This document shows positions 1-64,000 of a stretch of DNA of 64,000 bases, piece after piece. Source of the DNA: Anseongella ginsenosidimutans (GTDB lineage: Bacteria; Bacteroidota; Bacteroidia; Sphingobacteriales; Sphingobacteriaceae); assembly GCF_008033235.1 (NCBI RefSeq), contig NZ_CP042432.1:1922001-1986000 (forward strand), in the 5' to 3' direction. The position numbers and the translations under genes were made by a program. Position 1 is the stretch's first letter. Every line of letters begins with the position of its first letter. The notes under the pieces are model-generated. The model had not been told where the DNA came from. It did not search any database and saw only the letters and a program-made list of their open reading frames with translations.

Positions 1-1
1 T

Positions 2-82
2 GAACGTTACCTGTATCGCCTGGTGGCTATGAAGGAATTACTTAATAATCCTTCGAGGTACCGGGAAGTTTACGGTAACTGA
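2..82 (+). CDS. C-terminal fragment of an upstream gene, possibly a lytic transglycosylase
   Basis: The frame is open from the left window edge and ends at TGA 80-82. It encodes about 26 residues, including RYLYRLVAMKELLNNP. The alternating aromatic and basic residues resemble the C-termini of Bacteroidota lytic murein transglycosylases as I recall them, but this is too short to prove the family. The gene continues upstream of the window. It lies 59 bp before the uvrA start on the same strand. Confidence 0.4.
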   Translation, partial: ERYLYRLVAMKELLNNPSRYREVYGN

Positions 83-141
83 TGCCTGAAATTTTTAAGG
101 CTTATAAACTTTTCGGGGAATAACTCGTTATTTTGCAACAC

Positions 142-2980
142 ATGAGCGAGTTAATTCCGGACCTGGGCGAACAGGCCAATGTTGAGGTGTATGGCGCCAG
201 GGTACATAATCTGAAAAATATAGATGTTTCTTTTCCGCGCAATAAGCTGGTGGTGATTACCGGCCTGAGCGGGAGCGGCAAATCTTCCCTGGCATTTGAT
301 ACAATTTATGCCGAAGGACAGCGTCGGTATATCGAGACATTCGGGGCTTATTCCAGGCAATTCCTGGGAAGTCTTGAACGGCCGGACGTGGATAAGATAT
401 CCGGCCTGAGCCCCGTAATTTCCATCGAACAGAAGACCACCTCACGCAATCCCCGGTCCACGGTAGGAACGGTTACGGAGATTTATGATTTCATGCGTTT
501 GCTTTTTGCCCGGATCGCCGATGCTTATTCCTACAATACGGGTGAGTTGATGGTGAAAATGTCGGAAGACGAAATCATCGGCGTGATCATGAAACGGTTT
601 GAAGGGCAGGCCGTGAATATTCTTGCACCCGTGGTTAAAGGCCGGAAGGGGCATTACCGGGAATTATTCGAGCAAATAAGAAAGCAGGGATATCTTAAAG
701 TCCGCCTGGACGGAGAGATAAAGGATGTTGTTCCCAAAATGCAGGCAGATCGCTATAAGATTCACGACATTGAGATCGTGGTGGATCGCCTGGAGATCAA
801 TTCCGCCAACCGCAGGCGCCTGGCTGATTCGGTTCGTTCGGCCATGAAGCAGGCAAAAGGTATTATTAAAGTAAGCGACCCTTCGGGCCAGGAGTTCCAC
901 TACAGCAAATTCCTGATGTGCCCCACAACCGGGATTTCCTACGACGAACCTCAGCCGAATACCTTTTCCTTCAATTCCCCTTACGGGGCCTGCCCGCAGT
1001 GCGGCGGACTCGGTTACGTAATGGAAATAGACGAAAAGTCGGTCATTCCTGATCCTTCGCTCAGCATCATGCAGGGCGGCCTTGCCCCCTGGGTGAATTC
1101 CGCCAGATCTGGATATTCCAGATATTGCAGGGGCTTGGTAAAAAGTATAATTTTTCCCTGGGCGCTCCCATCGGGAAACTGAACGAGGACATAAGACGGA
1201 TCCTGTTATACGGTACCGACGAAATCATCCCGGTAGAAGTGGCTTATAACAAGGAATATAAGCAAACCTACCAGGTCCATTTCGACGGGGTCATAAAAAT
1301 GATGGAAGAGCAGCAGAACCGGCGCGACGATGAAAAGGGCAGCTTGGATGATTTTCGATCCATTAAAGCCTGTCCTTCCTGCGATGGCGCCCGTCTGAAA
1401 ACGGAATCGCTTCATTTCAGGGTGCTGGATAAGAATATTTACGAGCTGAGCTGCATGGACATCCGCCTGCTGGATAAATGGTTTTCCTCGGTGGGGGAAC
1501 AGTTAAGCGAACGGAAACAGGTAATTGCCCGGGAGATCCTGAAGGAGATCAGGTCAAGGATTGGTTTCCTGCTGGATGTCGGGTTAAATTACCTTACCCT
1601 TGACCGCCCGGCCAGGACCTTGTCAGGAGGAGAAGCCCAGCGTATTCGCCTCGCCACGCAAATCGGCTCTCAGCTGATGAACGTGCTTTACATCCTGGAC
1701 GAGCCCAGTATCGGCCTGCACCAGCGCGATAATGAACGCCTTATTACCGCCCTTAAAAACCTTCGGGATATAGGAAATACGGTATTGGTGGTGGAACACG
1801 ACAAGGATATGATCCTGGCCGCTGACCATGTGATAGACATGGGCCCTGCGGCCGGCCTGCATGGCGGGGAAGTGGTGTCGGAAGGAAATTACCGCGCCTT
1901 GCTGAAGGCTACTACTGTCACTACCGATTATCTGAGCGGCAGGAAAGAAATTGCCGTTCCTGCTAAACGCCGGGAAGGAAACGGGAAATCCTTGGTACTT
2001 GAGGGGCGGCAGGACATAATCTGAAAGACGTTTCCGTAGAATTCCCCCTGGGAAAATTCATCTGCGTTACGGGGGTTTCCGGGAGCGGAAAATCATCACT
2101 GATCACGGAAACTCTTTATCCGATTCTGAACCGGCATTTTTTTAATGCAAAGAAGAAGCCCCTGGCTTACGCCGAAATCCGCGGCCTGGAACATATCGAT
2201 AAGGTGATCGAAATTGACCAGTCGCCCATTGGCCGTACCCCGCGCTCCAACCCCGCAACGTATACCGGGGTCTTTTCGGACATACGCTCCCTGTTCGCCC
2301 AGCTACCGGAATCCAAGATCAGGGGTTATAAGCCGGGAAGGTTTTCTTTTAACGTGAAAGGCGGGCGCTGCGAAACCTGCCAGGGCGCGGGCATGAAAGT
2401 CATCGAAATGAACTTTCTCCCGGACGTGTTAGTTCCCTGTGAAGAGTGCAACGGCCGCCGGTATAACCGTGAAACGCTGGAAGTTCGTTTCCGGGGAAAA
2501 TCCATCAACGACGTGCTGGATATGAGCGTGGAAGAGGCAGTCCCCTTTTTTGAAAACCTGACCGCCATCCATCGCAAGATAAAAACCCTGCTGGACGTGG
2601 GCCTGGGATATATTACCCTGGGCCAGGCCTCTACGACCTTGTCGGGGGGAGAGGCGCAGCGGGTAAAACTGGCGACGGAACTTTCCAAGAAGGATACAGG
2701 GAAAACTTTCTACATTCTTGACGAACCAACCACCGGCCTGCATTTCGAGGATATAAACGTCCTGTTGGGGGTACTTGAGAAGCTGGTTGACCGGGGCAAT
2801 ACCGTACTCGTCATAGAACACAACCTGGACGTGATCAAAGTTGCTGACCATGTGGTTGACCTGGGCCCCGAAGGTGGCGCCGGGGGAGGCACAATCATCT
2901 TTTCAGGTACCCCGGACAACCTTGCCACTAACAAAAACAGTTACACGGGACAGTTTTTAAAAAAGGAACTTCTTTTTTAG
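142..2980 (+). pseudogene. uvrA: uvrA, excinuclease ABC subunit A, broken by two frameshifts
   Basis: UvrA is the damage-sensing ATPase of nucleotide excision repair. Three consecutive frames together encode a full-length homologue. Segment 1 (from ATG 142; a TTG lies at 133) has the Walker A loop GLSGSGKSS and the first zinc-binding region, in which the first cysteine pair reads CPTT. Segment 2 has the ABC signature LSGGEAQR and DEPSIGLH. Segment 3 has the Cys4 zinc module (CETC...CEEC), a second LSGGEAQR and DEPTTGLH. The frame drops by one base near the G run 1091-1093 (APW should continue GEF) and again near 2003-2006 (LEG should continue A-x-x-HNLKDV). In both places one added G restores the protein. 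The second Walker A (VSGSGKSS) lies downstream of the second break. Either the gene is dead, or both losses are sequencing errors. Every other gene in the window is intact. Confidence 0.9.
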
Positions 2981-3602
2981 TTTAAAGTTCAAGGTTTAAA
3001 GTTCAAGGTTTAAAGTTTAAAGTTCAAGGTTCAAGGTTTAAAGTTTAAAGTTCAAGATTTAAAGTTTAAAGTTCAAGATTTAAAGTTTAAAGTTTTTAGT
3101 TTAAAGTTTTTAGTTTTTGGTTTTGACTTTGGTTTTTAGTCTTGGGTCGGTAGTTTTTAGTTTCTAGTTTTTGGCTGGCTGCGGCGGTACAGATTGGGGT
3201 TCGGTGGCCGGTCTCGCTCAGGGTGCTTTAGTATCTTGGGTGTTATGCGTTGGCCAAAATCAAAAACCGCTCGCTGCGCCAAAAATAATCCCTTAGCCGG
3301 CCCGCCTTTCGCCCTGCACCTGGAACACAAAACCGAACCATGAACTGTTGCAGCAAATCTAAAACCAGAACCAAAAACCGTTGCAAAACACCTTTAAACT
3401 CGTAACTTCAAACCAGAACCGGCAAACCCGAAACTTCGCGAACTTCAAACCTCGAACTTTAAACTAGAAACTTTAAACTATAAACCGTTGCGAAGCAACT
3501 TTGAACTTCGAACCTTGAACCAGAAACCTTAAACTGTAAACCGTTGCGAAGAACGATAAACTTCAAACTAGAAACTAGAAACTATAAACCGTTGCGAAGC
3601 AA
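2981..3602. repeat. Heptanucleotide repeat island 1, a giant imperfect inverted repeat
   Basis: This gap between convergent genes has no credible ORF. The left arm (2981 to about 3170) is a run of 7-bp units beginning GTT: GTTTAAA, GTTCAAG, GTTTTTA, GTTTTTG. The right arm (about 3340-3602) consists of 7-bp units ending AAC: TTTAAAC, CTTGAAC, TAGAAAC, TATAAAC. The arms are therefore reverse complements of one vocabulary. A double unit, CGTTGCGAAGCAAC, occurs near 3486 and 3590 with a degenerate copy near 3542; it contains the mini-hairpin GTTGC-GAA-GCAAC. The middle (about 3175-3330) is GC-richer and contains CCGGTCTCGCTCAGG at 3208-3222. The right arm runs into the stop codon of the next gene. 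Confidence 0.85.
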
Positions 3603-4085
3603 CTATTGCCCATTCGTTGAGCTGTCAATGACTTCCCATTGAACGTCGCCTTCGTTCACGGTATATTTGAGGAGCATGTTTCCGGCTATGTGGCCGTCTT
3701 CGAAGTAGGCAAGCGCCCAGTTCCGGCCCAGCAGCGTAGCATGCCAGATCCGCATATTGCCGCCCAGGACGCCCTGTTCCGGGATGAGGTCATGCTGCTG
3801 GTAAAGGCTGTTCAGCAAGTCCCTTTCAGGGTTGTTTAGTCCCCTTTGTTTAAAATAGCGGATATCGGAGTCGTTAAAGAGGCTATCGGAGAGGTTATTC
3901 AGATAAGTGTGTTTTCCTTCCATTTCGGCCATGGAGTCGGAGCGGAGTTTTAGCTCGAAGTCCAGCCCTTGTTTGCTGGCGCGCAGGGCATTCCGCTCTT
4001 TTCTTATCTGCCTGTACTGAAAAAAAAGGATGACCAGCAAAAATATGAGGATGATCTCAACTAGAATATGGTAAGAATGCTTCAT
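3603..4085 (-). CDS. Hypothetical membrane-anchored coiled-coil protein
   Basis: This 160-residue protein is not recognised. Residues about 8-24 are strongly hydrophobic (ILVEIILIFLLVILFF) and are followed by a basic stretch, QYRQIRKERNALR, so an N-terminal membrane anchor is likely. Residues about 28-65 are charged and probably coiled-coil. The C-terminal half is a compact soluble region rich in aromatic residues (MRIWHATLLGRNWALAYFEDGHIAGNM, in part). The gene is transcribed towards uvrA, and its stop codon lies in the last unit of the repeat island. It lies 36 bp downstream of pnuC on the same strand, so the two may be co-transcribed. No catalytic motif is visible. Confidence 0.7.
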   Translation of the reverse strand: MKHSYHILVEIILIFLLVILFFQYRQIRKERNALRASKQGLDFELKLRSDSMAEMEGKHTYLNNLSDSLFNDSDIRYFKQRGLNNPERDLLNSLYQQHDLIPEQGVLGGNMRIWHATLLGRNWALAYFEDGHIAGNMLLKYTVNEGDVQWEVIDSSTNGQ

Positions 4086-4121
4086 TTCCGATTTTTTTTA
4101 ACTGACCAAAAACCCGGCCAG

Positions 4122-4697
4122 TTAGACCGTTTGGGAAGTGTAACTTTTTTTCCATTCAAGGTAGCCCACGATGCACATAAATGTATAGAAAACAGATAAA
4201 GCCGCGTAGAAATACAATCCCCGGTCAATATGCAGCCAAACAGACACGCCGTTGAGGATGAACCAGTAATACCACGTGGAGAGTACCTTTCGGGCTTCCA
4301 TATAAGTGGCGGTAAAGCTGAATATGGTTAGGCCGGCATCTATAAAAGGCCGGGGAGAATCGGTATGAAGATCCATGATCTGTCCCAGTCCGAGGCTTAG
4401 CAGCGTGCCCGCGAAAAGTACAAGGAGATGGCTGCGAGGGATCCAGTCGGTAACGGGAGTTTTGCGGTCCTTGTTTTTATGCCGCGACCAGAAGATCCAG
4501 CCGTAAATACCGGCAAGGATGTAGTAAAAATTCAGCCCTGCTTCAAGATACAGCTTGAACTCAATATAAAGAAACACCGTAATAGCCGAAGCGAGGATAC
4601 CAAAGAGCCAGCACCAGATATTTTCCCGGATAATAAGAAGGAGGTATAGCATGCCGCAGGTTACTCCGACAATCTCGAGAATCTTGAAAATATCCAT
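4122..4697 (-). CDS. pnuC: PnuC-family nicotinamide riboside (or related vitamin) transporter
   Basis: PnuC proteins are small inner-membrane facilitators that take up nicotinamide riboside; relatives carry thiamine or riboflavin. The 191-residue product has about seven hydrophobic segments and the aromatic family signatures: NFYYILAGIYGWIFW in the middle and WYYWFILNGVSVWLH near the C-terminus. The length is a little below that of many PnuC proteins. The substrate cannot be told. There is no thiamine kinase, TenA or TonB receptor next to it and no TPP riboswitch in the 85-bp upstream gap, so the thiamine (PnuT) role is not supported. It is divergent from the hexosaminidase gene. Confidence 0.87.
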   Translation of the reverse strand: MDIFKILEIVGVTCGMLYLLLIIRENIWCWLFGILASAITVFLYIEFKLYLEAGLNFYYILAGIYGWIFWSRHKNKDRKTPVTDWIPRSHLLVLFAGTLLSLGLGQIMDLHTDSPRPFIDAGLTIFSFTATYMEARKVLSTWYYWFILNGVSVWLHIDRGLYFYAALSVFYTFMCIVGYLEWKKSYTSQTV

Positions 4698-4746
4698 AAA
4701 TCAATTCGCTGAGATAAAATATTGCACGATTTGCCGGCTAAATTAA

Positions 4747-4754
4747 TATTTTTG
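4747..4754 (+). promoter_or_regulatory. Bacteroidota -7 element upstream of the hexosaminidase gene
   Basis: TATTTTTG matches TAnnTTTG. It would place the transcript start near 4758 and give a leader of about 25 nt before ATG 4783. No well-spaced TTTG -33 is present: TTTG at 4730-4733 is only 13 bp away. Confidence 0.5.
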
Positions 4755-4782
4755 CGCGGCGGGATCATAAAATAATCAATTC

Positions 4783-7116
4783 ATGAAAGGTAACTGCTTT
4801 TTAAGGACTACTGCCTGCCTGTGGTTGATGTGTATCTTTTCATGGCCGGCGGCGGCTCAGGATAACGCTGATCGTTTCCCGGTGATTCCCCGTCCTATGA
4901 GTCTGACTGCGGCGGAAGGAGAATTTACTATTAGTCCTGCTACACTTCTTATTGCCAACCGGGAAGCGGGGGAAGCAAAGGAATTGCTTGATTTTATCCG
5001 GGAGTTCCTGTCAGTGCCGCTGGGAGGAAAAGCAATCAGGCTGAAGATAAATGAGGCCTCCGGGGAGCCGGAAGCAAATACCATTCAGTTACTCATTGAT
5101 AAGAACAGCGCTATCCCGGCCGAGGGTTACCAGCTGCAGATACGGCCAGACCATATTCTATTGAAGGCGAGCAGTCCTGCGGGCGCTTTCTGGGGCTTTC
5201 AAACCTTGCGGCAGCTTATGCCCCCTTCGGCGGAAAATGCCCGGGTAGAAACGCTGAAGGTGCCCTGCGTAACGATCGAAGACGCGCCCAGGTTTTCTTA
5301 CCGGGGGCTGCACCTGGATGTCGTGCGCCATATGTTTCCCGTTGAATTTATCAAAAAATACATTGACCTGATGTCGATGTATAAGCTGAATAGATTTCAC
5401 TGGCATCTTACCGACGATCAGGGCTGGCGCATCGAAATCAAAAAATATCCGAAATTGCAGGCGATCTCCGCTTTCAGAAAAGAAACATTGATCGGCCATT
5501 ACAGCGATCAGCCGCAAAAATTTGACGGAGACCGCTACGGTGGCTATTATACACAAAAGGAGGTGAAGGAAATTGTCGAATATGCCCGCCTTCACCATGT
5601 TACCGTTATCCCGGAGATCGAAATGCCCGGGCATAGCCTGGCGGCGCTCTCGGCTTACCCGGAACTCGGCTGCACGGGCGGCCCCTATGAAACCGAAACC
5701 ACCTGGGGCGTTTTTGAAGACATTTTTTGCGCGGGGAACGAAGAAACATTTCATTTTCTTGAGAACGTACTAACGGAAGTGATGGAGCTGTTCCCCGGGA
5801 AATACCTTCATATCGGGGGGGATGAAGCGCCGAAAACGCAATGGGAGAAATGCCCGCGGTGCCAGGCACGTATACAGGCTGAAGGGCTGAAAGACGAACA
5901 TGAGCTCCAGAGTTATTTTATTCAACGCATCGAAAAATTCCTGAATGAACACGGAAGGCAGATCATCGGCTGGGACGAAATCCTTGAAGGCGGCCTCGCA
6001 CCCAATGCGACTGTCATGTCCTGGAGGGGAACCGAAGGCGGTATAGCCGCTGCCCGGCAAGGGCATGATGTGATCATGACACCCAATGCGCACCTGTACC
6101 TGGATCATTACCAGTCCCAAAGCCCGGGCGAGCCTGTCGCTATTGGCGGATTTACGCCGGTTAAAGAAGTTTATGAGTATGAACCCGTTCCGGAGGAGCT
6201 GAGCGGCGCTGATGCAAAGCACATACTGGGGGCGCAGGGAAATCTGTGGACGGAATACATTCCCACGACGGGCCATGTGGAATACATGGTGTACCCGCGG
6301 GCTCTTGCCCTGGCGGAGGTGGTATGGTCGCAGGCGGAAAAAAAGAATTACGATGATTTCCTGGAAAGGCTAAAGGGCAGCCTGGAACGGCTCTCAGCAC
6401 TTGACGTGAATTATGCCGGGCATGTTTTTGATGTGCAGGCAAAGGCGGAAGCAGGCGCTGAGGGTATTATGGTGAACCTCTGGTCAGCAGACAAGGAGGC
6501 GGAAATACGTTATACGCTTGACGGGAGCGCGCCGGCCGCGTCATCCGAAAAGTATGTTCAACCCATTAACATTAGCTCAGGGCTCACCCTGAAAGCGATA
6601 CGCTTCCGGAACGGGAAGGCCCGGGGAAAGGTGTTTGAGCAGTCCTACCTGGCTCATAAAGCTTTGGGCAAAGCCGTTGAGCTGAAAGAGGCGCCAAGTG
6701 ATAAATATAATCCGGGAGGGGCACCGGCCCTGGTGGATGGTCTCCCCGGCAGCCTGCGGACGGCTGATCATTGGCTGGGCTGGAACGGGAAGGATATGGA
6801 AGCGGTAATTGACCTGGGAAAAGCCAGTCTGGTAAATTCCATCTCGCTGCACTTCGGGAATTCCAATTCGCAATGGATCTATGCACCCGCCGCGGTGGAA
6901 GTGTTATTTTCCTATGACGGGTACACGTTTACCCCTTTTTATGAAAAGGACGGCATCTCTTCCACGGAAGAAACCGTTAACATAACCATTCCGGTCGGAG
7001 AAGAAAATATCAGGTATATTAAGGTGATAGCCCGCAATGCCGGCGAAATTCCCCAGGGCAAGCCCGGGGCCGGTCATGAAGCCTGGCTTTTTGCCGATGA
7101 AATAGTAGTTGAATGA
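4783..7116 (+). CDS. Secreted beta-N-acetylhexosaminidase, family GH20
   Basis: The enzyme removes terminal GlcNAc or GalNAc from chitooligosaccharides, glycans or peptidoglycan fragments by substrate-assisted catalysis. The 777-residue protein starts with a signal peptide (residues 1-25, ending PAAAQ). A GH20b-type domain follows, then the barrel opening at [16 protein letters not shown]. The strand motif [14 protein letters not shown] is present, and HIGGDEAP holds the catalytic Asp347-Glu348 pair. After the barrel comes a chitobiase-like C-terminal segment ([15 protein letters not shown], about residues 580-590), then a discoidin-like beta-sandwich to the end. The gene overlaps glyA by ATGA, so the two are translationally coupled. 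The protein is periplasmic or exported further; no T9SS C-terminal domain is evident. Confidence 0.93.
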
Positions 7117-8393
7117 AAATGAAAAGAGATACACAAGTGTTTAAGCTCATTGATGAAGAGCTTAAACGGCAGCGTGAAGGCCTGGAGCTGATCGCTTCGG
7201 AAAATTTCACCAGCCTGCAGGTTATGGAGGCGCAAGGTTCCTGTCTTACCAATAAATATGCCGAAGGCTTGCCCAAACGGCGCTATTATGCCGGATGCCA
7301 GGTGGTGGATCAAACTGAGCAGCTGGCTATTGATCGTGCCAGGGAGCTTTTCAATGCTGCCTGGGCCAATGTTCAGCCGCATTCGGGCGCACAGGCAAAT
7401 GCGGCTGTCATGCTGGGCCTGCTTAAGCCCGGCGATAAGATCCTTGGATTTGATCTCTCTCATGGCGGGCATCTCACTCATGGTTCTCCGGTAAACTTTT
7501 CGGGCCGTCTTTATCAGCCTGTGTTTTACGGAGTAAATAAAGACACAGGCCTGATCAGCTATGAGCAGATGGAAGAAAGAGCGCTGGCTGAAAAGCCGAA
7601 GCTTATTATCTGCGGCGCCTCTGCCTATTCCCGCGACTGGGATTACGAACGGATCCGTTCCATTGCCGACCAGGTAGGAGCGCTGGTAATGGCCGATATC
7701 GCGCACCCTGCCGGGCTTATCGCCAGGGGGCTGCTCAACGACCCGCTTCCTCATTGCCACGTGGTAACTACTACTACACATAAGACGTTAAGGGGCCCCA
7801 GAGGAGGAATGATCCTGGTTGGCGAGGACTTTGAAAATACCTGGGGCGAAAAAACGCCGAAAGGTGAAACAAAGAAAATAAGCGCTATCCTGGATGGCGC
7901 GGTATTTCCGGGAACACAGGGAGGGCCGCTGGAGCATGTGATTGCAGCCAAGGCGGTGGCCTTTGGAGAAGCTTTGAGCGAAGACTATTTCAACTACGTA
8001 CTCCAGGTTAGGAAAAATGCCGCCCGTATGGCAGCTGCACTGAATGAGCGGGGATACGACATTATTTCCGGCGGAACCGATAACCATTTGATGCTGATCG
8101 ATCTCCGGAATAAAGGTATTACAGGAAAAGCAGCTGAGGAAGCGCTGGTAGCTGCCGATATTACGGTGAATAAGAACATGGTGCCCTTTGACGAGCGCTC
8201 TCCTTTCGTGACTTCCGGGATGCGCGTAGGCACAGCAGCCGTTACCACCCGCGGAATGAAAGAAAAAGATATGGACCAGATCGTGGAACTGATCGATACT
8301 GTGCTGCAGGATCCGGAAAACGGAAATACCATTGAGGCGGTAAAGAAAAAGGTTAACGCCTGGATGCCGGAATTTCCCTTGTACGGGGAATAG
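7113..8393 (+). CDS. glyA: Serine hydroxymethyltransferase
   Basis: GlyA is a cytoplasmic PLP enzyme that interconverts serine plus tetrahydrofolate with glycine plus 5,10-methylenetetrahydrofolate and supplies one-carbon units. The 426-residue length is normal. Visible family motifs are [32 protein letters not shown] and the PLP-lysine motif [14 protein letters not shown], with Lys224. The ATG at 7113 shares ATGA with the stop of the GH20 gene; a second in-frame ATG lies at 7119. Conserved sequence begins only a few residues later, so either start would work. A long hairpin terminator follows at 8409. Confidence 0.97.
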
Positions 8394-8408
8394 AAAGGCC
8401 CTTGCATT

Positions 8409-8450
8409 ATTGCCTGCGCTCCCCGGGAAAATTCAGGGAGCGCAGGCAAT
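8409..8450. terminator. Bidirectional hairpin between glyA and comF
   Basis: The 15-nt arms ATTGCCTGCGCTCCC (8409-8423) and GGGAGCGCAGGCAAT (8436-8450) are perfectly complementary around a 12-nt loop. The two flanking genes converge here. The right arm encodes the last residues of comF, whose stop is at 8433-8435. Confidence 0.75.
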
Positions 8451-9131
8451 AGTAGCAATGCTCACCCGGGTGCCGGCAACTCCCAGTATCGCTGAAGCAC
8501 AAGCCGCGAGCGTGGCGCCGGTGGTGATCACATCGTCTACCAGTAATACATGCCTGCCGGCCAGGCGCAGGGCATCCTGAACGCTAAAGGCTTTTTTGAC
8601 GTTAAGGAAACGGTCGAACCGTGATTTTTTGGTCTGGCTTTCCGCTATTTCCGGCCTGCACAGCAGTGTGCTGTCTACTTCTTTCTGCATGGCGGCTCCC
8701 AGCCCGCTGGCAAAATACTCGCTTTGGTTATATCCGCGCTTCTTCAGGCTTGCCTTGTGCAGCGGAAGCGGACAAATTATATCGGCTTCGGCAAATCCGC
8801 TCGATTCCTTCAGCATCGTTCCATAGCGTTTGCCAAGATAAAAGCCTACTTCGGTTTGCTTCCTGTATTTGAGCTGGTGAAGCAGGTGCTGTACGCGCTC
8901 TCCTTTTTTAAAGTAAAGGAAGGAAGCCGCTGCATTGATGTCTACCCGCCCCCAGAATTGTTTTGCCGTATTGTTCTCCCGGTCCAGGTGGAAATTGGTA
9001 TATGGGAGATGCTGGCTGCAATACGTGCATAAGACATGTTCCTGCTTGTACAACCCAGCGCCGCAGGCCTGGCAGATGTCCGGGAAAGCCAGGGAAATAA
9101 AATCGGAAAAATAGTCTTTCAGGTTTTTCAT
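8433..9131 (-). CDS. comF: ComF-family phosphoribosyltransferase-like protein
   Basis: ComF proteins combine an N-terminal zinc ribbon with a phosphoribosyltransferase fold and are needed for DNA uptake in competent bacteria; their exact role is unsettled. The 232-residue product has CxxC pairs at CQACG and CTYCS, the middle motif ICPLPLHKASLKKRGYNQSE, in part, and the PRPP-binding loop LLVDDVITTGATL near residues 194-206. Length is typical. The last codons form one arm of the terminator hairpin. The upstream gene on this strand lies 22 bp away, so co-transcription is possible. Confidence 0.9.
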   Translation of the reverse strand: MKNLKDYFSDFISLAFPDICQACGAGLYKQEHVLCTYCSQHLPYTNFHLDRENNTAKQFWGRVDINAAASFLYFKKGERVQHLLHQLKYRKQTEVGFYLGKRYGTMLKESSGFAEADIICPLPLHKASLKKRGYNQSEYFASGLGAAMQKEVDSTLLCRPEIAESQTKKSRFDRFLNVKKAFSVQDALRLAGRHVLLVDDVITTGATLAACASAILGVAGTRVSIATIACAP

Positions 9132-9153
9132 AGATGGTTGTTTTAGATATTGT

Positions 9154-10146
9154 TTATTCTTTTCTGCCCAACATTTGACGCCCCTCCTGGTCCCTGTTTT
9201 CCTTTTCGAGCAGGCTTTGTTCCGCGACGGTCAGGGGACGGTATTCCAGGCGCCCCAGGTTGGGCTGGCCGGCATTCACCCAGGCGGTGTACCAGAAGCT
9301 CCCCACTTCGAGGACAGCTTGTATCATTCTCCTTTCGATCATCCCCTGCAGGCCTTCCTCGTAGGCTGCCGAATAATCCCGGGAGTAATTTTTTACCGGC
9401 CTGTTATTTTTAAGATACACCGTGTATTTACGGTCGGAGGGAAATTTTTCGCTTAGCGTTTTTTCAATGGCGAGTACCGAATCAACGGCCCGGTAGCTTT
9501 CCCGGATAATATTCCAGGTTTTGGCGGGCAGATCGGAAATATATACCGCTTTTCCGGTGAAATAATCATAATTATCAGAAAATAATTCGGGAATGCGGCT
9601 TTCCCAGAAGCCGTGGATCCCGGTCTGGCCTGTCAGTTGTCCGTTATAGTTCATGGTTGTGTGCAGGGGAACATGCGCGTCGGCCAGGTAGTGGCCAAGG
9701 TCGGCTGAGTAACGCAGTATCCGGACGGAATCCCGCTCCCGGAAAGCCCGTGTCAGGCGGGCCGTCATCCGGAGAATATGCCAGGGGAGGATGCCGTTTT
9801 CCCGGAAGGAGCCGGAAGGGAACTTTTGCTCCATTTCTTCCCAGCCGGGCATTTTTTTCTTTAAGAAGGCTTCTCCATAGTGTTCGGTATCGAAATAGTG
9901 GCGGGCGGCTTCTTCTTCAATAATGTACCGGCGCTTGTCGGCGCTGACGGCATGTTCGGTAAGGTAGTCCAGGTTGCTTTTGTAAAAACGCAGCATCTCG
10001 GCCGGCAGCGTGAATACTGCCGTACGGTTGATTTTTTTGTGGGCGAAGAAGCCCCATTTGAAGCCGCCTGAAAGACATAGGAGCAGCAGCGAGGCCGGTA
10101 AAAAGAGGCTTCTGCCGGCAAGGATGTGTTTTTCATTTTGTAACAT
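9154..10146 (-). CDS. Zinc-dependent phospholipase C / S1-P1 nuclease-like secreted protein
   Basis: The protein belongs by motif to the all-helical zinc hydrolase superfamily that includes phospholipase C and S1/P1 nucleases. After an N-terminal hydrophobic segment ([15 protein letters not shown]) come [25 protein letters not shown] and GIHGFWES, whose histidines and aspartates are the expected zinc ligands. I place the start at ATG 10146 (330 residues). The longer frame uses TTG at 10167, inside the divergent rpsT promoter. Which bond it cleaves cannot be told from sequence. A periplasmic location is inferred from the signal segment. Confidence 0.8.
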
Positions 10147-10155
10147 CGGAATAAA

Positions 10156-10186
10156 TTTGTTTTTCAAATTATTAGCTCTATATTTG
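10156..10186 (+). promoter_or_regulatory. Promoter of rpsT
   Basis: TTTG at 10156-10159, a 19-bp spacer and TATATTTG at 10179-10186 match the Bacteroidota promoter consensus. The predicted transcript start is near 10190, which leaves a leader of about 29 nt. Confidence 0.8.
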
Positions 10187-10218
10187 CAGTCCTTTTAGAA
10201 AAAGAGACAAAATATAAC

Positions 10219-10473
10219 ATGGCAAACCATAAATCTGCATTAAAGAGGATCAGGCAAAGTGCCGCAAGAAGGCTTAGGAATCGTTATTATGCCAAAACTA
10301 CGCGTAATGCCGTGAGGAAGCTGCGGGGAACAACTGACAAGGCAGCGGCTGCAGAGCTTTATCCCCTGGTGTCTTCCATGCTCGACAGGCTGGCAAAACG
10401 TAATGTTATTCACAAGAATAACGCGGCAAATAAGAAATCCAAGCTGGCGCGGTACGTGAACACGCTTCAATAG
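10219..10473 (+). CDS. rpsT: 30S ribosomal protein S20
   Basis: S20 is an early-binding 16S rRNA protein. The 84-residue, lysine/arginine-rich helical sequence begins [14 protein letters not shown] and has the usual length. The C-terminal region [17 protein letters not shown] matches the family. It stands alone with its own promoter (10156-10186) and terminator (10493), which is common for this gene. Confidence 0.97.
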
Positions 10474-10492
10474 GCAGCTTTAAAAATATATG

Positions 10493-10527
10493 AAGAGCGG
10501 TGCGAATTTCGTATCGCTCTTTTTTTG
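10493..10527 (+). terminator. Rho-independent terminator of rpsT
   Basis: AAGAGCGGTGC (from 10493) pairs with GTATCGCTCTT (to 10521), allowing two G-U pairs. A T run to 10527 follows. Confidence 0.85.
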
Positions 10528-10582
10528 TTTTTCACTTCTAATTTAGGAAGTTTTTTGTAATTTCCCAGGAAATTCTACTACT

Positions 10583-11281
10583 ATGTTAACCTTTGAAAAA
10601 CGGATCAGCATCAAGGCCTGGGCTGAGGAAGACCGTCCCAGGGAAAAATTACTTCAAAATGGCCGCCACAGCCTAAGTGAAGCCGAGTTACTGGCAATCA
10701 TTCTCGGATCCGGGAATGAAAACGAAAGCGCGGTGGAACTTTCCAAACGCATTCTGCAGAGCTGCGAAAATAAGCTGGATAAGCTGGGCAAATTATCGGT
10801 TACCGACTTGCAGCATTTTCATGGGATCGGCCCGGCGAAAGCTGTGAGTATCATCGCAGCCCTGGAACTCGGAAGGCGAAGGAAGGAAACAACTTCCGCA
10901 GCTGACAGCCGGATCACAGCCAGCGCCGACGTATTTAAGGTCATGCTTCCCTTCATGGAAGATCTTATGCATGAAGAGTTCTGGATGATAAGCCTTAACC
11001 GGGCAAATCGCATTATTTCCAATAAGCGCATCAGCTCCGGCGGGCTTTCCGGAACGGTTGCCGATCCGCGGATCATTTATAAGTCCGCCCTGGAGCAACT
11101 CGCTACCTCAGTGATCTTTAGTCATAATCATCCTTCGGGAAACACCAAGCCCAGCAAAGCTGATATTGAACTGACCAAAAAGCTGGTGATTGCCGGAGAT
11201 ATACTGGAGATCAACGTACTTGATCATGTGATCGTTTCCGACAGCGGCTTTTTCAGTTTTGCCGACGAAGGCATGATCTAA
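10583..11281 (+). CDS. radC: RadC/JAMM-domain protein
   Basis: RadC proteins (formerly thought to act in DNA repair) carry a helix-hairpin-helix and a JAMM metalloprotease-like fold; the cellular role is uncertain. The 232-residue product has the N-terminal motif EDRPREKLLQNG, an HhH at about residues 70-85 (LQHFHGIGPAKAVSI), and the complete metal motif FSHNHPSGNTKPSKAD, with His181, His183 and Asp194. Length is usual. It is chromosomal and single, converging with the glycosyltransferase gene. The roughly 100-bp gap after it holds no clear terminator. Confidence 0.93.
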   Translation: MLTFEKRISIKAWAEEDRPREKLLQNGRHSLSEAELLAIILGSGNENESAVELSKRILQSCENKLDKLGKLSVTDLQHFHGIGPAKAVSIIAALELGRRRKETTSAADSRITASADVFKVMLPFMEDLMHEEFWMISLNRANRIISNKRISSGGLSGTVADPRIIYKSALEQLATSVIFSHNHPSGNTKPSKADIELTKKLVIAGDILEINVLDHVIVSDSGFFSFADEGMI

Positions 11282-11380
11282 GCGCTGCCGGGAACTTTCC
11301 GCGGGCAGGAACATGCCTTCCGCGACACCTAGCCCATACCGCGGTGTTAAAGCCTGCTGTGGCGGTACTCCTTCCTGGTT

Positions 11381-12937
11381 TTACCGGAAACGCTGCTGCA
11401 TTTTTTTGACCGCTTCATTCAGCAGGGGAGTCACGGAGGAATCCGCACTCCGGAACCACCTGATCTTCGTTCCGAACTCACGGGCCATTGGAGCTGTTAT
11501 TGAATCGGTAACGGTCACTTCTGCAAAAAGGCCCTGAAGGCCGGCATCTTCCGGCCCGCCATCGCCGATCCGGATAATATGTGCGATGTTCCTGTAGTCC
11601 GGCACCCAGAGCAGGAAGGATGCGCTGACGCTGATTGCCTGCGGCAGGCCGGATCGGTAGCCATAATAGTTCAGGGCCCCGGCCTGGCCGTAATTATCGC
11701 AGAGAATAATGGTGTTTTTTTGCTCCGGGGCAGGTATTTCCCTCAAAGCGGCTACTGTTTTTTGGAGCAGCTCTTTCCGGCCCAGCATATCGGCGAAATC
11801 CTGGGGAAGGGCATGGTCGCGGAGATCTTCCCATTGCAGGATACCGGTTTGCCCAAGCCCGGTGTCTTGATAGTACTGCGCCAGCCGGGGAGGTGCCCAT
11901 ATGGGTAAGAGTACCGGAATCAGGGGCATTCCGGCTAACAATATAAAGCTTATGCCGGCGTACCGGATCCAGCGCCTTGACTGCGACATTTGCTCCAGCC
12001 GGAAGGCCCCCAGGGCCAGTAGAACCGGGTAGATTCCAAGTGCATAATAGCCTTTTCCCTGGAACAGGATCAGCAGGATCATTACCAGGAGAAAGGTCCA
12101 GCCAAAGACGATATACTTTTTGCCTTCGGTGTGGAAAAAAGTATAGCAGAGGCCCGTGAGCCAGATGAAGAAAACCGGAAGCGTCATCAGCAATTGCTCC
12201 GATAAGAAGGACAGCGGACTGACATGCCTTAGCTGAGTTTCGTGCAATTCTTCCATATGATGGAGGACGGGAAAATTATGCAGATATTGCCAGATCAGAT
12301 TGGGAAGAAAAATCAGCAAGCCGGTCAATGCGGCCAGGTAAAGATGCTTTCCGGCAAATAACTTTCGCTGCGGAGATAATGCTAGTGCAACAGCCAGCGC
12401 CAGGAGAAAGATGGCAACGGAATATTTGCTCAGAAAGCCCAGGCCGGCCGTAAAGCCCAGCAGATAGATAAACTTATTTTCCTGCCGGTCGATATAACGG
12501 AATACCCAGTACGCTGCCAGCGTCCAGAAAAAAACATCCAGAAAGTTCGGCTGGAACAGGAAATGCAGCCGAAGAAAAGCGGTAAAGATAAAAGCCAGGA
12601 AAAGCAGGAATAGGGCCGGGCCTTTTCCTCCCAGGCGCAGCACTATTTTACCGGCAAGCAGGAAAGTAAGGGCCCCGAAAATGGCTGGCCATAGCCGTAC
12701 CCAAAATTCATGATCGCCGGATAACAAGCTTACCCAGGCCAGCAGGGAAAGCAAAGGAGGCGCTTCCAGGTATCCCCAATCCAGGTGCCGGGCTTCTGCC
12801 AGGTATAAGAATTCATCCCGGTGTAACTCATAAGCCGGATGCACGATCAGGAAAGGAAGCAGGAATTTTACAAAAGCAAGTATCCGGAGTAATACCAGGG
12901 CCTTGTCAACCGGGAGCGCTTGTTTCCTGCCGTTCAT
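11381..12937 (-). CDS. Integral membrane glycosyltransferase, GT39/ArnT-like (PMT_2)
   Basis: Family members use polyprenyl-phosphate sugars to glycosylate proteins or lipids on the outer face of the inner membrane. The 518-residue protein has about ten transmembrane segments in its first 370 residues. The first loop holds YELHRDEFLYLAEARHLDWGY, in part, with the acidic pair typical of the catalytic loop, followed by APPLLSLLAW. The C-terminal 150 residues are a soluble domain. The acceptor is unknown. No LPS or O-antigen genes are adjacent. It diverges from pheT. Confidence 0.85.
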   Translation of the reverse strand: MNGRKQALPVDKALVLLRILAFVKFLLPFLIVHPAYELHRDEFLYLAEARHLDWGYLEAPPLLSLLAWVSLLSGDHEFWVRLWPAIFGALTFLLAGKIVLRLGGKGPALFLLFLAFIFTAFLRLHFLFQPNFLDVFFWTLAAYWVFRYIDRQENKFIYLLGFTAGLGFLSKYSVAIFLLALAVALALSPQRKLFAGKHLYLAALTGLLIFLPNLIWQYLHNFPVLHHMEELHETQLRHVSPLSFLSEQLLMTLPVFFIWLTGLCYTFFHTEGKKYIVFGWTFLLVMILLILFQGKGYYALGIYPVLLALGAFRLEQMSQSRRWIRYAGISFILLAGMPLIPVLLPIWAPPRLAQYYQDTGLGQTGILQWEDLRDHALPQDFADMLGRKELLQKTVAALREIPAPEQKNTIILCDNYGQAGALNYYGYRSGLPQAISVSASFLLWVPDYRNIAHIIRIGDGGPEDAGLQGLFAEVTVTDSITAPMAREFGTKIRWFRSADSSVTPLLNEAVKKMQQRFR

Positions 12938-12961
12938 ACAAAGGTTAATGTAATAAAATTT

Positions 12962-12969
12962 TACCTTTG
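12962..12969 (+). promoter_or_regulatory. -7 element of pheT
   Basis: TACCTTTG matches TAnnTTTG and predicts a transcript start near 12973, about 26 nt before ATG 12999. No clear -33 element is visible. Confidence 0.55.
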
Positions 12970-12998
12970 CCCTCGAAAAATATTTTGATCCGGCATTT

Positions 12999-15425
12999 AT
13001 GAAAATTTCTTATAACTGGCTGAATGAATATATCCAAACCGGTAAGTCGCCTGCCGAGTTGTCGGCCCTGCTTACCGGAACGGGGCTGGAGGTAGAATCC
13101 CTTGAAAAGGTTCAGTCCATCCCGGGCGGATTGGAAGGCCTGGTAGTGGGAGAAGTGATCTCCAAATCACCGCATCCCAATGCTGACCGTTTAAACCTCA
13201 CGCTGGTTGATGTTGGCGCAGAAGCGCCGCTGCGGATTGTCTGTGGAGCCGCGAACGTGGCGGAAGGGCAGAAAGTAGTAGTCGCTGTCGAAGGAACCAC
13301 GGTGTATCCGCTTTCGGGCCAACCTTTTGAGATCAGGAAAGCTAAAATAAGAGGCGAAGCGTCGTCAGGGATGATCTGCGCCGAAGACGAGATCGGGCTT
13401 GGACGTTCACATGACGGCATCATGGTGCTGCCCGCGGACGCCGTACCCGGCACGCCTTTGAAAGAATATTTCAAGCTCCGGGATGACTGGGTAATGGAAA
13501 TAGGGTTAACGCCCAACAGGGCGGATGCAGCTTCTCATATAGGCACAGCCCGCGACGTGGCCGCAGTACTGAAAAAGAAAATTACTTATCCCTCCCTCGA
13601 AGATTTCCGGGAAGGGACGGGCCTGCAGCCGGTAAAGGTCCGGGTGGCCGATGAGGAAGCTTGTATCCGGTACAGCGGATTAGTTATTCAGAACATTACG
13701 CTTGGAGAATCCCCGCGCTGGCTGCAGGACCGGCTAAAGGCGATTGGTGTGAAATGCATCAATAATGTCGTGGATATTACCAATTATGTGCTTCATGAAA
13801 CAGGACAACCGTTGCATGCTTTCGACCTGGAAGCTATCCGGGGCGGTGCAGTTGTCGTAAAGACATTGCCTGAAGGAAGTACATTCCTTACCCTCGACGG
13901 AGTGGAGCGCAAGCTTTCCGCGGAAGACCTTATGATATGCGATGCTGACGGCGGTATGTGTATTGCCGGCGTTTTCGGAGGAGCGGACTCCGGGATCAGG
14001 GAAGACACCACCGGTATTTTCCTGGAGTCGGCCTGTTTTAATCCCGTGAGCGTGAGGCGTACGGCGAAAAGGCATGGATTGAAGACCGACGCCTCCTTCC
14101 GTTTTGAAAGAGGAACGGACCCGAATGCCACGTTATTCGCATTAAAGCGGGCAGCGATGCTGATCTGTGAAATTGCCGGCGGTGAAATACCTTCAGAATT
14201 GATCGATCTGTACCCCAGAGAGGTGAAGAAAGCGGAGGTCCACTTTTCTTTTGAAAATGCCCGGCGCCTGATCGGGAAGGAAATCCCCCGGCAGGAGATC
14301 CTCGCTATCCTGGAACACCTGGAGATCGCGATCCTGAAAGAAGACGCAAACACCCTTACCCTGGCCATCCCTACCGCGAAAGTGGACGTAACCCGTGAAA
14401 TTGACGTGATTGAGGAGATCCTCCGCATTTACGGGTATGATAACGTGGAAATGCCAGCGAAAGTTAATGCCTCCCTTTCCTATTCGCAGAAACCGGACGA
14501 AGCGTCCCTGCGGCACAGCATTGCTGATCTGCTTAGCGGCAAAGGCTTCTTTGAGATCATGTGCAATTCCCTTGGAAGCTCTTCCCATACCAGGCTTATA
14601 CCGGCGCTTGAAGAAGAGGAAGCAGTAAAGATCCTTAACCCGCTCAGCAGCGAGCTGGACCAGATGCGCCAGACACTCCTTTTTTCCGGACTTCAGTCCG
14701 TAGCCTATAACCTTAACCGTAAGAATACCGATCTGAAATTTTATGAATTCGGGAAAGTGTACCGGAAAATGGGAGCCGGCTATGAAGAAAAAAGAAAGCT
14801 TTCTCTGTATGTTACCGGGCGGAAGTTCCCGGAAACCTGGAACAGCGATAAAAGCAAGGCGGACATCTTTTACCTGAAGGGGTTTGTGGAAGCCGTACTG
14901 CAAAAACTGGGCATTCAGCCCGGGGAATTCAAACCCCTGGAAAATGATTTCCTGGAAGAAGCGTTTGAATACAGCTCCGGGGGCGAACGCCTTTTGCGTT
15001 CGGGAAGCGTGCCGGCCGGAATAAACGCGGCATTTGAAATTGAAGCGCCCGTATTTTATGCGGAGTTTGAATGGGACCAGTTGCTTCGTTTAAGGCGGGA
15101 ACATAAAGTAACTTACAGGGAAGTGCCTCGCTTTCCCGCAGTTAGACGTGATCTTTCCCTGCTGATCACCAATGAGGCCAGCTTTGGATACCTGGAGCAG
15201 ATAGCGCGGAAGACGGAGAACAGGATTTTGAAGGAAGTTAGTATATTTGATAAATATATTTCCGGCGAGGGGCAAAAAGGGCAGCTTCCGCCGGGAACAA
15301 AGTCCTACGCTTTGAGCTTTGTTTTAAGGGACGATGAGCAAACGCTGACGGAAAAGCAAATAGACCAGGTAATGCAGCGTTTGATCAGGGCTTTTGAGAA
15401 GGAAGGCGTAGAAATTAGAAAATGA
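12999..15425 (+). CDS. pheT: Phenylalanyl-tRNA synthetase beta subunit
   Basis: PheT forms the (alpha-beta)2 synthetase with PheS, which is not in this window. The 808-residue protein has the expected order. An EMAP/OB tRNA-binding domain lies at about 40-150 (VVGEVISKSPHPNADRL, CGAANV). The B3/B4 editing domain is at about 210-390 (INNVVDITNYVLHETGQPLHAF, in part; FRFERGTDPN). B5 is at about 400-475, a catalytic-like core follows, and a C-terminal anticodon-binding ferredoxin-like domain begins near 715 (YREVPRFPAVRRDLSLL). Length is standard. It is followed 7 bp later by the coiled-coil gene and zapA. Confidence 0.97.
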   Translation: MKISYNWLNEYIQTGKSPAELSALLTGTGLEVESLEKVQSIPGGLEGLVVGEVISKSPHPNADRLNLTLVDVGAEAPLRIVCGAANVAEGQKVVVAVEGTTVYPLSGQPFEIRKAKIRGEASSGMICAEDEIGLGRSHDGIMVLPADAVPGTPLKEYFKLRDDWVMEIGLTPNRADAASHIGTARDVAAVLKKKITYPSLEDFREGTGLQPVKVRVADEEACIRYSGLVIQNITLGESPRWLQDRLKAIGVKCINNVVDITNYVLHETGQPLHAFDLEAIRGGAVVVKTLPEGSTFLTLDGVERKLSAEDLMICDADGGMCIAGVFGGADSGIREDTTGIFLESACFNPVSVRRTAKRHGLKTDASFRFERGTDPNATLFALKRAAMLICEIAGGEIPSELIDLYPREVKKAEVHFSFENARRLIGKEIPRQEILAILEHLEIAILKEDANTLTLAIPTAKVDVTREIDVIEEILRIYGYDNVEMPAKVNASLSYSQKPDEASLRHSIADLLSGKGFFEIMCNSLGSSSHTRLIPALEEEEAVKILNPLSSELDQMRQTLLFSGLQSVAYNLNRKNTDLKFYEFGKVYRKMGAGYEEKRKLSLYVTGRKFPETWNSDKSKADIFYLKGFVEAVLQKLGIQPGEFKPLENDFLEEAFEYSSGGERLLRSGSVPAGINAAFEIEAPVFYAEFEWDQLLRLRREHKVTYREVPRFPAVRRDLSLLITNEASFGYLEQIARKTENRILKEVSIFDKYISGEGQKGQLPPGTKSYALSFVLRDDEQTLTEKQIDQVMQRLIRAFEKEGVEIRK

Positions 15426-15432
15426 ACCTCTT

Positions 15433-15723
15433 ATGGCTGAAATTGTTCCGAAACTTGCCTCGCTTGAAAAGAAGATTGGAAAGCTGATCGCTTATTGTGA
15501 CGCACTGGAAGCGGAAAGAACAAATTTAAGAGAGCAGAACGAGGCGATGCAGCTTACCTTGAAAAAGCAGCAAACGGAACTGAAGGAGCAGGAAGAGAAG
15601 ATCAGGGTCTTGAAGTTAGCGCGGTCAGTATCAGTGAATTCTGAGAAGACTATTGATATTAAGCAAAAAATTAACGAATTTGTGCGGGAAATAGATAAGT
15701 GTATTAACCTGTTAAATAGATAA
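15433..15723 (+). CDS. Small coiled-coil protein, ZapB-like by position
   Basis: This 96-residue protein is almost entirely predicted coiled coil: heptads run from LEKKIGKLIAYCDALEAE through LKKQQTELKEQEEKIRVLK, followed by a short polar linker and a C-terminal helix, INEFVREIDKCINLLNR. I recognise no named family. It sits between pheT and zapA with 7- and 26-bp gaps. Its shape and position suggest a partner of ZapA at the division ring, as ZapB is in E. coli, but sequence alone does not show that. Confidence 0.75.
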   Translation: MAEIVPKLASLEKKIGKLIAYCDALEAERTNLREQNEAMQLTLKKQQTELKEQEEKIRVLKLARSVSVNSEKTIDIKQKINEFVREIDKCINLLNR

Positions 15724-15749
15724 AGGTTTTTAAGTGATAAATTAGCTTA

Positions 15750-16052
15750 ATGGGAGAGATTTCCATAAAAATAAATATTGCTGACCGTGTGTATCCGTTG
15801 AAAGTGGAAATGCAGGAGGAGGAACAAATACGGAAAGCGGCCAAAAACATTAATGAACATATGCGATCGTTGCAGCAAGCGTATGATGTGCGCGATAAGC
15901 AGGACCTGTTGTCAATGAGCCTGCTGCATTATGCAACTACTGCGTTAAAATACGATGATAAAAAGATCATAGAGGACAACGGCTTATCCGAACAGCTAAC
16001 CGTTCTCCATGACCGGCTGGATGCATATCTCTCTGACAAAAATGTTCTTTAA
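15750..16052 (+). CDS. zapA: Cell division protein ZapA
   Basis: ZapA cross-links FtsZ filaments at the midcell ring. The 100-residue product has the N-terminal beta-hairpin region ISIKINIADRVYPLKVE, then the helix beginning EEEQIRKAAKNINEHM, and a long C-terminal helix for the tetramer. Length matches the family. A structured RNA interpreted as 6S RNA starts about 24 nt after its stop, and rny follows. Confidence 0.9.
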   Translation: MGEISIKINIADRVYPLKVEMQEEEQIRKAAKNINEHMRSLQQAYDVRDKQDLLSMSLLHYATTALKYDDKKIIEDNGLSEQLTVLHDRLDAYLSDKNVL

Positions 16053-16075
16053 CATAGCTAATGAATAAAGAATTT

Positions 16076-16255
16076 AACCGCAGTTAAGTTCTGTAGTGTC
16101 ACTATTAAAAACCTAAGGCTTAAATATACAAAAGGCCATGGCAGGCTGTCTATGGGGAACCGGCAACGGATTCGCAGAAGCAGCCGCAGACCTTAATCTT
16201 TTGTAAAAGGTTTTCCAATACATGATGCTATAGGAGTTTAATTGCGGTTTTTTTT
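16076..16255 (+). ncRNA. ssrS: 6S-like RNA (ssrS)
   Basis: 6S RNA binds the housekeeping RNA polymerase holoenzyme as an open-promoter mimic. This 180-nt stretch has no ORF and folds as one long nested hairpin. The closing stem of 12 pairs joins 16076-16087 (AACCGCAGTTAA) with 16238-16249 (TTAATTGCGGTT, one G-U). Inner stems pair 16091-16096 with 16228-16233, 16108-16114 with 16208-16214, 16127-16134 (TACAAAAG) with 16198-16205 (CTTTTGTA), and 16144-16148 with 16181-16185. An eight-T run ends it at 16255. Length, rod-like shape with internal loops and the position after zapA, where ssrS lies in many bacteria, support the call. I could not run a covariance model. Confidence 0.72.
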
Positions 16256-16266
16256 ATTCAATAATT

Positions 16267-17823
16267 ATGGATCAACTACTTTTATATATTCTTGCCGGCT
16301 TTCTTGCCGGTATTTTACTTGACCGCCTGTTGTTAAGGCGGATGTTCCGGAAACAGGAGATGCAGGCTAAGAACAAAGCCAAGCAAGCCCTGAAAGAAGC
16401 AGATGCGCAGGCCGAAATCCTTAAAAAGAACAAGCTGCTGGAAGCGAAGGAAAAGTTTCTCCAGCTAAAGGGGGAACATGAAAAGGAGCTGGCTTCAAGG
16501 AACCAGGGTATTGCACAGCGGGAGAACGCCCTGAAACAAAAGGAACAGTCTCTGAATCAAAAGCTGGAAAATAGCAGCAGAAAAGAGCAGGAACTGGAAA
16601 CGCTGAAGCAGGGCCTCAATCGCCAGATGGAAGTTTTGGAAAAGAAAAAGACCGAAATTGAGGAAGTAAAGAACCAGCATGTACTGCAGCTGGAGAAAAT
16701 ATCCGGCCTTTCGGTGGAGGAGGCCAAAAGCCAGTTAGTGGAAGCCTTAAAGGATGAGGCCAAAACAAAGGCAATGGCTTCTATCAAAGATATCGTGGAA
16801 GAGGCCAGGCTCACCGCGTCCAAGGAAGCTAAGAAGATCGTGATCCAGACCATCCAGCGGACGGCAACCGAATCGGCTATTGAAAATACCGTTTCCGTAT
16901 TTAATATTGAGAACGATGAAATTAAGGGCCGGGTGATCGGGCGTGAAGGCCGTAATATCCGTGCCCTGGAAGCTGCCACCGGCGTAGAGATCATCGTGGA
17001 CGATACCCCCGAAGCGATTATTCTTTCCGGTTTTGATCCGGTACGGCGCGAGATTGCCCGCCTTTCCCTGCACCGCCTGATCACCGACGGCCGTATTCAC
17101 CCGGCAAGGATCGAGGAAGTGGTGGCTAAAACCAAAAAGCAGCTTGAAGAAGAGATCGTTGAAATCGGTGAGCGGACGGTAATAGAACTGGGCATTCACG
17201 GGCTGCATCCGGAGCTTATCCGCATGGTGGGCCGCATGCGGTACCGTTCTTCCTACGGACAGAACCTGCTGCAGCACTCCCGTGAAGTGGCTAACCTTTG
17301 CGCAAGCATGGCTGCCGAACTGGGGCTCAATGTAAAACGAGCCAAGCGGGCAGGCCTCCTGCATGATATTGGAAAGGTGCCCGAGGATAATCCCGACCTG
17401 CCTCACGCTATTCTTGGAATGCAGCTGGCAGAAAAATACAAAGAACATCCCGAAGTCTGCAATGCGATAGGAGCGCATCATGACGAGGTTGAAATGACCA
17501 ATATGATTTCGCCAGTGGTCCAGGTATGCGATGCTATCTCAGGCGCCCGTCCGGGGGCTCGCCGGGAAGTGGTGGAAAGCTACATTAAGCGTTTGAAGGA
17601 AATGGAAGACCTGGCACTCTCCTATGCAGGCGTTGAAAAAAGCTTTGCCATTCAGGCGGGCCGGGAATTGCGCGTAGTAGTTGAGAGCGAGCGGATTTCC
17701 GACCAGCAGGCCGAAATGCTGGCTTTTGATATTTCCAATCGTATTCAAAACGAAATGATCTATCCGGGCCAGGTCAAGGTAACCGTGATCCGGGAAACAA
17801 GGGCGGTATCTTACGCCAAGTAA
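16267..17823 (+). CDS. rny: Ribonuclease Y
   Basis: RNase Y is a membrane-anchored endoribonuclease that initiates mRNA decay. The 518-residue protein has an N-terminal transmembrane helix (about 3-22), then a long coiled coil to about residue 150. The KH domain contains [19 protein letters not shown]. The HD domain contains [13 protein letters not shown] and the His366-Asp367 pair in [12 protein letters not shown]. Length is standard. It begins 12 bp after the 6S-like RNA, whose T-rich terminator would separate the transcripts. Confidence 0.97.
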
Positions 17824-17830
17824 TTAACAA

Positions 17831-18289
17831 TTGTCCAAACTCGACACATACCTGGAACGTTACGGCGAGCATCATCGCCACCCGGTGAATAAGACGATTC
17901 ACTGGGTGGCCGTTCCCTTGATCATGTTCAGCCTGCTGGGGCTGATCTGGATGATCCCGTTTCCACCTGTTTCCACGTTTCTGAATTGGGCCAGCTTCGT
18001 AATTGCCTTTTCCATTTATTATTACTGGACCCTGTCCAAACCGATGGCGGTAGCAATGCTGCTGGTAGTGGGTGCAATGTCTTATTTTATCGTCCGGATC
18101 GAACTCACCGCCGAACAGCCGGCGCTGATCTTCGCTATTATTTTTGTAGCGGCGTGGATATTCCAGTTTGTTGGCCATAAAATAGAAGGTAAAAAGCCTT
18201 CTTTCCTCGAAGACCTGAAGTTCCTGCTGATAGGGCCGCTCTGGCTCCTGCACTTTGTGTTTAAAAAGCTGGGCCTTTCATACGAATAA
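17831..18289 (+). CDS. Mpo1/DUF962-family membrane protein
   Basis: Mpo1 of yeast is an Fe(II)-dependent 2-hydroxy fatty acid dioxygenase; bacterial members are mostly uncharacterised. The 152-residue protein has four hydrophobic segments and the conserved ends HHRHPVNKTIHWVAVP and FQFVGHKIEGKKPSFLEDL, whose histidines would bind the iron. The start must be TTG at 17831: an in-frame stop lies at 17825-17827, and the conserved N-terminus begins only a few residues later. It starts 7 bp after rny. The function in lipid turnover is inferred from the family. Confidence 0.82.
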   Translation: MSKLDTYLERYGEHHRHPVNKTIHWVAVPLIMFSLLGLIWMIPFPPVSTFLNWASFVIAFSIYYYWTLSKPMAVAMLLVVGAMSYFIVRIELTAEQPALIFAIIFVAAWIFQFVGHKIEGKKPSFLEDLKFLLIGPLWLLHFVFKKLGLSYE

Positions 18290-18330
18290 GCGGCAGCTAT
18301 CCCTGACTGCCTATTTCTCCTCCTGCTTAT

Positions 18331-18386
18331 TTAATGATTACTTAATATTTCGGACGTCTTTGCCTAACATTCGATAGCCACCTTTG
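18331..18386 (+). promoter_or_regulatory. Promoter of the lipoprotein gene with 11-bp-period direct repeats
   Basis: TTAAT lies at 18331-18335 and again at 18342-18346, exactly 11 bp apart. A -7 element, CACCTTTG (one mismatch to TAnnTTTG), is at 18379-18386. The same repeat pair at the same distance from -7 precedes the TonB receptor gene. Repeats with an 11-bp period are typical of OmpR/PhoB-family response-regulator sites. Confidence 0.6.
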
Positions 18387-18414
18387 CAGCAAAAGCAAAA
18401 ACTAAAAAAGTTTT

Positions 18415-19902
18415 ATGATGGCTATGTTAAAAAATTACCTTTCAATGCTGGTACTCGGAGCATTAGTACTCGCATTACCTGCCTGTAATGACGACGACGA
18501 TGGCTTTACTCCTCCGCCTTCCGGTGAAGCGCATCCCTTTGCGGAGGATGCCGCCGCAATAGCCGGCGATAAGGCCGTTATTCTTTATGAGCCTGTTACG
18601 GCCGATCGTACCTTGTCCAGCGACTCCGTATATTTCCTGGACGGTTTTGTATTTGTGAACAGCGGAACGCTTACCATTGAGCCCGGTACCGTGATCATGG
18701 CCTTTGAATCACCTTCTGCATGGGCGGAGAATGTCAATCCCGGGATCACCTCCAGTACACTCATTGTTACGCGGGAAGCCAAGATCAATGCCGTAGGCAC
18801 AGAAGATGCCCCGATCATTTTTACTTCGGTTGAAGACCAGGAAGCACTAGACGGAACAGTTAACCTTACACCCACCAGTTCCGGCTTATGGTCAGGCCTT
18901 ATTGTATTGGGCAAAGCACCCATTCATAAGGCCGGAGCCTCCGAAACAACTATTGAAGGTTTACCTAACGGGTTTAATAATACCTCAGGCGTTACTTACG
19001 GGGGAAATGACGCCGCGCATAGTTCCGGAAACCTTGAGTACGTATCCATCCGCTTTACCGGTTCTGAAACATCACCCGGCGAAGAGATACAGGGACTAAC
19101 GCTGGGCGGCGTCGGAAGCGGGACCACCATTGAGAACATCGACATTTTTGTTTCCAGTGACGACGGTATCGAGATCTTTGGCGGTACCGTTAACATTAAA
19201 AATATCAGCGTCGTCTTTGCTGAAGATGACAGTTATGATTTCGACCTTGGCTGGAAAGGCTACGGACAATTTTTATTCGCCCTGCAGCGTGCTGACGCCG
19301 CGGATCACGGAGGAGAGTGGGACGGCGCGGATCCGGATGATGCGCCGCTTTATACGACTGCAAGAATTTATAATGCCACCTTTATCGGTAAAGGGGCAGC
19401 AGGGGAAGTAGAAGCCGGAAACGCTGCCATATTAATGCGCGAAGGCGGAGCCCTTTCGGTCTATAACAGTATTATTGCCGACTTTAACAGGAAAGGTATC
19501 CAGGTGGAAGACCTGGCCAAAGAAGGCGATGCTTTTGACCGGCTTGTTAACGAGGGCGAAAATGCCATTGGCAACAATCTTTGGTTTACCCTGCAATCCG
19601 GTTCCATGGATGACCTGGTACTGCCGACAGAAGAAGGCCGCGCCGATGACGGGGCCCAATTGACGGCGTACCTGAAGAATAACGCAAATGTATGGGCCGA
19701 TCCTCAGCTGGGCGGCATTAGCCGGGACTTTGACAGTAAGGGCCTGGATCCACGCCCTGCAGCAGCGGAAGCGAAGGGCAATGTATTTGTTCCTTCCGAA
19801 CCGGGAGTTAGCCCGGCTGCTTACAAGGGGGCGTTTGATCCCGCCGGGGAACTGTGGATTGCCGGCTGGTCGTCTCCCGCCAAATTCGGGATATTGAAAT
19901 AG
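18415..19902 (+). CDS. Beta-helix lipoprotein, probable surface-exposed partner of the TonB receptor
   Basis: The 495-residue protein has a lipoprotein signal ending LALPAC, with Cys24. The next residues, NDDDDGF, resemble the acidic lipoprotein export signal that sends Bacteroidota lipoproteins to the cell surface. The body is repetitive in Gly, Asn, Ile and Val (GTLTIEPGTVIM, GTTIENIDIFVSSDDGIEIFGG, in part), as in right-handed parallel beta-helices. No pectate lyase or glycosidase catalytic set stands out. It precedes a TonB receptor gene with a matching promoter, so the pair probably takes up one nutrient. It is not SusD-like. The ligand is unknown. Confidence 0.75.
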   Translation: MMAMLKNYLSMLVLGALVLALPACNDDDDGFTPPPSGEAHPFAEDAAAIAGDKAVILYEPVTADRTLSSDSVYFLDGFVFVNSGTLTIEPGTVIMAFESPSAWAENVNPGITSSTLIVTREAKINAVGTEDAPIIFTSVEDQEALDGTVNLTPTSSGLWSGLIVLGKAPIHKAGASETTIEGLPNGFNNTSGVTYGGNDAAHSSGNLEYVSIRFTGSETSPGEEIQGLTLGGVGSGTTIENIDIFVSSDDGIEIFGGTVNIKNISVVFAEDDSYDFDLGWKGYGQFLFALQRADAADHGGEWDGADPDDAPLYTTARIYNATFIGKGAAGEVEAGNAAILMREGGALSVYNSIIADFNRKGIQVEDLAKEGDAFDRLVNEGENAIGNNLWFTLQSGSMDDLVLPTEEGRADDGAQLTAYLKNNANVWADPQLGGISRDFDSKGLDPRPAAAEAKGNVFVPSEPGVSPAAYKGAFDPAGELWIAGWSSPAKFGILK

Positions 19903-19925
19903 TGAACTTTTTGCAATAATTCAGG

Positions 19926-19953
19926 AAGGGGAGGCTTTGTTAAGTCTCCCCTT
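19926..19953 (+). terminator. Hairpin terminator after the lipoprotein gene
   Basis: AAGGGGAGGCTT (19926-19937) pairs fully with AAGTCTCCCCTT (19942-19953), with one G-U, around a TGTT loop. The T content afterwards is modest. It separates the lipoprotein and receptor into two transcription units. Confidence 0.7.
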
Positions 19954-19958
19954 CTTAC

Positions 19959-20014
19959 TTAATAATAAGTTAATCATTTATTAAAGAAGCGGTAAATCGG
20001 GACGCCTAGCTTTG
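19959..20014 (+). promoter_or_regulatory. Promoter of the TonB receptor gene with three 11-bp-period repeats
   Basis: TTAAT at 19959-19963, TTAAT at 19970-19974 and TTAAA at 19981-19985 are each 11 bp apart. TAGCTTTG (20007-20014) is a full -7 match. From the first repeat to the end of -7 is 55 bp, the same as in the lipoprotein promoter. Confidence 0.65.
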
Positions 20015-20032
20015 CCTGCAAATTAAATTATC

Positions 20033-22948
20033 ATGAATAAATGGATTTTGTTCTTGTTAGCGTTCGCAGGTTTTACTACCACTGCATATGCCCAGCAGGG
20101 CACACTTACGGGTGTGGTGGTGGACGGAGCTTCGGGTGAGACGCTGATTGGCGTTAACATAACAATACCGGAGGCAAATGCTGGCCTTGCAACAGACCTG
20201 GATGGTAAGTATAATATTCAACTGGCCCCGGGCACCTATACACTGGAAGCTTCTTTTATCGCTTATCAGACTAAGGTCATAAAGGAAATTGTCATTAAGA
20301 CGGGAGAGGTCACCAGGGTTGATATTCCGCTCACCCAGGAAAGCCTGGAATTGCAGCAGGTGATCGTTACCGCCAGTTCCGTGGATAACAGCGAGGTTTC
20401 CATGCTGCGGCTACAGAAGAATTCGCTTTCTATCCAGGATGGAATATCTGCCCAGGAGATTAACAAGATCGGTTTCAGCAATTCGGCCGAGTCAATGAAA
20501 AGGATCACGGGCGCAGCCATTGAAGATGGAAAATTTATCGTGATGCGCGGACTCGCGGACCGCTACAGTATTGCCACGATGAACGGCGTGGTATTGCCAA
20601 GCACCACTCCCTACCGGAACAGCACCAGTATGGACCTGATCCCAAGCACCATGCTGGACAATATAGTGGTGAAAAAAACCTTTACGCCGGACCTTCCTGG
20701 GAATTTTACGGGCGGGGCGGTGGACATTTCCACAAAATCGCTTCCTGATGCATTTTACCTGAATATTGGACTCTCAGCCAGCTTTAACGATCAGACTACA
20801 TTCAATGACAATTTCCTCAGGGATCCTGTGGAAGGCAAGTATGACTGGTTGGGTTATGACGACGGTTCCCGTAAAATACCGGATATTTTGCTGAATAATG
20901 AAATGCTCACCAGCCTGGGCGGGGCCATCAATGACATCAGGAGCAACCCGGAAGATCAGCAGCTGATCAATCGTTTTAACTCCACCATGCAAGCCCTGGC
21001 TGGCCGCGGATTCTCCGTTAACAGACATTCCCCGGGACTCAATAAGGGAATCAATTTTTCCGTGGGTAACCGGTTAAGGCTGAAGGACGGAAGGTCTCTG
21101 GGTTATAATTTAGGGATTAACTATAAACAGGATCATGCCCAGTATGATAACAGGGTGGTGAATAATTATACCGCCAGGATGGATTTTGACAACAGGATGG
21201 TCCCGTATCTTTTAAGTAATGGAACTGAGAGCGTTACAGGATCTAACCTGGGAGGAATTTTTTCCCTGGGATATCAGCTAAACAATAATAACCGGGTAAA
21301 GGCCAGCATCCTATATAATAACAGCGCCGATCAATCGGTACTTAATTTTGATGACGGCAGCATGCCGCAGCTGCTTTCCGGCTCGGATCTGCGTAACAGG
21401 GCCATCAGTTTCACCCGCCGGAGTTTATTGAATGCCCAGTTGCAGGGGGACCATGTAGCCGGGTTTTTAGGAGGCACAAAAGTGGAATGGTCAGGGAATT
21501 ATATTGTCTCAAGGCAATACGAGCCCGATAAACGCCTGATCGCCGCTCCCGTATTCCCGGGAGGAACTTATAATTTTGTTGCGGAGATGTCTTTGCCTTT
21601 CCATTTTTTCCGGGATCTGCGGGATGAACAATATAGTGGAAAAATTGACCTGAGCAGCGGGCTTGAAAAAATCGACCTTAAATACGGGGCCTTTTTCAGC
21701 CGGAAAGAACGCGATTTTGAAGAACGCCGTTACCAGCTGAGTACTTCACGAACACCGGACGCTTCACAGTATGTTAGCTTTAGCGAGGCGAATGGCGATT
21801 ATGAACGATTCTTCGCCGCCGGCAACACCGGTGTTCTGGGTGTAAGAGATGGAGAGGTGGAATTCGGGAATGCCTACCAGTACCAGACACCGCCTTCCAG
21901 CTTTTACGAAGGCCATGAACAAGTGGCCGCTGCCTACCTCATGAGTACCTTTGATATTACGGATAAGCTGAAAACGGTACTCGGAGCCCGGGTTGAATTT
22001 ACTGATATTGCAGTGGGCATTAAATCAGGCGCCGGGGAAAAGGGTACAATCAATACGGTGGACGTGCTGCCTTCCCTGAATTTTATCTATGCATTGAACG
22101 ATAGAAGTAATTTGCGTTTAAGCGGAACCAGGACCCTTGCCCGGCCGAATATGCGGGAACTGGCTCCTTTTAGCTCCTTTGAGTTATCGGGAGCATTTGC
22201 GGAAGTGGGGAATCCCGGATTAAAACGTACCAATATTACCAACCTGGACTTCCGGTATGAACTATTCCCGCGGCCTTCTGAGCTTTTCGCACTTAGCCTG
22301 TTCTATAAGAATTTTGAGAACCCTATCATCAAGGAGCTTTCGGCCACCTCAAGCAGCCCTGTGTACCAGTACGTGAATACAGGGACGGCAAAGCTGATGG
22401 GGGTAGAGGTGGAATTAAGGCAAAAGCTTGATTTCATTAGCCTGGCGTTGGAAAAATTCAATATCGGAGCCAATTTTTCCTATATCTATTCAAGAGTGGA
22501 CATGCGTCCTGAAGAATACGAGATTCGTAAGAATGTTGATCCTGATATTAAGGACTGGCGGCCTTTTGCAGCGCAGTCGCCATACATAGCAAATCTGATA
22601 CTTTCTTATGATAACCCCGAAAAAGGCTGGCAAAGTACGGTTTTTGCCAATATGTTCGGCCCCCGGTTATTTGCTAACGGACGGGGAGCGGCGCCGGACA
22701 CTTACGAGATGTATGGAAGGATCAATGATAAAGCTAATAACCGGATCACCAGCAATTTCCCCCTTCCGGAATTGAATTACCGGCTTAGGAAAAGCTTTGC
22801 CAATAGCTTTTCGGTGGCCCTGACGATCAACAATATCCTGGATTACAGCGTAGTCCGCTACCAGGAACATAACGGTATCTATTATACGAATGACGTCTTC
22901 AATCCGGGCCGCACATTCCAGCTTTCGCTGGGATATGAAATCAGATAA
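20033..22948 (+). CDS. TonB-dependent outer membrane receptor with carboxypeptidase-regulatory-like domain
   Basis: The 971-residue protein has a signal peptide (cleavage near AYA-QQ, residue 20). A beta-sandwich carboxypeptidase-D regulatory-like domain follows at about 23-105 (GTLTGVVVDGASGETLIGVNI, in part). The plug domain is at about 120-235 (MRGLADRYS, PDLPGNFTGGAVDI), then a 22-strand barrel ending FQLSLGYEIR. Such receptors move a ligand across the outer membrane using TonB energy. SusC-family plugs look different, so this is not a standard Sus pair. The promoter repeats match those of the upstream lipoprotein gene. A strong terminator follows at 22961. Confidence 0.9.
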   Translation: MNKWILFLLAFAGFTTTAYAQQGTLTGVVVDGASGETLIGVNITIPEANAGLATDLDGKYNIQLAPGTYTLEASFIAYQTKVIKEIVIKTGEVTRVDIPLTQESLELQQVIVTASSVDNSEVSMLRLQKNSLSIQDGISAQEINKIGFSNSAESMKRITGAAIEDGKFIVMRGLADRYSIATMNGVVLPSTTPYRNSTSMDLIPSTMLDNIVVKKTFTPDLPGNFTGGAVDISTKSLPDAFYLNIGLSASFNDQTTFNDNFLRDPVEGKYDWLGYDDGSRKIPDILLNNEMLTSLGGAINDIRSNPEDQQLINRFNSTMQALAGRGFSVNRHSPGLNKGINFSVGNRLRLKDGRSLGYNLGINYKQDHAQYDNRVVNNYTARMDFDNRMVPYLLSNGTESVTGSNLGGIFSLGYQLNNNNRVKASILYNNSADQSVLNFDDGSMPQLLSGSDLRNRAISFTRRSLLNAQLQGDHVAGFLGGTKVEWSGNYIVSRQYEPDKRLIAAPVFPGGTYNFVAEMSLPFHFFRDLRDEQYSGKIDLSSGLEKIDLKYGAFFSRKERDFEERRYQLSTSRTPDASQYVSFSEANGDYERFFAAGNTGVLGVRDGEVEFGNAYQYQTPPSSFYEGHEQVAAAYLMSTFDITDKLKTVLGARVEFTDIAVGIKSGAGEKGTINTVDVLPSLNFIYALNDRSNLRLSGTRTLARPNMRELAPFSSFELSGAFAEVGNPGLKRTNITNLDFRYELFPRPSELFALSLFYKNFENPIIKELSATSSSPVYQYVNTGTAKLMGVEVELRQKLDFISLALEKFNIGANFSYIYSRVDMRPEEYEIRKNVDPDIKDWRPFAAQSPYIANLILSYDNPEKGWQSTVFANMFGPRLFANGRGAAPDTYEMYGRINDKANNRITSNFPLPELNYRLRKSFANSFSVALTINNILDYSVVRYQEHNGIYYTNDVFNPGRTFQLSLGYEIR

Positions 22949-22960
22949 TCTTAATCAATC

Positions 22961-22995
22961 CTAAAGCGCCGTAGCACCAGCGCGCGGCGCTTTAG
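22961..22995. terminator. Bidirectional terminator after the TonB receptor
   Basis: CTAAAGCGCCG (22961-22971) pairs perfectly with CGGCGCTTTAG (22985-22995). It also covers the stop codon of the convergent small gene. Confidence 0.8.
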
Positions 22996-23282
22996 TTAAA
23001 GCTAAGAATGGCGAGTACAGATCCGACGATCGCCAGAAACTGAACTACCCCTACAACATAGATAGTTTGATTAATGTCGTTTCTTGTCGAATTAATCTTC
23101 TCGACAAGTTCGATTTTGTCATTTTTGTTGAGAAAAAAGTCCTTGTAATGCATAAAGAATGTTTCCTGTTTCCGGCCGTTATGGAAATATTTCAAGTACA
23201 ATCCTAAAACTACAGGGAATATATGGAAATTTAACCACCGGGATTTTTTATATTTACCAGGCACCTGTACTTCATCTACCAT
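22992..23282 (-). CDS. Hypothetical small membrane protein
   Basis: This is about 96 residues if started at the ATG whose complement is 23280-23282; the open frame continues to 23336 inside the opposite gene. The middle is basic and aromatic (LGLYLKYFHNGRKQE), and the C-terminal 25 residues form a hydrophobic segment (VGVVQFLAIVGSVLAIL). The segment is more AT-rich than its neighbours. I recognise no family. Its start codon overlaps that of the divergent helix-hairpin-helix gene. It may be a real tail-anchored protein or an annotation artefact. Confidence 0.45.
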   Translation of the reverse strand: MVDEVQVPGKYKKSRWLNFHIFPVVLGLYLKYFHNGRKQETFFMHYKDFFLNKNDKIELVEKINSTRNDINQTIYVVGVVQFLAIVGSVLAILSFN

Positions 23283-24291
23283 GAGGCGGTATTTGCGAAT
23301 ATTATTTACTTTTTCCAGAAAGGAGCTGAACGGCATGCTGGTATTGTTCAGCCTGTTGGCCCTGCTGCTGGCTGCAAGGTTGCTAACGGACTGGCTGGTT
23401 CCCCGGCCTGAGGTTGACTTTTCTGCGTTCCAACGACAGGTTGCATTGCTTCAGGTGCCTGATTCTTTATCAGACCGCATCAGCGGGCCTGAGCGATCTT
23501 TTGATCGTTCGGAAAAGGCTGCTGCGCGGCTGCCGGAAGAAAGCCGGGCCCGGAACGAAACGGCGTTCCCGGGGGCGGGCTTAACCGCAAAGAATTCTGT
23601 CTCTTTACCAAACCAGGTATCCCCTGATAAGGCCCGGTTATTCCCTTTTGATCCAAATACCGCAAAAAGAGCGGACTTACTGCAACTGGGGCTAAGGCCC
23701 CGGATAGCAGATATACTTTTAAAATACCGGGAGGCCGGAGGGGAGTTTCGTGCCAGGGAAGACCTTAAAAAGATTTATGGACTTAAACAGGCGGTTTATC
23801 TGAAGCTTCTGCCATATATACGAATAAGAGAAGGCAGGTTTAGTGGTGGTGTTCCGCCGGATAAAACAGCGCGCGCTGGCCGGCCCCGCTGCACGGAACT
23901 GGAGATCAACAGCGCCGATTCCACCGCTCTGCTCCCTTTGCCCGGGATTGGCCCGGTGCTTTCGGCAAGGATTGTCCGGTACCGGGAACGGCTGGGAGGG
24001 TTTCATTCGCCGGAGCAGCTGCTGGAGGTATATGGCATGGACACAGCCAGCTTCCACAGTTTTAAAAATTGCCTGCGGGCGGATAGTTCAGGCCTGAGAA
24101 AGATAAACCTTAACGAAGCCGGCTACCAGGAATTGAGACGCCTTCCTTACTGGTCGGCTGCGGAGATCAATGTGGTGCTGAATTACCGGGAACAGCATGG
24201 CCCGTTTGCGGAAATAACAGCTCTTTATAATATTCGGGCCCTGGAAGAACAGACAATTCAAAAAGTTATGCCATATTTGAGTTTGGAATAA
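23281..24291 (+). CDS. Helix-hairpin-helix (ComEA-related) membrane-anchored protein
   Basis: The 336-residue protein has an N-terminal membrane anchor (LVLFSLLALLLAARLL, about 20-36), a polar linker, then three helix-hairpin-helix modules. These are FDPNTAKRADLLQLGL (from about 122), LEINSADSTALLPLPGIGP (from about 204), and INLNEAGYQELRRLPYWS (from about 276). ComEA-type proteins bind DNA in the periplasm during uptake; the repeated HhH form is common in Bacteroidota, where its role has not been shown. comF elsewhere in this window hints at a DNA-uptake pathway, but no other competence genes are adjacent. Confidence 0.85.
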   Translation: MRRYLRILFTFSRKELNGMLVLFSLLALLLAARLLTDWLVPRPEVDFSAFQRQVALLQVPDSLSDRISGPERSFDRSEKAAARLPEESRARNETAFPGAGLTAKNSVSLPNQVSPDKARLFPFDPNTAKRADLLQLGLRPRIADILLKYREAGGEFRAREDLKKIYGLKQAVYLKLLPYIRIREGRFSGGVPPDKTARAGRPRCTELEINSADSTALLPLPGIGPVLSARIVRYRERLGGFHSPEQLLEVYGMDTASFHSFKNCLRADSSGLRKINLNEAGYQELRRLPYWSAAEINVVLNYREQHGPFAEITALYNIRALEEQTIQKVMPYLSLE

Positions 24292-24304
24292 AATTTCTTC
24301 AGCC

Positions 24305-24835
24305 ATGCTCGGGGAAAAAATAAAGTCAGCCATACGTGACGTCCCCGGCTTTCCTAAGCCGGGTATTATCTTTAAAGACATTACGCCCATTCTGAAGGAT
24401 GCCGTCCTCTGTGAGTCAATTACTGCTGCATTCGCAGAAAAAGTGAGCGAACTCCGTGCGGACGTCCTTTGCGGAGTAGAAAGCAGGGGCTTCCTTTTTG
24501 GAATGCTGCTGGCCCAGCGTTTAAGAATACCCTTTGTGCCTGTCCGAAAAGAGGGAAAGCTTCCTTACCGCACCTTAAAACAGGCCTATGACCTGGAATA
24601 TGGACGGTCGACGGTTGAGATGCATGAAGATGCTGTTTTGCCGGGACAGCGGGTGCTGGTACACGATGATCTGCTGGCCACCGGCGGAACCATTACGGCT
24701 GTCAGTGAGATGATCGGCCGGGCCGGCGGACAAGTGGCCGGTTATTGTTTTCTCCTTGAACTCGGCTTTTTAAATGGAAGGGCACGGCTGGCTCCTTATT
24801 CAGAAAACATCTATAGTTTGACTGTCTATGAATAA
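24305..24835 (+). CDS. apt: Adenine phosphoribosyltransferase
   Basis: Apt makes AMP from adenine and PRPP in purine salvage. The 176-residue product has the family N-terminus (IKSAIRDVPGFPKPGIIFKD, residues 6-25), the CGVESRGFLFG motif, and the PRPP loop VLVHDDLLATGGT (117-129). Length is typical. It begins 13 bp after the HhH gene on the same strand. Confidence 0.96.
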   Translation: MLGEKIKSAIRDVPGFPKPGIIFKDITPILKDAVLCESITAAFAEKVSELRADVLCGVESRGFLFGMLLAQRLRIPFVPVRKEGKLPYRTLKQAYDLEYGRSTVEMHEDAVLPGQRVLVHDDLLATGGTITAVSEMIGRAGGQVAGYCFLLELGFLNGRARLAPYSENIYSLTVYE

Positions 24836-24918
24836 CTGGGCCGGGATAGCCATGCGGAGCAACAGGCCGCAGCGCTGGCTGGCGTTCAGAATGATCAATA
24901 AACCAATCAAAAAATAAA

Positions 24919-26115
24919 ATGGATGAAGTTTTCACGAATATTCCGGATTTTGAAATGACGGAAGACCAGCGGATGGTACAACAGATGGTAAATGACTTTG
25001 CTGAAAAACACATCCGCCCCCATATGATGGAATGGGATGAGCAGCAATTCTTTCCGGTTGATCTTTTTAAGGAAATGGGCGGCATGGGCCTGATGGGCGT
25101 GCTGATCCCGCAATCATACGGCGGAAGCGGTTTGGGTTACCATGAATATGTGTCGGTCATCAGCGGGGTTGCCAGGGTATGCGGGGGGATCGGTCTTTCA
25201 TTGGCGGCACATAATTCCCTTTGCAGCGGGCATATCCTGTTGTTCGGAGACGAGGCGCAAAAAAATAAATGGCTCCCCCGCCTTGCAACCGGGGAATGGA
25301 TAGGCGCCTGGGCCCTTACGGAAGCGGGCACGGGCTCCGATGCCCTGAATATGAGTACGACTGCCGTCCGGCAGGGAGACCAGTACCTGATCAACGGTAC
25401 GAAAAACTGGATCACGCATGGAAAATCGGGAGATCTGGCAGTTGTGATGGCAAGGACGGGAGAGAGGGGGAAGTCAAACGGGATCAGTGCCTTTGTGATC
25501 GAAAAGGGAACCCCGGGTTTCGGTCATGGAAAAAAGGAGAATAAGCTGGGCATGAGGGCCTCTGAAACTGCAGAGCTGATCCTGGATAATTGCCTTGTGC
25601 CGGCGGAGAACCTTCTTGGAAAAGAAGGGGACGGATTCCGGCAGGCCATGAAGGTGCTGGACGGAGGACGCATTTCCATCGCCGCTCTTTCCCTGGGTAT
25701 TGCACGGGGAGCCTTTGAAGCTGCGCTAAAATATTCCAAAGAAAGGCATCAATTCGGAAAGCCCATATCCGACTTCCAGGCGATTTCCTTTAAACTAGCC
25801 GATATGGCAACTTCTATTGAAGCAGCGGCCCTGCTGGTCCATCAGGCGGCCGACATAAAGAACAGAGGAGAACAGGTAACGCGGCAGGCTGCTATGGCAA
25901 AATATTTCGCCTCCGAGGTGGCCGTAAAGGTTGCCACGGAAGCTGTTCAAATCTTTGGCGGGTATGGTTATACGAAGGATTATCCCGCGGAAAAATATTA
26001 CCGGGATGCCAAACTCTGCACCATCGGTGAAGGTACGTCTGAAATCCAGAAGATAGTAATAGCCAGGGAAGTGCTGTCCGGGTACCCTGGTCAGCAAACC
26101 GGGAAAGCGATATGA
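24919..26115 (+). CDS. Acyl-CoA dehydrogenase
   Basis: This flavoenzyme catalyses the first step of fatty-acid beta-oxidation or a branched-chain amino acid step. The 398-residue protein has the FAD-binding segment [13 protein letters not shown] and the C-terminal helical domain with [17 protein letters not shown]. The catalytic Glu371 lies in [11 protein letters not shown]. Length matches short/medium-chain type enzymes. The exact substrate is not determined by the sequence. The stop overlaps the patatin start by ATGA, suggesting one lipid-degrading unit. Confidence 0.93.
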
Positions 26116-26930
26116 AAGGGCTCATCGGGAGACTTTTTTTTCGCAGGTCGGGGAAGGAACCGCAGCGGGTCGCACTGGTCCTTTCCGGCGGGGGCGCAAG
26201 GGCCTGGGCTCATATCGGTTTGTTAAAAGCCCTTGAAGAGGAAGGTATTTATCCGGAAGTTGTTTCCGGCGTGAGTGCAGGGGCTATTGTGGGCGCCATG
26301 TACGCGAGCGGGCGCTCCGCAGATGAAACGCTGGAGATTGTTCAAAAAACGGACATGTTCAAGATATTGCGGAAAGGTTTATTTTCTTTTATGGCGGGCG
26401 CCTTTTCAAGTCTCGGGCATTTGCAGCAGCAGCTGGAAGTGTTTCTTCCTGATAATTCCTTCGGTTCCCTGCAAAGAAAACTCTTTATTACCACCGTTAA
26501 TTTGAATACCGGAAGGGTGGAAATATTCGATTCGGGAGAACTTCATAAACCTATCATGGCCTCCTGCGCAGTACCCCTGCTGTTCGCGCCGGTGAAAATG
26601 GGGGAGTATTTGTATGCGGATGGCGGGGTCCTGAATAACCTGCCGGTGGAGCCGCTCCTTGGCCAGGGGTACAAGATCATCGGAAGCAACGTGGTATCGC
26701 CTTCGCTCAATATGCGGCTCGACGGTTTTCGTTCGGTTAGTATGCGAAGTTTTGAACTGGTTTCCTATAAGGGAATAGAAGACAAGGCCGGGTTATGCGA
26801 CGTTATGCTTACTTATGAAGGCCTGGAAAACTACAATATATTCCGGTTTGCAGCTGCCCGGCAAATTGTGGACCTGGGATATAAATCAGCCAGGAAACAA
26901 ATGGACCTGCTGCTGGCAAAATTGAAATAG
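26112..26930 (+). CDS. Patatin-like phospholipase
   Basis: Patatin-family lipid acyl hydrolases use a Ser-Asp dyad. The 272-residue protein has the oxyanion motif [15 protein letters not shown] (residues 22-36), the nucleophile elbow GVSAG with Ser55, and the Asp motif ADGGVLNN with Asp170. It resembles the compact cytoplasmic RssA-type group; no signal peptide or membrane segment is visible. It is coupled to the acyl-CoA dehydrogenase, which could oxidise the fatty acids it releases. That link is inferred. Confidence 0.9.
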
Positions 26931-26949
26931 AATTAAATGATCCAAAACC

Positions 26950-26980
26950 TTGTGAATGACAGATCCTTTACGTACTTTTG
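26950..26980 (+). promoter_or_regulatory. Promoter of rpsU
   Basis: TTG at 26950-26952, a 20-bp spacer and TACTTTTG at 26973-26980 fit the Bacteroidota consensus. A strong Shine-Dalgarno, AAAGGAGGT, follows at 26993-27001, which is unusual in this phylum. Confidence 0.7.
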
Positions 26981-27009
26981 CCCTCCCTCATGAAAGGAGG
27001 TATTTTGAG

Positions 27010-27201
27010 ATGATCGTTATTAATGTAAAAGACGGTGAAAGTATTGACCGGGCGCTGAAGCGCTTCAAGAAAAAGTTTGAAAAAACGGGCGTTTTACGCG
27101 AGTTACGTAACCGTCAGGCTTTTGAAAAGAAATCTGTAGCGCGCAGGAATGCTGTTAAGCGTGCGGTTTACCGCCAGCAACTGCAGTCAGAAACTGTATA
27201 A
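27010..27201 (+). CDS. rpsU: 30S ribosomal protein S21
   Basis: S21 sits near the anti-Shine-Dalgarno end of 16S rRNA. The protein is 63 residues from ATG 27010. It begins MIVINVKDGESIDRALKRFK and ends in a basic tail (RRNAVKRAVYRQQLQ), as in the family. The open frame extends upstream to 26956, but the -7 element and the Shine-Dalgarno lie in that extension, so ATG 27010 is the start. The gene order rpsU-xerC-hpf is common in Bacteroidota. Confidence 0.93.
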   Translation: MIVINVKDGESIDRALKRFKKKFEKTGVLRELRNRQAFEKKSVARRNAVKRAVYRQQLQSETV

Positions 27202-27219
27202 GTTCGACTACTTTATATT

Positions 27220-27258
27220 AAAATAGTCGTATATTCACAAAGAGTATACGACTATTTT
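27220..27258 (+). terminator. Perfect 14-bp hairpin between rpsU and xerC
   Basis: AAAATAGTCGTATA (27220-27233) is fully complementary to TATACGACTATTTT (27245-27258), and a T-rich run follows. It ends 7 bp before the xerC ATG, so it may both terminate rpsU and limit xerC translation. Confidence 0.75.
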
Positions 27259-27265
27259 ATTTTTG

Positions 27266-28150
27266 ATGCATACAGAACGCTTTTACCGGTATTTACAGTT
27301 TGAAAAACGCTTTTCGCAGCATACGCTTCTTGCCTATAAAATCGATCTGAAGTCCTTTGCCGGCTTCCTCCGGCATCAGTATGAGATAAATGAATTAAGC
27401 GACGCCAGCCCAGACATGATCAGATCCTGGCTGGTCAGCCTCCTCGAAGAAGGGCGCAGCGATACGACCATCGCCCGAAAACTTTCCGTACTCCGCACTT
27501 ATTTCCGGTTCCTGTTGAAAGAAGGGAATATCCCGGTAAATCCAACCGTTAATATTCGTGCCCCGAAAATAAAGAAGCGCTTGCCCGTATTTGTGGAAGA
27601 AAGCCGAATGAACCTTCTTCAGGATCTGTTGCCCCTGGACAAGAGCTTTCCGGGCCTCCGGGATAAACTGGTCATTGAAACGTTTTACCAGACCGGGATC
27701 AGGCTGGCCGAACTGATCGGGCTCAGGGAAGAAGATGTGGATATTTACAGCGGCCGGATACGGGTATTCGGAAAACGGCGGAAGGAGAGACTGGTCCCTT
27801 TTAATAATGCCTACGGAGAGTTGATCCGGGAATACCTGCAACTGAAAAAGCTTGAAGATTTTGACAACAATCCGGAGGTCTTATTCGTTAAAAATAATGG
27901 AGAGAAGCTTAGCCCGCGTTTTGTATATACGTTAGTAAGAAAATACCTGGAAATGACGGAAACTCCCGGAAAAAAAAGCCCGCATGTACTTCGACATACC
28001 TTTGCAACACATCTGCTTGATCATGGAGCTGACCTGAATGCCGTAAAGGAGTTGCTTGGGCATGCCAGTCTGGCTGCCACAGAAGTTTACACCCATAATT
28101 CCACAGAGCGACTGAAAAAAGCCTGGAAGCAGGCTCATCCCAGAGGATAA
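27266..28150 (+). CDS. xerC: Tyrosine recombinase of the XerC/XerD type
   Basis: Xer recombinases resolve chromosome dimers at dif. The protein is 294 residues from ATG 27266. It has the N-terminal SAM-like domain (RYLQFEKRFSQHTLLAYKID, in part). The catalytic domain shows the Arg in TGIRLAELIG, HVLRHTFATHLL (His-x-x-Arg), LGHASLAATEVYTH and nucleophile Tyr275. XerC and XerD cannot be separated without a tree. The location next to hpf and rpsU, away from mobile genes, supports a housekeeping role. No dif site was recognised in this window. Confidence 0.92.
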   Translation: MHTERFYRYLQFEKRFSQHTLLAYKIDLKSFAGFLRHQYEINELSDASPDMIRSWLVSLLEEGRSDTTIARKLSVLRTYFRFLLKEGNIPVNPTVNIRAPKIKKRLPVFVEESRMNLLQDLLPLDKSFPGLRDKLVIETFYQTGIRLAELIGLREEDVDIYSGRIRVFGKRRKERLVPFNNAYGELIREYLQLKKLEDFDNNPEVLFVKNNGEKLSPRFVYTLVRKYLEMTETPGKKSPHVLRHTFATHLLDHGADLNAVKELLGHASLAATEVYTHNSTERLKKAWKQAHPRG

Positions 28151-28170
28151 ATTTTAAACAAGGAGGAAAT

Positions 28171-28524
28171 ATGAGAATGACAGTTCAATCGATCCATTTC
28201 AATGCCGACAAGAAATTGTTGAACCTCATTGAAAAAAAAGTAAAGAAACTGGACACATTTTGCGACCGGGTAATCAATGGCCTGGTGTACCTGCGTTTGG
28301 AAAAAGCAGACGATTCAGCCAACAAAATCACCGAGATCAAACTCAATCTCCCCGGAAGCACCTTATTTGTGAAGGAACAGTGCCGAAGTTTTGAGGAAGC
28401 AACTGACCTTGCGGTTGAAACAATGTGTAAGCAACTGAAGAAGCATAACAGGAGAATAAAAAATCATGTAAAGGAACCTGCCAAAGAGGTGATCAGTACT
28501 TTGGTCCAGGAGCAGGAATATTAA
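28171..28524 (+). CDS. hpf: Ribosome hibernation-promoting factor, HPF/RaiA family
   Basis: HPF proteins bind the decoding centre and help store idle ribosomes. The 117-residue product has the beta-alpha-beta-beta-beta-alpha core: MTVQSIHFNADKKLLNLIEK (in part), RVINGLVYLRLEKAD, and SFEEATDLAVETMCKQLKKHN. It lacks the long C-terminal dimerisation domain, so it is the short form. A clear ribosome site, AAGGAGGAAAT, lies directly before ATG 28171. It is followed by a strong terminator. Confidence 0.9.
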   Translation: MRMTVQSIHFNADKKLLNLIEKKVKKLDTFCDRVINGLVYLRLEKADDSANKITEIKLNLPGSTLFVKEQCRSFEEATDLAVETMCKQLKKHNRRIKNHVKEPAKEVISTLVQEQEY

Positions 28525-28533
28525 ATTTTTGTT

Positions 28534-28575
28534 AAAGAAAGGGGCCGCGCCATCCGGTATGCGGCCCCTTTCTTT
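28534..28575 (+). terminator. Strong terminator after hpf
   Basis: AAAGAAAGGGGCCGC (28534-28548) pairs perfectly over 15 bp with GCGGCCCCTTTCTTT (28561-28575), followed by TTG. Confidence 0.9.
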
Positions 28576-28647
28576 TTGCGGTGAAAGCCCCGCGCGGAAG
28601 AGCCCCGGAACCCTTCTTAATTCTCCCGATAAATATTTCAATTTAAT

Positions 28648-28677
28648 TTTGCGGGAATATAAAAATTCGTACATTTG
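28648..28677 (+). promoter_or_regulatory. Promoter of the tRNA-tuf transcription unit
   Basis: TTTG at 28648-28651, an 18-bp spacer and TACATTTG at 28670-28677. The start would be near 28681, about 120 nt before the first tRNA. Nothing else was recognised between 28681 and 28803. Confidence 0.7.
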
Positions 28678-28803
28678 CAATCCCTTTGGAAAAGCACTTG
28701 TTTTGGCTTTTTTCAAAGGGTTGTTCTTTAAAAAAGATGCCGGCTTTCTTGTTTGAGGATAAACTCGCGATGTTTTACAAAAGCGGGGCAGAGCCGTTAA
28801 TAA

Positions 28804-28876
<73 letters not shown>

Positions 28877-28929
28877 CATCCTGATTCAGGAAAACGTGAT
28901 TCAGGGCTCAGATTTTTGAACAATAAAAA

Positions 28930-29010
28930 GGGGAGATTCCAGAGCGGTCAAATGGGGCAGACTGTAAATCTGCTGCTTCGGCTTCGTAGGTTCGAATCCT
29001 GCTCTCCCCA
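28930..29010 (+). tRNA. tRNA-Tyr (GUA)
   Basis: The 81-nt class II tRNA has acceptor arms GGGGAGA/TCTCCCC. The anticodon stem GCAGA/TCTGC surrounds CTGTAAA with anticodon GTA. A long variable arm and GGTTCGAATCC T arm are present. Confidence 0.96.
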
Positions 29011-29139
29011 CGGAAGTTTTTCCGGTTCCAGCCGTTGCCAGCCGTATAAAGGACAACACGGTTAGATAGCCGGCGGCCCCTGCAGGATAGCGGCAGGCCC
29101 GGATGAAAGAACGGAATACCGGCATAAGAAACAAAAAAA

Positions 29140-29212
29140 GCGGGAGTAGCTCAGTTGGTAGAGCGACAGCCTTCCAAGCTGTAGGTCGCGGGTTCGAGCC
29201 TCGTCTCCCGCT
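29140..29212 (+). tRNA. tRNA-Gly (UCC)
   Basis: Acceptor arms are GCGGGAG/CTCCCGC. The anticodon stem ACAGC/GCTGT encloses CTTCCAA with anticodon TCC. A 129-bp spacer separates it from tRNA-Tyr, and a mini repeat island follows it. Confidence 0.96.
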
Positions 29213-29218
29213 CAGATA

Positions 29219-29275
29219 GTTTAAGGTTTAAAGTTCAAGGTTTAAAATGCGAAGCTTTGAACTTTAAACTGTAAA
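29219..29275 (+). repeat. Mini heptamer island (island 3) between two tRNA genes
   Basis: GTTTAAAGTTCAA at 29226-29238 is the exact reverse complement of TTGAACTTTAAAC at 29257-29269. Between them lies TGCGAAGC (29248-29255), also found in islands 1 and 2. It would form a 13-bp hairpin in the tRNA precursor. Confidence 0.85.
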
Positions 29276-29276
29276 A

Positions 29277-29349
<73 letters not shown>

Positions 29350-29404
29350 CCAAAATAGAGGGACAAAGAATTTATATAAATAACCCACTACAATTACAAT
29401 AAAC

Positions 29405-30592
29405 ATGGCAAAAGAAAAATTTGACCGTTCCAAACCACACGTAAATATTGGTACAATCGGTCACGTTGACCACGGAAAAACGACGCTGACGGCCGCTATT
29501 ACAAAAGTACTGTCAGACGAAGGATTGTCCGAAGCACGTTCATTCGATTCTATTGACGCTGCTCCAGAAGAAAAAGAGCGCGGGATCACCATTAATACTT
29601 CCCACGTGGAGTATACCACTGCCAACCGTCACTATGCACACGTTGACTGCCCCGGCCATGCCGACTACGTGAAAAACATGGTTACAGGTGCTGCGCAGAT
29701 GGACGGTGCAATTCTTGTAGTTGCCGCTACCGATGGTCCTATGCCGCAAACCCGTGAGCACATCCTGCTTGCACGCCAGGTGGGTGTTCCCCGTATCGTT
29801 GTATTCATGAATAAATGCGATATGGTGGACGATCCCGAACTGCTGGATCTCGTGGAAATGGAAATCAGGGAATTATTGTCATTCTATGAATTTGACGGTG
29901 ATAATACGCCGATCATTCGCGGTTCCGCTCTTGGAGCATTGAACGGTGATGCCCAGTGGGTGAAGACTGTTACTGAACTCATGACGCAGGTTGACGAATT
30001 TATTCCGATTCCTCCGAGGCTGACAGAACTTCCTTTCCTGATGCCGGTTGAAGACGTATTCTCTATCACCGGTCGTGGTACGGTTGCAACCGGCCGTATT
30101 GAAAGAGGTCAGATCAACACCAGCGACCAGGTAGACATTATCGGAATGGGCGCTGAAAACCTGAAATCAACGGTAACAGGGGTGGAAATGTTCCGCAAGA
30201 TCCTTGATTACGGTGAAGCAGGCGATAACGTAGGACTGTTGCTGCGCGGTATTGAAAAAACCGATATCCGTCGCGGGATGGTTATCTGCAAGCCCGGTTC
30301 GGTAACACCCCATACAGAATTCAAGGCAGAGGTTTACGTGCTTTCGAAAAACGAAGGCGGACGCCATACTCCTTTCTTCAACAAGTATCGTCCCCAGTTC
30401 TATTTCAGGACCACGGACGTAACCGGAGAGATCACCCTTGAACAAGGTGTGGAAATGGTAATGCCCGGCGATAACGTGACTATTAACGTGAAGCTGATCG
30501 CACCGGTAGCTATGGAAAAGGGGCTGCGCTTTGCGATTCGCGAAGGCGGACGTACAGTAGGTGCAGGCCAGGTAACTGAGATCACGAAGTAA
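29405..30592 (+). CDS. tuf: Elongation factor Tu
   Basis: EF-Tu brings aminoacyl-tRNA to the ribosome as a GTP complex. The 395-residue sequence has G1 GHVDHGKT (19-26), the switch-I region [14 protein letters not shown]3 DCPGHADY and G4 NKCD, then the two beta-barrel domains. Length is standard. It lies in the tRNA-tuf-tRNA-Trp-secE arrangement common to many bacteria, with a terminator after it. Confidence 0.99.
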
Positions 30593-30608
30593 ATTCGTTT
30601 AAGATAAA

Positions 30609-30650
30609 TTGGCTTTGGCTGTGGTTTTTCCCGGCCAAAGCTAATTTTTT
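30609..30650 (+). terminator. Terminator after tuf
   Basis: TTGGCTTTGGC (from 30609) pairs with GCCAAAGCTAA (to 30644), with one G-U pair. A run of T (30645-30650) follows. Confidence 0.8.
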
Positions 30651-30689
30651 AATACGTTCTGCATTGCCGCAAGTGCAGAATCAGTTGAA

Positions 30690-30760
30690 ACGGGTGTAGT
30701 TCAATGGTAGAATAGCGGTCTCCAAAACCGTTGATCTTGGTTCGAATCCAGGCACCCGTG
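30690..30760 (+). tRNA. tRNA-Trp (CCA)
   Basis: Acceptor arms are ACGGGTG/CACCCGT with discriminator G. The anticodon loop CTCCAAA carries anticodon CCA. The gene is 71 nt, 35 bp before secE. Confidence 0.95.
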
Positions 30761-30795
30761 CTTACAGAATTGAGTAACGGATCTAAAAATAAAAG

Positions 30796-30987
30796 ATGAG
30801 TAAGATCATTTCATATATTAAGGAGTCGCGTAACGAGCTGTTACATAAAGTTACCTGGCCTACCCTGCGGGAATTGCAAAGCAGTTCCGTGGTGGTGCTG
30901 GTGGCATCGCTGATCATTGCACTGATCGTATTTGCCATGGACTCTGTTTTTGAGAATCTCATCAAGTTATTTTACGGGATCAATTAA
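30796..30987 (+). CDS. secE: Preprotein translocase subunit SecE
   Basis: SecE clamps the SecY channel. The 63-residue short form has the amphipathic helix YIKESRNELLHKVTWPT, with the conserved KVTWP turn, and one transmembrane helix at about 31-50 (VVVLVASLIIALIVFAMD). It is followed 12 bp later by nusG, as in most bacteria. Confidence 0.96.
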   Translation: MSKIISYIKESRNELLHKVTWPTLRELQSSSVVVLVASLIIALIVFAMDSVFENLIKLFYGIN

Positions 30988-30999
30988 ACAGCCGGGAAA

Positions 31000-31539
31000 A
31001 TGAGTGATCAATTAAAGTGGTATGTAGTCAGGGCTGTAAGCGGGAAAGAAAAGAAGGTCAAGCAATACATTGAGTCGGAAATTAACCGCATGGGCCTCAA
31101 CCACCTGGTCCCGCAGGTTTTAATTCCTATGGAAAAGTATTTCCAGATGCGGGAAGGGAAAAAGATCGCCAAAGAAAGGAACTTCTACCCCGGATACGTA
31201 CTTATTGAAGCCCAGCTGGACGGAGAACTGACGGATACCATCAAGAATGTTCCCAGCGTAATCGGCTTTTTGGGCGAGCAGGGCAACCCGGTACCTTTGC
31301 GCGAGTCGGAGGTGAACCGGATCCTGGGCAAGGTAGACGAGATGTCCGCCAAAGGTGAAGCCATGAACTTTAACTTTTACGTGGGTGAGAGTGTGAAGGT
31401 AATGGACGGGCCCTTTAACGGGTTTAACGGCGTTATTGAAGAGGTGAATGAAGAGAAGAAGAAGCTCAAGGTAATGGTGAAGATCTTTGGACGGCGCACC
31501 CCACTTGAGCTGAATTACATGCAGGTAGAAAAGGACTAA
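31000..31539 (+). CDS. nusG: Transcription termination/antitermination factor NusG
   Basis: NusG binds RNA polymerase and couples it to Rho or the ribosome. The 179-residue protein starts with the NGN domain (WYVVRAVSGKEKKVKQYIE, in part; FYPGYVLIEAQL) and ends with the KOW domain (VMDGPFNGFNGVIEEVNEEK, in part). Its position beside secE confirms the housekeeping paralogue. Confidence 0.97.
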   Translation: MSDQLKWYVVRAVSGKEKKVKQYIESEINRMGLNHLVPQVLIPMEKYFQMREGKKIAKERNFYPGYVLIEAQLDGELTDTIKNVPSVIGFLGEQGNPVPLRESEVNRILGKVDEMSAKGEAMNFNFYVGESVKVMDGPFNGFNGVIEEVNEEKKKLKVMVKIFGRRTPLELNYMQVEKD

Positions 31540-31632
31540 GTTCCTGAAAGCCTGAAAAGGAATATGAGCTCTTAGAATTATAGATTGTTACATTTTCATT
31601 GCTTCCATCACAAAAATCACAATTAACAAACA

Positions 31633-32076
31633 ATGGCAAAGGATATAGCTGGGTACGTTAAATTACAGGTAAAGGGAGGCCAGGCCAATCCTTCACCTCC
31701 CGTGGGACCCGCGTTGGGTGCCAAGGGGGTGAATATTATGGAGTTCTGCAAGCAGTTCAATGCCAGGACCCAGGATCAGCAAGGCAAGGTACTTCCTGTT
31801 GTAATTACCGTTTATTCCGATAAATCATTCGAGTTTGTCATCAAAACCCCTCCGGTAGCAGTACAGTTGAAAGACGCCTGCAAACTGAAGAGCGGTTCAG
31901 CAGAACCTAACCGTAAAAGGGTGGGTTCCGTATCCTGGGACCAGGTGCGCACCATTGCTGAAGACAAAATGCCTGACCTCAACGCCTTTACGGTAGAGTC
32001 GGCAATGCGGATGGTGGCCGGAACGGCGCGTAGTATGGGAATCACCGTGAACGGTGAAGCTCCCTGGAACAATTAA
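31633..32076 (+). CDS. rplK: 50S ribosomal protein L11
   Basis: L11 forms part of the GTPase-associated centre. The 147-residue protein has [20 protein letters not shown], in part, with the flexible N-terminal domain, and a C-terminal rRNA-binding domain ([14 protein letters not shown]). Length is standard. It opens the rplKAJL cluster after a 93-bp gap in which I see no clear hairpin. Confidence 0.98.
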
Positions 32077-32089
32077 TAAATAAAAAGAA

Positions 32090-32788
32090 GTGGCAAAGTT
32101 AACCAAGAATCGCAAGAATGCGATGGCCAAATTAGAGGCAGGCAAAGTATACTCATTGTCTGAAGCAACGGCTTTGGTGCGGGATATCACGACGACGAAG
32201 TTTGACGCTTCGGTTGACCTGGACGTACGTCTGGGAGTGGATCCCCGCAAAGCTAATCAGATGGTGCGTGGAACTGCCGTTTTACCTCATGGAACCGGCA
32301 AGTCAATTCGGGTGCTGGTACTCTGCACTCCGGATAAGGAGCAGGAGGCCAAAGACGCCGGGGCTGACCATGTTGGATTGGATGAGTACATCCAGAAGAT
32401 CGAACAAGGATGGACCGATGTGGATATCGTGATCACTATGCCCTCCTGCATGGCAAAAGTCGGGAAACTCGGTCGCATATTGGGACCCCGTAACCTGATG
32501 CCCAACCCAAAAACCGGAACGGTTACTAATGAGGTTGGGAAAGCTATCCAGGATGTAAAAGGCGGTAAGATCGATTTCAAGGTCGACAAGACCGGTATCA
32601 TCCACACTTCTGTTGGAAAGGTTTCTTTCACTCCCGAGAAGCTTTACGAAAATGCGCTGGAAGTTATCCAGACCATTTCCCGTCTGAAGCCCTCCTCTGC
32701 GAAGGGAACATATTTCAAGAGCGTTTATTTGTCAAGTACCATGAGTGCCGGTATAGCCATTGAAACTAAAACAATCGCGGGGATCTAA
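32090..32788 (+). CDS. rplA: 50S ribosomal protein L1
   Basis: L1 forms the mobile stalk at the E site and in many bacteria represses its own operon. The 232-residue product contains [20 protein letters not shown], in part, and the conserved [15 protein letters not shown]. The start is GTG at 32090, 13 bp after rplK; the conserved N-terminus ([11 protein letters not shown]) begins directly after it, so no later ATG fits. Confidence 0.97.
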
Positions 32789-32790
32789 AC

Positions 32791-33312
32791 ATGAGGAAAG
32801 AAGATAAACAGCAGATTGTTGATGACCTGACCGGATTGATCAGGTCGTACAACGGGTTTTACATTACCGACACCTCAGCGCTTACTGTTTCGCAGATCAA
32901 TGTGATCCGCCGCAAAGCTTTCCAAAAAGGTATTAAAGTACAGGTGGCAAAGAACACCCTGATACGTAAGGCCATGGAAGCGGTTGGCACGGACTATGCC
33001 GGGTTATATGATGTGTTAAAGGGATCATCCACTTTGTTGTTCTCTGAAACCGCCAATCTTCCGGCAAAGCTGATCAAGGAACTGCGCAAGACAGGAGACA
33101 AACCGGTTCTCAAGGGCGCCTACGTGGAAGAGTCGTTTTTCATCGGAGATAACCAGCTGGAGCAGCTGGCATCGCTGAAGTCGAAGAACGAACTTATCGC
33201 CGATGTGGTTGCCCTGCTTCAGTCACCTGCCCGGAATGTGGTATCTGCCCTTCAATCGGGTGGCGGCAAGCTGGCTGGTATTGTAAAGACCTTATCTGAA
33301 AGAGGCGAGTAG
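32791..33312 (+). CDS. rplJ: 50S ribosomal protein L10
   Basis: L10 anchors the L7/L12 stalk. The 173-residue protein has the N-terminal rRNA-binding domain (IVDDLTGLIRSYNGFYITD, in part; VAKNTLIRKAM) and the C-terminal helix for L12 dimers. The start is 2 bp after the rplA stop, so translation is probably coupled. Confidence 0.97.
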   Translation: MRKEDKQQIVDDLTGLIRSYNGFYITDTSALTVSQINVIRRKAFQKGIKVQVAKNTLIRKAMEAVGTDYAGLYDVLKGSSTLLFSETANLPAKLIKELRKTGDKPVLKGAYVEESFFIGDNQLEQLASLKSKNELIADVVALLQSPARNVVSALQSGGGKLAGIVKTLSERGE

Positions 33313-33376
33313 GAACCGCCGTAAAATGTTCCTGAATTAAAACAATTTTGTAAAATTTTTCTTTAAAATTCATAAG

Positions 33377-33754
33377 ATGGCAGATTTGAAAACGTTTGCT
33401 GAACAGTTGGTAAACTTAACAGTAAAAGAAGTTAATGAGCTTGCTCAGATACTGAAGGATGAGTATGGCATCGAGCCTGCTGCAGCAGCTGTGGCTGTTG
33501 CCGGTCCTGCGGCCGGCGGTGAGGCAGCCGCTGCCGAAGAAAAGACGTCATTTGACGTAGTACTTACCGAAGCCGGCGGAGCTAAGCTGGCCGTGGTAAA
33601 ATTGGTAAAGGATCTTACCGGACTTGGTTTGAAAGAAGCCAAGGAACTGGTAGACGGTGCGCCTAAAGCTGTTAAAGAAGGTGTAAGCAAAGAAGAAGCT
33701 GAATCACTTAAATCACAGCTTGAAGAAGCCGGTGCAAAGGTTGAAGTTAAGTAA
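33377..33754 (+). CDS. rplL: 50S ribosomal protein L7/L12
   Basis: L7/L12 recruits translational GTPases. The 125-residue protein has an N-terminal dimer helix, an alanine-rich hinge at about 33-55, and the C-terminal domain with [20 protein letters not shown], in part, and [20 protein letters not shown], in part. Length is standard. A two-part hairpin follows before rpoB. Confidence 0.98.
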
Positions 33755-33775
33755 CGAAAAGTCTTAACATAAAAA

Positions 33776-33810
33776 CAGGCAAGACCCTTCATCCGGAGGG
33801 TCTATGCCTG
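33776..33810 (+). terminator. Hairpin between rplL and rpoB, probable attenuator or processing site
   Basis: CAGGCA-A-GACCCT (33776-33788) pairs with AGGGTC-TA-TGCCTG (33797-33810) around a small loop. The T tract after it is short, so partial termination or RNase cleavage is more likely than a full stop. This would set the ratio of ribosomal protein to polymerase transcripts. Confidence 0.6.
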
Positions 33811-33875
33811 TTTATACCCATCGCTATGATTAGCATAGCTGTATGATCCAAGTGTTCAACTAAAACAATAGTTCA

Positions 33876-37682
<3,807 letters not shown>

Positions 37683-37699
37683 GGTTATAATTTTTGACC

Positions 37700-40600
37700 A
37701 TGTCATATAAAAAAGATATAAAGATCAAAAGTAATTTCACGAAAATTACGATCAGTCTTTCTTCGCCTGAAACGATCCTTGAACGTTCCAGCGGGGAAGT
37801 CCTGAAGCCGGAAACCATCAATTACCGGACCTATAAGCCGGAACGCGACGGTTTGTTCTGCGAGCGTATCTTCGGCCCTGTTAAGGACTACGAATGCGCC
37901 TGCGGAAAATACAAGCGTATCCGCTATAAAGGGATCGTATGTGACCGCTGCGGGGTGGAAGTGACAGAGAAAAAGGTTCGTCGCGAGCGTATGGGCCACA
38001 TTCACCTGGTAGTTCCGGTAGCGCATATCTGGTACTTCCGCTCCCTGCCTAACAAGATCGGTTACCTGCTGGGCCTTCCCACGAAAAAGCTGGACCTGAT
38101 CATTTATTACGAACGTTATGTCGTGATCCAGCCGGGTGTAAAGGCGGAAGACGGTATCCAGTATCTTGATTTCCTTACCGAGGAAGAATACCTTGACATA
38201 CTGGACACGCTTCCCAAGGAGAATCAGTACCTGGATGACGATCATCCCGATAAATTCATTGCCAAAATGGGTGCCGAGGCGCTGGAAGACCTCCTTCGCC
38301 GGCTGAACCTGGACCAGCAATCCTACGATCTGAGACACCAGGCCGCCAATGAAACTTCCCAGCAGCGTAAGAACGAAGCATTGAAGCGCCTGCAGGTGGT
38401 AGAAGCATTCCGTGACGCCAATACCCGGATCGAGAACAGGCCGGAATGGATGATCGTACGGATCGTGCCGGTGATCCCGCCGGAACTGCGGCCCCTGGTA
38501 CCCCTGGACGGCGGTCGTTTTGCGACTTCCGACCTGAACGATCTGTACCGCCGGGTAATTATCCGTAACAACCGCCTGAAGCGGCTGATCGAGATCAAAG
38601 CTCCTGAAGTGATCCTTCGCAACGAGAAGCGTATGCTCCAGGAAGCCGTGGACTCCCTGTTTGACAACTCCAGGAAGGTGAACGCGGTGAAAACCGAAGG
38701 TAACCGGGCGCTGAAGTCGCTTTCGGATATCCTTAAGGGCAAGCAGGGGCGTTTCCGCCAGAACCTTTTAGGTAAGCGCGTAGACTATTCCGGCCGTTCG
38801 GTGATCGTGGTAGGCCCCCAGCTTAAACTGCATGAGTGCGGCTTACCCAAAGACATGGCCGCTGAACTCTTCAAGCCTTTTATTATACGGAAGCTGATCG
38901 AAAGAGGAATCGTAAAAACCGTTAAATCGGCGAAAAAGATAGTAGACCGTAAAGACGCTGTGGTATGGGATATTCTTGAAAATGTCCTGAAAGGCCACCC
39001 GGTACTGCTGAACCGGGCGCCTACGCTGCACAGGCTAGGGATCCAGTCTTTCCAGCCAAAACTGGTGGAAGGAAAAGCCATTCAATTGCACCCGCTGGTT
39101 TGTACGGCATTCAACGCCGACTTCGACGGTGACCAGATGGCTGTTCACGTTCCTTTAAGCCATGCCGCGGTAGCTGAGGCGCAAATGCTGATGCTCGCTT
39201 CCCACAATATCCTGAATCCTGCCAACGGAACCCCCATCACTGTTCCTTCGCAGGACATGGTACTTGGACTTTATTATATTACCAAGGGCCGTAAATCAGA
39301 GGAAGGCCATCCCGTGAAAGGAGAAGGAATGACCTTATTCGGTCCGGAGGAAGTCCGGATTGCCTATAACGAGGGAACAGTTGACCTTCACGCCAATATA
39401 AAGGTGAAAGTGGACGTCCTTGAAAAAGGCGAAGCCGTTAACCAGATGATTGAGACTACCGTTGGACGCGTGTTGTTCAATGAAGTGGTTCCCAAGGAAG
39501 TTGGCTTTATTAACCAGCTGCTTACCAAGAAATCCCTCAGGGATATCATTGGCGAGGTAGTGAAGATAACAGGTATGGCGCGTACAGCCCAGTTCCTTGA
39601 TGATATAAAGGAAATGGGATTCCAGATCGCGTTCAAGGGCGGGCTGTCATTTAACCTGCTTGACCTGACCATCCCTGAAGAAAAGCTGAAGCTTATCAAT
39701 GGCGCTCAGGCCGAAGTTGAAGAAGTTTGGACCAACTATAACATGGGCTTCATCACCAATAATGAGCGGTACAACCAGGTGATCGACATCTGGACGCGTA
39801 TCAACTCGCGGCTTACCGACAACGTGATGAAAATGCTGGCAACAGACAACCAGGGCTTTAACTCGGTTTACATGATGCTGGATTCCGGGGCCCGTGGTTC
39901 CAAAGAGCAGATTCGCCAGCTTTGCGGCATGCGTGGACTGATGGCCAAACCGCAGAAGTCCGGTTCAGGAGGGGAAATCATTGAAAACCCCATTCTGTCC
40001 AACTTCAAGGAAGGATTATCCGTACTGGAATACTTTATTTCCACGCACGGTGCCAGGAAAGGTCTCGCGGATACCGCCCTTAAAACGGCCGACGCCGGTT
40101 ACCTGACCCGCCGTTTGCATGACGTGGCGCAGGATATGGTGATCAGCGAGAACGACTGCGGTACGCTTCGCGGGGTAACCACTTCGGCATTGAAAGATAA
40201 CGAAGACATCGTGGAGCCTTTATATGAGCGGATCCTGGGCCGGGTATCACTGCACGATGTCTACGATCCTCTCAGCAATGAGCTGATTGTGGCTGCCGGC
40301 GATGAGATTGATGAGGATAAGGCGCGGACAATTGATTCTTCGGCTATTGAGTCAGTAGAGATCCGTTCCGTACTTGCCTGCGAATCGAAACGCGGAGCTT
40401 GTGCGAAATGCTACGGACGTAACCTTTCTACCGGGAAACTGGTACAGATCGGGGAAGCCGTAGGCGTTATCGCCGCTCAGTCCATCGGCGAGCCGGGTAC
40501 CCAGCTTACGCTGCGTACTTTCCACGTAGGGGGTACCGCTTCCAACATTGCGGCTGAATCGCAGATCGTTGCAAAATTCAGCGGTAAAGTAGAATTTGAA

Positions 40601-41983
40601 AACGTCCGCACGGTGGACACCAAGAATAGTGAAGGCGCAGATGTGCGGGTAGTGATCGGGCGGTCCGGAGAATTACGGATCGTTGACGAGGGCCTGGGCA
40701 AAGTGGTGATGAACAATAATATTCCCTATGGGGCGCAATTGTTTGTCAAGGAAGGCCAGAAGCTTGAGAAAGGCGACCTTATCTGCAGCTGGGATCCGTA
40801 TAACGCGGTAATGGTATCGGATTTCGCGGGTAAGATTGAGTTTGAATCGGTACTGGAAGGGGTAACTTTCCGGGAAGAATCCGATGAACAGACCGGGCAC
40901 CGTGAAAAGGTGATCATCGATACCCGCGATAAGACCAAAAACCCTGTTATCAGCGTGATCGGGAAGAACGGCCAGGAAAAGTCCTATAATATCCCGGTGG
41001 GTGCGCATATCATTGTAGAGAACGGTGAGAATATCAGAGCCGGACAGGTACTGGTGAAGATTCCCCGCGCCGCCGGTAAAACAAGGGACATTACGGGTGG
41101 TCTGCCGCGGGTTACCGAGCTGTTCGAAGCACGGAATCCGTCTAACCCCGCTGTCGTCACCGAAATTGACGGTGTGGTAACGCTGGGCGGTACCAAGCGC
41201 GGCAACCGGGAGATCATTATTGAATCCAAGGACGGACAAACCAAAAAATACCTTGTTCCCCTTTCCAAGCATATCCTGGTACAGGATAATGACTTTGTAA
41301 AGGCGGGGACCTCGCTTTCTGACGGGGCCATTTCCCCGGCGGATATCCTGGCAATCAAAGGGCCGGGCGCCGTACAGGAGTACCTCGTGAACGAAGTACA
41401 GGAAGTATATCGTCTGCAGGGTGTGAAGATCAATGATAAGCACTTTGAAGTGATCGTACACCAGATGATGCAGAAGGTTACCATTGATGATCCGGGAGAT
41501 ACCCGCTTCCTGGAAAAGGAATCGGTCAGCAAGCTGGACTTCATGGAAGAGAACGACTGGATCTACGATAAAAAGGTAATTACCGAATCGGGTGACTCTC
41601 CCAACCTCAAGGCCGGCCAGATTATCAGCCTGCGCAAACTTCGTGATGAAAATGCGCAGCTGAAGCGGAAGGACCTGAAACTCGTAGAAGTACGCGATGC
41701 TCATCCGGCTACTTCCAGCCCCTTGCTGCAAGGGATTACCCGTGCATCTTTGGGTACCAAGAGCTTTATCTCGGCGGCTTCCTTCCAGGAAACAACGAAG
41801 GTACTCAATGAAGCAGCAATCAGCGGAAAGGCGGATACCATGCTCGGGTTGAAGGAAAATGTCATTGTCGGACATTTGATCCCGGCCGGAACAGGTATGC
41901 GTATCTATGATAAGCTGATTGTCGGCTCGCAGGAGGAATACGATCGCTTACTCGCATCGAAGCAAGAAGTAGAACAGGATTAA
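37700..41983 (+). CDS. rpoC: RNA polymerase beta-prime subunit
   Basis: The catalytic subunit has the N-terminal zinc ribbon ([20 protein letters not shown], in part), the absolutely conserved magnesium motif [12 protein letters not shown], the bridge-helix/trigger-loop region ([28 protein letters not shown]) and a second zinc site ([13 protein letters not shown]). The upstream TTG at 37694 in the same frame is less likely than ATG 37700, which begins [12 protein letters not shown]. Length (about 1427 residues) is normal for the phylum. Confidence 0.98.
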
Positions 41984-42002
41984 ATCCCTGTGTTCCTAAA
42001 AT

Positions 42003-42037
42003 AAAAAAGGCTGACCCCACGGGGCCGGCCTTTTTTT
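42003..42037 (+). terminator. Terminator of the rpoBC operon
   Basis: AAAAAGGC pairs with GCCTTTTT, and inner CCCC pairs with GGGG. The element ends in seven T (42031-42037). Confidence 0.88.
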
Positions 42038-42096
42038 ATTTCCTGCCCGGACAAGTCAAAATTTTGTTATTTTTAACGAAATGTAAACACAATACC

Positions 42097-42408
42097 ATGG
42101 AAGAGAAAAACGAGACCCAGTTGAATATCGAGTTAACTGAAGAGGTAGCTGAAGGCGTTTATTCCAATCTTGCTATTATTACGCATTCCACTTCGGAGTT
42201 CGTCATTGATTTTATAAGGGTAATGCCCGGGGTTCCGAAGGCCAAAGTGAAGTCAAGAATCGTTCTTACCCCTGAACATGCCAAGCGCCTCCTGGGAGCC
42301 CTGAACGATAATATCCAGAAATACGAAGCCCTGAACGGGAAAATTGAAGTAAAGGAAGGGCCTCCTACCATACCCATGAACTTTGGAGGGCCGGTCGCGC
42401 AGGCTTGA
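42097..42408 (+). CDS. DUF3467 protein
   Basis: This 103-residue protein of unknown function has the family core VYSNLAIITHSTSEFVIDF, in part, and VKSRIVLTPEHAKRLLGAL, in part. In Bacteroidota it commonly follows rpoC. The open frame extends to TTG 42064, but conserved sequence begins after ATG 42097 (MEEKNETQLNIEL). It has no signal peptide and is probably cytoplasmic. Confidence 0.88.
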   Translation: MEEKNETQLNIELTEEVAEGVYSNLAIITHSTSEFVIDFIRVMPGVPKAKVKSRIVLTPEHAKRLLGALNDNIQKYEALNGKIEVKEGPPTIPMNFGGPVAQA

Positions 42409-42450
42409 TTTTGGGCCGGGTGACCTTTAGCGAATGAGTGTTCCCTCCAC

Positions 42451-42556
42451 GCGCAGCGGGCTATTTTTGTGCCCGGACTCGCTCAGGCGATTCTTGCGCA
42501 GCGGCGCAAGAATCAACATCGCTCGCTCCGGGCACGAAAATAGCGGGCTGCGCTGG
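42451..42556. repeat. REP-like palindrome, copy 1
   Basis: This is a 106-bp imperfect palindrome. Outer arms GCGCAGC...CTATTTT and AAAATAG...GCTGCGC match except for a short middle. The next layer is GTGCCCGGA with TCCGGGCAC. The core is the perfect GATTCTTGCGC (42489-42499) and GCGCAAGAATC (42504-42514). Confidence 0.85.
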
Positions 42557-42833
42557 CCCGCGCACATTTAGGCAGCACTCAACCCACCTCAGATTATCCT
42601 TGCGCCCGTTGAAGTAAGCGCATCGGGCCGCTCTCGCCCAAACTAAACCGTCCTCATGGATTCGAAAGTATGAGAATTAACCGAGTCAAACGGATAAGCC
42701 CCCGGCCTTTGTTTTTTTAACAGACCCGTGTTTCGGGGTTGCGGAGAGAGGCGGCCCAGCGCTTGATTAGCCTGGTCGTATTTTTGAACGGATTCGTGTG
42801 CAGGGGTGGGGGAGGCGGCCCAGGGCTTGATTG

Positions 42834-42900
42834 CGTCCGCAGCGAGCGATGTTGATTCTTGCGGCCCCCGCAAGAATCGCCTGAGCGAGTCCGGGCACAA
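42834..42900. repeat. REP-like palindrome, copy 2, inverted
   Basis: It matches the reverse complement of copy 1: GCGAGCGATGTTGATTCTTGCG (in two parts) and CGCCTGAGCGAGTCCGGGCAC (in two parts) appear in the expected order. Its core, GATTCTTGCGG (42854-42864) with CCGCAAGAATC (42868-42878), is again perfect. The outer AT layer of copy 1 is missing. Confidence 0.82.
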
Positions 42901-42926
42901 TCAACCCCCGCCGCCGCGCGCCGGCC

Positions 42927-43829
42927 TTACGCGCCGCTTGCAACCAGCAAAGGAATCTTCGAAAAGTCCCCGGCCCGAACCCAGATGACTTCCGGATCCC
43001 GTTTCAACCAGGTGACCTGCCTTTTTGCAAAGCGCCGGGTATTCCGCTTGATAAGTTCAACGGCTTCTTCCAATGAGATATGGCCATCGAAATATTCAAA
43101 CAATTCGGCATACCCTACGGTCTCCAGGGTTTTCAGATGCCGGTAAGGATAGACCTTCCTGGCTTCCTCTACCAAGCCAGCGGACAGCATCGCATCTACC
43201 CTTGCATTGATCCGTTCGTACAGCAGGGAACGTTCAAGGTCAATGGCAAATTTCTGGATACGGAAGGGGCGGGGTTTGGCATTTTCTTTCAGGAAGGAAG
43301 AATACGGCTTTCCGCTCGAAATGAATACTTCCAGCGCCCTGATCACGCGCTGGGGATTGTTCAGGTCGATCTTTTCATAGTAAACGGGGTCCGCTTCGCG
43401 GAGCATTTCCTGCAGGGGGTGCAGGCCTTCCTCCCGGTGCTTCTGATTGAGCGCCTCTCTTGTTCCGGGGTTTACCCGGGGCAGCTCATCCAGGCCGCGG
43501 CAAACCGCATCGATGAACAAGCCCGAGCCGCCTGTGAGAATCAGCTGGTCGTGTACCTTAAAAAGCCGGGAAATGAGTTCCAGGGCTTCGGCCTCGAAAC
43601 GGCCGGCGTTTAATTCCTCAAAAACGCTCCTGGATGCGATAAAATGATGGGGAGCGGCAGCTAGTTCGGTAGCGGAAGGTTGGGCAGTTCCAATTGGCAG
43701 TTCCCGGTAAAATTGCCGGGAGTCGGCGGAAATTATTTCGGTTTGATAGTGCCTGGCCAGCTCAATTGACAGGGCTGTTTTCCCCGATGCGGTGGGGCCC
43801 GAAATGACGATCAGTATTTTGGAACTCAA
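42927..43829 (-). CDS. miaA: tRNA dimethylallyltransferase
   Basis: MiaA adds the isopentenyl group to A37 of tRNAs that read UNN codons. The 300-residue protein has the P-loop GPTASGKTALS (11-21), the DSRQFYRELPIGTAQPS segment, GGSGLFIDAV, and the C-terminal RRFAKRQVTWLKRD. Length is standard. It lies 10 bp downstream of the acidic-tail gene on the same strand and ends at the REP-like region. Confidence 0.96.
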   Translation of the reverse strand: MSSKILIVISGPTASGKTALSIELARHYQTEIISADSRQFYRELPIGTAQPSATELAAAPHHFIASRSVFEELNAGRFEAEALELISRLFKVHDQLILTGGSGLFIDAVCRGLDELPRVNPGTREALNQKHREEGLHPLQEMLREADPVYYEKIDLNNPQRVIRALEVFISSGKPYSSFLKENAKPRPFRIQKFAIDLERSLLYERINARVDAMLSAGLVEEARKVYPYRHLKTLETVGYAELFEYFDGHISLEEAVELIKRNTRRFAKRQVTWLKRDPEVIWVRAGDFSKIPLLVASGA

Positions 43830-43838
43830 GGCATACGG

Positions 43839-44447
43839 CTAATAATCCTCTTCGTTATCTTCGAAGCCGATATCGTCTCCTTCCGCACCTTCGAATTCAT
43901 CGTTATGTTCATCCGCTTCGGTTTCGTGTTCGTCCTGGTCTATGCCGAATTCTTCCAGGTCCATCTTGTTTTCGTCATCCGGTCCCAGGTCATCTTCTTC
44001 GAACTCATCACCTGGCGCCGGCGGCGCGGTAGTGACTATGAACTGTTTTGGCGCTTCCCCGGAGGATTTTACGCAATGGGGGTACGTGATTTTTGGATCG
44101 GCTTCAATCATAATGCGGATTAATTCCACCTGGAAGTCAAGCGGCTGTTCAAAATTAAAGATATAGTAAAATTTCTGATGAGGGTCATCGATAAACTTAC
44201 TCAGTTTCGTGTCCTTCATCAGGTTCACACCTGCCGCTTTCTTTTTTTCACTGGGAAAAAGAGCTATTTCTTCTCCTTTATGCCATTGATCATTACTCAC
44301 ATAAAAAGAAGAAGCGTACTCTGCTTTATAGCCAATGGCCTGATGAATAGCATAGTGCAAATCTTCAAATGTCTGGTTGGACCGGATATCAATGTCCCGG
44401 AATCCATCATAATCCTCAAAAGCAACTCTAAAACGGTAAACAGCCAT
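43839..44447 (-). CDS. PRiA4 ORF-3-like (IS1096 passenger TnpR-like) domain protein with acidic tail
   Basis: The first 125 or so residues match the small alpha/beta domain named after plasmid pRiA4b ORF-3: YRFRVAFEDYDGFRDIDIRS, in part, then LHYAIHQAIGY, and the tail of the domain YYIFNFEQPLDFQVELI. The last 60 residues are nearly all Asp and Glu. The name refers to an IS passenger, but nothing mobile is visible here. I chose ATG 44447 (202 residues) over the TTG 21 bp upstream. It precedes miaA by 10 bp and is probably co-transcribed. The function is unknown. Confidence 0.75.
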   Translation of the reverse strand: MAVYRFRVAFEDYDGFRDIDIRSNQTFEDLHYAIHQAIGYKAEYASSFYVSNDQWHKGEEIALFPSEKKKAAGVNLMKDTKLSKFIDDPHQKFYYIFNFEQPLDFQVELIRIMIEADPKITYPHCVKSSGEAPKQFIVTTAPPAPGDEFEEDDLGPDDENKMDLEEFGIDQDEHETEADEHNDEFEGAEGDDIGFEDNEEDY

Positions 44448-44507
44448 GTTTTTTGCTGATTTTTGCAAAAATAGAAAAAGATTGCTTATTTGCGTAAATA
44501 CGGAAAA

Positions 44508-45197
44508 ATGAATCGAATCGATCGCTTGTTTGGAATTTTGATCTTACTGCAATCCAAGAAGCATGCCAGCGTTGAGTGGATAGCAGGTAAATTCCGGATC
44601 AGCGAGCGCACCGTTTACCGCGACCTGAAAGCGCTTACTGAACTGGGCATCCCCCTTAGCTTTGAGCCCTACAAAGGATATTGTATTGTCCAGGGATACT
44701 TCCTGCCCCCAGTTTCCTTTAGCTCCGAAGAAGCAAACGCCCTGCTCCTCATGGAAACGGTAGCCTCCGGGTTTGCCGATAAGTCTATCAGAGAGCATTA
44801 TACCAATGCCCTGAATAAAGTAAAGGCAGTTTTAAGGACCTCCCAAAAGGATAAGCTGGAGATACTTGCCGGGCAGATAAAAATACAGTTGCCGGCTTCC
44901 TACCAGCATGACTTTGAATATCTCTCGGAACTGCAGGAAGCGATTTCTTCCAGGGAGATCATTGAGATTGATTATAAGAATACCAGAGAGGAACAAAGCA
45001 AAAGGCAGGCGGAACCTCTCGGCCTTATCTTTTACGCCTTTAACTGGCACCTGGTTGCCTGGTGCCATCTCCGTTCGGGCTACCGGGATTTCAGGGTTTC
45101 CCGCATACTGAAAGTGAGTAAAACCGGACTTCCATTCAGGAAAACCGATCATATAGACCTTAACGATTACATGAAGACCTTACCGGTAGATTTTTGA
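44508..45197 (+). CDS. YafY-type WYL-domain transcriptional regulator
   Basis: The protein is 229 residues from ATG 44508. It has an N-terminal winged HTH (RIDRLFGILILLQSKKHASV, in part; RISERTVYRDLKALTELGIP, in part) and a WYL domain at about 130-215. The WYL domain appears as the IEIDYKN segment and LGLIFYAFNWHLVAWCHLR, in part, where family W/Y/L positions are partly changed. WYL domains sense ligands, often nucleic acid. The open frame starts at TTG 44490, but ATG fits the HTH N-terminus better. The target is unknown; it is divergent from the PRiA4-like gene. Confidence 0.87.
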   Translation: MNRIDRLFGILILLQSKKHASVEWIAGKFRISERTVYRDLKALTELGIPLSFEPYKGYCIVQGYFLPPVSFSSEEANALLLMETVASGFADKSIREHYTNALNKVKAVLRTSQKDKLEILAGQIKIQLPASYQHDFEYLSELQEAISSREIIEIDYKNTREEQSKRQAEPLGLIFYAFNWHLVAWCHLRSGYRDFRVSRILKVSKTGLPFRKTDHIDLNDYMKTLPVDF

Positions 45198-45228
45198 TCC
45201 TTCAGGATACTGTTTCCGCAAGCGGGAT

Positions 45229-46632
45229 TCAGCCTGCCGCTGTTAAGCCCATTTCCCCGCCTATTTGACGTAACAAAGCCAGCGCCTCTTCCCGGTTATT
45301 GCGAATGTCGCCGTCAAGAATGGCTTCGCGAATCCTGTTTTTCAGAATGCCCACTTCCCGGCCCTCTTTCAGCCCGAATAATTCCATGATATCATGGCCG
45401 CTAACCGGGGGCTGCCAGTTGCGCATACGGTCCCTTTCTTCCACGTTCACCAGTTTTTGCTTTACGAGTTCAAAGTTTTGCTTGTACTTCTTTATTTTGT
45501 ACTCGTTTTTGGTGGTGATGTCGGCATTGCAAAGGGTCATCAGGGAATCAATGTCATCACCGGCGTCATACAGCAGCCTGCGTACCGCTGAATCGGTCAC
45601 TATTTCCTGTGCCAGTACTATCGGGCGGAGGTGCAGCGCGACCATTTTCTGCACAAATTTCATTTTTTCATCCTGCGGAAGGCGCAGCTGCCGGAAAATT
45701 TTAGGCACCATGCGGGCGCCCCGGTCTTCGTGTCCGTGGAAGGTCCATCCGGCCCTGGGATCAAAACGCTTGGTAGCCGGTTTGGCAATATCATGTAGAA
45801 TGGCGGCCCAGCGCAGCCAGAGGTCGGTCGTATGTTCCGAGATATTATCAAGTACCTCCAGCGTATGATAGAAATTATCCTTATGCGATTTTCCTTTGAT
45901 CGTTTCCACTCCCTGGAGCGCAGCCATCTGGGGAAAGATGAGCTGCAGCAGGCCGGTGTCGAATAAATGCCGGAAGCCGATGGACGGCCGGTCTGCAAGA
46001 ATGATCTTATTCAGCTCGTCCGTAATCCGTTCCTGGGAAACAATACGAATGCGTTCACGCTGGCTCCTGATGGCTTCCAGCGAATGTTCCTCAATCCTGA
46101 AGTCCAGTTGTGCGGAAAAACGTATGGCGCGCATCATCCGCAAGGGGTCGTCTGAATAGGTTGTTTCAGGATTAAGCGGCGTACGAATGATCCTGGCCTT
46201 CAAGTCGTCCATTCCTCCGAAAGGATCGACTACTTCTCCGAAATAAGGCCCGTTCAGGCCAATGGCCATGGCGTTTATACTAAAATCACGTCGCTTCTGA
46301 TCGTCTTCCAGGTTTCCGTCTTCCACAATAGGCTTGCGGGAATCATTCCGGTAGGATTCTTTCCGGGCGCCAACGAATTCCACTTCCAGGTCCTGGTAGC
46401 GCAGCATGGCAGTACCAAAATTCTTAAATACCGCCACCTTGCTGCCCGTCTTTTCTCCCACCTCCCGTGCGAAAGCAATGCCATTGCCAACGACCAGGAT
46501 ATCCACATCTTTGGAAGGACGCCCCAGGAACAGATCCCGGACGAAGCCGCCTATTACATAAACTTCCTGACCGGTTTCTGCTGCTGTTTCCGCGATAATA
46601 GCAAATACGGGATGTGAGAGGTGTTGCTGCAT
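45229..46632 (-). CDS. cca: CCA tRNA nucleotidyltransferase / poly(A) polymerase family with HD domain
   Basis: The enzyme adds or repairs the 3' CCA of tRNA. None of the five tRNA genes in this window encodes CCA, so such activity is needed. The 467-residue protein has the nucleotidyltransferase signature IGGFVRDLFLGRPSKDVDIL, in part, with Asp42 and Asp44. The RRDFSINAMAI motif and the RNA-binding helical region follow. An HD domain near residue 275 contains WAAILHDIAKPATK. It is the last gene of the dapD-GT9-tsaC-cca run. Confidence 0.92.
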   Translation of the reverse strand: MQQHLSHPVFAIIAETAAETGQEVYVIGGFVRDLFLGRPSKDVDILVVGNGIAFAREVGEKTGSKVAVFKNFGTAMLRYQDLEVEFVGARKESYRNDSRKPIVEDGNLEDDQKRRDFSINAMAIGLNGPYFGEVVDPFGGMDDLKARIIRTPLNPETTYSDDPLRMMRAIRFSAQLDFRIEEHSLEAIRSQRERIRIVSQERITDELNKIILADRPSIGFRHLFDTGLLQLIFPQMAALQGVETIKGKSHKDNFYHTLEVLDNISEHTTDLWLRWAAILHDIAKPATKRFDPRAGWTFHGHEDRGARMVPKIFRQLRLPQDEKMKFVQKMVALHLRPIVLAQEIVTDSAVRRLLYDAGDDIDSLMTLCNADITTKNEYKIKKYKQNFELVKQKLVNVEERDRMRNWQPPVSGHDIMELFGLKEGREVGILKNRIREAILDGDIRNNREEALALLRQIGGEMGLTAAG

Positions 46633-46672
46633 CCAGGCAAAAATAAGAAACCCCGCAAATATTCCTGCCCGT

Positions 46673-47257
46673 TTATTTACGGATCAGGGAATATTCGCCT
46701 CCCGGGCCGAGCCGGATGATTGTGGAGGGCCGGGGGGTTCCGGGTGTGGCCTCCTTTGCGGGGACCACGTAATCCACGCCTTTTATAAGTATTTCATCCA
46801 CCTCCTCAAAGATCGCGGGCGCCGGCTGGCCGCTGAGGTTGGCCGAAGTGGAAACAATAGGATGTCGAAATTTTTCCAGGAGTTTACGGCAGAAAGAAGG
46901 CTGCCGCACAATCCTGATCCCTACGCTGCCGTCCTCGTTAATGACGCTGGACGCCAGGCGCCGGGCGCCGGGAAAGATGATGGTCAGCGGTTTCTCCGCA
47001 TATTCGATCAAGTCATAAGCTACTCCGGGGACATCCCGGACGTACTGCTCCAGCTTATAATCGGCGTCGAGCAGTACGATAAAGCTTTTCCCTGCCGGCC
47101 GCTGCTTCAGCTGGATCAGCTTTTCAACGGCCTCTTCGTTGGTCGCGTCACAACTCAGTCCCCAGACCGTATCAGTAGGGGTGAGCAGGATGCCTCCGTT
47201 TTTCAGAACCTCCAGTGCCCGGTTCAATGCCTCCTGTGTAGGGCTTAATCCTTTCAT
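46673..47257 (-). CDS. tsaC: Threonylcarbamoyl-AMP synthase (Sua5/YrdC family)
   Basis: It makes L-threonylcarbamoyladenylate for t6A37 of ANN-decoding tRNAs. The protein is 194 residues from ATG 47257. It contains GGILLTPTDTVWGLSCDATN, in part, KQRPAGKSFIVLL and HPIVSTSANLSGQPAP. The longer frame to 47302 lies inside the upstream gene; the ATG that forms an ATGA overlap with that gene's stop is the better start. Only the YrdC domain is present; the Sua5 C-terminal domain is absent. Confidence 0.92.
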   Translation of the reverse strand: MKGLSPTQEALNRALEVLKNGGILLTPTDTVWGLSCDATNEEAVEKLIQLKQRPAGKSFIVLLDADYKLEQYVRDVPGVAYDLIEYAEKPLTIIFPGARRLASSVINEDGSVGIRIVRQPSFCRKLLEKFRHPIVSTSANLSGQPAPAIFEEVDEILIKGVDYVVPAKEATPGTPRPSTIIRLGPGGEYSLIRK

Positions 47258-48303
47258 GGCATGGTATTTAATAATTGCATCGGATCTATAAGACGTGCGC
47301 ATTTAAAATGCCCTTCCGGGCATTCGCGGTAACCGTGCAGGCCGCAGGGCCGGCAATAAAGCGGCTCTGCCAGCTGGACAATATGTGAATTAGCGGATAG
47401 CGGTCCGTAGCCAAATGCCGGAACCGTGGAACAGTAAACCGCTGTCACCGGGGCATTCATTGCCGAACAAAGATGCATCGGGGCAGAATCGTTCACATAA
47501 TTCATTACCGCGTCTTTTAACAGGGCGGCAGACTGAAGAAAGCTCAGCTGCCCGCAAAGGTTTCGCACGCTTTCCCGGCGGGTAAGCTGACGCAGGTCTT
47601 CACACAGGGCGGCATCCCCGCTTCCCCCCAACAGGTAAACCGGCAATTTCGGCGGAAGCAATTGGATGAATTCTATCCATTTATCAAGGGGAAATTGCTT
47701 GGTAAACCAAACAGAGGTGGGGGCAATGCAAATATAGGCGGAGCCTTTAAACGGCGCCACCGCATCAAAATCGGCATCAGAGGGATACAGCCGCGGCATT
47801 TCCGGTTCAAAGTCCGTAAAGCTTTTGACCAGGTCCAGGTTTCGCTCCACTTCATGTTTCGCATCTTCTCCGGTTCCGAAAACATGCTTTACCTTTTTTG
47901 TGAAAAGAAACGAAAGCGGGTTTTTATTGAATCCAATGCTGCGGCTGGCTCCGGAGAAAGCCGTTAATGCCCCCGTCGCGGCAAATCGCTGCAGGTTAAT
48001 AACGGCGCTGTACTTTTTTCTGCGTATTTCACGAGAAAGGGAAAGCAAATTTTTGTATTTACCGGCTCCCTTTTCCCAGATCAGTACTTCGTTAAGAAAA
48101 GGATGGCCTTTTAATAACCCTTCATTTCCCTTCCGAAGCAGGAAATCTATCCGTGAATCAGGAAAATGCCTGTGTAGCTTTTCGATCAATACCGTAGCCA
48201 GGACAACGTCCCCTATGAACGCTGTTTGAATGATCAGGAAGCTTTTGCCAGCCTCCCGGCTTTTCGCCCGCCCGGTATTTTTTTCGATGATCCCGTTTAA
48301 CAC
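47254..48303 (-). CDS. Glycosyltransferase family 9, heptosyltransferase-like
   Basis: GT9 enzymes transfer heptose or related sugars to the LPS inner core on the cytoplasmic side. The 349-residue protein has the N-terminal FLIIQTAFIGDVVLATVLIE, in part, and the acceptor-side region. The donor-site motifs are ICIAPTSVWFTKQFPLDKW, in part, and NDSAPMHLCSAMNAPVTAVY, in part. Four cysteines near the C-terminus (CRPCGLHGYRECPEGHFKC, in part) are typical of this subfamily. The exact sugar is unknown. The stop overlaps the tsaC start. Confidence 0.88.
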   Translation of the reverse strand: MLNGIIEKNTGRAKSREAGKSFLIIQTAFIGDVVLATVLIEKLHRHFPDSRIDFLLRKGNEGLLKGHPFLNEVLIWEKGAGKYKNLLSLSREIRRKKYSAVINLQRFAATGALTAFSGASRSIGFNKNPLSFLFTKKVKHVFGTGEDAKHEVERNLDLVKSFTDFEPEMPRLYPSDADFDAVAPFKGSAYICIAPTSVWFTKQFPLDKWIEFIQLLPPKLPVYLLGGSGDAALCEDLRQLTRRESVRNLCGQLSFLQSAALLKDAVMNYVNDSAPMHLCSAMNAPVTAVYCSTVPAFGYGPLSANSHIVQLAEPLYCRPCGLHGYRECPEGHFKCARLIDPMQLLNTMP

Positions 48304-48312
48304 GTTAACAGC

Positions 48313-49131
48313 TTAGACAGCTACATTATATTCCCTGAGCGCATCGTTAAGGGAAGTTTTAAGATCTGTTGACGCTTTTCTGCGGCCAATGATCAGGGCG
48401 CAGGGAACCTGGAATTCCCCGGCCGGGAATTTTTTGGTATAGCTGCCGGGAATAACCACGGACCGTTCGGGAACCACTCCCTTGTATTCCACCGGTTCAT
48501 CTCCCGTCACGTCTATGATCTTCGTCGAAGCTGTCAGTACAACATTAGCACCCAGAACCGCTTCTTTTTCCACCTTAACCCCCTCAACCACAATGCAGCG
48601 TGAGCCGATAAAGGCGCCGTCTTCAACGATCACCGGGGCAGCTTGTACAGGTTCCAGCACACCGCCTATCCCAACACCTCCGCTAAGGTGTACATTTTTT
48701 CCGATCTGCGCACAGGAGCCGACCGTAGCCCAGGTATCCACCATGGTGCCTTCATCCACATAAGCCCCGATATTTACATAAGAAGGCATCATAATAACCC
48801 CCTTGGCAAGGAATGCGCCATGCCTTGCAAGTCCGTGCGGCACTACGCGTACGCCCAACTCCTTAAAATTAGTTTTAAGAGGGATCTTGTCATGGAAAAC
48901 AAAAGGACCGGTTTTTATTTCCCGCATTTCCTGCGTAGGAAAGTAAAGAATGACCGCTTTTTTTACCCAATCGTTTACATGCCAGGTATTCAGCACAGGC
49001 TCCGCCACCCGCAGGTCGCCTTTATCCAGGAGGCCTATTGTTACTTCGATTGCTTCAATGACGTCCGGGTAAGTCAGCATGGAACGATCTTCCCAGGCTT
49101 TTTCAATTTTTTCTCTTAATTCTACTTTCAT
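48313..49131 (-). CDS. dapD: Tetrahydrodipicolinate N-succinyltransferase
   Basis: DapD carries out the succinylase step of diaminopimelate/lysine synthesis, needed for peptidoglycan. The 272-residue protein has an N-terminal helical domain, then a left-handed beta-helix of hexapeptide repeats with GAYVDEGTMVDTWATVGSCA, in part, and HLSGGVGIGGVLEP. The C-terminal segment is RKASTDLKTSLNDALREYNV, in part. Length is standard. It is the first gene of a four-gene run. Confidence 0.95.
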   Translation of the reverse strand: MKVELREKIEKAWEDRSMLTYPDVIEAIEVTIGLLDKGDLRVAEPVLNTWHVNDWVKKAVILYFPTQEMREIKTGPFVFHDKIPLKTNFKELGVRVVPHGLARHGAFLAKGVIMMPSYVNIGAYVDEGTMVDTWATVGSCAQIGKNVHLSGGVGIGGVLEPVQAAPVIVEDGAFIGSRCIVVEGVKVEKEAVLGANVVLTASTKIIDVTGDEPVEYKGVVPERSVVIPGSYTKKFPAGEFQVPCALIIGRRKASTDLKTSLNDALREYNVAV

Positions 49132-49172
49132 GTTGCAACTGTGAAATCAACTATACTGCAAAGAACGCATTT

Positions 49173-49203
49173 TTTGTGCAGAATTTTATAATTGGTAAAT
49201 TTG
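49173..49203 (+). promoter_or_regulatory. Promoter of the S4-domain gene, leaderless configuration
   Basis: TTTG at 49173-49176, a 19-bp spacer and TAAATTTG at 49196-49203 are a full match. The last G at about -4 puts +1 at or next to the A of ATG 49207, leaving no room for a ribosome site. Confidence 0.75.
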
Positions 49204-49206
49204 GAC

Positions 49207-49599
49207 ATGAGTGAAAAGGAGAAGTCCCGGATAGACAAATGGTTATGGGCTGTGCGTCTTTTTAAGACCAGGAGCCTCGCCAGCGAGGCATGTAAATCAG
49301 GTAAGGTAAAAATTAGCGGCAAAAGCGTAAAGCCTTCCCACGTCGTAAAGGTATCTGAAGAAATAAGTATTCAAAAAGGCGGATCAAAAAAAGTTGTCCG
49401 GGTAAAAGACCTCCTGGAAAGACGGGTAGATGCTGCAACCGCTGCCTTGTTTTTTGAAGACATCACGCCTCCGGAAGAAAATCCGGCTTTCCCTTCGGCC
49501 TTTCATACGCCCGTATTCAAACGTAACCGGGGCGCCGGCCGCCCCACCAAAAAAGAACGCCGGGAAATGGATCAGGTTCGTTCAAACGACAACTTTTAG
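49207..49599 (+). CDS. S4-domain RNA-binding protein, Hsp15/HslR-like
   Basis: Hsp15 rescues stalled 50S subunits with a peptidyl-tRNA. The protein is 130 residues. It has an S4 domain from the start (RIDKWLWAVRLFKTRSLASE, in part; GKVKISGKSVKPSHVVK) and a basic C-terminus (KRNRGAGRPTKKERREMDQ). The frame is open upstream to TTG 49192, but that lies inside the -7 element, so ATG 49207 is the start. It diverges from dapD and is followed by repeat island 2. Confidence 0.88.
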   Translation: MSEKEKSRIDKWLWAVRLFKTRSLASEACKSGKVKISGKSVKPSHVVKVSEEISIQKGGSKKVVRVKDLLERRVDAATAALFFEDITPPEENPAFPSAFHTPVFKRNRGAGRPTKKERREMDQVRSNDNF

Positions 49600-50174
49600 T
49601 TTTTAGTTTTTAATTTTTAGTTTCTGGTTTAAAGTTCGAAGTTCAAAGTTCAAGGTTCAAGGTTCAAAGTTCAAGTTTTTGGTTTAAAGTTTCTGGTTTA
49701 AAGTTCAAGGTTTAAGGTTCAAAAGTTCCAAGTTCAAGGTTTAAAGTTCAAAGTTCCAATTTCAAGGTTTAAAGTTCCAAATTTGAGGTTCAATGTTTCT
49801 TGTTTGATGTTTTGGGTTTAGGCTTGACCCTTATGTGTTTTAGTTGTGCGCGCTGAGATTTACAGTTGAGCTACAGGCTGTGCGAAGTCAGTAGAAATAC
49901 GTCTAAAAACTAAAAACGATAAACTAAAAAATATGACTCCCGTTTGTTGCGGACATTAGTCACAAGGCATGCGCCTAAAAACTAAAAACTAAAAACGATA
50001 AACTAAAAACTATGACTCCCGTTTGTTGCGGACATTAGTCACAAGGCATGCGCCTAAAAACTTTGAACCAAAAACAGTAACTGCGTAATTAGGACATACG
50101 CCTAAAAACTAAAAACTAAAAACTTTAAACTTGGAACGTTAAACCTTGAACTTGGAACGTTGAACTAAAAAAGT
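49600..50174. repeat. Heptanucleotide repeat island 2
   Basis: Like island 1, this fills the gap between two convergent genes. The left arm (about 49600-49830) is a run of units beginning GTT (GTTTTTA, GTTCAAA, GTTCAAG, GTTTAAA, GTTCCAA). The right part (about 49900-50174) has units ending AAC (TAAAAAC, TTTAAAC, CTTGAAC, TTGGAAC). The centre includes TGTGCGAAG (TGCGAAG at 49881-49887), shared with islands 1 and 3. A 79-bp-period direct repeat lies inside. No ORF is credible. Confidence 0.85.
49911..50062. repeat. Tandem duplication with 79-bp period inside island 2
   Basis: Copy 1 starts at 49911 and copy 2 at 49990. They are the same through 50062 except for one base (A in copy 1, C in copy 2, just before ATGACTCCC). 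Each copy contains the non-heptameric insert GTTTGTTGCGGACATTAGTC followed by ACAAGGCATGCGCC. Confidence 0.88.
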
Positions 50175-50786
50175 TTATTTTTTCTCTTTCGCATAAGCGG
50201 CATTCAGTCCGTTCAGTACCTCGTCGGTTACGTCCAGGGTGGAGTCGGCGAATAGTACGGCATTATTGCTGCGGCTGTAGGTTAATACAAATTTATAGTC
50301 GTTCAGGCCGGCGTATTCCTGGAGGAATGCCTGTACTTTGCTATGCAGCTTATCGTTCGCATCCTGTTCGGCTTTCATCAGGTCCTGGCTTACCTTCTGC
50401 TGGAAGGCCTGGAGTTCCTGCTGGGCTTTCCCGAGGTTTTGTTCCGTACTCTGGCGTTCGCCCGGCGTCATGGTAGCTGCATTTTGCTGGTAATTGCTCA
50501 CCTGTTTCTGAAAGTTGCCTGTCCGGCTGCTTACCTGGCTTTCCAGGGACTTTCCTTGCTTTTCAAGTTCTGCCTGCAGGTCTTTAAAGAATTGGTATTT
50601 GGCAAGGAGTGTATCGGAATTTACATAAACAATAGCATCTGCTGCAGGAGGAACCTGCTCAGGGGCAGGATTGCCGCCTGAGGGGGCCGGCTGATTACAG
50701 GAAGCCATTATAATTGCCAGGAAACTCATTGTCATTATACCTCGCCCGGAGATTATGCGCTGTCCGGAGATCATCTTTTGCATCAT
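50175..50786 (-). CDS. OmpH/Skp-like periplasmic lipoprotein
   Basis: Skp-family proteins hold unfolded outer-membrane proteins in the periplasm. From ATG 50786 the protein is 203 residues, with a lipoprotein signal ending IIMASC and a Pro/Gly linker. An OmpH-type core follows: a strand with IVYVNSDTLLAKYQFFKDLQ, in part, a long coiled coil (SLESQVSSRTGNFQKQVSNY, in part, to about residue 150), and a C-terminal strand KFVLTYS. The upstream 36 codons of the open frame are basic and unlikely to be translated. The C-terminus abuts repeat island 2. Confidence 0.83.
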   Translation of the reverse strand: MMQKMISGQRIISGRGIMTMSFLAIIMASCNQPAPSGGNPAPEQVPPAADAIVYVNSDTLLAKYQFFKDLQAELEKQGKSLESQVSSRTGNFQKQVSNYQQNAATMTPGERQSTEQNLGKAQQELQAFQQKVSQDLMKAEQDANDKLHSKVQAFLQEYAGLNDYKFVLTYSRSNNAVLFADSTLDVTDEVLNGLNAAYAKEKK

Positions 50787-50928
50787 TGTTTGCGTTTTTA
50801 TGTCCTGCGATGTTACACTTTTTCCACTTCTTTTTGAAATCGCCGCTGTAATTCTTTTAAGCCGGTTGCGAGCCGCCTCAAAAATTATGCACAAATGTGG
50901 ATAGCGTGCCGGAATATTTCAATTTTAG

Positions 50929-52920
<1,992 letters not shown>

Positions 52921-52931
52921 ACTGGCTGGCC

Positions 52932-53846
52932 TTACTGCTCATACCAGATATAAAGTACGTCGCTTCGTTCATAATCCGATTCGAGCTTGATCCGCTGGCG
53001 GCCTTTCCGGTCTTCCACAACCATCAGTGCCGTATTCGGGGGAATGCGGCCGAGATTATCGGCGTAAAGCAACAGCTTGGCAGGCTGCGCCGTATACCCG
53101 ACCCGGAGGTGAAGTATGATTGGTTCCTTGTTGATCAATTGCCGGTCAACTACTTTCTCTTCGTTAAAATAGACGGTTACCGTATCGCCGTCCAGTATCT
53201 GGTAGTCTACGATCTTCACCACGATGTCCGGGCTCCGGACCGTGACCTGGTTTCCTGCTTTTAAAGATCTTCCTCCCGGAACAGGGAGGCTTTCGGCCGA
53301 GGGGCCGGAAAGAGCGGATGCTGAGTCGCCGGCCTCCGGAACGGGTAAAGCCACGGTGATCAGCGTATCATCCAGCGGAGGGCGTACATTTTCAGGAAGC
53401 AATTGGGGAATATGCGGCGTTTTGCTGAGGTATACTTCTCCGGGAACGCAGGCTTCGCCGTCTGTTATGCCTACCCCGGCCCATTCACCTTCCAGGTATT
53501 CGACGCTGTCGGCTTTACGGTAGGTCAGCGCCATTCTTTTGATGCAGACTACCCATTGTGGAGGTGTCTTTTTTTCGAGAACCAGCCCTTCCTGCAGAAC
53601 GATCCGGCCGGCCTCTTCAAAAAAACCATAATAATTGAATTTAGCGACAACGTCCTCCTTGTAGTAAGCAAAGGAAATACCGGAAAGTTCTTCGTTCTTT
53701 TGAAGGATCTCCAGCTCAAAGGCATACTCGCTGGCGTATCCCCCCGGTCCCTGCGTGATCTTCCCATACCATTTTCCAGAAAGATCCTGGCTTACTACCT
53801 TAGAAGGTATAAAAAAAACCGCAGCGATGAAGACCAGTAACTTCAC
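52932..53846 (-). CDS. Secreted protein of unknown function with a C-terminal Bacteroidota beta-domain
   Basis: The 304-residue protein has a signal peptide (MKLLVFIAAVFFIPSKVVSQ, cleavage near residue 20). Residues about 21-150 begin DLSGKWYGKITQGPGGYASE, in part, and resemble an extracellular beta-rich module. A Pro/Ser linker (about 165-205) leads to a domain with ILDGDTVTVYFNEEKVVDRQ, in part, and NLGRIPPNTALMVVEDRKGR, in part. I have seen this last arrangement at the ends of several Bacteroidota exported proteins, but I know no function. It lies just downstream of the mdh-retropepsin pair on the same strand. Confidence 0.65.
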   Translation of the reverse strand: MKLLVFIAAVFFIPSKVVSQDLSGKWYGKITQGPGGYASEYAFELEILQKNEELSGISFAYYKEDVVAKFNYYGFFEEAGRIVLQEGLVLEKKTPPQWVVCIKRMALTYRKADSVEYLEGEWAGVGITDGEACVPGEVYLSKTPHIPQLLPENVRPPLDDTLITVALPVPEAGDSASALSGPSAESLPVPGGRSLKAGNQVTVRSPDIVVKIVDYQILDGDTVTVYFNEEKVVDRQLINKEPIILHLRVGYTAQPAKLLLYADNLGRIPPNTALMVVEDRKGRQRIKLESDYERSDVLYIWYEQ

Positions 53847-53900
53847 AACCTGGCCGTTTTGGTTTAGCCTCTATGAAGTTACTGATCTTTTTTTGGAATA

Positions 53901-54338
53901 TCAAAATTCTGTTTTCCTGAGAGTTAGGGTTTGACTTTCGTAATCGATCAGGGCTTTGTATTCATGCAGCAGGTCGCTGCCAATAACACCCAGAACCTGC
54001 TCCAAACCCAGCTTTTGATAAGCCTGGTTAATATGCGACAGGTCCAGTACCGCCACTTCGAAATCAGGAATACAAAAATCACCCACTTTCAACTCCGCAA
54101 TGACCGCCGTGAAACATTGCATGGAATTAGTTCCCAAGCCGGTTGACAGCCGTTCGGCAGCCGGGAACTCTTCCTGGCTCAGCAGCTGTGACAGCAATTG
54201 CATGTCAAAAGCCGTTTTGGAAGCTCCGGTATCCAGGATGGCCGTTTCACGCCGGCCATTAATGCTGATCTCCAGTTTGGGATGGAACCCATCGCCCTCA
54301 AGGCTGAATATGTTAAGCGCTATGGTTGTTGAAATCAT
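53901..54338 (-). CDS. Retropepsin-like aspartic protease domain protein
   Basis: The 145-residue protein is a single clan-AA aspartic protease domain. It has the catalytic motif AILDTGASKTAFD with Asp36 and a following hydrophobic-hydrophobic-Gly segment (GVIGSDLLHEYKALIDYE, in part). Such domains act as homodimers, one Asp from each chain. There is no signal peptide, so it is probably cytoplasmic. Its ATG overlaps the mdh stop by ATGA, so its translation is coupled to mdh. The substrate is unknown. Confidence 0.8.
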   Translation of the reverse strand: MISTTIALNIFSLEGDGFHPKLEISINGRRETAILDTGASKTAFDMQLLSQLLSQEEFPAAERLSTGLGTNSMQCFTAVIAELKVGDFCIPDFEVAVLDLSHINQAYQKLGLEQVLGVIGSDLLHEYKALIDYESQTLTLRKTEF

Positions 54339-55267
54339 TTATTCATGTTGTCCAATACCTTCATCACTTCCTTCACCGCTTTGGACGATTCATTCAATAA
54401 AGCTTTTTCGTCTTCATTCAACTGCAATTCTATGATCTGTTCAATTCCCTTGCGGCCCAGTTTTACCGGAACGCCCAGGTAAATATCTTGCTGGCCGTAT
54501 TCGCCCTGCAACCAGGCACAGCAAGGGAAAATGCGTTTCTGGTCCCTTACTACGGCTTCCACCATTTGTGCGGCAGCAGCACCCGGCGCATACCAGGCCG
54601 ATGTGCCCATAAGGTTCACCAATTCGCCGCCGCCGGATTTAGTGCGCTGAACGATCGCTTCCAGTTTTTGGCCGTCAATGAGTTCGGTAACGGGAATACC
54701 GCCAACCGTCGTGTAGCGGGGAAGGGGTACCATGGTATCGCCGTGGCCGCCCATCAGCACAGCCTGGATATCCTTGGGAGAGCAATCCAGGGCTTCCGCC
54801 AGGAAGGCCCGGTACCGCGCTGTATCAAGAATGCCTGCCATCCCGAATACGCGGTGGGAGGGAACTCCCGCAGCCAGGAAGGCGCAATAGGTCATCACGT
54901 CAAGCGGATTGGAAACGATGATGATGATAGCCTCCGGGGAATGCTTTATAATATTTTCGGTGACCGAACGTACAATTCCTGCATTGGTAGCGATCAGGTC
55001 GTCCCGGCTCATGCCCGGCTTGCGGGGAAGCCCGGAGGTGATCACAACTACTTCGGAGCCCGCAGTTTTGGAGTAATCATTGGTAGATCCGGTAATACGG
55101 GTGTCAAACATATTGATAGGGGCCGTTTGCCACATGTCCAGTGATTTCCCTTCCGCCACTCCTTCTTTAATGTCCAGTAAAACTACTTCATTAGCCAATT
55201 CCTTGTGTGCAATCACATTGGCGCAGGTAGCACCTACATTGCCGGCACCTACTACAGTTATTTTCAT
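54335..55267 (-). CDS. mdh: Malate dehydrogenase
   Basis: Mdh interconverts malate and oxaloacetate with NAD in the TCA cycle. The 310-residue protein is of the LDH-like class: VVGAGNVGATCA (5-16), the substrate loop GLPRKPGMSRDD with Arg81 that selects malate, the VSNPLDVMTYCAF segment, and catalytic His175 in MGGHGDTMVPL. Length is standard. It is followed by an overlapping retropepsin-like gene. Confidence 0.96.
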   Translation of the reverse strand: MKITVVGAGNVGATCANVIAHKELANEVVLLDIKEGVAEGKSLDMWQTAPINMFDTRITGSTNDYSKTAGSEVVVITSGLPRKPGMSRDDLIATNAGIVRSVTENIIKHSPEAIIIIVSNPLDVMTYCAFLAAGVPSHRVFGMAGILDTARYRAFLAEALDCSPKDIQAVLMGGHGDTMVPLPRYTTVGGIPVTELIDGQKLEAIVQRTKSGGGELVNLMGTSAWYAPGAAAAQMVEAVVRDQKRIFPCCAWLQGEYGQQDIYLGVPVKLGRKGIEQIIELQLNEDEKALLNESSKAVKEVMKVLDNMNK

Positions 55268-55326
55268 TTCGTTCGTAAATTAAATGGGTTATTAGAAAAC
55301 CCGAAAGTAAGGATTTTGGACGGATA

Positions 55327-57777
55327 TTAAAAAGGATAGCCGATGGCAATATTAAAGACCAGGTTCTCCTTTCGCCAGTTTTTATCGCTGAAATCCACCT
55401 GGTCAATTACCCATCGCTCACCCTCGGGCAGCCAGGGCTTCCGCAGCGGAAAGGCCACATCCAGCCGTACCACGAAAAAGGAAAGATCTACGCGTAATCC
55501 CAGCCCGGTTCCCACGGCGATCTCTTGATAAAAGTTGCTGCTGAAAGCCGCCCCGGGCTTCAGAGGGTCTTCCCGCATTAACCAGATATTACCTGCGTCG
55601 GCGAAGATCGCTCCTTTCAAAGCGCTGACCAGGTCAAAGCGCAGTTCGGTATTCGCCTCCAGTTTGAGATCGCCTGCCTGGTCAGGGAAAAAGCTGCCGG
55701 GCGTTTCCTCCCCGCTGTTTTCAGCGCTTGTTTCCGCATCATAGCTGCCCGGACCAAGCGAGCGCGCACGGAAAGCCCGCAGACTGTTGCTGCCGCCTAT
55801 AAAAAACTGTTTTACGAATGGAAGGCTACTGGAATTTCCATAAGGCTGGCCTGCCCCAAGTATCAGCCGGTTGGCCCAGGTAAGGCCGTCATTGATCTTA
55901 TAATAACTGCGGGCGTCAGCTTCCGCCTTTATATATTGTGAGAAAGGGGTCCTGAAAATGGTTGCCTGGTCGGTGGGAGAGTTCTTTCCGGTAAACAGCC
56001 CGGCGATGTTTCCTGAAAGATCAAGCATTCCCTGGAAATAAAAATTATGACGGCGTTCTGTTTCCAGCTGATCGGTATATGTAAAGGAATAATTGGCGCC
56101 GAGGATAAACTGCCGGTCGAAACTATTCCGGAGCGTCGGGTCGGCTCTTTTCAGGGAATCAAAGAGCGGCGTGGTATTGAATGGCTGGACAAACGTAATG
56201 GAGACCGGGTTCAGGGTGTGTTCTTTCCGGGAGCTTTCTTTCCAGATATAACCAAAGGAAAAACGGTAGGAATTGATGGAATAATAATTGGCACGGTTGC
56301 GGAGTTCATAAGCGCCCGTAAAGCGGGTACGCGGAACATAAGCGCCGGTACTGCTGACATAAAAAGGGGTGATGAACCTGGGGTACTGCAGGTCAACTTC
56401 TGCTCCCAGGAAATAGGAGCCACCCCCGGTCCGGGACTGCTGTCCGCTTGTCTGAGTTTCAAATCCGCCGGTGAGATTGAGTTGCAGCTGCTCAGCGCCT
56501 CTGAATGCGTTCCGGTGCAGCCAGCCTACCGATACCTCGGATCCCACGAAGTTGTTGGATTTGGAGGTGCCCGAAAGCTTGGCGTTCAGTGATTTTTTCG
56601 GCATCGGAGTCAGGTAATAGGACACGTCCAGCCGGTGCCTGCTTTCCGGCTGCACTTCGGTAAACTGGTTCTTTACAAATTTAAAGGTACCCAGGTGAAC
56701 GAGCCGGTTCAGCGAAAGATTATGGTCTTCCAGGTTATATATGTCCCCGGTTTGAAAAAACATGGTTCGCCGGAATACATGGGTCTTGAACTTCTCTTTC
56801 GGATCGAAAATATGGAACCCGTGGTAAAAAACCGTATCGCCCTGAAGCCGCGTAGTGTCTTCCTGAAGGCTGTAATCAGGATAAATATAAATATTGTTGA
56901 TCCGGTAGACCTCCCTGGCCTTCCGGGGGGCGTTCTCTTTGACGCGGACATAAAGTTCCACATCGCTGCCGCCTTGCGTACTATCGGCTTTTACGATCAG
57001 GTAGTCCGGGTTGAAATAGTAGAATCCATGTTCTTTCAGGTATTTGTCAATTCGTTCCCGTTCTGCCTTGATGGTGGTAAGGTCGTAGGGTTCGCCCAAC
57101 TTTAACAAAGTTTCAGCCGTGTCTGCGCGGATCGCTTTGGCAAGCGCGCTGCTGTCGGCCGGAAAGCCTACTTTGCTGATCATATACCTGCTGCCGGGCG
57201 CCAGCGTATAGGTAAGGCTCGCTTTTTTTTCGGCCACGCTGCTGTCTACCTGGCTTTCCGCTTTAAAGTAACCCTGGTTTTGCAGGGAATTCACCAGAAT
57301 GTTCCTGTTCTTTTCAATATCTACAGAGCTGTACAGCACCGGCGGTTCTCCCATTTTTTTCTTTATAAAGGCAGCCGGGCTTTTTTCCTTTTTAGGATTC
57401 CCGGCAAGATTGTAAAAGAATAATTTAAGCCGCATGCCCAGGAATTTGCTGTTGGGCAGCGGTCGTGTAAGGTCCGATAATTCGTCTTCCAGCCTTTTCT
57501 TTTCTTTCCGCGGCAGCTGTTCCCCTTCCACCTGTACTTCCGCTCCCGTATACAGTTTTTCTCCTTCCGGTAAATGCTTTAGATTGCTGCAGGATGCAAA
57601 ACATAAAATACATAGCAAAAAGGCGACGGTTTGTAGTTTTTGGTTTGTAGTTTTTAGTTGGTCGTTGCCGGTTTTCGGGGTGCGGCGAGTGGGATAGTTT
57701 TTGGAAACTGTGAGCCAAAAACTATGTATTAATGACCGCTGACGGTTATTTTTGGAAGAGTTCTTTAAATTCATCAT
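55327..57777 (-). CDS. tamL: TamL, lipoprotein form of the Omp85 protein TamA
   Basis: Bacteroidota have a lipid-anchored TamA homologue (TamL) that works with TamB at the outer membrane. The 816-residue protein has a lipobox near Cys63 (LLCILCFASC), POTRA domains at about 70-390, and an Omp85 barrel ending VFNIAIGYPF. The region before the lipobox is far too long for a normal signal. It contains heptamer-repeat-derived codons (about residues 18-50), and no ATG, GTG or TTG start lies between residue 2 and residue 54. The start codon overlaps the tamB stop by about 32 nt. Confidence 0.85.
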   Translation of the reverse strand: MMNLKNSSKNNRQRSLIHSFWLTVSKNYPTRRTPKTGNDQLKTTNQKLQTVAFLLCILCFASCSNLKHLPEGEKLYTGAEVQVEGEQLPRKEKKRLEDELSDLTRPLPNSKFLGMRLKLFFYNLAGNPKKEKSPAAFIKKKMGEPPVLYSSVDIEKNRNILVNSLQNQGYFKAESQVDSSVAEKKASLTYTLAPGSRYMISKVGFPADSSALAKAIRADTAETLLKLGEPYDLTTIKAERERIDKYLKEHGFYYFNPDYLIVKADSTQGGSDVELYVRVKENAPRKAREVYRINNIYIYPDYSLQEDTTRLQGDTVFYHGFHIFDPKEKFKTHVFRRTMFFQTGDIYNLEDHNLSLNRLVHLGTFKFVKNQFTEVQPESRHRLDVSYYLTPMPKKSLNAKLSGTSKSNNFVGSEVSVGWLHRNAFRGAEQLQLNLTGGFETQTSGQQSRTGGGSYFLGAEVDLQYPRFITPFYVSSTGAYVPRTRFTGAYELRNRANYYSINSYRFSFGYIWKESSRKEHTLNPVSITFVQPFNTTPLFDSLKRADPTLRNSFDRQFILGANYSFTYTDQLETERRHNFYFQGMLDLSGNIAGLFTGKNSPTDQATIFRTPFSQYIKAEADARSYYKINDGLTWANRLILGAGQPYGNSSSLPFVKQFFIGGSNSLRAFRARSLGPGSYDAETSAENSGEETPGSFFPDQAGDLKLEANTELRFDLVSALKGAIFADAGNIWLMREDPLKPGAAFSSNFYQEIAVGTGLGLRVDLSFFVVRLDVAFPLRKPWLPEGERWVIDQVDFSDKNWRKENLVFNIAIGYPF
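57618..57725. repeat. Heptamer-type repeats inside the 5' end of tamL (island 4)
   Basis: On the plus strand the segment reads in GTT units (GTTTGTA, GTTTTTG, GTTTGTA, GTTTTTA). It also contains a perfect hairpin: ATAGTTTTTGG (57694-57704) with CCAAAAACTAT (57715-57725). Because tamL is coded on the minus strand, these bases are codons of its unusually long N-terminus. Confidence 0.8.
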
Positions 57778-60700
57778 AATCCAGAGAGATGATAAAGCTT
57801 AATCCGGTTTCAATGATCTGGCCCTCGATCACGCCTTCATATTCATTCTGCCGGTAAGCGCGAAGGAGGTACCTGCCGTCTCTTGACAACTGGTAGTCCA
57901 CAGAAACATCGCCGGCTATGGTGCTGGCCTGGCCGCGGGTTTCCTGTCCTTCCAGCCCGAAGCTGCTGCCAACGTTTACTGTGATGCGGTCATTGAGCAG
58001 GCTTTTGGACAAGCCCACGTTCAGGTCGGTGCGGTCAACTTTCTGCCCGGTGGAATAATCCTCCGTAGATTCGAGGTCGAAATTGAGGTCAACACCGGCA
58101 ATCAGGTCGCCGGCGAGGCGGTTCAGCTGCGCACTCAGCAGTTTGCTGACACTTTGACGGGCGAGGGAGGAAACGCTGGAGCCGCCTGTGCTTTCCAGTG
58201 GGTTCTCCGCTACGAAACGATTCAGGACCAGCAGGGCGAAAACCTGCTTATTGAGGTCGGATTCCTGAAGCTGCAGCTGCTGCAGCTTCGCATAAACAAT
58301 GCCGCCGTGCGCTTCCCTTTCTTTTTCAGGGAGGTCAATATTGAAGGATATCTGCGGCTTCATGAGTTCTCCTTCCATATGCAATTCTACCTGGAAAGGA
58401 AGTGTTTGCTTGAAGGTATTCTTCTGGGATTGCGACATGTTTGTCAGCTGATCCTGTACCAGTTCCAGCGGAGCTGTCTCGGCAACATATACTGCGGTAA
58501 TGTCCACATCGGCAGAATAAGGATCACCCACCCACGTAATATAACTGCCCTCGCTGATCTCAAACCGCCGCCTGATCAGGTTAAAGGAAAGCTCGTAGGA
58601 GCCTTCACTGATCTCGTACCTCCCGGTAAGGTTAATAACGCCGTTCGGGTCAATACTGGTACTCAGTGCCGCATTTCCTTTGACTTTCAGGTTGTCCCCG
58701 TTCACGGGATCCACGATAATGGTAAACTGGGCCTCCTCATCCACTTCCAGGTCGGCGCTCAGGTTAAGTCCAATGATACCGGCTTCCGCCTTCAGCGTAT
58801 CCGCCTGAAGCGTGTCCGGGGGAGCGTCCATATCCACGAATTCCACAACTCCCTCCCGTTCCTGCACCCCCGGTTCATCCGAGGGGAGTATCATGGTCAG
58901 ATCTGTTTTTTCATTTACACGAAGATAGGCGTCCACTTCCGGGTTATCCAGGCTGCCCCGGATGCTGATATCCGAATCAAGGTAAAGCTGGCCGTAGTAC
59001 AGTTCGTTGTCGCCTTCCCGGGTATTGATGGCCCGGAAATTGGTGGTTTTCAGGTGCAGGTCGAAACGATAATCGCTGAAGTCAGTAGTTAAAATGTCGC
59101 CGTCCAGGACCGCCTTGTTCTTCATGGAATCCAGCAGCGTGAACCCCCTGAAGCCGATTCCTTCTTCGGTTAGCGCAATAGTTTCGTCTTCGAGGAAGAG
59201 CGGCGAATTAATATAAGTAGGGGTAAAGGCGACTTCCTTGAAAGACAGCCCTCCCAGAACGCTGGGCTTCTCCATATTCCCGGTGATATTGAAGCTGCCT
59301 TTCAGGCTCCCGCTCGCCTCGCTTATCTGGCCGAATGAAAAGGCTTCTACGGTAGCCATATCCAGGTTGAGAATGTCCAGGGCCAGGTCAAAGTTATTGC
59401 CGTTCACAGGTTCGGGATAGTAATAGCCTGCCAGGTTCAACTGGTTATCATCGCCTTTAATAGAAATGTCCGCCGCGTAGGCATTTTCTTCTTCATTATT
59501 CATCTTTAGGCTAATGTCGCCTACCGTGTCCCTTCGAAAGCTGAAATCGCTGACCAGCAGATCGGAAACAAAAACCATGCTGCTGTCGGAATTGCTGATA
59601 AGGGCGCTGCCGTTCAGTTCCCCGCCTATCGCCAGGGAATCCTGCTGTGCTATCCGGGTAAGCGTGGACAACTCAAAATCGTTAAAACTGACTTCCAGCG
59701 GCGCCCCGGGCTGGTATTCCCGGCTGTTTACCATCAGGAACTGGTCCCCTTTGGACAGCCGGATAGTCCTGGCGTAGTACCCTGAATCGCTGTAGTAAAA
59801 AAGATGGTTATTTTGGATCGCCCATTTCTCGTAATCCAATAGCAGTTCGCCAGGATTAAAGCGAAACATGTAGGCATCTTCTTCCGCGGTCAGTGTTCCT
59901 CCTATCCGGTAACGCTCTTCCATGTCCGTGTTACGCGTCACCAGATGAATGCCTGCATGATTCCCTGCCAGCTGACCGTCCAGACTGGTGTTTACTACTT
60001 GTATGGCGGGATTGTAGAATCTCTTTATCCAGAGATTGTAATCAATGCTTGTGTCTGCGGTGTTGACCGTCAGCTGAACGCTGTCGATCTCATTGGAACC
60101 GTAGCGGATGCCTGGCGCAATGGCATTAAGCTGCAGGATATTTGCCCGGTTATCAAAATGGGCGTCAATACATATGGTATCCAGCCGGCTGAGTTCCGGG
60201 AGCAGCTCGTCCAGCACCGGGGGATGGAAAATGCGGGCGGTCAGGGTCAATTGCTGCACGCTCGTATCCGCCAAAGCCGGCTCGTTTTCCGCATCGGATT
60301 TAACTGTTTCCCGGGAGGCGCGGGCGGCAAGCGCGAGTGAATCTTCCGCTGCGGTCCTGAAATACCGGTTAACGTGCGCTATCATGGAGGGTACCAGCCC
60401 CCCGGTGCTAAAGTTCCCCGCCAGGTTCGCCCTCAGGAATTCCGAGTTCAGGTCTATTGTTTTAAGACTGTCGCTCGCGCTTGCACGAAAACGGATGGTA
60501 TCTATGCGGTAAGCGCCGCTGTCGAGTTGCATGGACAAATCATTCACCGAAACGGTTCCGTTCAGGTAATCCGGGTCGGCTGTCGGAAGATCAGCGGCCA
60601 GCGTCATGCTCAGCTGCAATTCCTTCTCATACAGGTTCAGGGCGCGTAGGTCAAGGGTATCGAGCTGCAATTCCAGGTTTAGCGAAGGATACGTTCCTGA

Positions 60701-62809
60701 TAAGTCGGCTGAAGTATTCAAGCTGAAATGAAGATTGGGATCCTGCATGCCGGCCCGCGCCTGCAGTTGCTGGTTGCCGACAGCCCCTTTCAACTCCAGG
60801 TTCTTGTATTCATAACCATTATATTCCGCTTTTTGCAGACGGCCTTCCAGGCGGGCATCGGCCGTTTCAACGGTGGTCCCGCTTCCTTCCAGTGCGGCGT
60901 TGAAGCTTACTCTTCCAAGCGTATCTTCCTGCCTGAGAAGGCGCCCCAGGTCAAAATCCGTCATACTCAGCCGGGCCTGGTATTGCTCCCGGCCTTCTCC
61001 GGCTCCCGGCGCCATGCGTCCTTCAGCGTGTATATTTCCATAGCTGGAGCGAAGCAGCGCCTTCCCGGTGAAGTCATTCATGCTGCCCTTAAAGGCGCCT
61101 TCCAGTGAAAGCGAAGCAGGCAGCCGAAGCGAAGAAGGGAGCATGCCCGGGCCCGCCAGCCTGAGGATATCTTCCCTTCCCGAGGTCATGTCCCGGAGCT
61201 GAATATCAAACCATGCCTTTTCCATATCCGGAAGGCCTTTCAGCCGGGCGGACGCGGCCAGGTACGTTTTGTCAAGGGTGGCTAATTCCAGGTTTTCGAT
61301 CTCAAGATCATCCAGCCTGCCGCGGGCAAGGCCGTCAATTTCGATAAAACCATTGCGCGTAGATTTAAAAGGTTCGTATTCCAGCAGGAATGGAGCCAGC
61401 AAAAGGATGTCTGCATAACTCAGGCGGCATTCCGGTAAACGGGCCTCAATAGCCAGCCTTCCCGGGTTTTCCGAAACTGCTTCCAGGGAGGGGTAGCCAA
61501 TTTTGATCTCTTCCCGCAGCAGGCTGCCGGCGGTTTCGAGATAAAGCTTTTCAAGAGAGGCGCCCCTGGCGGTATAGAGAAAATCGGTGCGGAGCGTTTT
61601 TAAGGTAAAGCCGCTTTTTTCTACGAAGGAAGCTTCTTTCAGGCTGCCTGCCAGCTGATCCGGGGAGTAAAGGAAGTCCCGGAGGTCCAGCCGGAGGCCT
61701 TTCACATCCATGTGCATATAATCCATCCCGGCCGGCTGCAGCGGAGCTGAATCGTCATCAAAACGAAGGCGGGTATTGCTCACCTGCAATTCCTTTACCG
61801 TCGCCTTCCAGCCGGAATCAGCCGAGAGAGTTTCCGTTGCCGCAGCCGCAATCCTTGCGGAATCCGCAGGGCCGGGCGTTCCCGCTGCGACGCTGTTAGT
61901 ATTTTTGACAGCTGCCTGCCTGGGCGTCATTGCTGCCTGGCCGGGCGTCCCGGGCGTCGTTGCTGCCTTGCCGGGCGCCGCCGTCTGTCCTTCCGCAGCC
62001 ATCTCTGCCGCTGCTGCTTGCCCGGATGCAGTTTCCCGGAATGCAAGCACAGCCAGCGAGCTGTCCAGGCGAACGGTTCCCAGTTCTGCCTGCTGCCGGA
62101 GCAGATCAAATTCCAGTGAGGATAGATCCAGCCGTCCCAGTCTTACCCGGGTTTCCAGGCCACCGGCTTCGTCCTTATAGAACAGCCGGAGGCCCGCGGT
62201 TTGGGTTTCCTGCGCGGCGAACCTCATTTCAGCGATGTCGGATTCGTTAATCCTTGTATTAAAGTGGCCCAGGGAAACTGCCGCTTCCGAAGAGAGTGTT
62301 TTGTCCAGGTAATCCAGCCGGATATTATTCAGGGTAATTTCTCCCAGGGAAATGATCAGGGGAGTGGCCGAGGTATCCTGCAATTCCGGCGGAGTTTCTT
62401 CTGTTTCGAAGGCTTCGGTAATAAAATCAAAATTGAAGGAGCTGTCAGCTTCGCGGCGAATGTTCGAGTAGAGATTTTCCACCCGCACTTCGTTAATTTT
62501 AATCTCGTTTTGCAGTAACCTGAACGGGCTGATATCCACGAAAAGCTGACCCGCCGCCAGCAAAGTATCCTCTTGTCTGTCTTCCAGGTAGACGTCTTCA
62601 ATCAGCAGGGTGTTGGGAAGGCCCAGCCGGATATGGCCGATAGCTACTTCGGTTTGAAATTTTTCCTGAAGGTAGCCCACTACTTTCTTCCTTCCGAAAT
62701 CCTGCACTGCGGGTATTTGTATGACCAGAATTAGCGCCCCAGCCAATAGAATGACGCTGGCTACAACCCATAAAATTACCTTAAAAGCGATGCTGATTCC
62801 TTTTTTCAA
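57746..62809 (-). CDS. tamB: TamB, inner-membrane-anchored lipid/OMP transport protein (DUF490)
   Basis: TamB spans the periplasm and works with TamA/TamL in outer-membrane assembly and lipid transport. The 1687-residue protein has an N-terminal membrane helix (VASVILLAGALILVIQ, about 16-31) and a long repetitive beta-groove body. The DUF490 C-terminal domain contains GRYEISEGSYELSFNLIRRR, in part, EGELMKPQISFNIDLP and LSRDGRYLLRAYRQNEYEG, in part. An Ala/Gly/Pro/Thr-rich insertion at about 258-340 is unlike the rest. It is followed directly by tamL. Confidence 0.92.
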   Translation of the reverse strand: MKKGISIAFKVILWVVASVILLAGALILVIQIPAVQDFGRKKVVGYLQEKFQTEVAIGHIRLGLPNTLLIEDVYLEDRQEDTLLAAGQLFVDISPFRLLQNEIKINEVRVENLYSNIRREADSSFNFDFITEAFETEETPPELQDTSATPLIISLGEITLNNIRLDYLDKTLSSEAAVSLGHFNTRINESDIAEMRFAAQETQTAGLRLFYKDEAGGLETRVRLGRLDLSSLEFDLLRQQAELGTVRLDSSLAVLAFRETASGQAAAAEMAAEGQTAAPGKAATTPGTPGQAAMTPRQAAVKNTNSVAAGTPGPADSARIAAAATETLSADSGWKATVKELQVSNTRLRFDDDSAPLQPAGMDYMHMDVKGLRLDLRDFLYSPDQLAGSLKEASFVEKSGFTLKTLRTDFLYTARGASLEKLYLETAGSLLREEIKIGYPSLEAVSENPGRLAIEARLPECRLSYADILLLAPFLLEYEPFKSTRNGFIEIDGLARGRLDDLEIENLELATLDKTYLAASARLKGLPDMEKAWFDIQLRDMTSGREDILRLAGPGMLPSSLRLPASLSLEGAFKGSMNDFTGKALLRSSYGNIHAEGRMAPGAGEGREQYQARLSMTDFDLGRLLRQEDTLGRVSFNAALEGSGTTVETADARLEGRLQKAEYNGYEYKNLELKGAVGNQQLQARAGMQDPNLHFSLNTSADLSGTYPSLNLELQLDTLDLRALNLYEKELQLSMTLAADLPTADPDYLNGTVSVNDLSMQLDSGAYRIDTIRFRASASDSLKTIDLNSEFLRANLAGNFSTGGLVPSMIAHVNRYFRTAAEDSLALAARASRETVKSDAENEPALADTSVQQLTLTARIFHPPVLDELLPELSRLDTICIDAHFDNRANILQLNAIAPGIRYGSNEIDSVQLTVNTADTSIDYNLWIKRFYNPAIQVVNTSLDGQLAGNHAGIHLVTRNTDMEERYRIGGTLTAEEDAYMFRFNPGELLLDYEKWAIQNNHLFYYSDSGYYARTIRLSKGDQFLMVNSREYQPGAPLEVSFNDFELSTLTRIAQQDSLAIGGELNGSALISNSDSSMVFVSDLLVSDFSFRRDTVGDISLKMNNEEENAYAADISIKGDDNQLNLAGYYYPEPVNGNNFDLALDILNLDMATVEAFSFGQISEASGSLKGSFNITGNMEKPSVLGGLSFKEVAFTPTYINSPLFLEDETIALTEEGIGFRGFTLLDSMKNKAVLDGDILTTDFSDYRFDLHLKTTNFRAINTREGDNELYYGQLYLDSDISIRGSLDNPEVDAYLRVNEKTDLTMILPSDEPGVQEREGVVEFVDMDAPPDTLQADTLKAEAGIIGLNLSADLEVDEEAQFTIIVDPVNGDNLKVKGNAALSTSIDPNGVINLTGRYEISEGSYELSFNLIRRRFEISEGSYITWVGDPYSADVDITAVYVAETAPLELVQDQLTNMSQSQKNTFKQTLPFQVELHMEGELMKPQISFNIDLPEKEREAHGGIVYAKLQQLQLQESDLNKQVFALLVLNRFVAENPLESTGGSSVSSLARQSVSKLLSAQLNRLAGDLIAGVDLNFDLESTEDYSTGQKVDRTDLNVGLSKSLLNDRITVNVGSSFGLEGQETRGQASTIAGDVSVDYQLSRDGRYLLRAYRQNEYEGVIEGQIIETGLSFIISLDYDEFKELFQK

Positions 62810-62899
62810 AATGTTTTATCCCGGACGTACTGCGAATATCTTAACAAAATACGTGCTGAACTGTTGAAAAGTCAGAGATTTTTTAAAAATAAAGTTTGA

Positions 62900-62907
62900 T
62901 ACATTTG
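62900..62907 (+). promoter_or_regulatory. -7 element of dnaE, near-leaderless
   Basis: TACATTTG matches TAnnTTTG. With the final G at -4, +1 falls near 62911, one base before ATG 62912. The -33 region is only T-rich. Confidence 0.6.
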
Positions 62908-62911
62908 TCTC

Positions 62912-64000
62912 ATGCCGGAATTTTCTCACTTACATGTACACACGCAATATTCGCTGCTGGACGGGGCAGCCGGAATCAAAGGACTGTTTCAGAAAGCGCA
63001 AAAAGATAATATGCGCGCCGTGGCCATTACCGATCATGGCAATATGTTCGGCGTCTTCAATTTTGTAGCCCAGGCGGGGAAATTTAATGTGAAGCCCATT
63101 GTAGGCTGCGAGTTTTACGTGGTGGAAGACCGGCACCGGAAAAGCTTTACCAAGGAAAGCGGCGACAACCGTTGTCATCAGCTGCTGCTGGCCAAAAATG
63201 CGGAAGGATATAAGAATTTATCCAAGCTTTGCTCCCTGGGGTATATCGAAGGCATGTACAGCAAGTGGCCGCGGATTGATAAAGAACTGCTTTTACAATA
63301 CCATAAAGGCTTAATTGCTACCACCTGCTGCATAGGAGCGGAAGTACCGCAAGCTATTCTTCATAAAGGGGAAGAAGCTGCGGAAACGCTTTTTAAATGG
63401 TGGCTTGACCTGTTCGGTGAAGATTATTACGTGGAACTGCAGCGCCATAAAATGGAGGAACAGGAGAAGGTGAACGCCGTCCTGCTGCGGTTTGCGAAAA
63501 AATATAATGTAAAGATCATTGCCTCTAACGATTCGCATTATATAGACCAGCAGGATGCGGATGCGCACGATATTTTACTGTGTGTCAACACCGGGGAGTT
63601 AAAAAGCACACCTATCGGGGACGGAAAAGGATTCCGCTTCGGTTTCCCGAATGACGAGTTTTACTTTAAGACGCAGGCGGAAATGAACCAATTGTTCAGC
63701 GACCTGCCGGAAGCCATTGACAACACCAACGAGATCGTGGACAAGGTAGACCTGCTGCAATTGAAGCGGGATATCCTGCTGCCCGATTTTCCCCTGCCTC
63801 CGGGGTTTGCGGATATTGACGAATACCTTCGGCATCTTACCTACGAAGGAGCCCGGAAGCGATACGGCGAGATCAGCACGGATGTGCGGGAACGGCTGGA
63901 TTTTGAATTGTTTACGATCAAAAGCATGGGTTTTGCCGGCTACTTCCTGATCGTTTCCGACTTTATACGGGCAGGAAGGGACCTTGGTGTCATGGTGGGG
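62912..64000 (+). CDS. dnaE: DNA polymerase III alpha subunit, 5' part
   Basis: DnaE is the replicative polymerase. The frame is open to the right window edge and shows 363 residues. It begins MPEFSHLHVHTQYSLLDGAA, the PHP domain start with HxHxxYSLLDG. It continues with AVAITDHGNMFGVFNF, GCEFYVVED, CHQLLLAKN, ASNDSHY, and the start of the polymerase core (GFAGYFLIVSDFIRAGRDLG, in part). The PHP metal-binding residues seem intact, so proofreading-type activity is possible. The rest lies outside the window. Confidence 0.95.
   Translation, partial: MPEFSHLHVHTQYSLLDGAAGIKGLFQKAQKDNMRAVAITDHGNMFGVFNFVAQAGKFNVKPIVGCEFYVVEDRHRKSFTKESGDNRCHQLLLAKNAEGYKNLSKLCSLGYIEGMYSKWPRIDKELLLQYHKGLIATTCCIGAEVPQAILHKGEEAAETLFKWWLDLFGEDYYVELQRHKMEEQEKVNAVLLRFAKKYNVKIIASNDSHYIDQQDADAHDILLCVNTGELKSTPIGDGKGFRFGFPNDEFYFKTQAEMNQLFSDLPEAIDNTNEIVDKVDLLQLKRDILLPDFPLPPGFADIDEYLRHLTYEGARKRYGEISTDVRERLDFELFTIKSMGFAGYFLIVSDFIRAGRDLGVMVG

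Follow-up and report, generated by a model that had tools for sequence, protein, structure and literature searches.

The window (the whole stretch of 64,000 nucleotides of Anseongella ginsenosidimutans DNA that was analysed) contains near its start a 622-bp gap, at positions 2981-3602, between the stop codons of uvrA and of a convergent gene encoding a 160-aa protein, and each end of this gap is occupied by an array of heptanucleotides anchored on GTT (Table 1). A preliminary description of this DNA had read the gap as 7-bp words with a fixed GTT, set in two arms that are inverted relative to each other, and both observations hold: GTT lies on the plus strand in the left arm and on the minus strand in the right, and identity at a lag of 7 is 0.73 in the left arm (2981-3170, 190 bp; 0.33 +/- 0.04 in 500 dinucleotide shuffles) and 0.48 in the right arm (3331-3602, 272 bp; 0.29 +/- 0.03 in 500 dinucleotide shuffles). 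The 7-bp autocorrelation peak expected of such an arrangement is present, with lag 7 and its multiples 14 and 21 dominating the repeats found in gene gaps (42 regions at lag 7, as against 0 to 4 at other lags), and superunits of 14, 21, 28 and 79 bp were detected in the arrays.

Two parts of the earlier reading require amendment. Its strict 7-nt register is found in the left arm, where 18 of 22 GTT share one phase and Tandem Repeats Finder returns periods of 7 and 21, but not in the right arm, where the 33 GTT of the minus strand are split over three main phases (16/7/7) and the register has therefore been broken by indels. Similarly, both arms are made of GTT-N4 words, but the middle 160 bp (3171-3330) show no clear heptad array (lag-7 identity 0.35, against a shuffle mean of 0.25 +/- 0.04 and a shuffle maximum of 0.37), and "built entirely" is accordingly wrong for about one-quarter of the gap. 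The arms are joined by inverted repeats, mostly of 44-47 nt with 70-84% complementarity.

Table 1. Features of the gap and its flanking genes (window positions)
Feature	Position	Strand	Remarks
uvrA, 3' part	2204..2980	+	stop TAG at 2978-2980; its G opens the GTT array
Left arm, regular part	2980..3109	+	GTT-YNNR heptads, mostly GTTTAAA and GTTCAAG; periods 7 and 21
Left arm, decaying part	3110..3172	+	words GTTTTTA and GTTTTTG; slips
Gap middle	3171..3330	no strand	heptad periodicity unclear; lag-7 identity 0.35, inside shuffle range
Right arm	3331..3602	-	GTT-N4 heptads with register slips
Hairpin GTTGCTTCGCAAC, then GGTTTATAG	3487..3499	-	with the next base, two heptads in length
Hairpin GTTGCTTCGCAAC	3591..3603	-	flush with the right gene's stop TAG; its first G is the stop's G
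Right gene, 160-aa protein	3603..4085	-	convergent partner of uvrA; 72.5% identical in the sister species

In this genome uvrA occupies 133-2980 of the window as three ORFs in different frames, of which the last 258 codons are intact, whereas the sister species and other relatives possess a single open frame of about 950 aa. The split gene is either a pseudogene or a sequencing error, and a second uvrA-like gene elsewhere in the genome (C1:2336925) has an open frame of 962 aa.

Heptad islands across the genome

The expectation that other islands exist in the genome is borne out by 549 matches to the pattern (GTTYNNR)x3-GTT in 4.32 Mb, compared with 13 for the reversed control, and the word is more exactly described as GTT-Y-N-N-R. 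Among 655 phased words from 71 arrays, the commonest base accounts for 93.7, 91.0 and 93.9% at the three GTT positions and for 51-62% at the other four, a conservation that is in part by construction because GTT was itself used to detect the arrays. A pyrimidine occupies position 4 in 88% of words and a purine position 7 in 89%, positions 5 and 6 are mostly A or T, and the common words include GTTTAAA, GTTTTTA, GTTCAAG and GTTCAAA.

The distribution of arrays was determined in a sample of 1.67 Mb (39% of the genome) taken as stretches, with genes predicted by a home-made hexamer-based caller. Arrays were present in 41 of 1,156 gene gaps, comprising 29 of 824 co-directional, 12 of 157 convergent and 0 of 175 divergent gaps (divergent versus the rest, p = 0.0015), and only 41 of 4,740 array bases overlapped coding sequence. 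Extrapolation gives approximately 100 islands (about 106) genome-wide. Elsewhere in the window, a second convergent island (49594-50166) spans 575 bp where the sister species has 2 bp and holds two copies of a 79-bp unit with 98% matches, and short GTT-heptad arrays are found at 57628-57677, in a co-directional gap and antisense to the genes, and at 29218-29246, in the sense direction.

Empty sites in a sister species

A single sister species of the same genus was compared, represented by a 230-contig draft (G001) that is 92% complete; it was searched with the gene ends from 27 islands, both flanks were required to be conserved, and every compared gap lay within a single contig. The array pattern does not occur once in the sister genome. 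At the locus of the 622-bp gap it reads TAG, CG, CTA, leaving 2 bp between the stops, and its flanks are the same genes, with 93% identity over the 258-aa C-terminal fragment of uvrA and 72.5% for the right gene. As far as the sequences of the two species tell, the gap island is thus shown to be an insertion into a 2-bp gap and not the slow growth of an old spacer.

The same difference in length extends to other islands. For 20 array-bearing gaps the median is 295 bp in this genome and 44.5 bp in the sister, with 2 of the 20 long in both species, whereas 33 control gaps without arrays have medians of 24 and 25 bp and all agree within 60 bp (Mann-Whitney, p = 3.6e-8). Because most relatives are without arrays, gain in this genome is more likely than loss in the sister: most genomes of the same family have no or few matches to the array pattern, a few in the same class are rich, and this genome is the richest among the surveyed members of its family. 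The sister counterparts of some array gaps are 4 bp long or consist of overlapping genes, and the arrays at these positions probably fall within operons.

Junctions at stop codons and polarity of the arrays

The insertions are positioned with some precision. Where an array or hairpin starts at most 12 nt from a stop codon and the sister gene ends in TAA or TGA, 9 of 9 genes end here in TAG followed by TT, as compared to a change from TAA or TGA to TAG in 8 of 37 controls (p = 2e-5), and the last sense codons are often kept, as where the sister's ggaaatTAAtccagc corresponds to ggaaatTAGttgcttcgcaac. Across the genome sample, TAG is found at 18 of 27 array-near stops and at 270 of 1,365 stops overall (p = 1e-7). 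Rewriting of stops, in which the AGTT of an island would turn TAA or TGA into TAG-TT, is thus shown in other islands insofar as the sister sequence represents the earlier state; the gap at 2981-3602 illustrates the flush position and not the rewriting, because both genes already end in TAG in the sister. Most simply read, the junctions are those of an insert that starts with AGTT and is attached behind the stop codon's T. Selection may also contribute to the TAG junctions, since insertions that keep a stop would be the survivors.

The arrays also have a preferred orientation. The 5' end of the GTT strand lies a median of 23 nt from the adjacent ORF and the 3' end 193 nt (p = 5e-7), and the frequency of arrays at stop edges is 3.6 times that at start edges (p = 4e-5); when the count is restricted to co-directional gaps, 23 of 35 arms lie towards the stop (p = 0.09). 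The polarity recurs in the Cytophagales MAG bin16 (8.5 versus 139 nt) and in the array-rich genome G037 (9 versus 64 nt; p = 0.02), and runs in the same direction, without significance, in a second rich genome, G041. A universal stop-codon rule was rejected, as arrays in other genomes abut starts as often as stops and some lie in divergent gaps. TAG is not enriched at the loci of bin16 and other named stretches, a sample biased by having been picked by array hit. In bin16 (JAAFIN01; 31% G+C in its loci) arrays adjoin starts more than stops. Periodicity decays with distance from the gene, an observation that is partly circular as a sign of growth polarity.

Hairpins and the possibility of termination

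The preliminary description inferred that the arms would form a long RNA hairpin ending both convergent transcripts. Such a hairpin is indeed predicted, the whole gap folding at -194 kcal/mol as compared to -151 +/- 6.5 in shuffles (z = -6.6), but the view that the arms exist to form it is not supported. Arms of the same convergent island pair with a mean of -42.5 kcal/mol and arms of different islands with -51.2 +/- 22.9 among six convergent islands, and coevolution of the arms for pairing was rejected for long islands, in which swapped arms pair at least as strongly as true pairs. The inverted repeat arises because each of the converging genes carries its own GTT array pointing inward, and many co-directional islands cannot form a long hairpin because they have only a single GTT arm. 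For short hairpins in other genomes there is a weak signal of arm word matching (283 versus 266 +/- 7 in permutations, p = 0.013).

A second, smaller structure is the 13-nt hairpin GTTGCTTCGCAAC, present twice in the right arm, one copy being on the stop codon itself. In the 1.67-Mb sample it occurs 31 times, island gaps accounting for 25 copies and other gaps for 1; it is nearly always followed by A/G-GTT and sits at the gene-proximal end of many arrays. Followed by GGTTTATAG, it forms weak, predicted terminator-like sites at 3591-3603 and 3487-3499 of the minus strand, and the region has 3 such predicted sites compared with 1.2 +/- 1.0 in shuffles. Rfam gave no match above the gathering score, the best being a sub-threshold hit outside the gap.

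It is conceivable that the islands act as bidirectional terminators or insulators, in which the arms would fold as a long RNA hairpin and the small hairpin with its U-rich GTT tract would halt the polymerase. The strength of the predicted fold, the terminator-like minus-strand sites, the concentration of GTTGCTTCGCAAC in island gaps ahead of A/G-GTT, and the fact that convergent gaps bear arrays about twice as often as co-directional gaps are all consistent with this function. Nonetheless it seems an unlikely explanation of the islands: the sister species has the same genes 2 bp apart with no terminator between the stops, an island's own arms match no better than arms taken from other islands, several islands are single-armed, and some arrays probably lie within operons (sister gap of 4 bp or overlap), where a terminator would harm.

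Relation to known repeats and dialects among relatives

Judged by sequence organization, the islands are kin to the heptameric intergenic repeats of Xanthomonas and Nostoc, a known kind. Those repeats, GGGAATC and GGGGA(T/C)T, are heterogeneous and intergenic with few copies between divergent ORFs, the 5' end of the G-rich strand lies on average 28 nt from an ORF as against 160 nt on the other side, some overlap stop codons and some form convergent pairs, and they have no general tie to mobile elements and a function reported as unknown (PMC4692102). The islands share with them a 7-nt tandem unit with a conserved anchor (GTT at 91-94%) and degenerate remainder (51-62%), an intergenic location (41 of 4,740 bases coding, 0 of 175 divergent gaps), a 5' end flush with the ORF (23 versus 193 nt) and convergent pairing. 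They differ in consisting of more mixed GTT words without G-tracts of at least 3, in the embedded GTTGCTTCGCAAC hairpin, in a strong preference for stop edges with the stop rewritten to TAG, and in the availability of a sister species without islands. Because the GTT words are without G-tracts, quadruplex formation cannot be the common cause.

Heptamers of the sequence TAACTGA occur in Beggiatoaceae, Cyanobacteria and a few Bacteroidetes as intergenic direct repeats, sporadic by species; in the Bacteroidetes cases close relatives have shorter, repeat-free gaps, and in Beggiatoaceae the repeats are mostly just upstream of start codons (PMC4679880). Unlike these, the islands combine a GTT anchor with many words and not one fixed word, and the arrays of this genome do not have an exact TAACTGA unit just upstream of starts.

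Cyanobacterial STRR, or heptanucleotide repeats, are intergenic and made of one fixed unit; going by their description, these and long simple sequence repeats resemble the islands in period and intergenic location and differ in sequence family. Period 7 is the favoured long bacterial unit among simple sequence repeats, according to the account of Mrazek et al. (2007) given in PMC4679880. Three further candidates were rejected. The 7-bp words are without unique spacers and so do not constitute a CRISPR array, as the preliminary description had recognized in setting the gap apart also from an ordinary microsatellite. Integron attC sites have a core GTTRRRY with its partner RYYYAAC upstream, which does not fit words whose position 4 is 88% pyrimidine and in which GTT precedes AAC. 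Carriage by phage was dismissed, as 2.9 million viral contigs yielded no exact match to a 24-mer.

The small hairpin also invites comparison with REP/BIME elements, which are likewise palindromic, near stop codons and in many copies. A related mobile element, in which hairpin and heptads would be moved to stop codons by a dedicated transposase or another enzyme, would fit the lineage-specific appearance of the islands at many sites, the constant hairpin with which many arrays begin next to the gene and the exact junctions. Unlike REP/BIME elements, the islands are mostly tandem heptad array. Mobilization is a slightly more doubtful proposition than termination: there is no RAYT gene, a search confined to PF01797 (Y1_Tnp/RAYT) giving 0 matches in this genome, the richest surveyed in its family, although 25 of 34 surveyed genomes have one; and there is no consistent target-site duplication by eye and no exact 24-mer match in the viral contigs. 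On the PF01797 result, IS200/RAYT mobilization was rejected.

An exact 28-mer of this genome's dialect was found in 46 named stretches (L101-L146), all from Bacteroidota and 26 of them from MAG JAAFIN01, and 39 of the 295 genomes in the class contain GTT-to-AAC heptad palindromes. In the rich genomes G037 and G041 there are also heptad arrays built on other anchors, so that the 7-nt period is shared and the words are dialects. Among these anchors (loci L062-L079 of G037 and L081-L100 of G041) are GAGAGCA, GAATAGA, AGTTGGC, CTACTCT, GAAGTCG and GTAATCA, and single gaps in these two genomes often combine a G-type array at the 5' end with a C-type one at the 3' end, the two belonging at times to different word families. 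In the class survey the reversed control pattern itself scored high in some genomes, most of all in family f16, pointing to a mirror-type heptad dialect anchored on TTG/CAA. The phased protein binding suggested in the preliminary description, in which a protein covering 7 nt of DNA or RNA, for instance one with a cold-shock domain, would contact GTT, would accord with a conserved GTT amid four variable positions and with cold-shock proteins reported on heptamer repeats (as reviewed in PMC4679880), but is very improbable given that anchors as different as GAAGTCG, GTAATCA, GAGAGCA and AGTTGGC keep the same 7-nt period in other genomes and gaps and that the sister species manages without arrays.

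A search of open-access literature returned no paper dealing with GTT-YNNR islands or with the rewriting of stop codons, and within the literature searched the GTT dialect, the GTTGCTTCGCAAC hairpin, the rewriting of stops and the lineage-specific invasion appear undescribed.

Proposed origin and persistence of the islands

The comparisons establish insertion relative to the sister species, a start on the stop codon, a GTT strand pointing away from the gene, and arrays on both genes of convergent pairs. They are probably best accounted for by lineage-specific islands recently inserted at gene ends, which grow by duplication and persist in 3' space, with the RNA hairpin as a by-product. Arrays would grow and be reshuffled by duplication of blocks of 7, 14, 21, 28, 79 bp and longer, through slippage or unequal recombination. 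They would persist in 3' untranslated space, where they may do little harm, and be eliminated wherever they fall in coding sequence or, as far as this genome is concerned, in divergent promoter gaps; the hairpin, most likely a by-product, may have a weak terminating or stabilizing effect. The form of the stop-codon junction speaks less for a classical transposase than for DNA copying, or a switch of template, where the sequence resembles TAG.

Two observations sit less easily with insertion followed by duplication and passive persistence. Slippage and neutral decay do not predict the conservation of GTT, and selection or biased copying may therefore act on it. The precision at stop codons, moreover, looks like a targeted mechanism and not passive tolerance, and counts against this explanation. 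An alternative, to which a low probability is attached, is that a novel DNA-copying process seeds arrays precisely at stops (T|AGTT), recreates the stop so that the end of the reading frame is preserved, and then adds heptads beside the gene; related systems would account for the genome-specific dialects across Bacteroidota.

Reports of heptamer repeats from scattered bacteria go back decades and offer no account of their origin. The present pair of species catches an invasion of roughly 100 sites while the empty sites are still readable in the sister, so that seeding, target choice and growth can be tested directly. The rule at stop-codon junctions is sufficiently narrow to guide a search for an enzyme or a replication accident, and because the islands lengthen compact gaps several-fold, their effects on 3' ends and operons are measurable.
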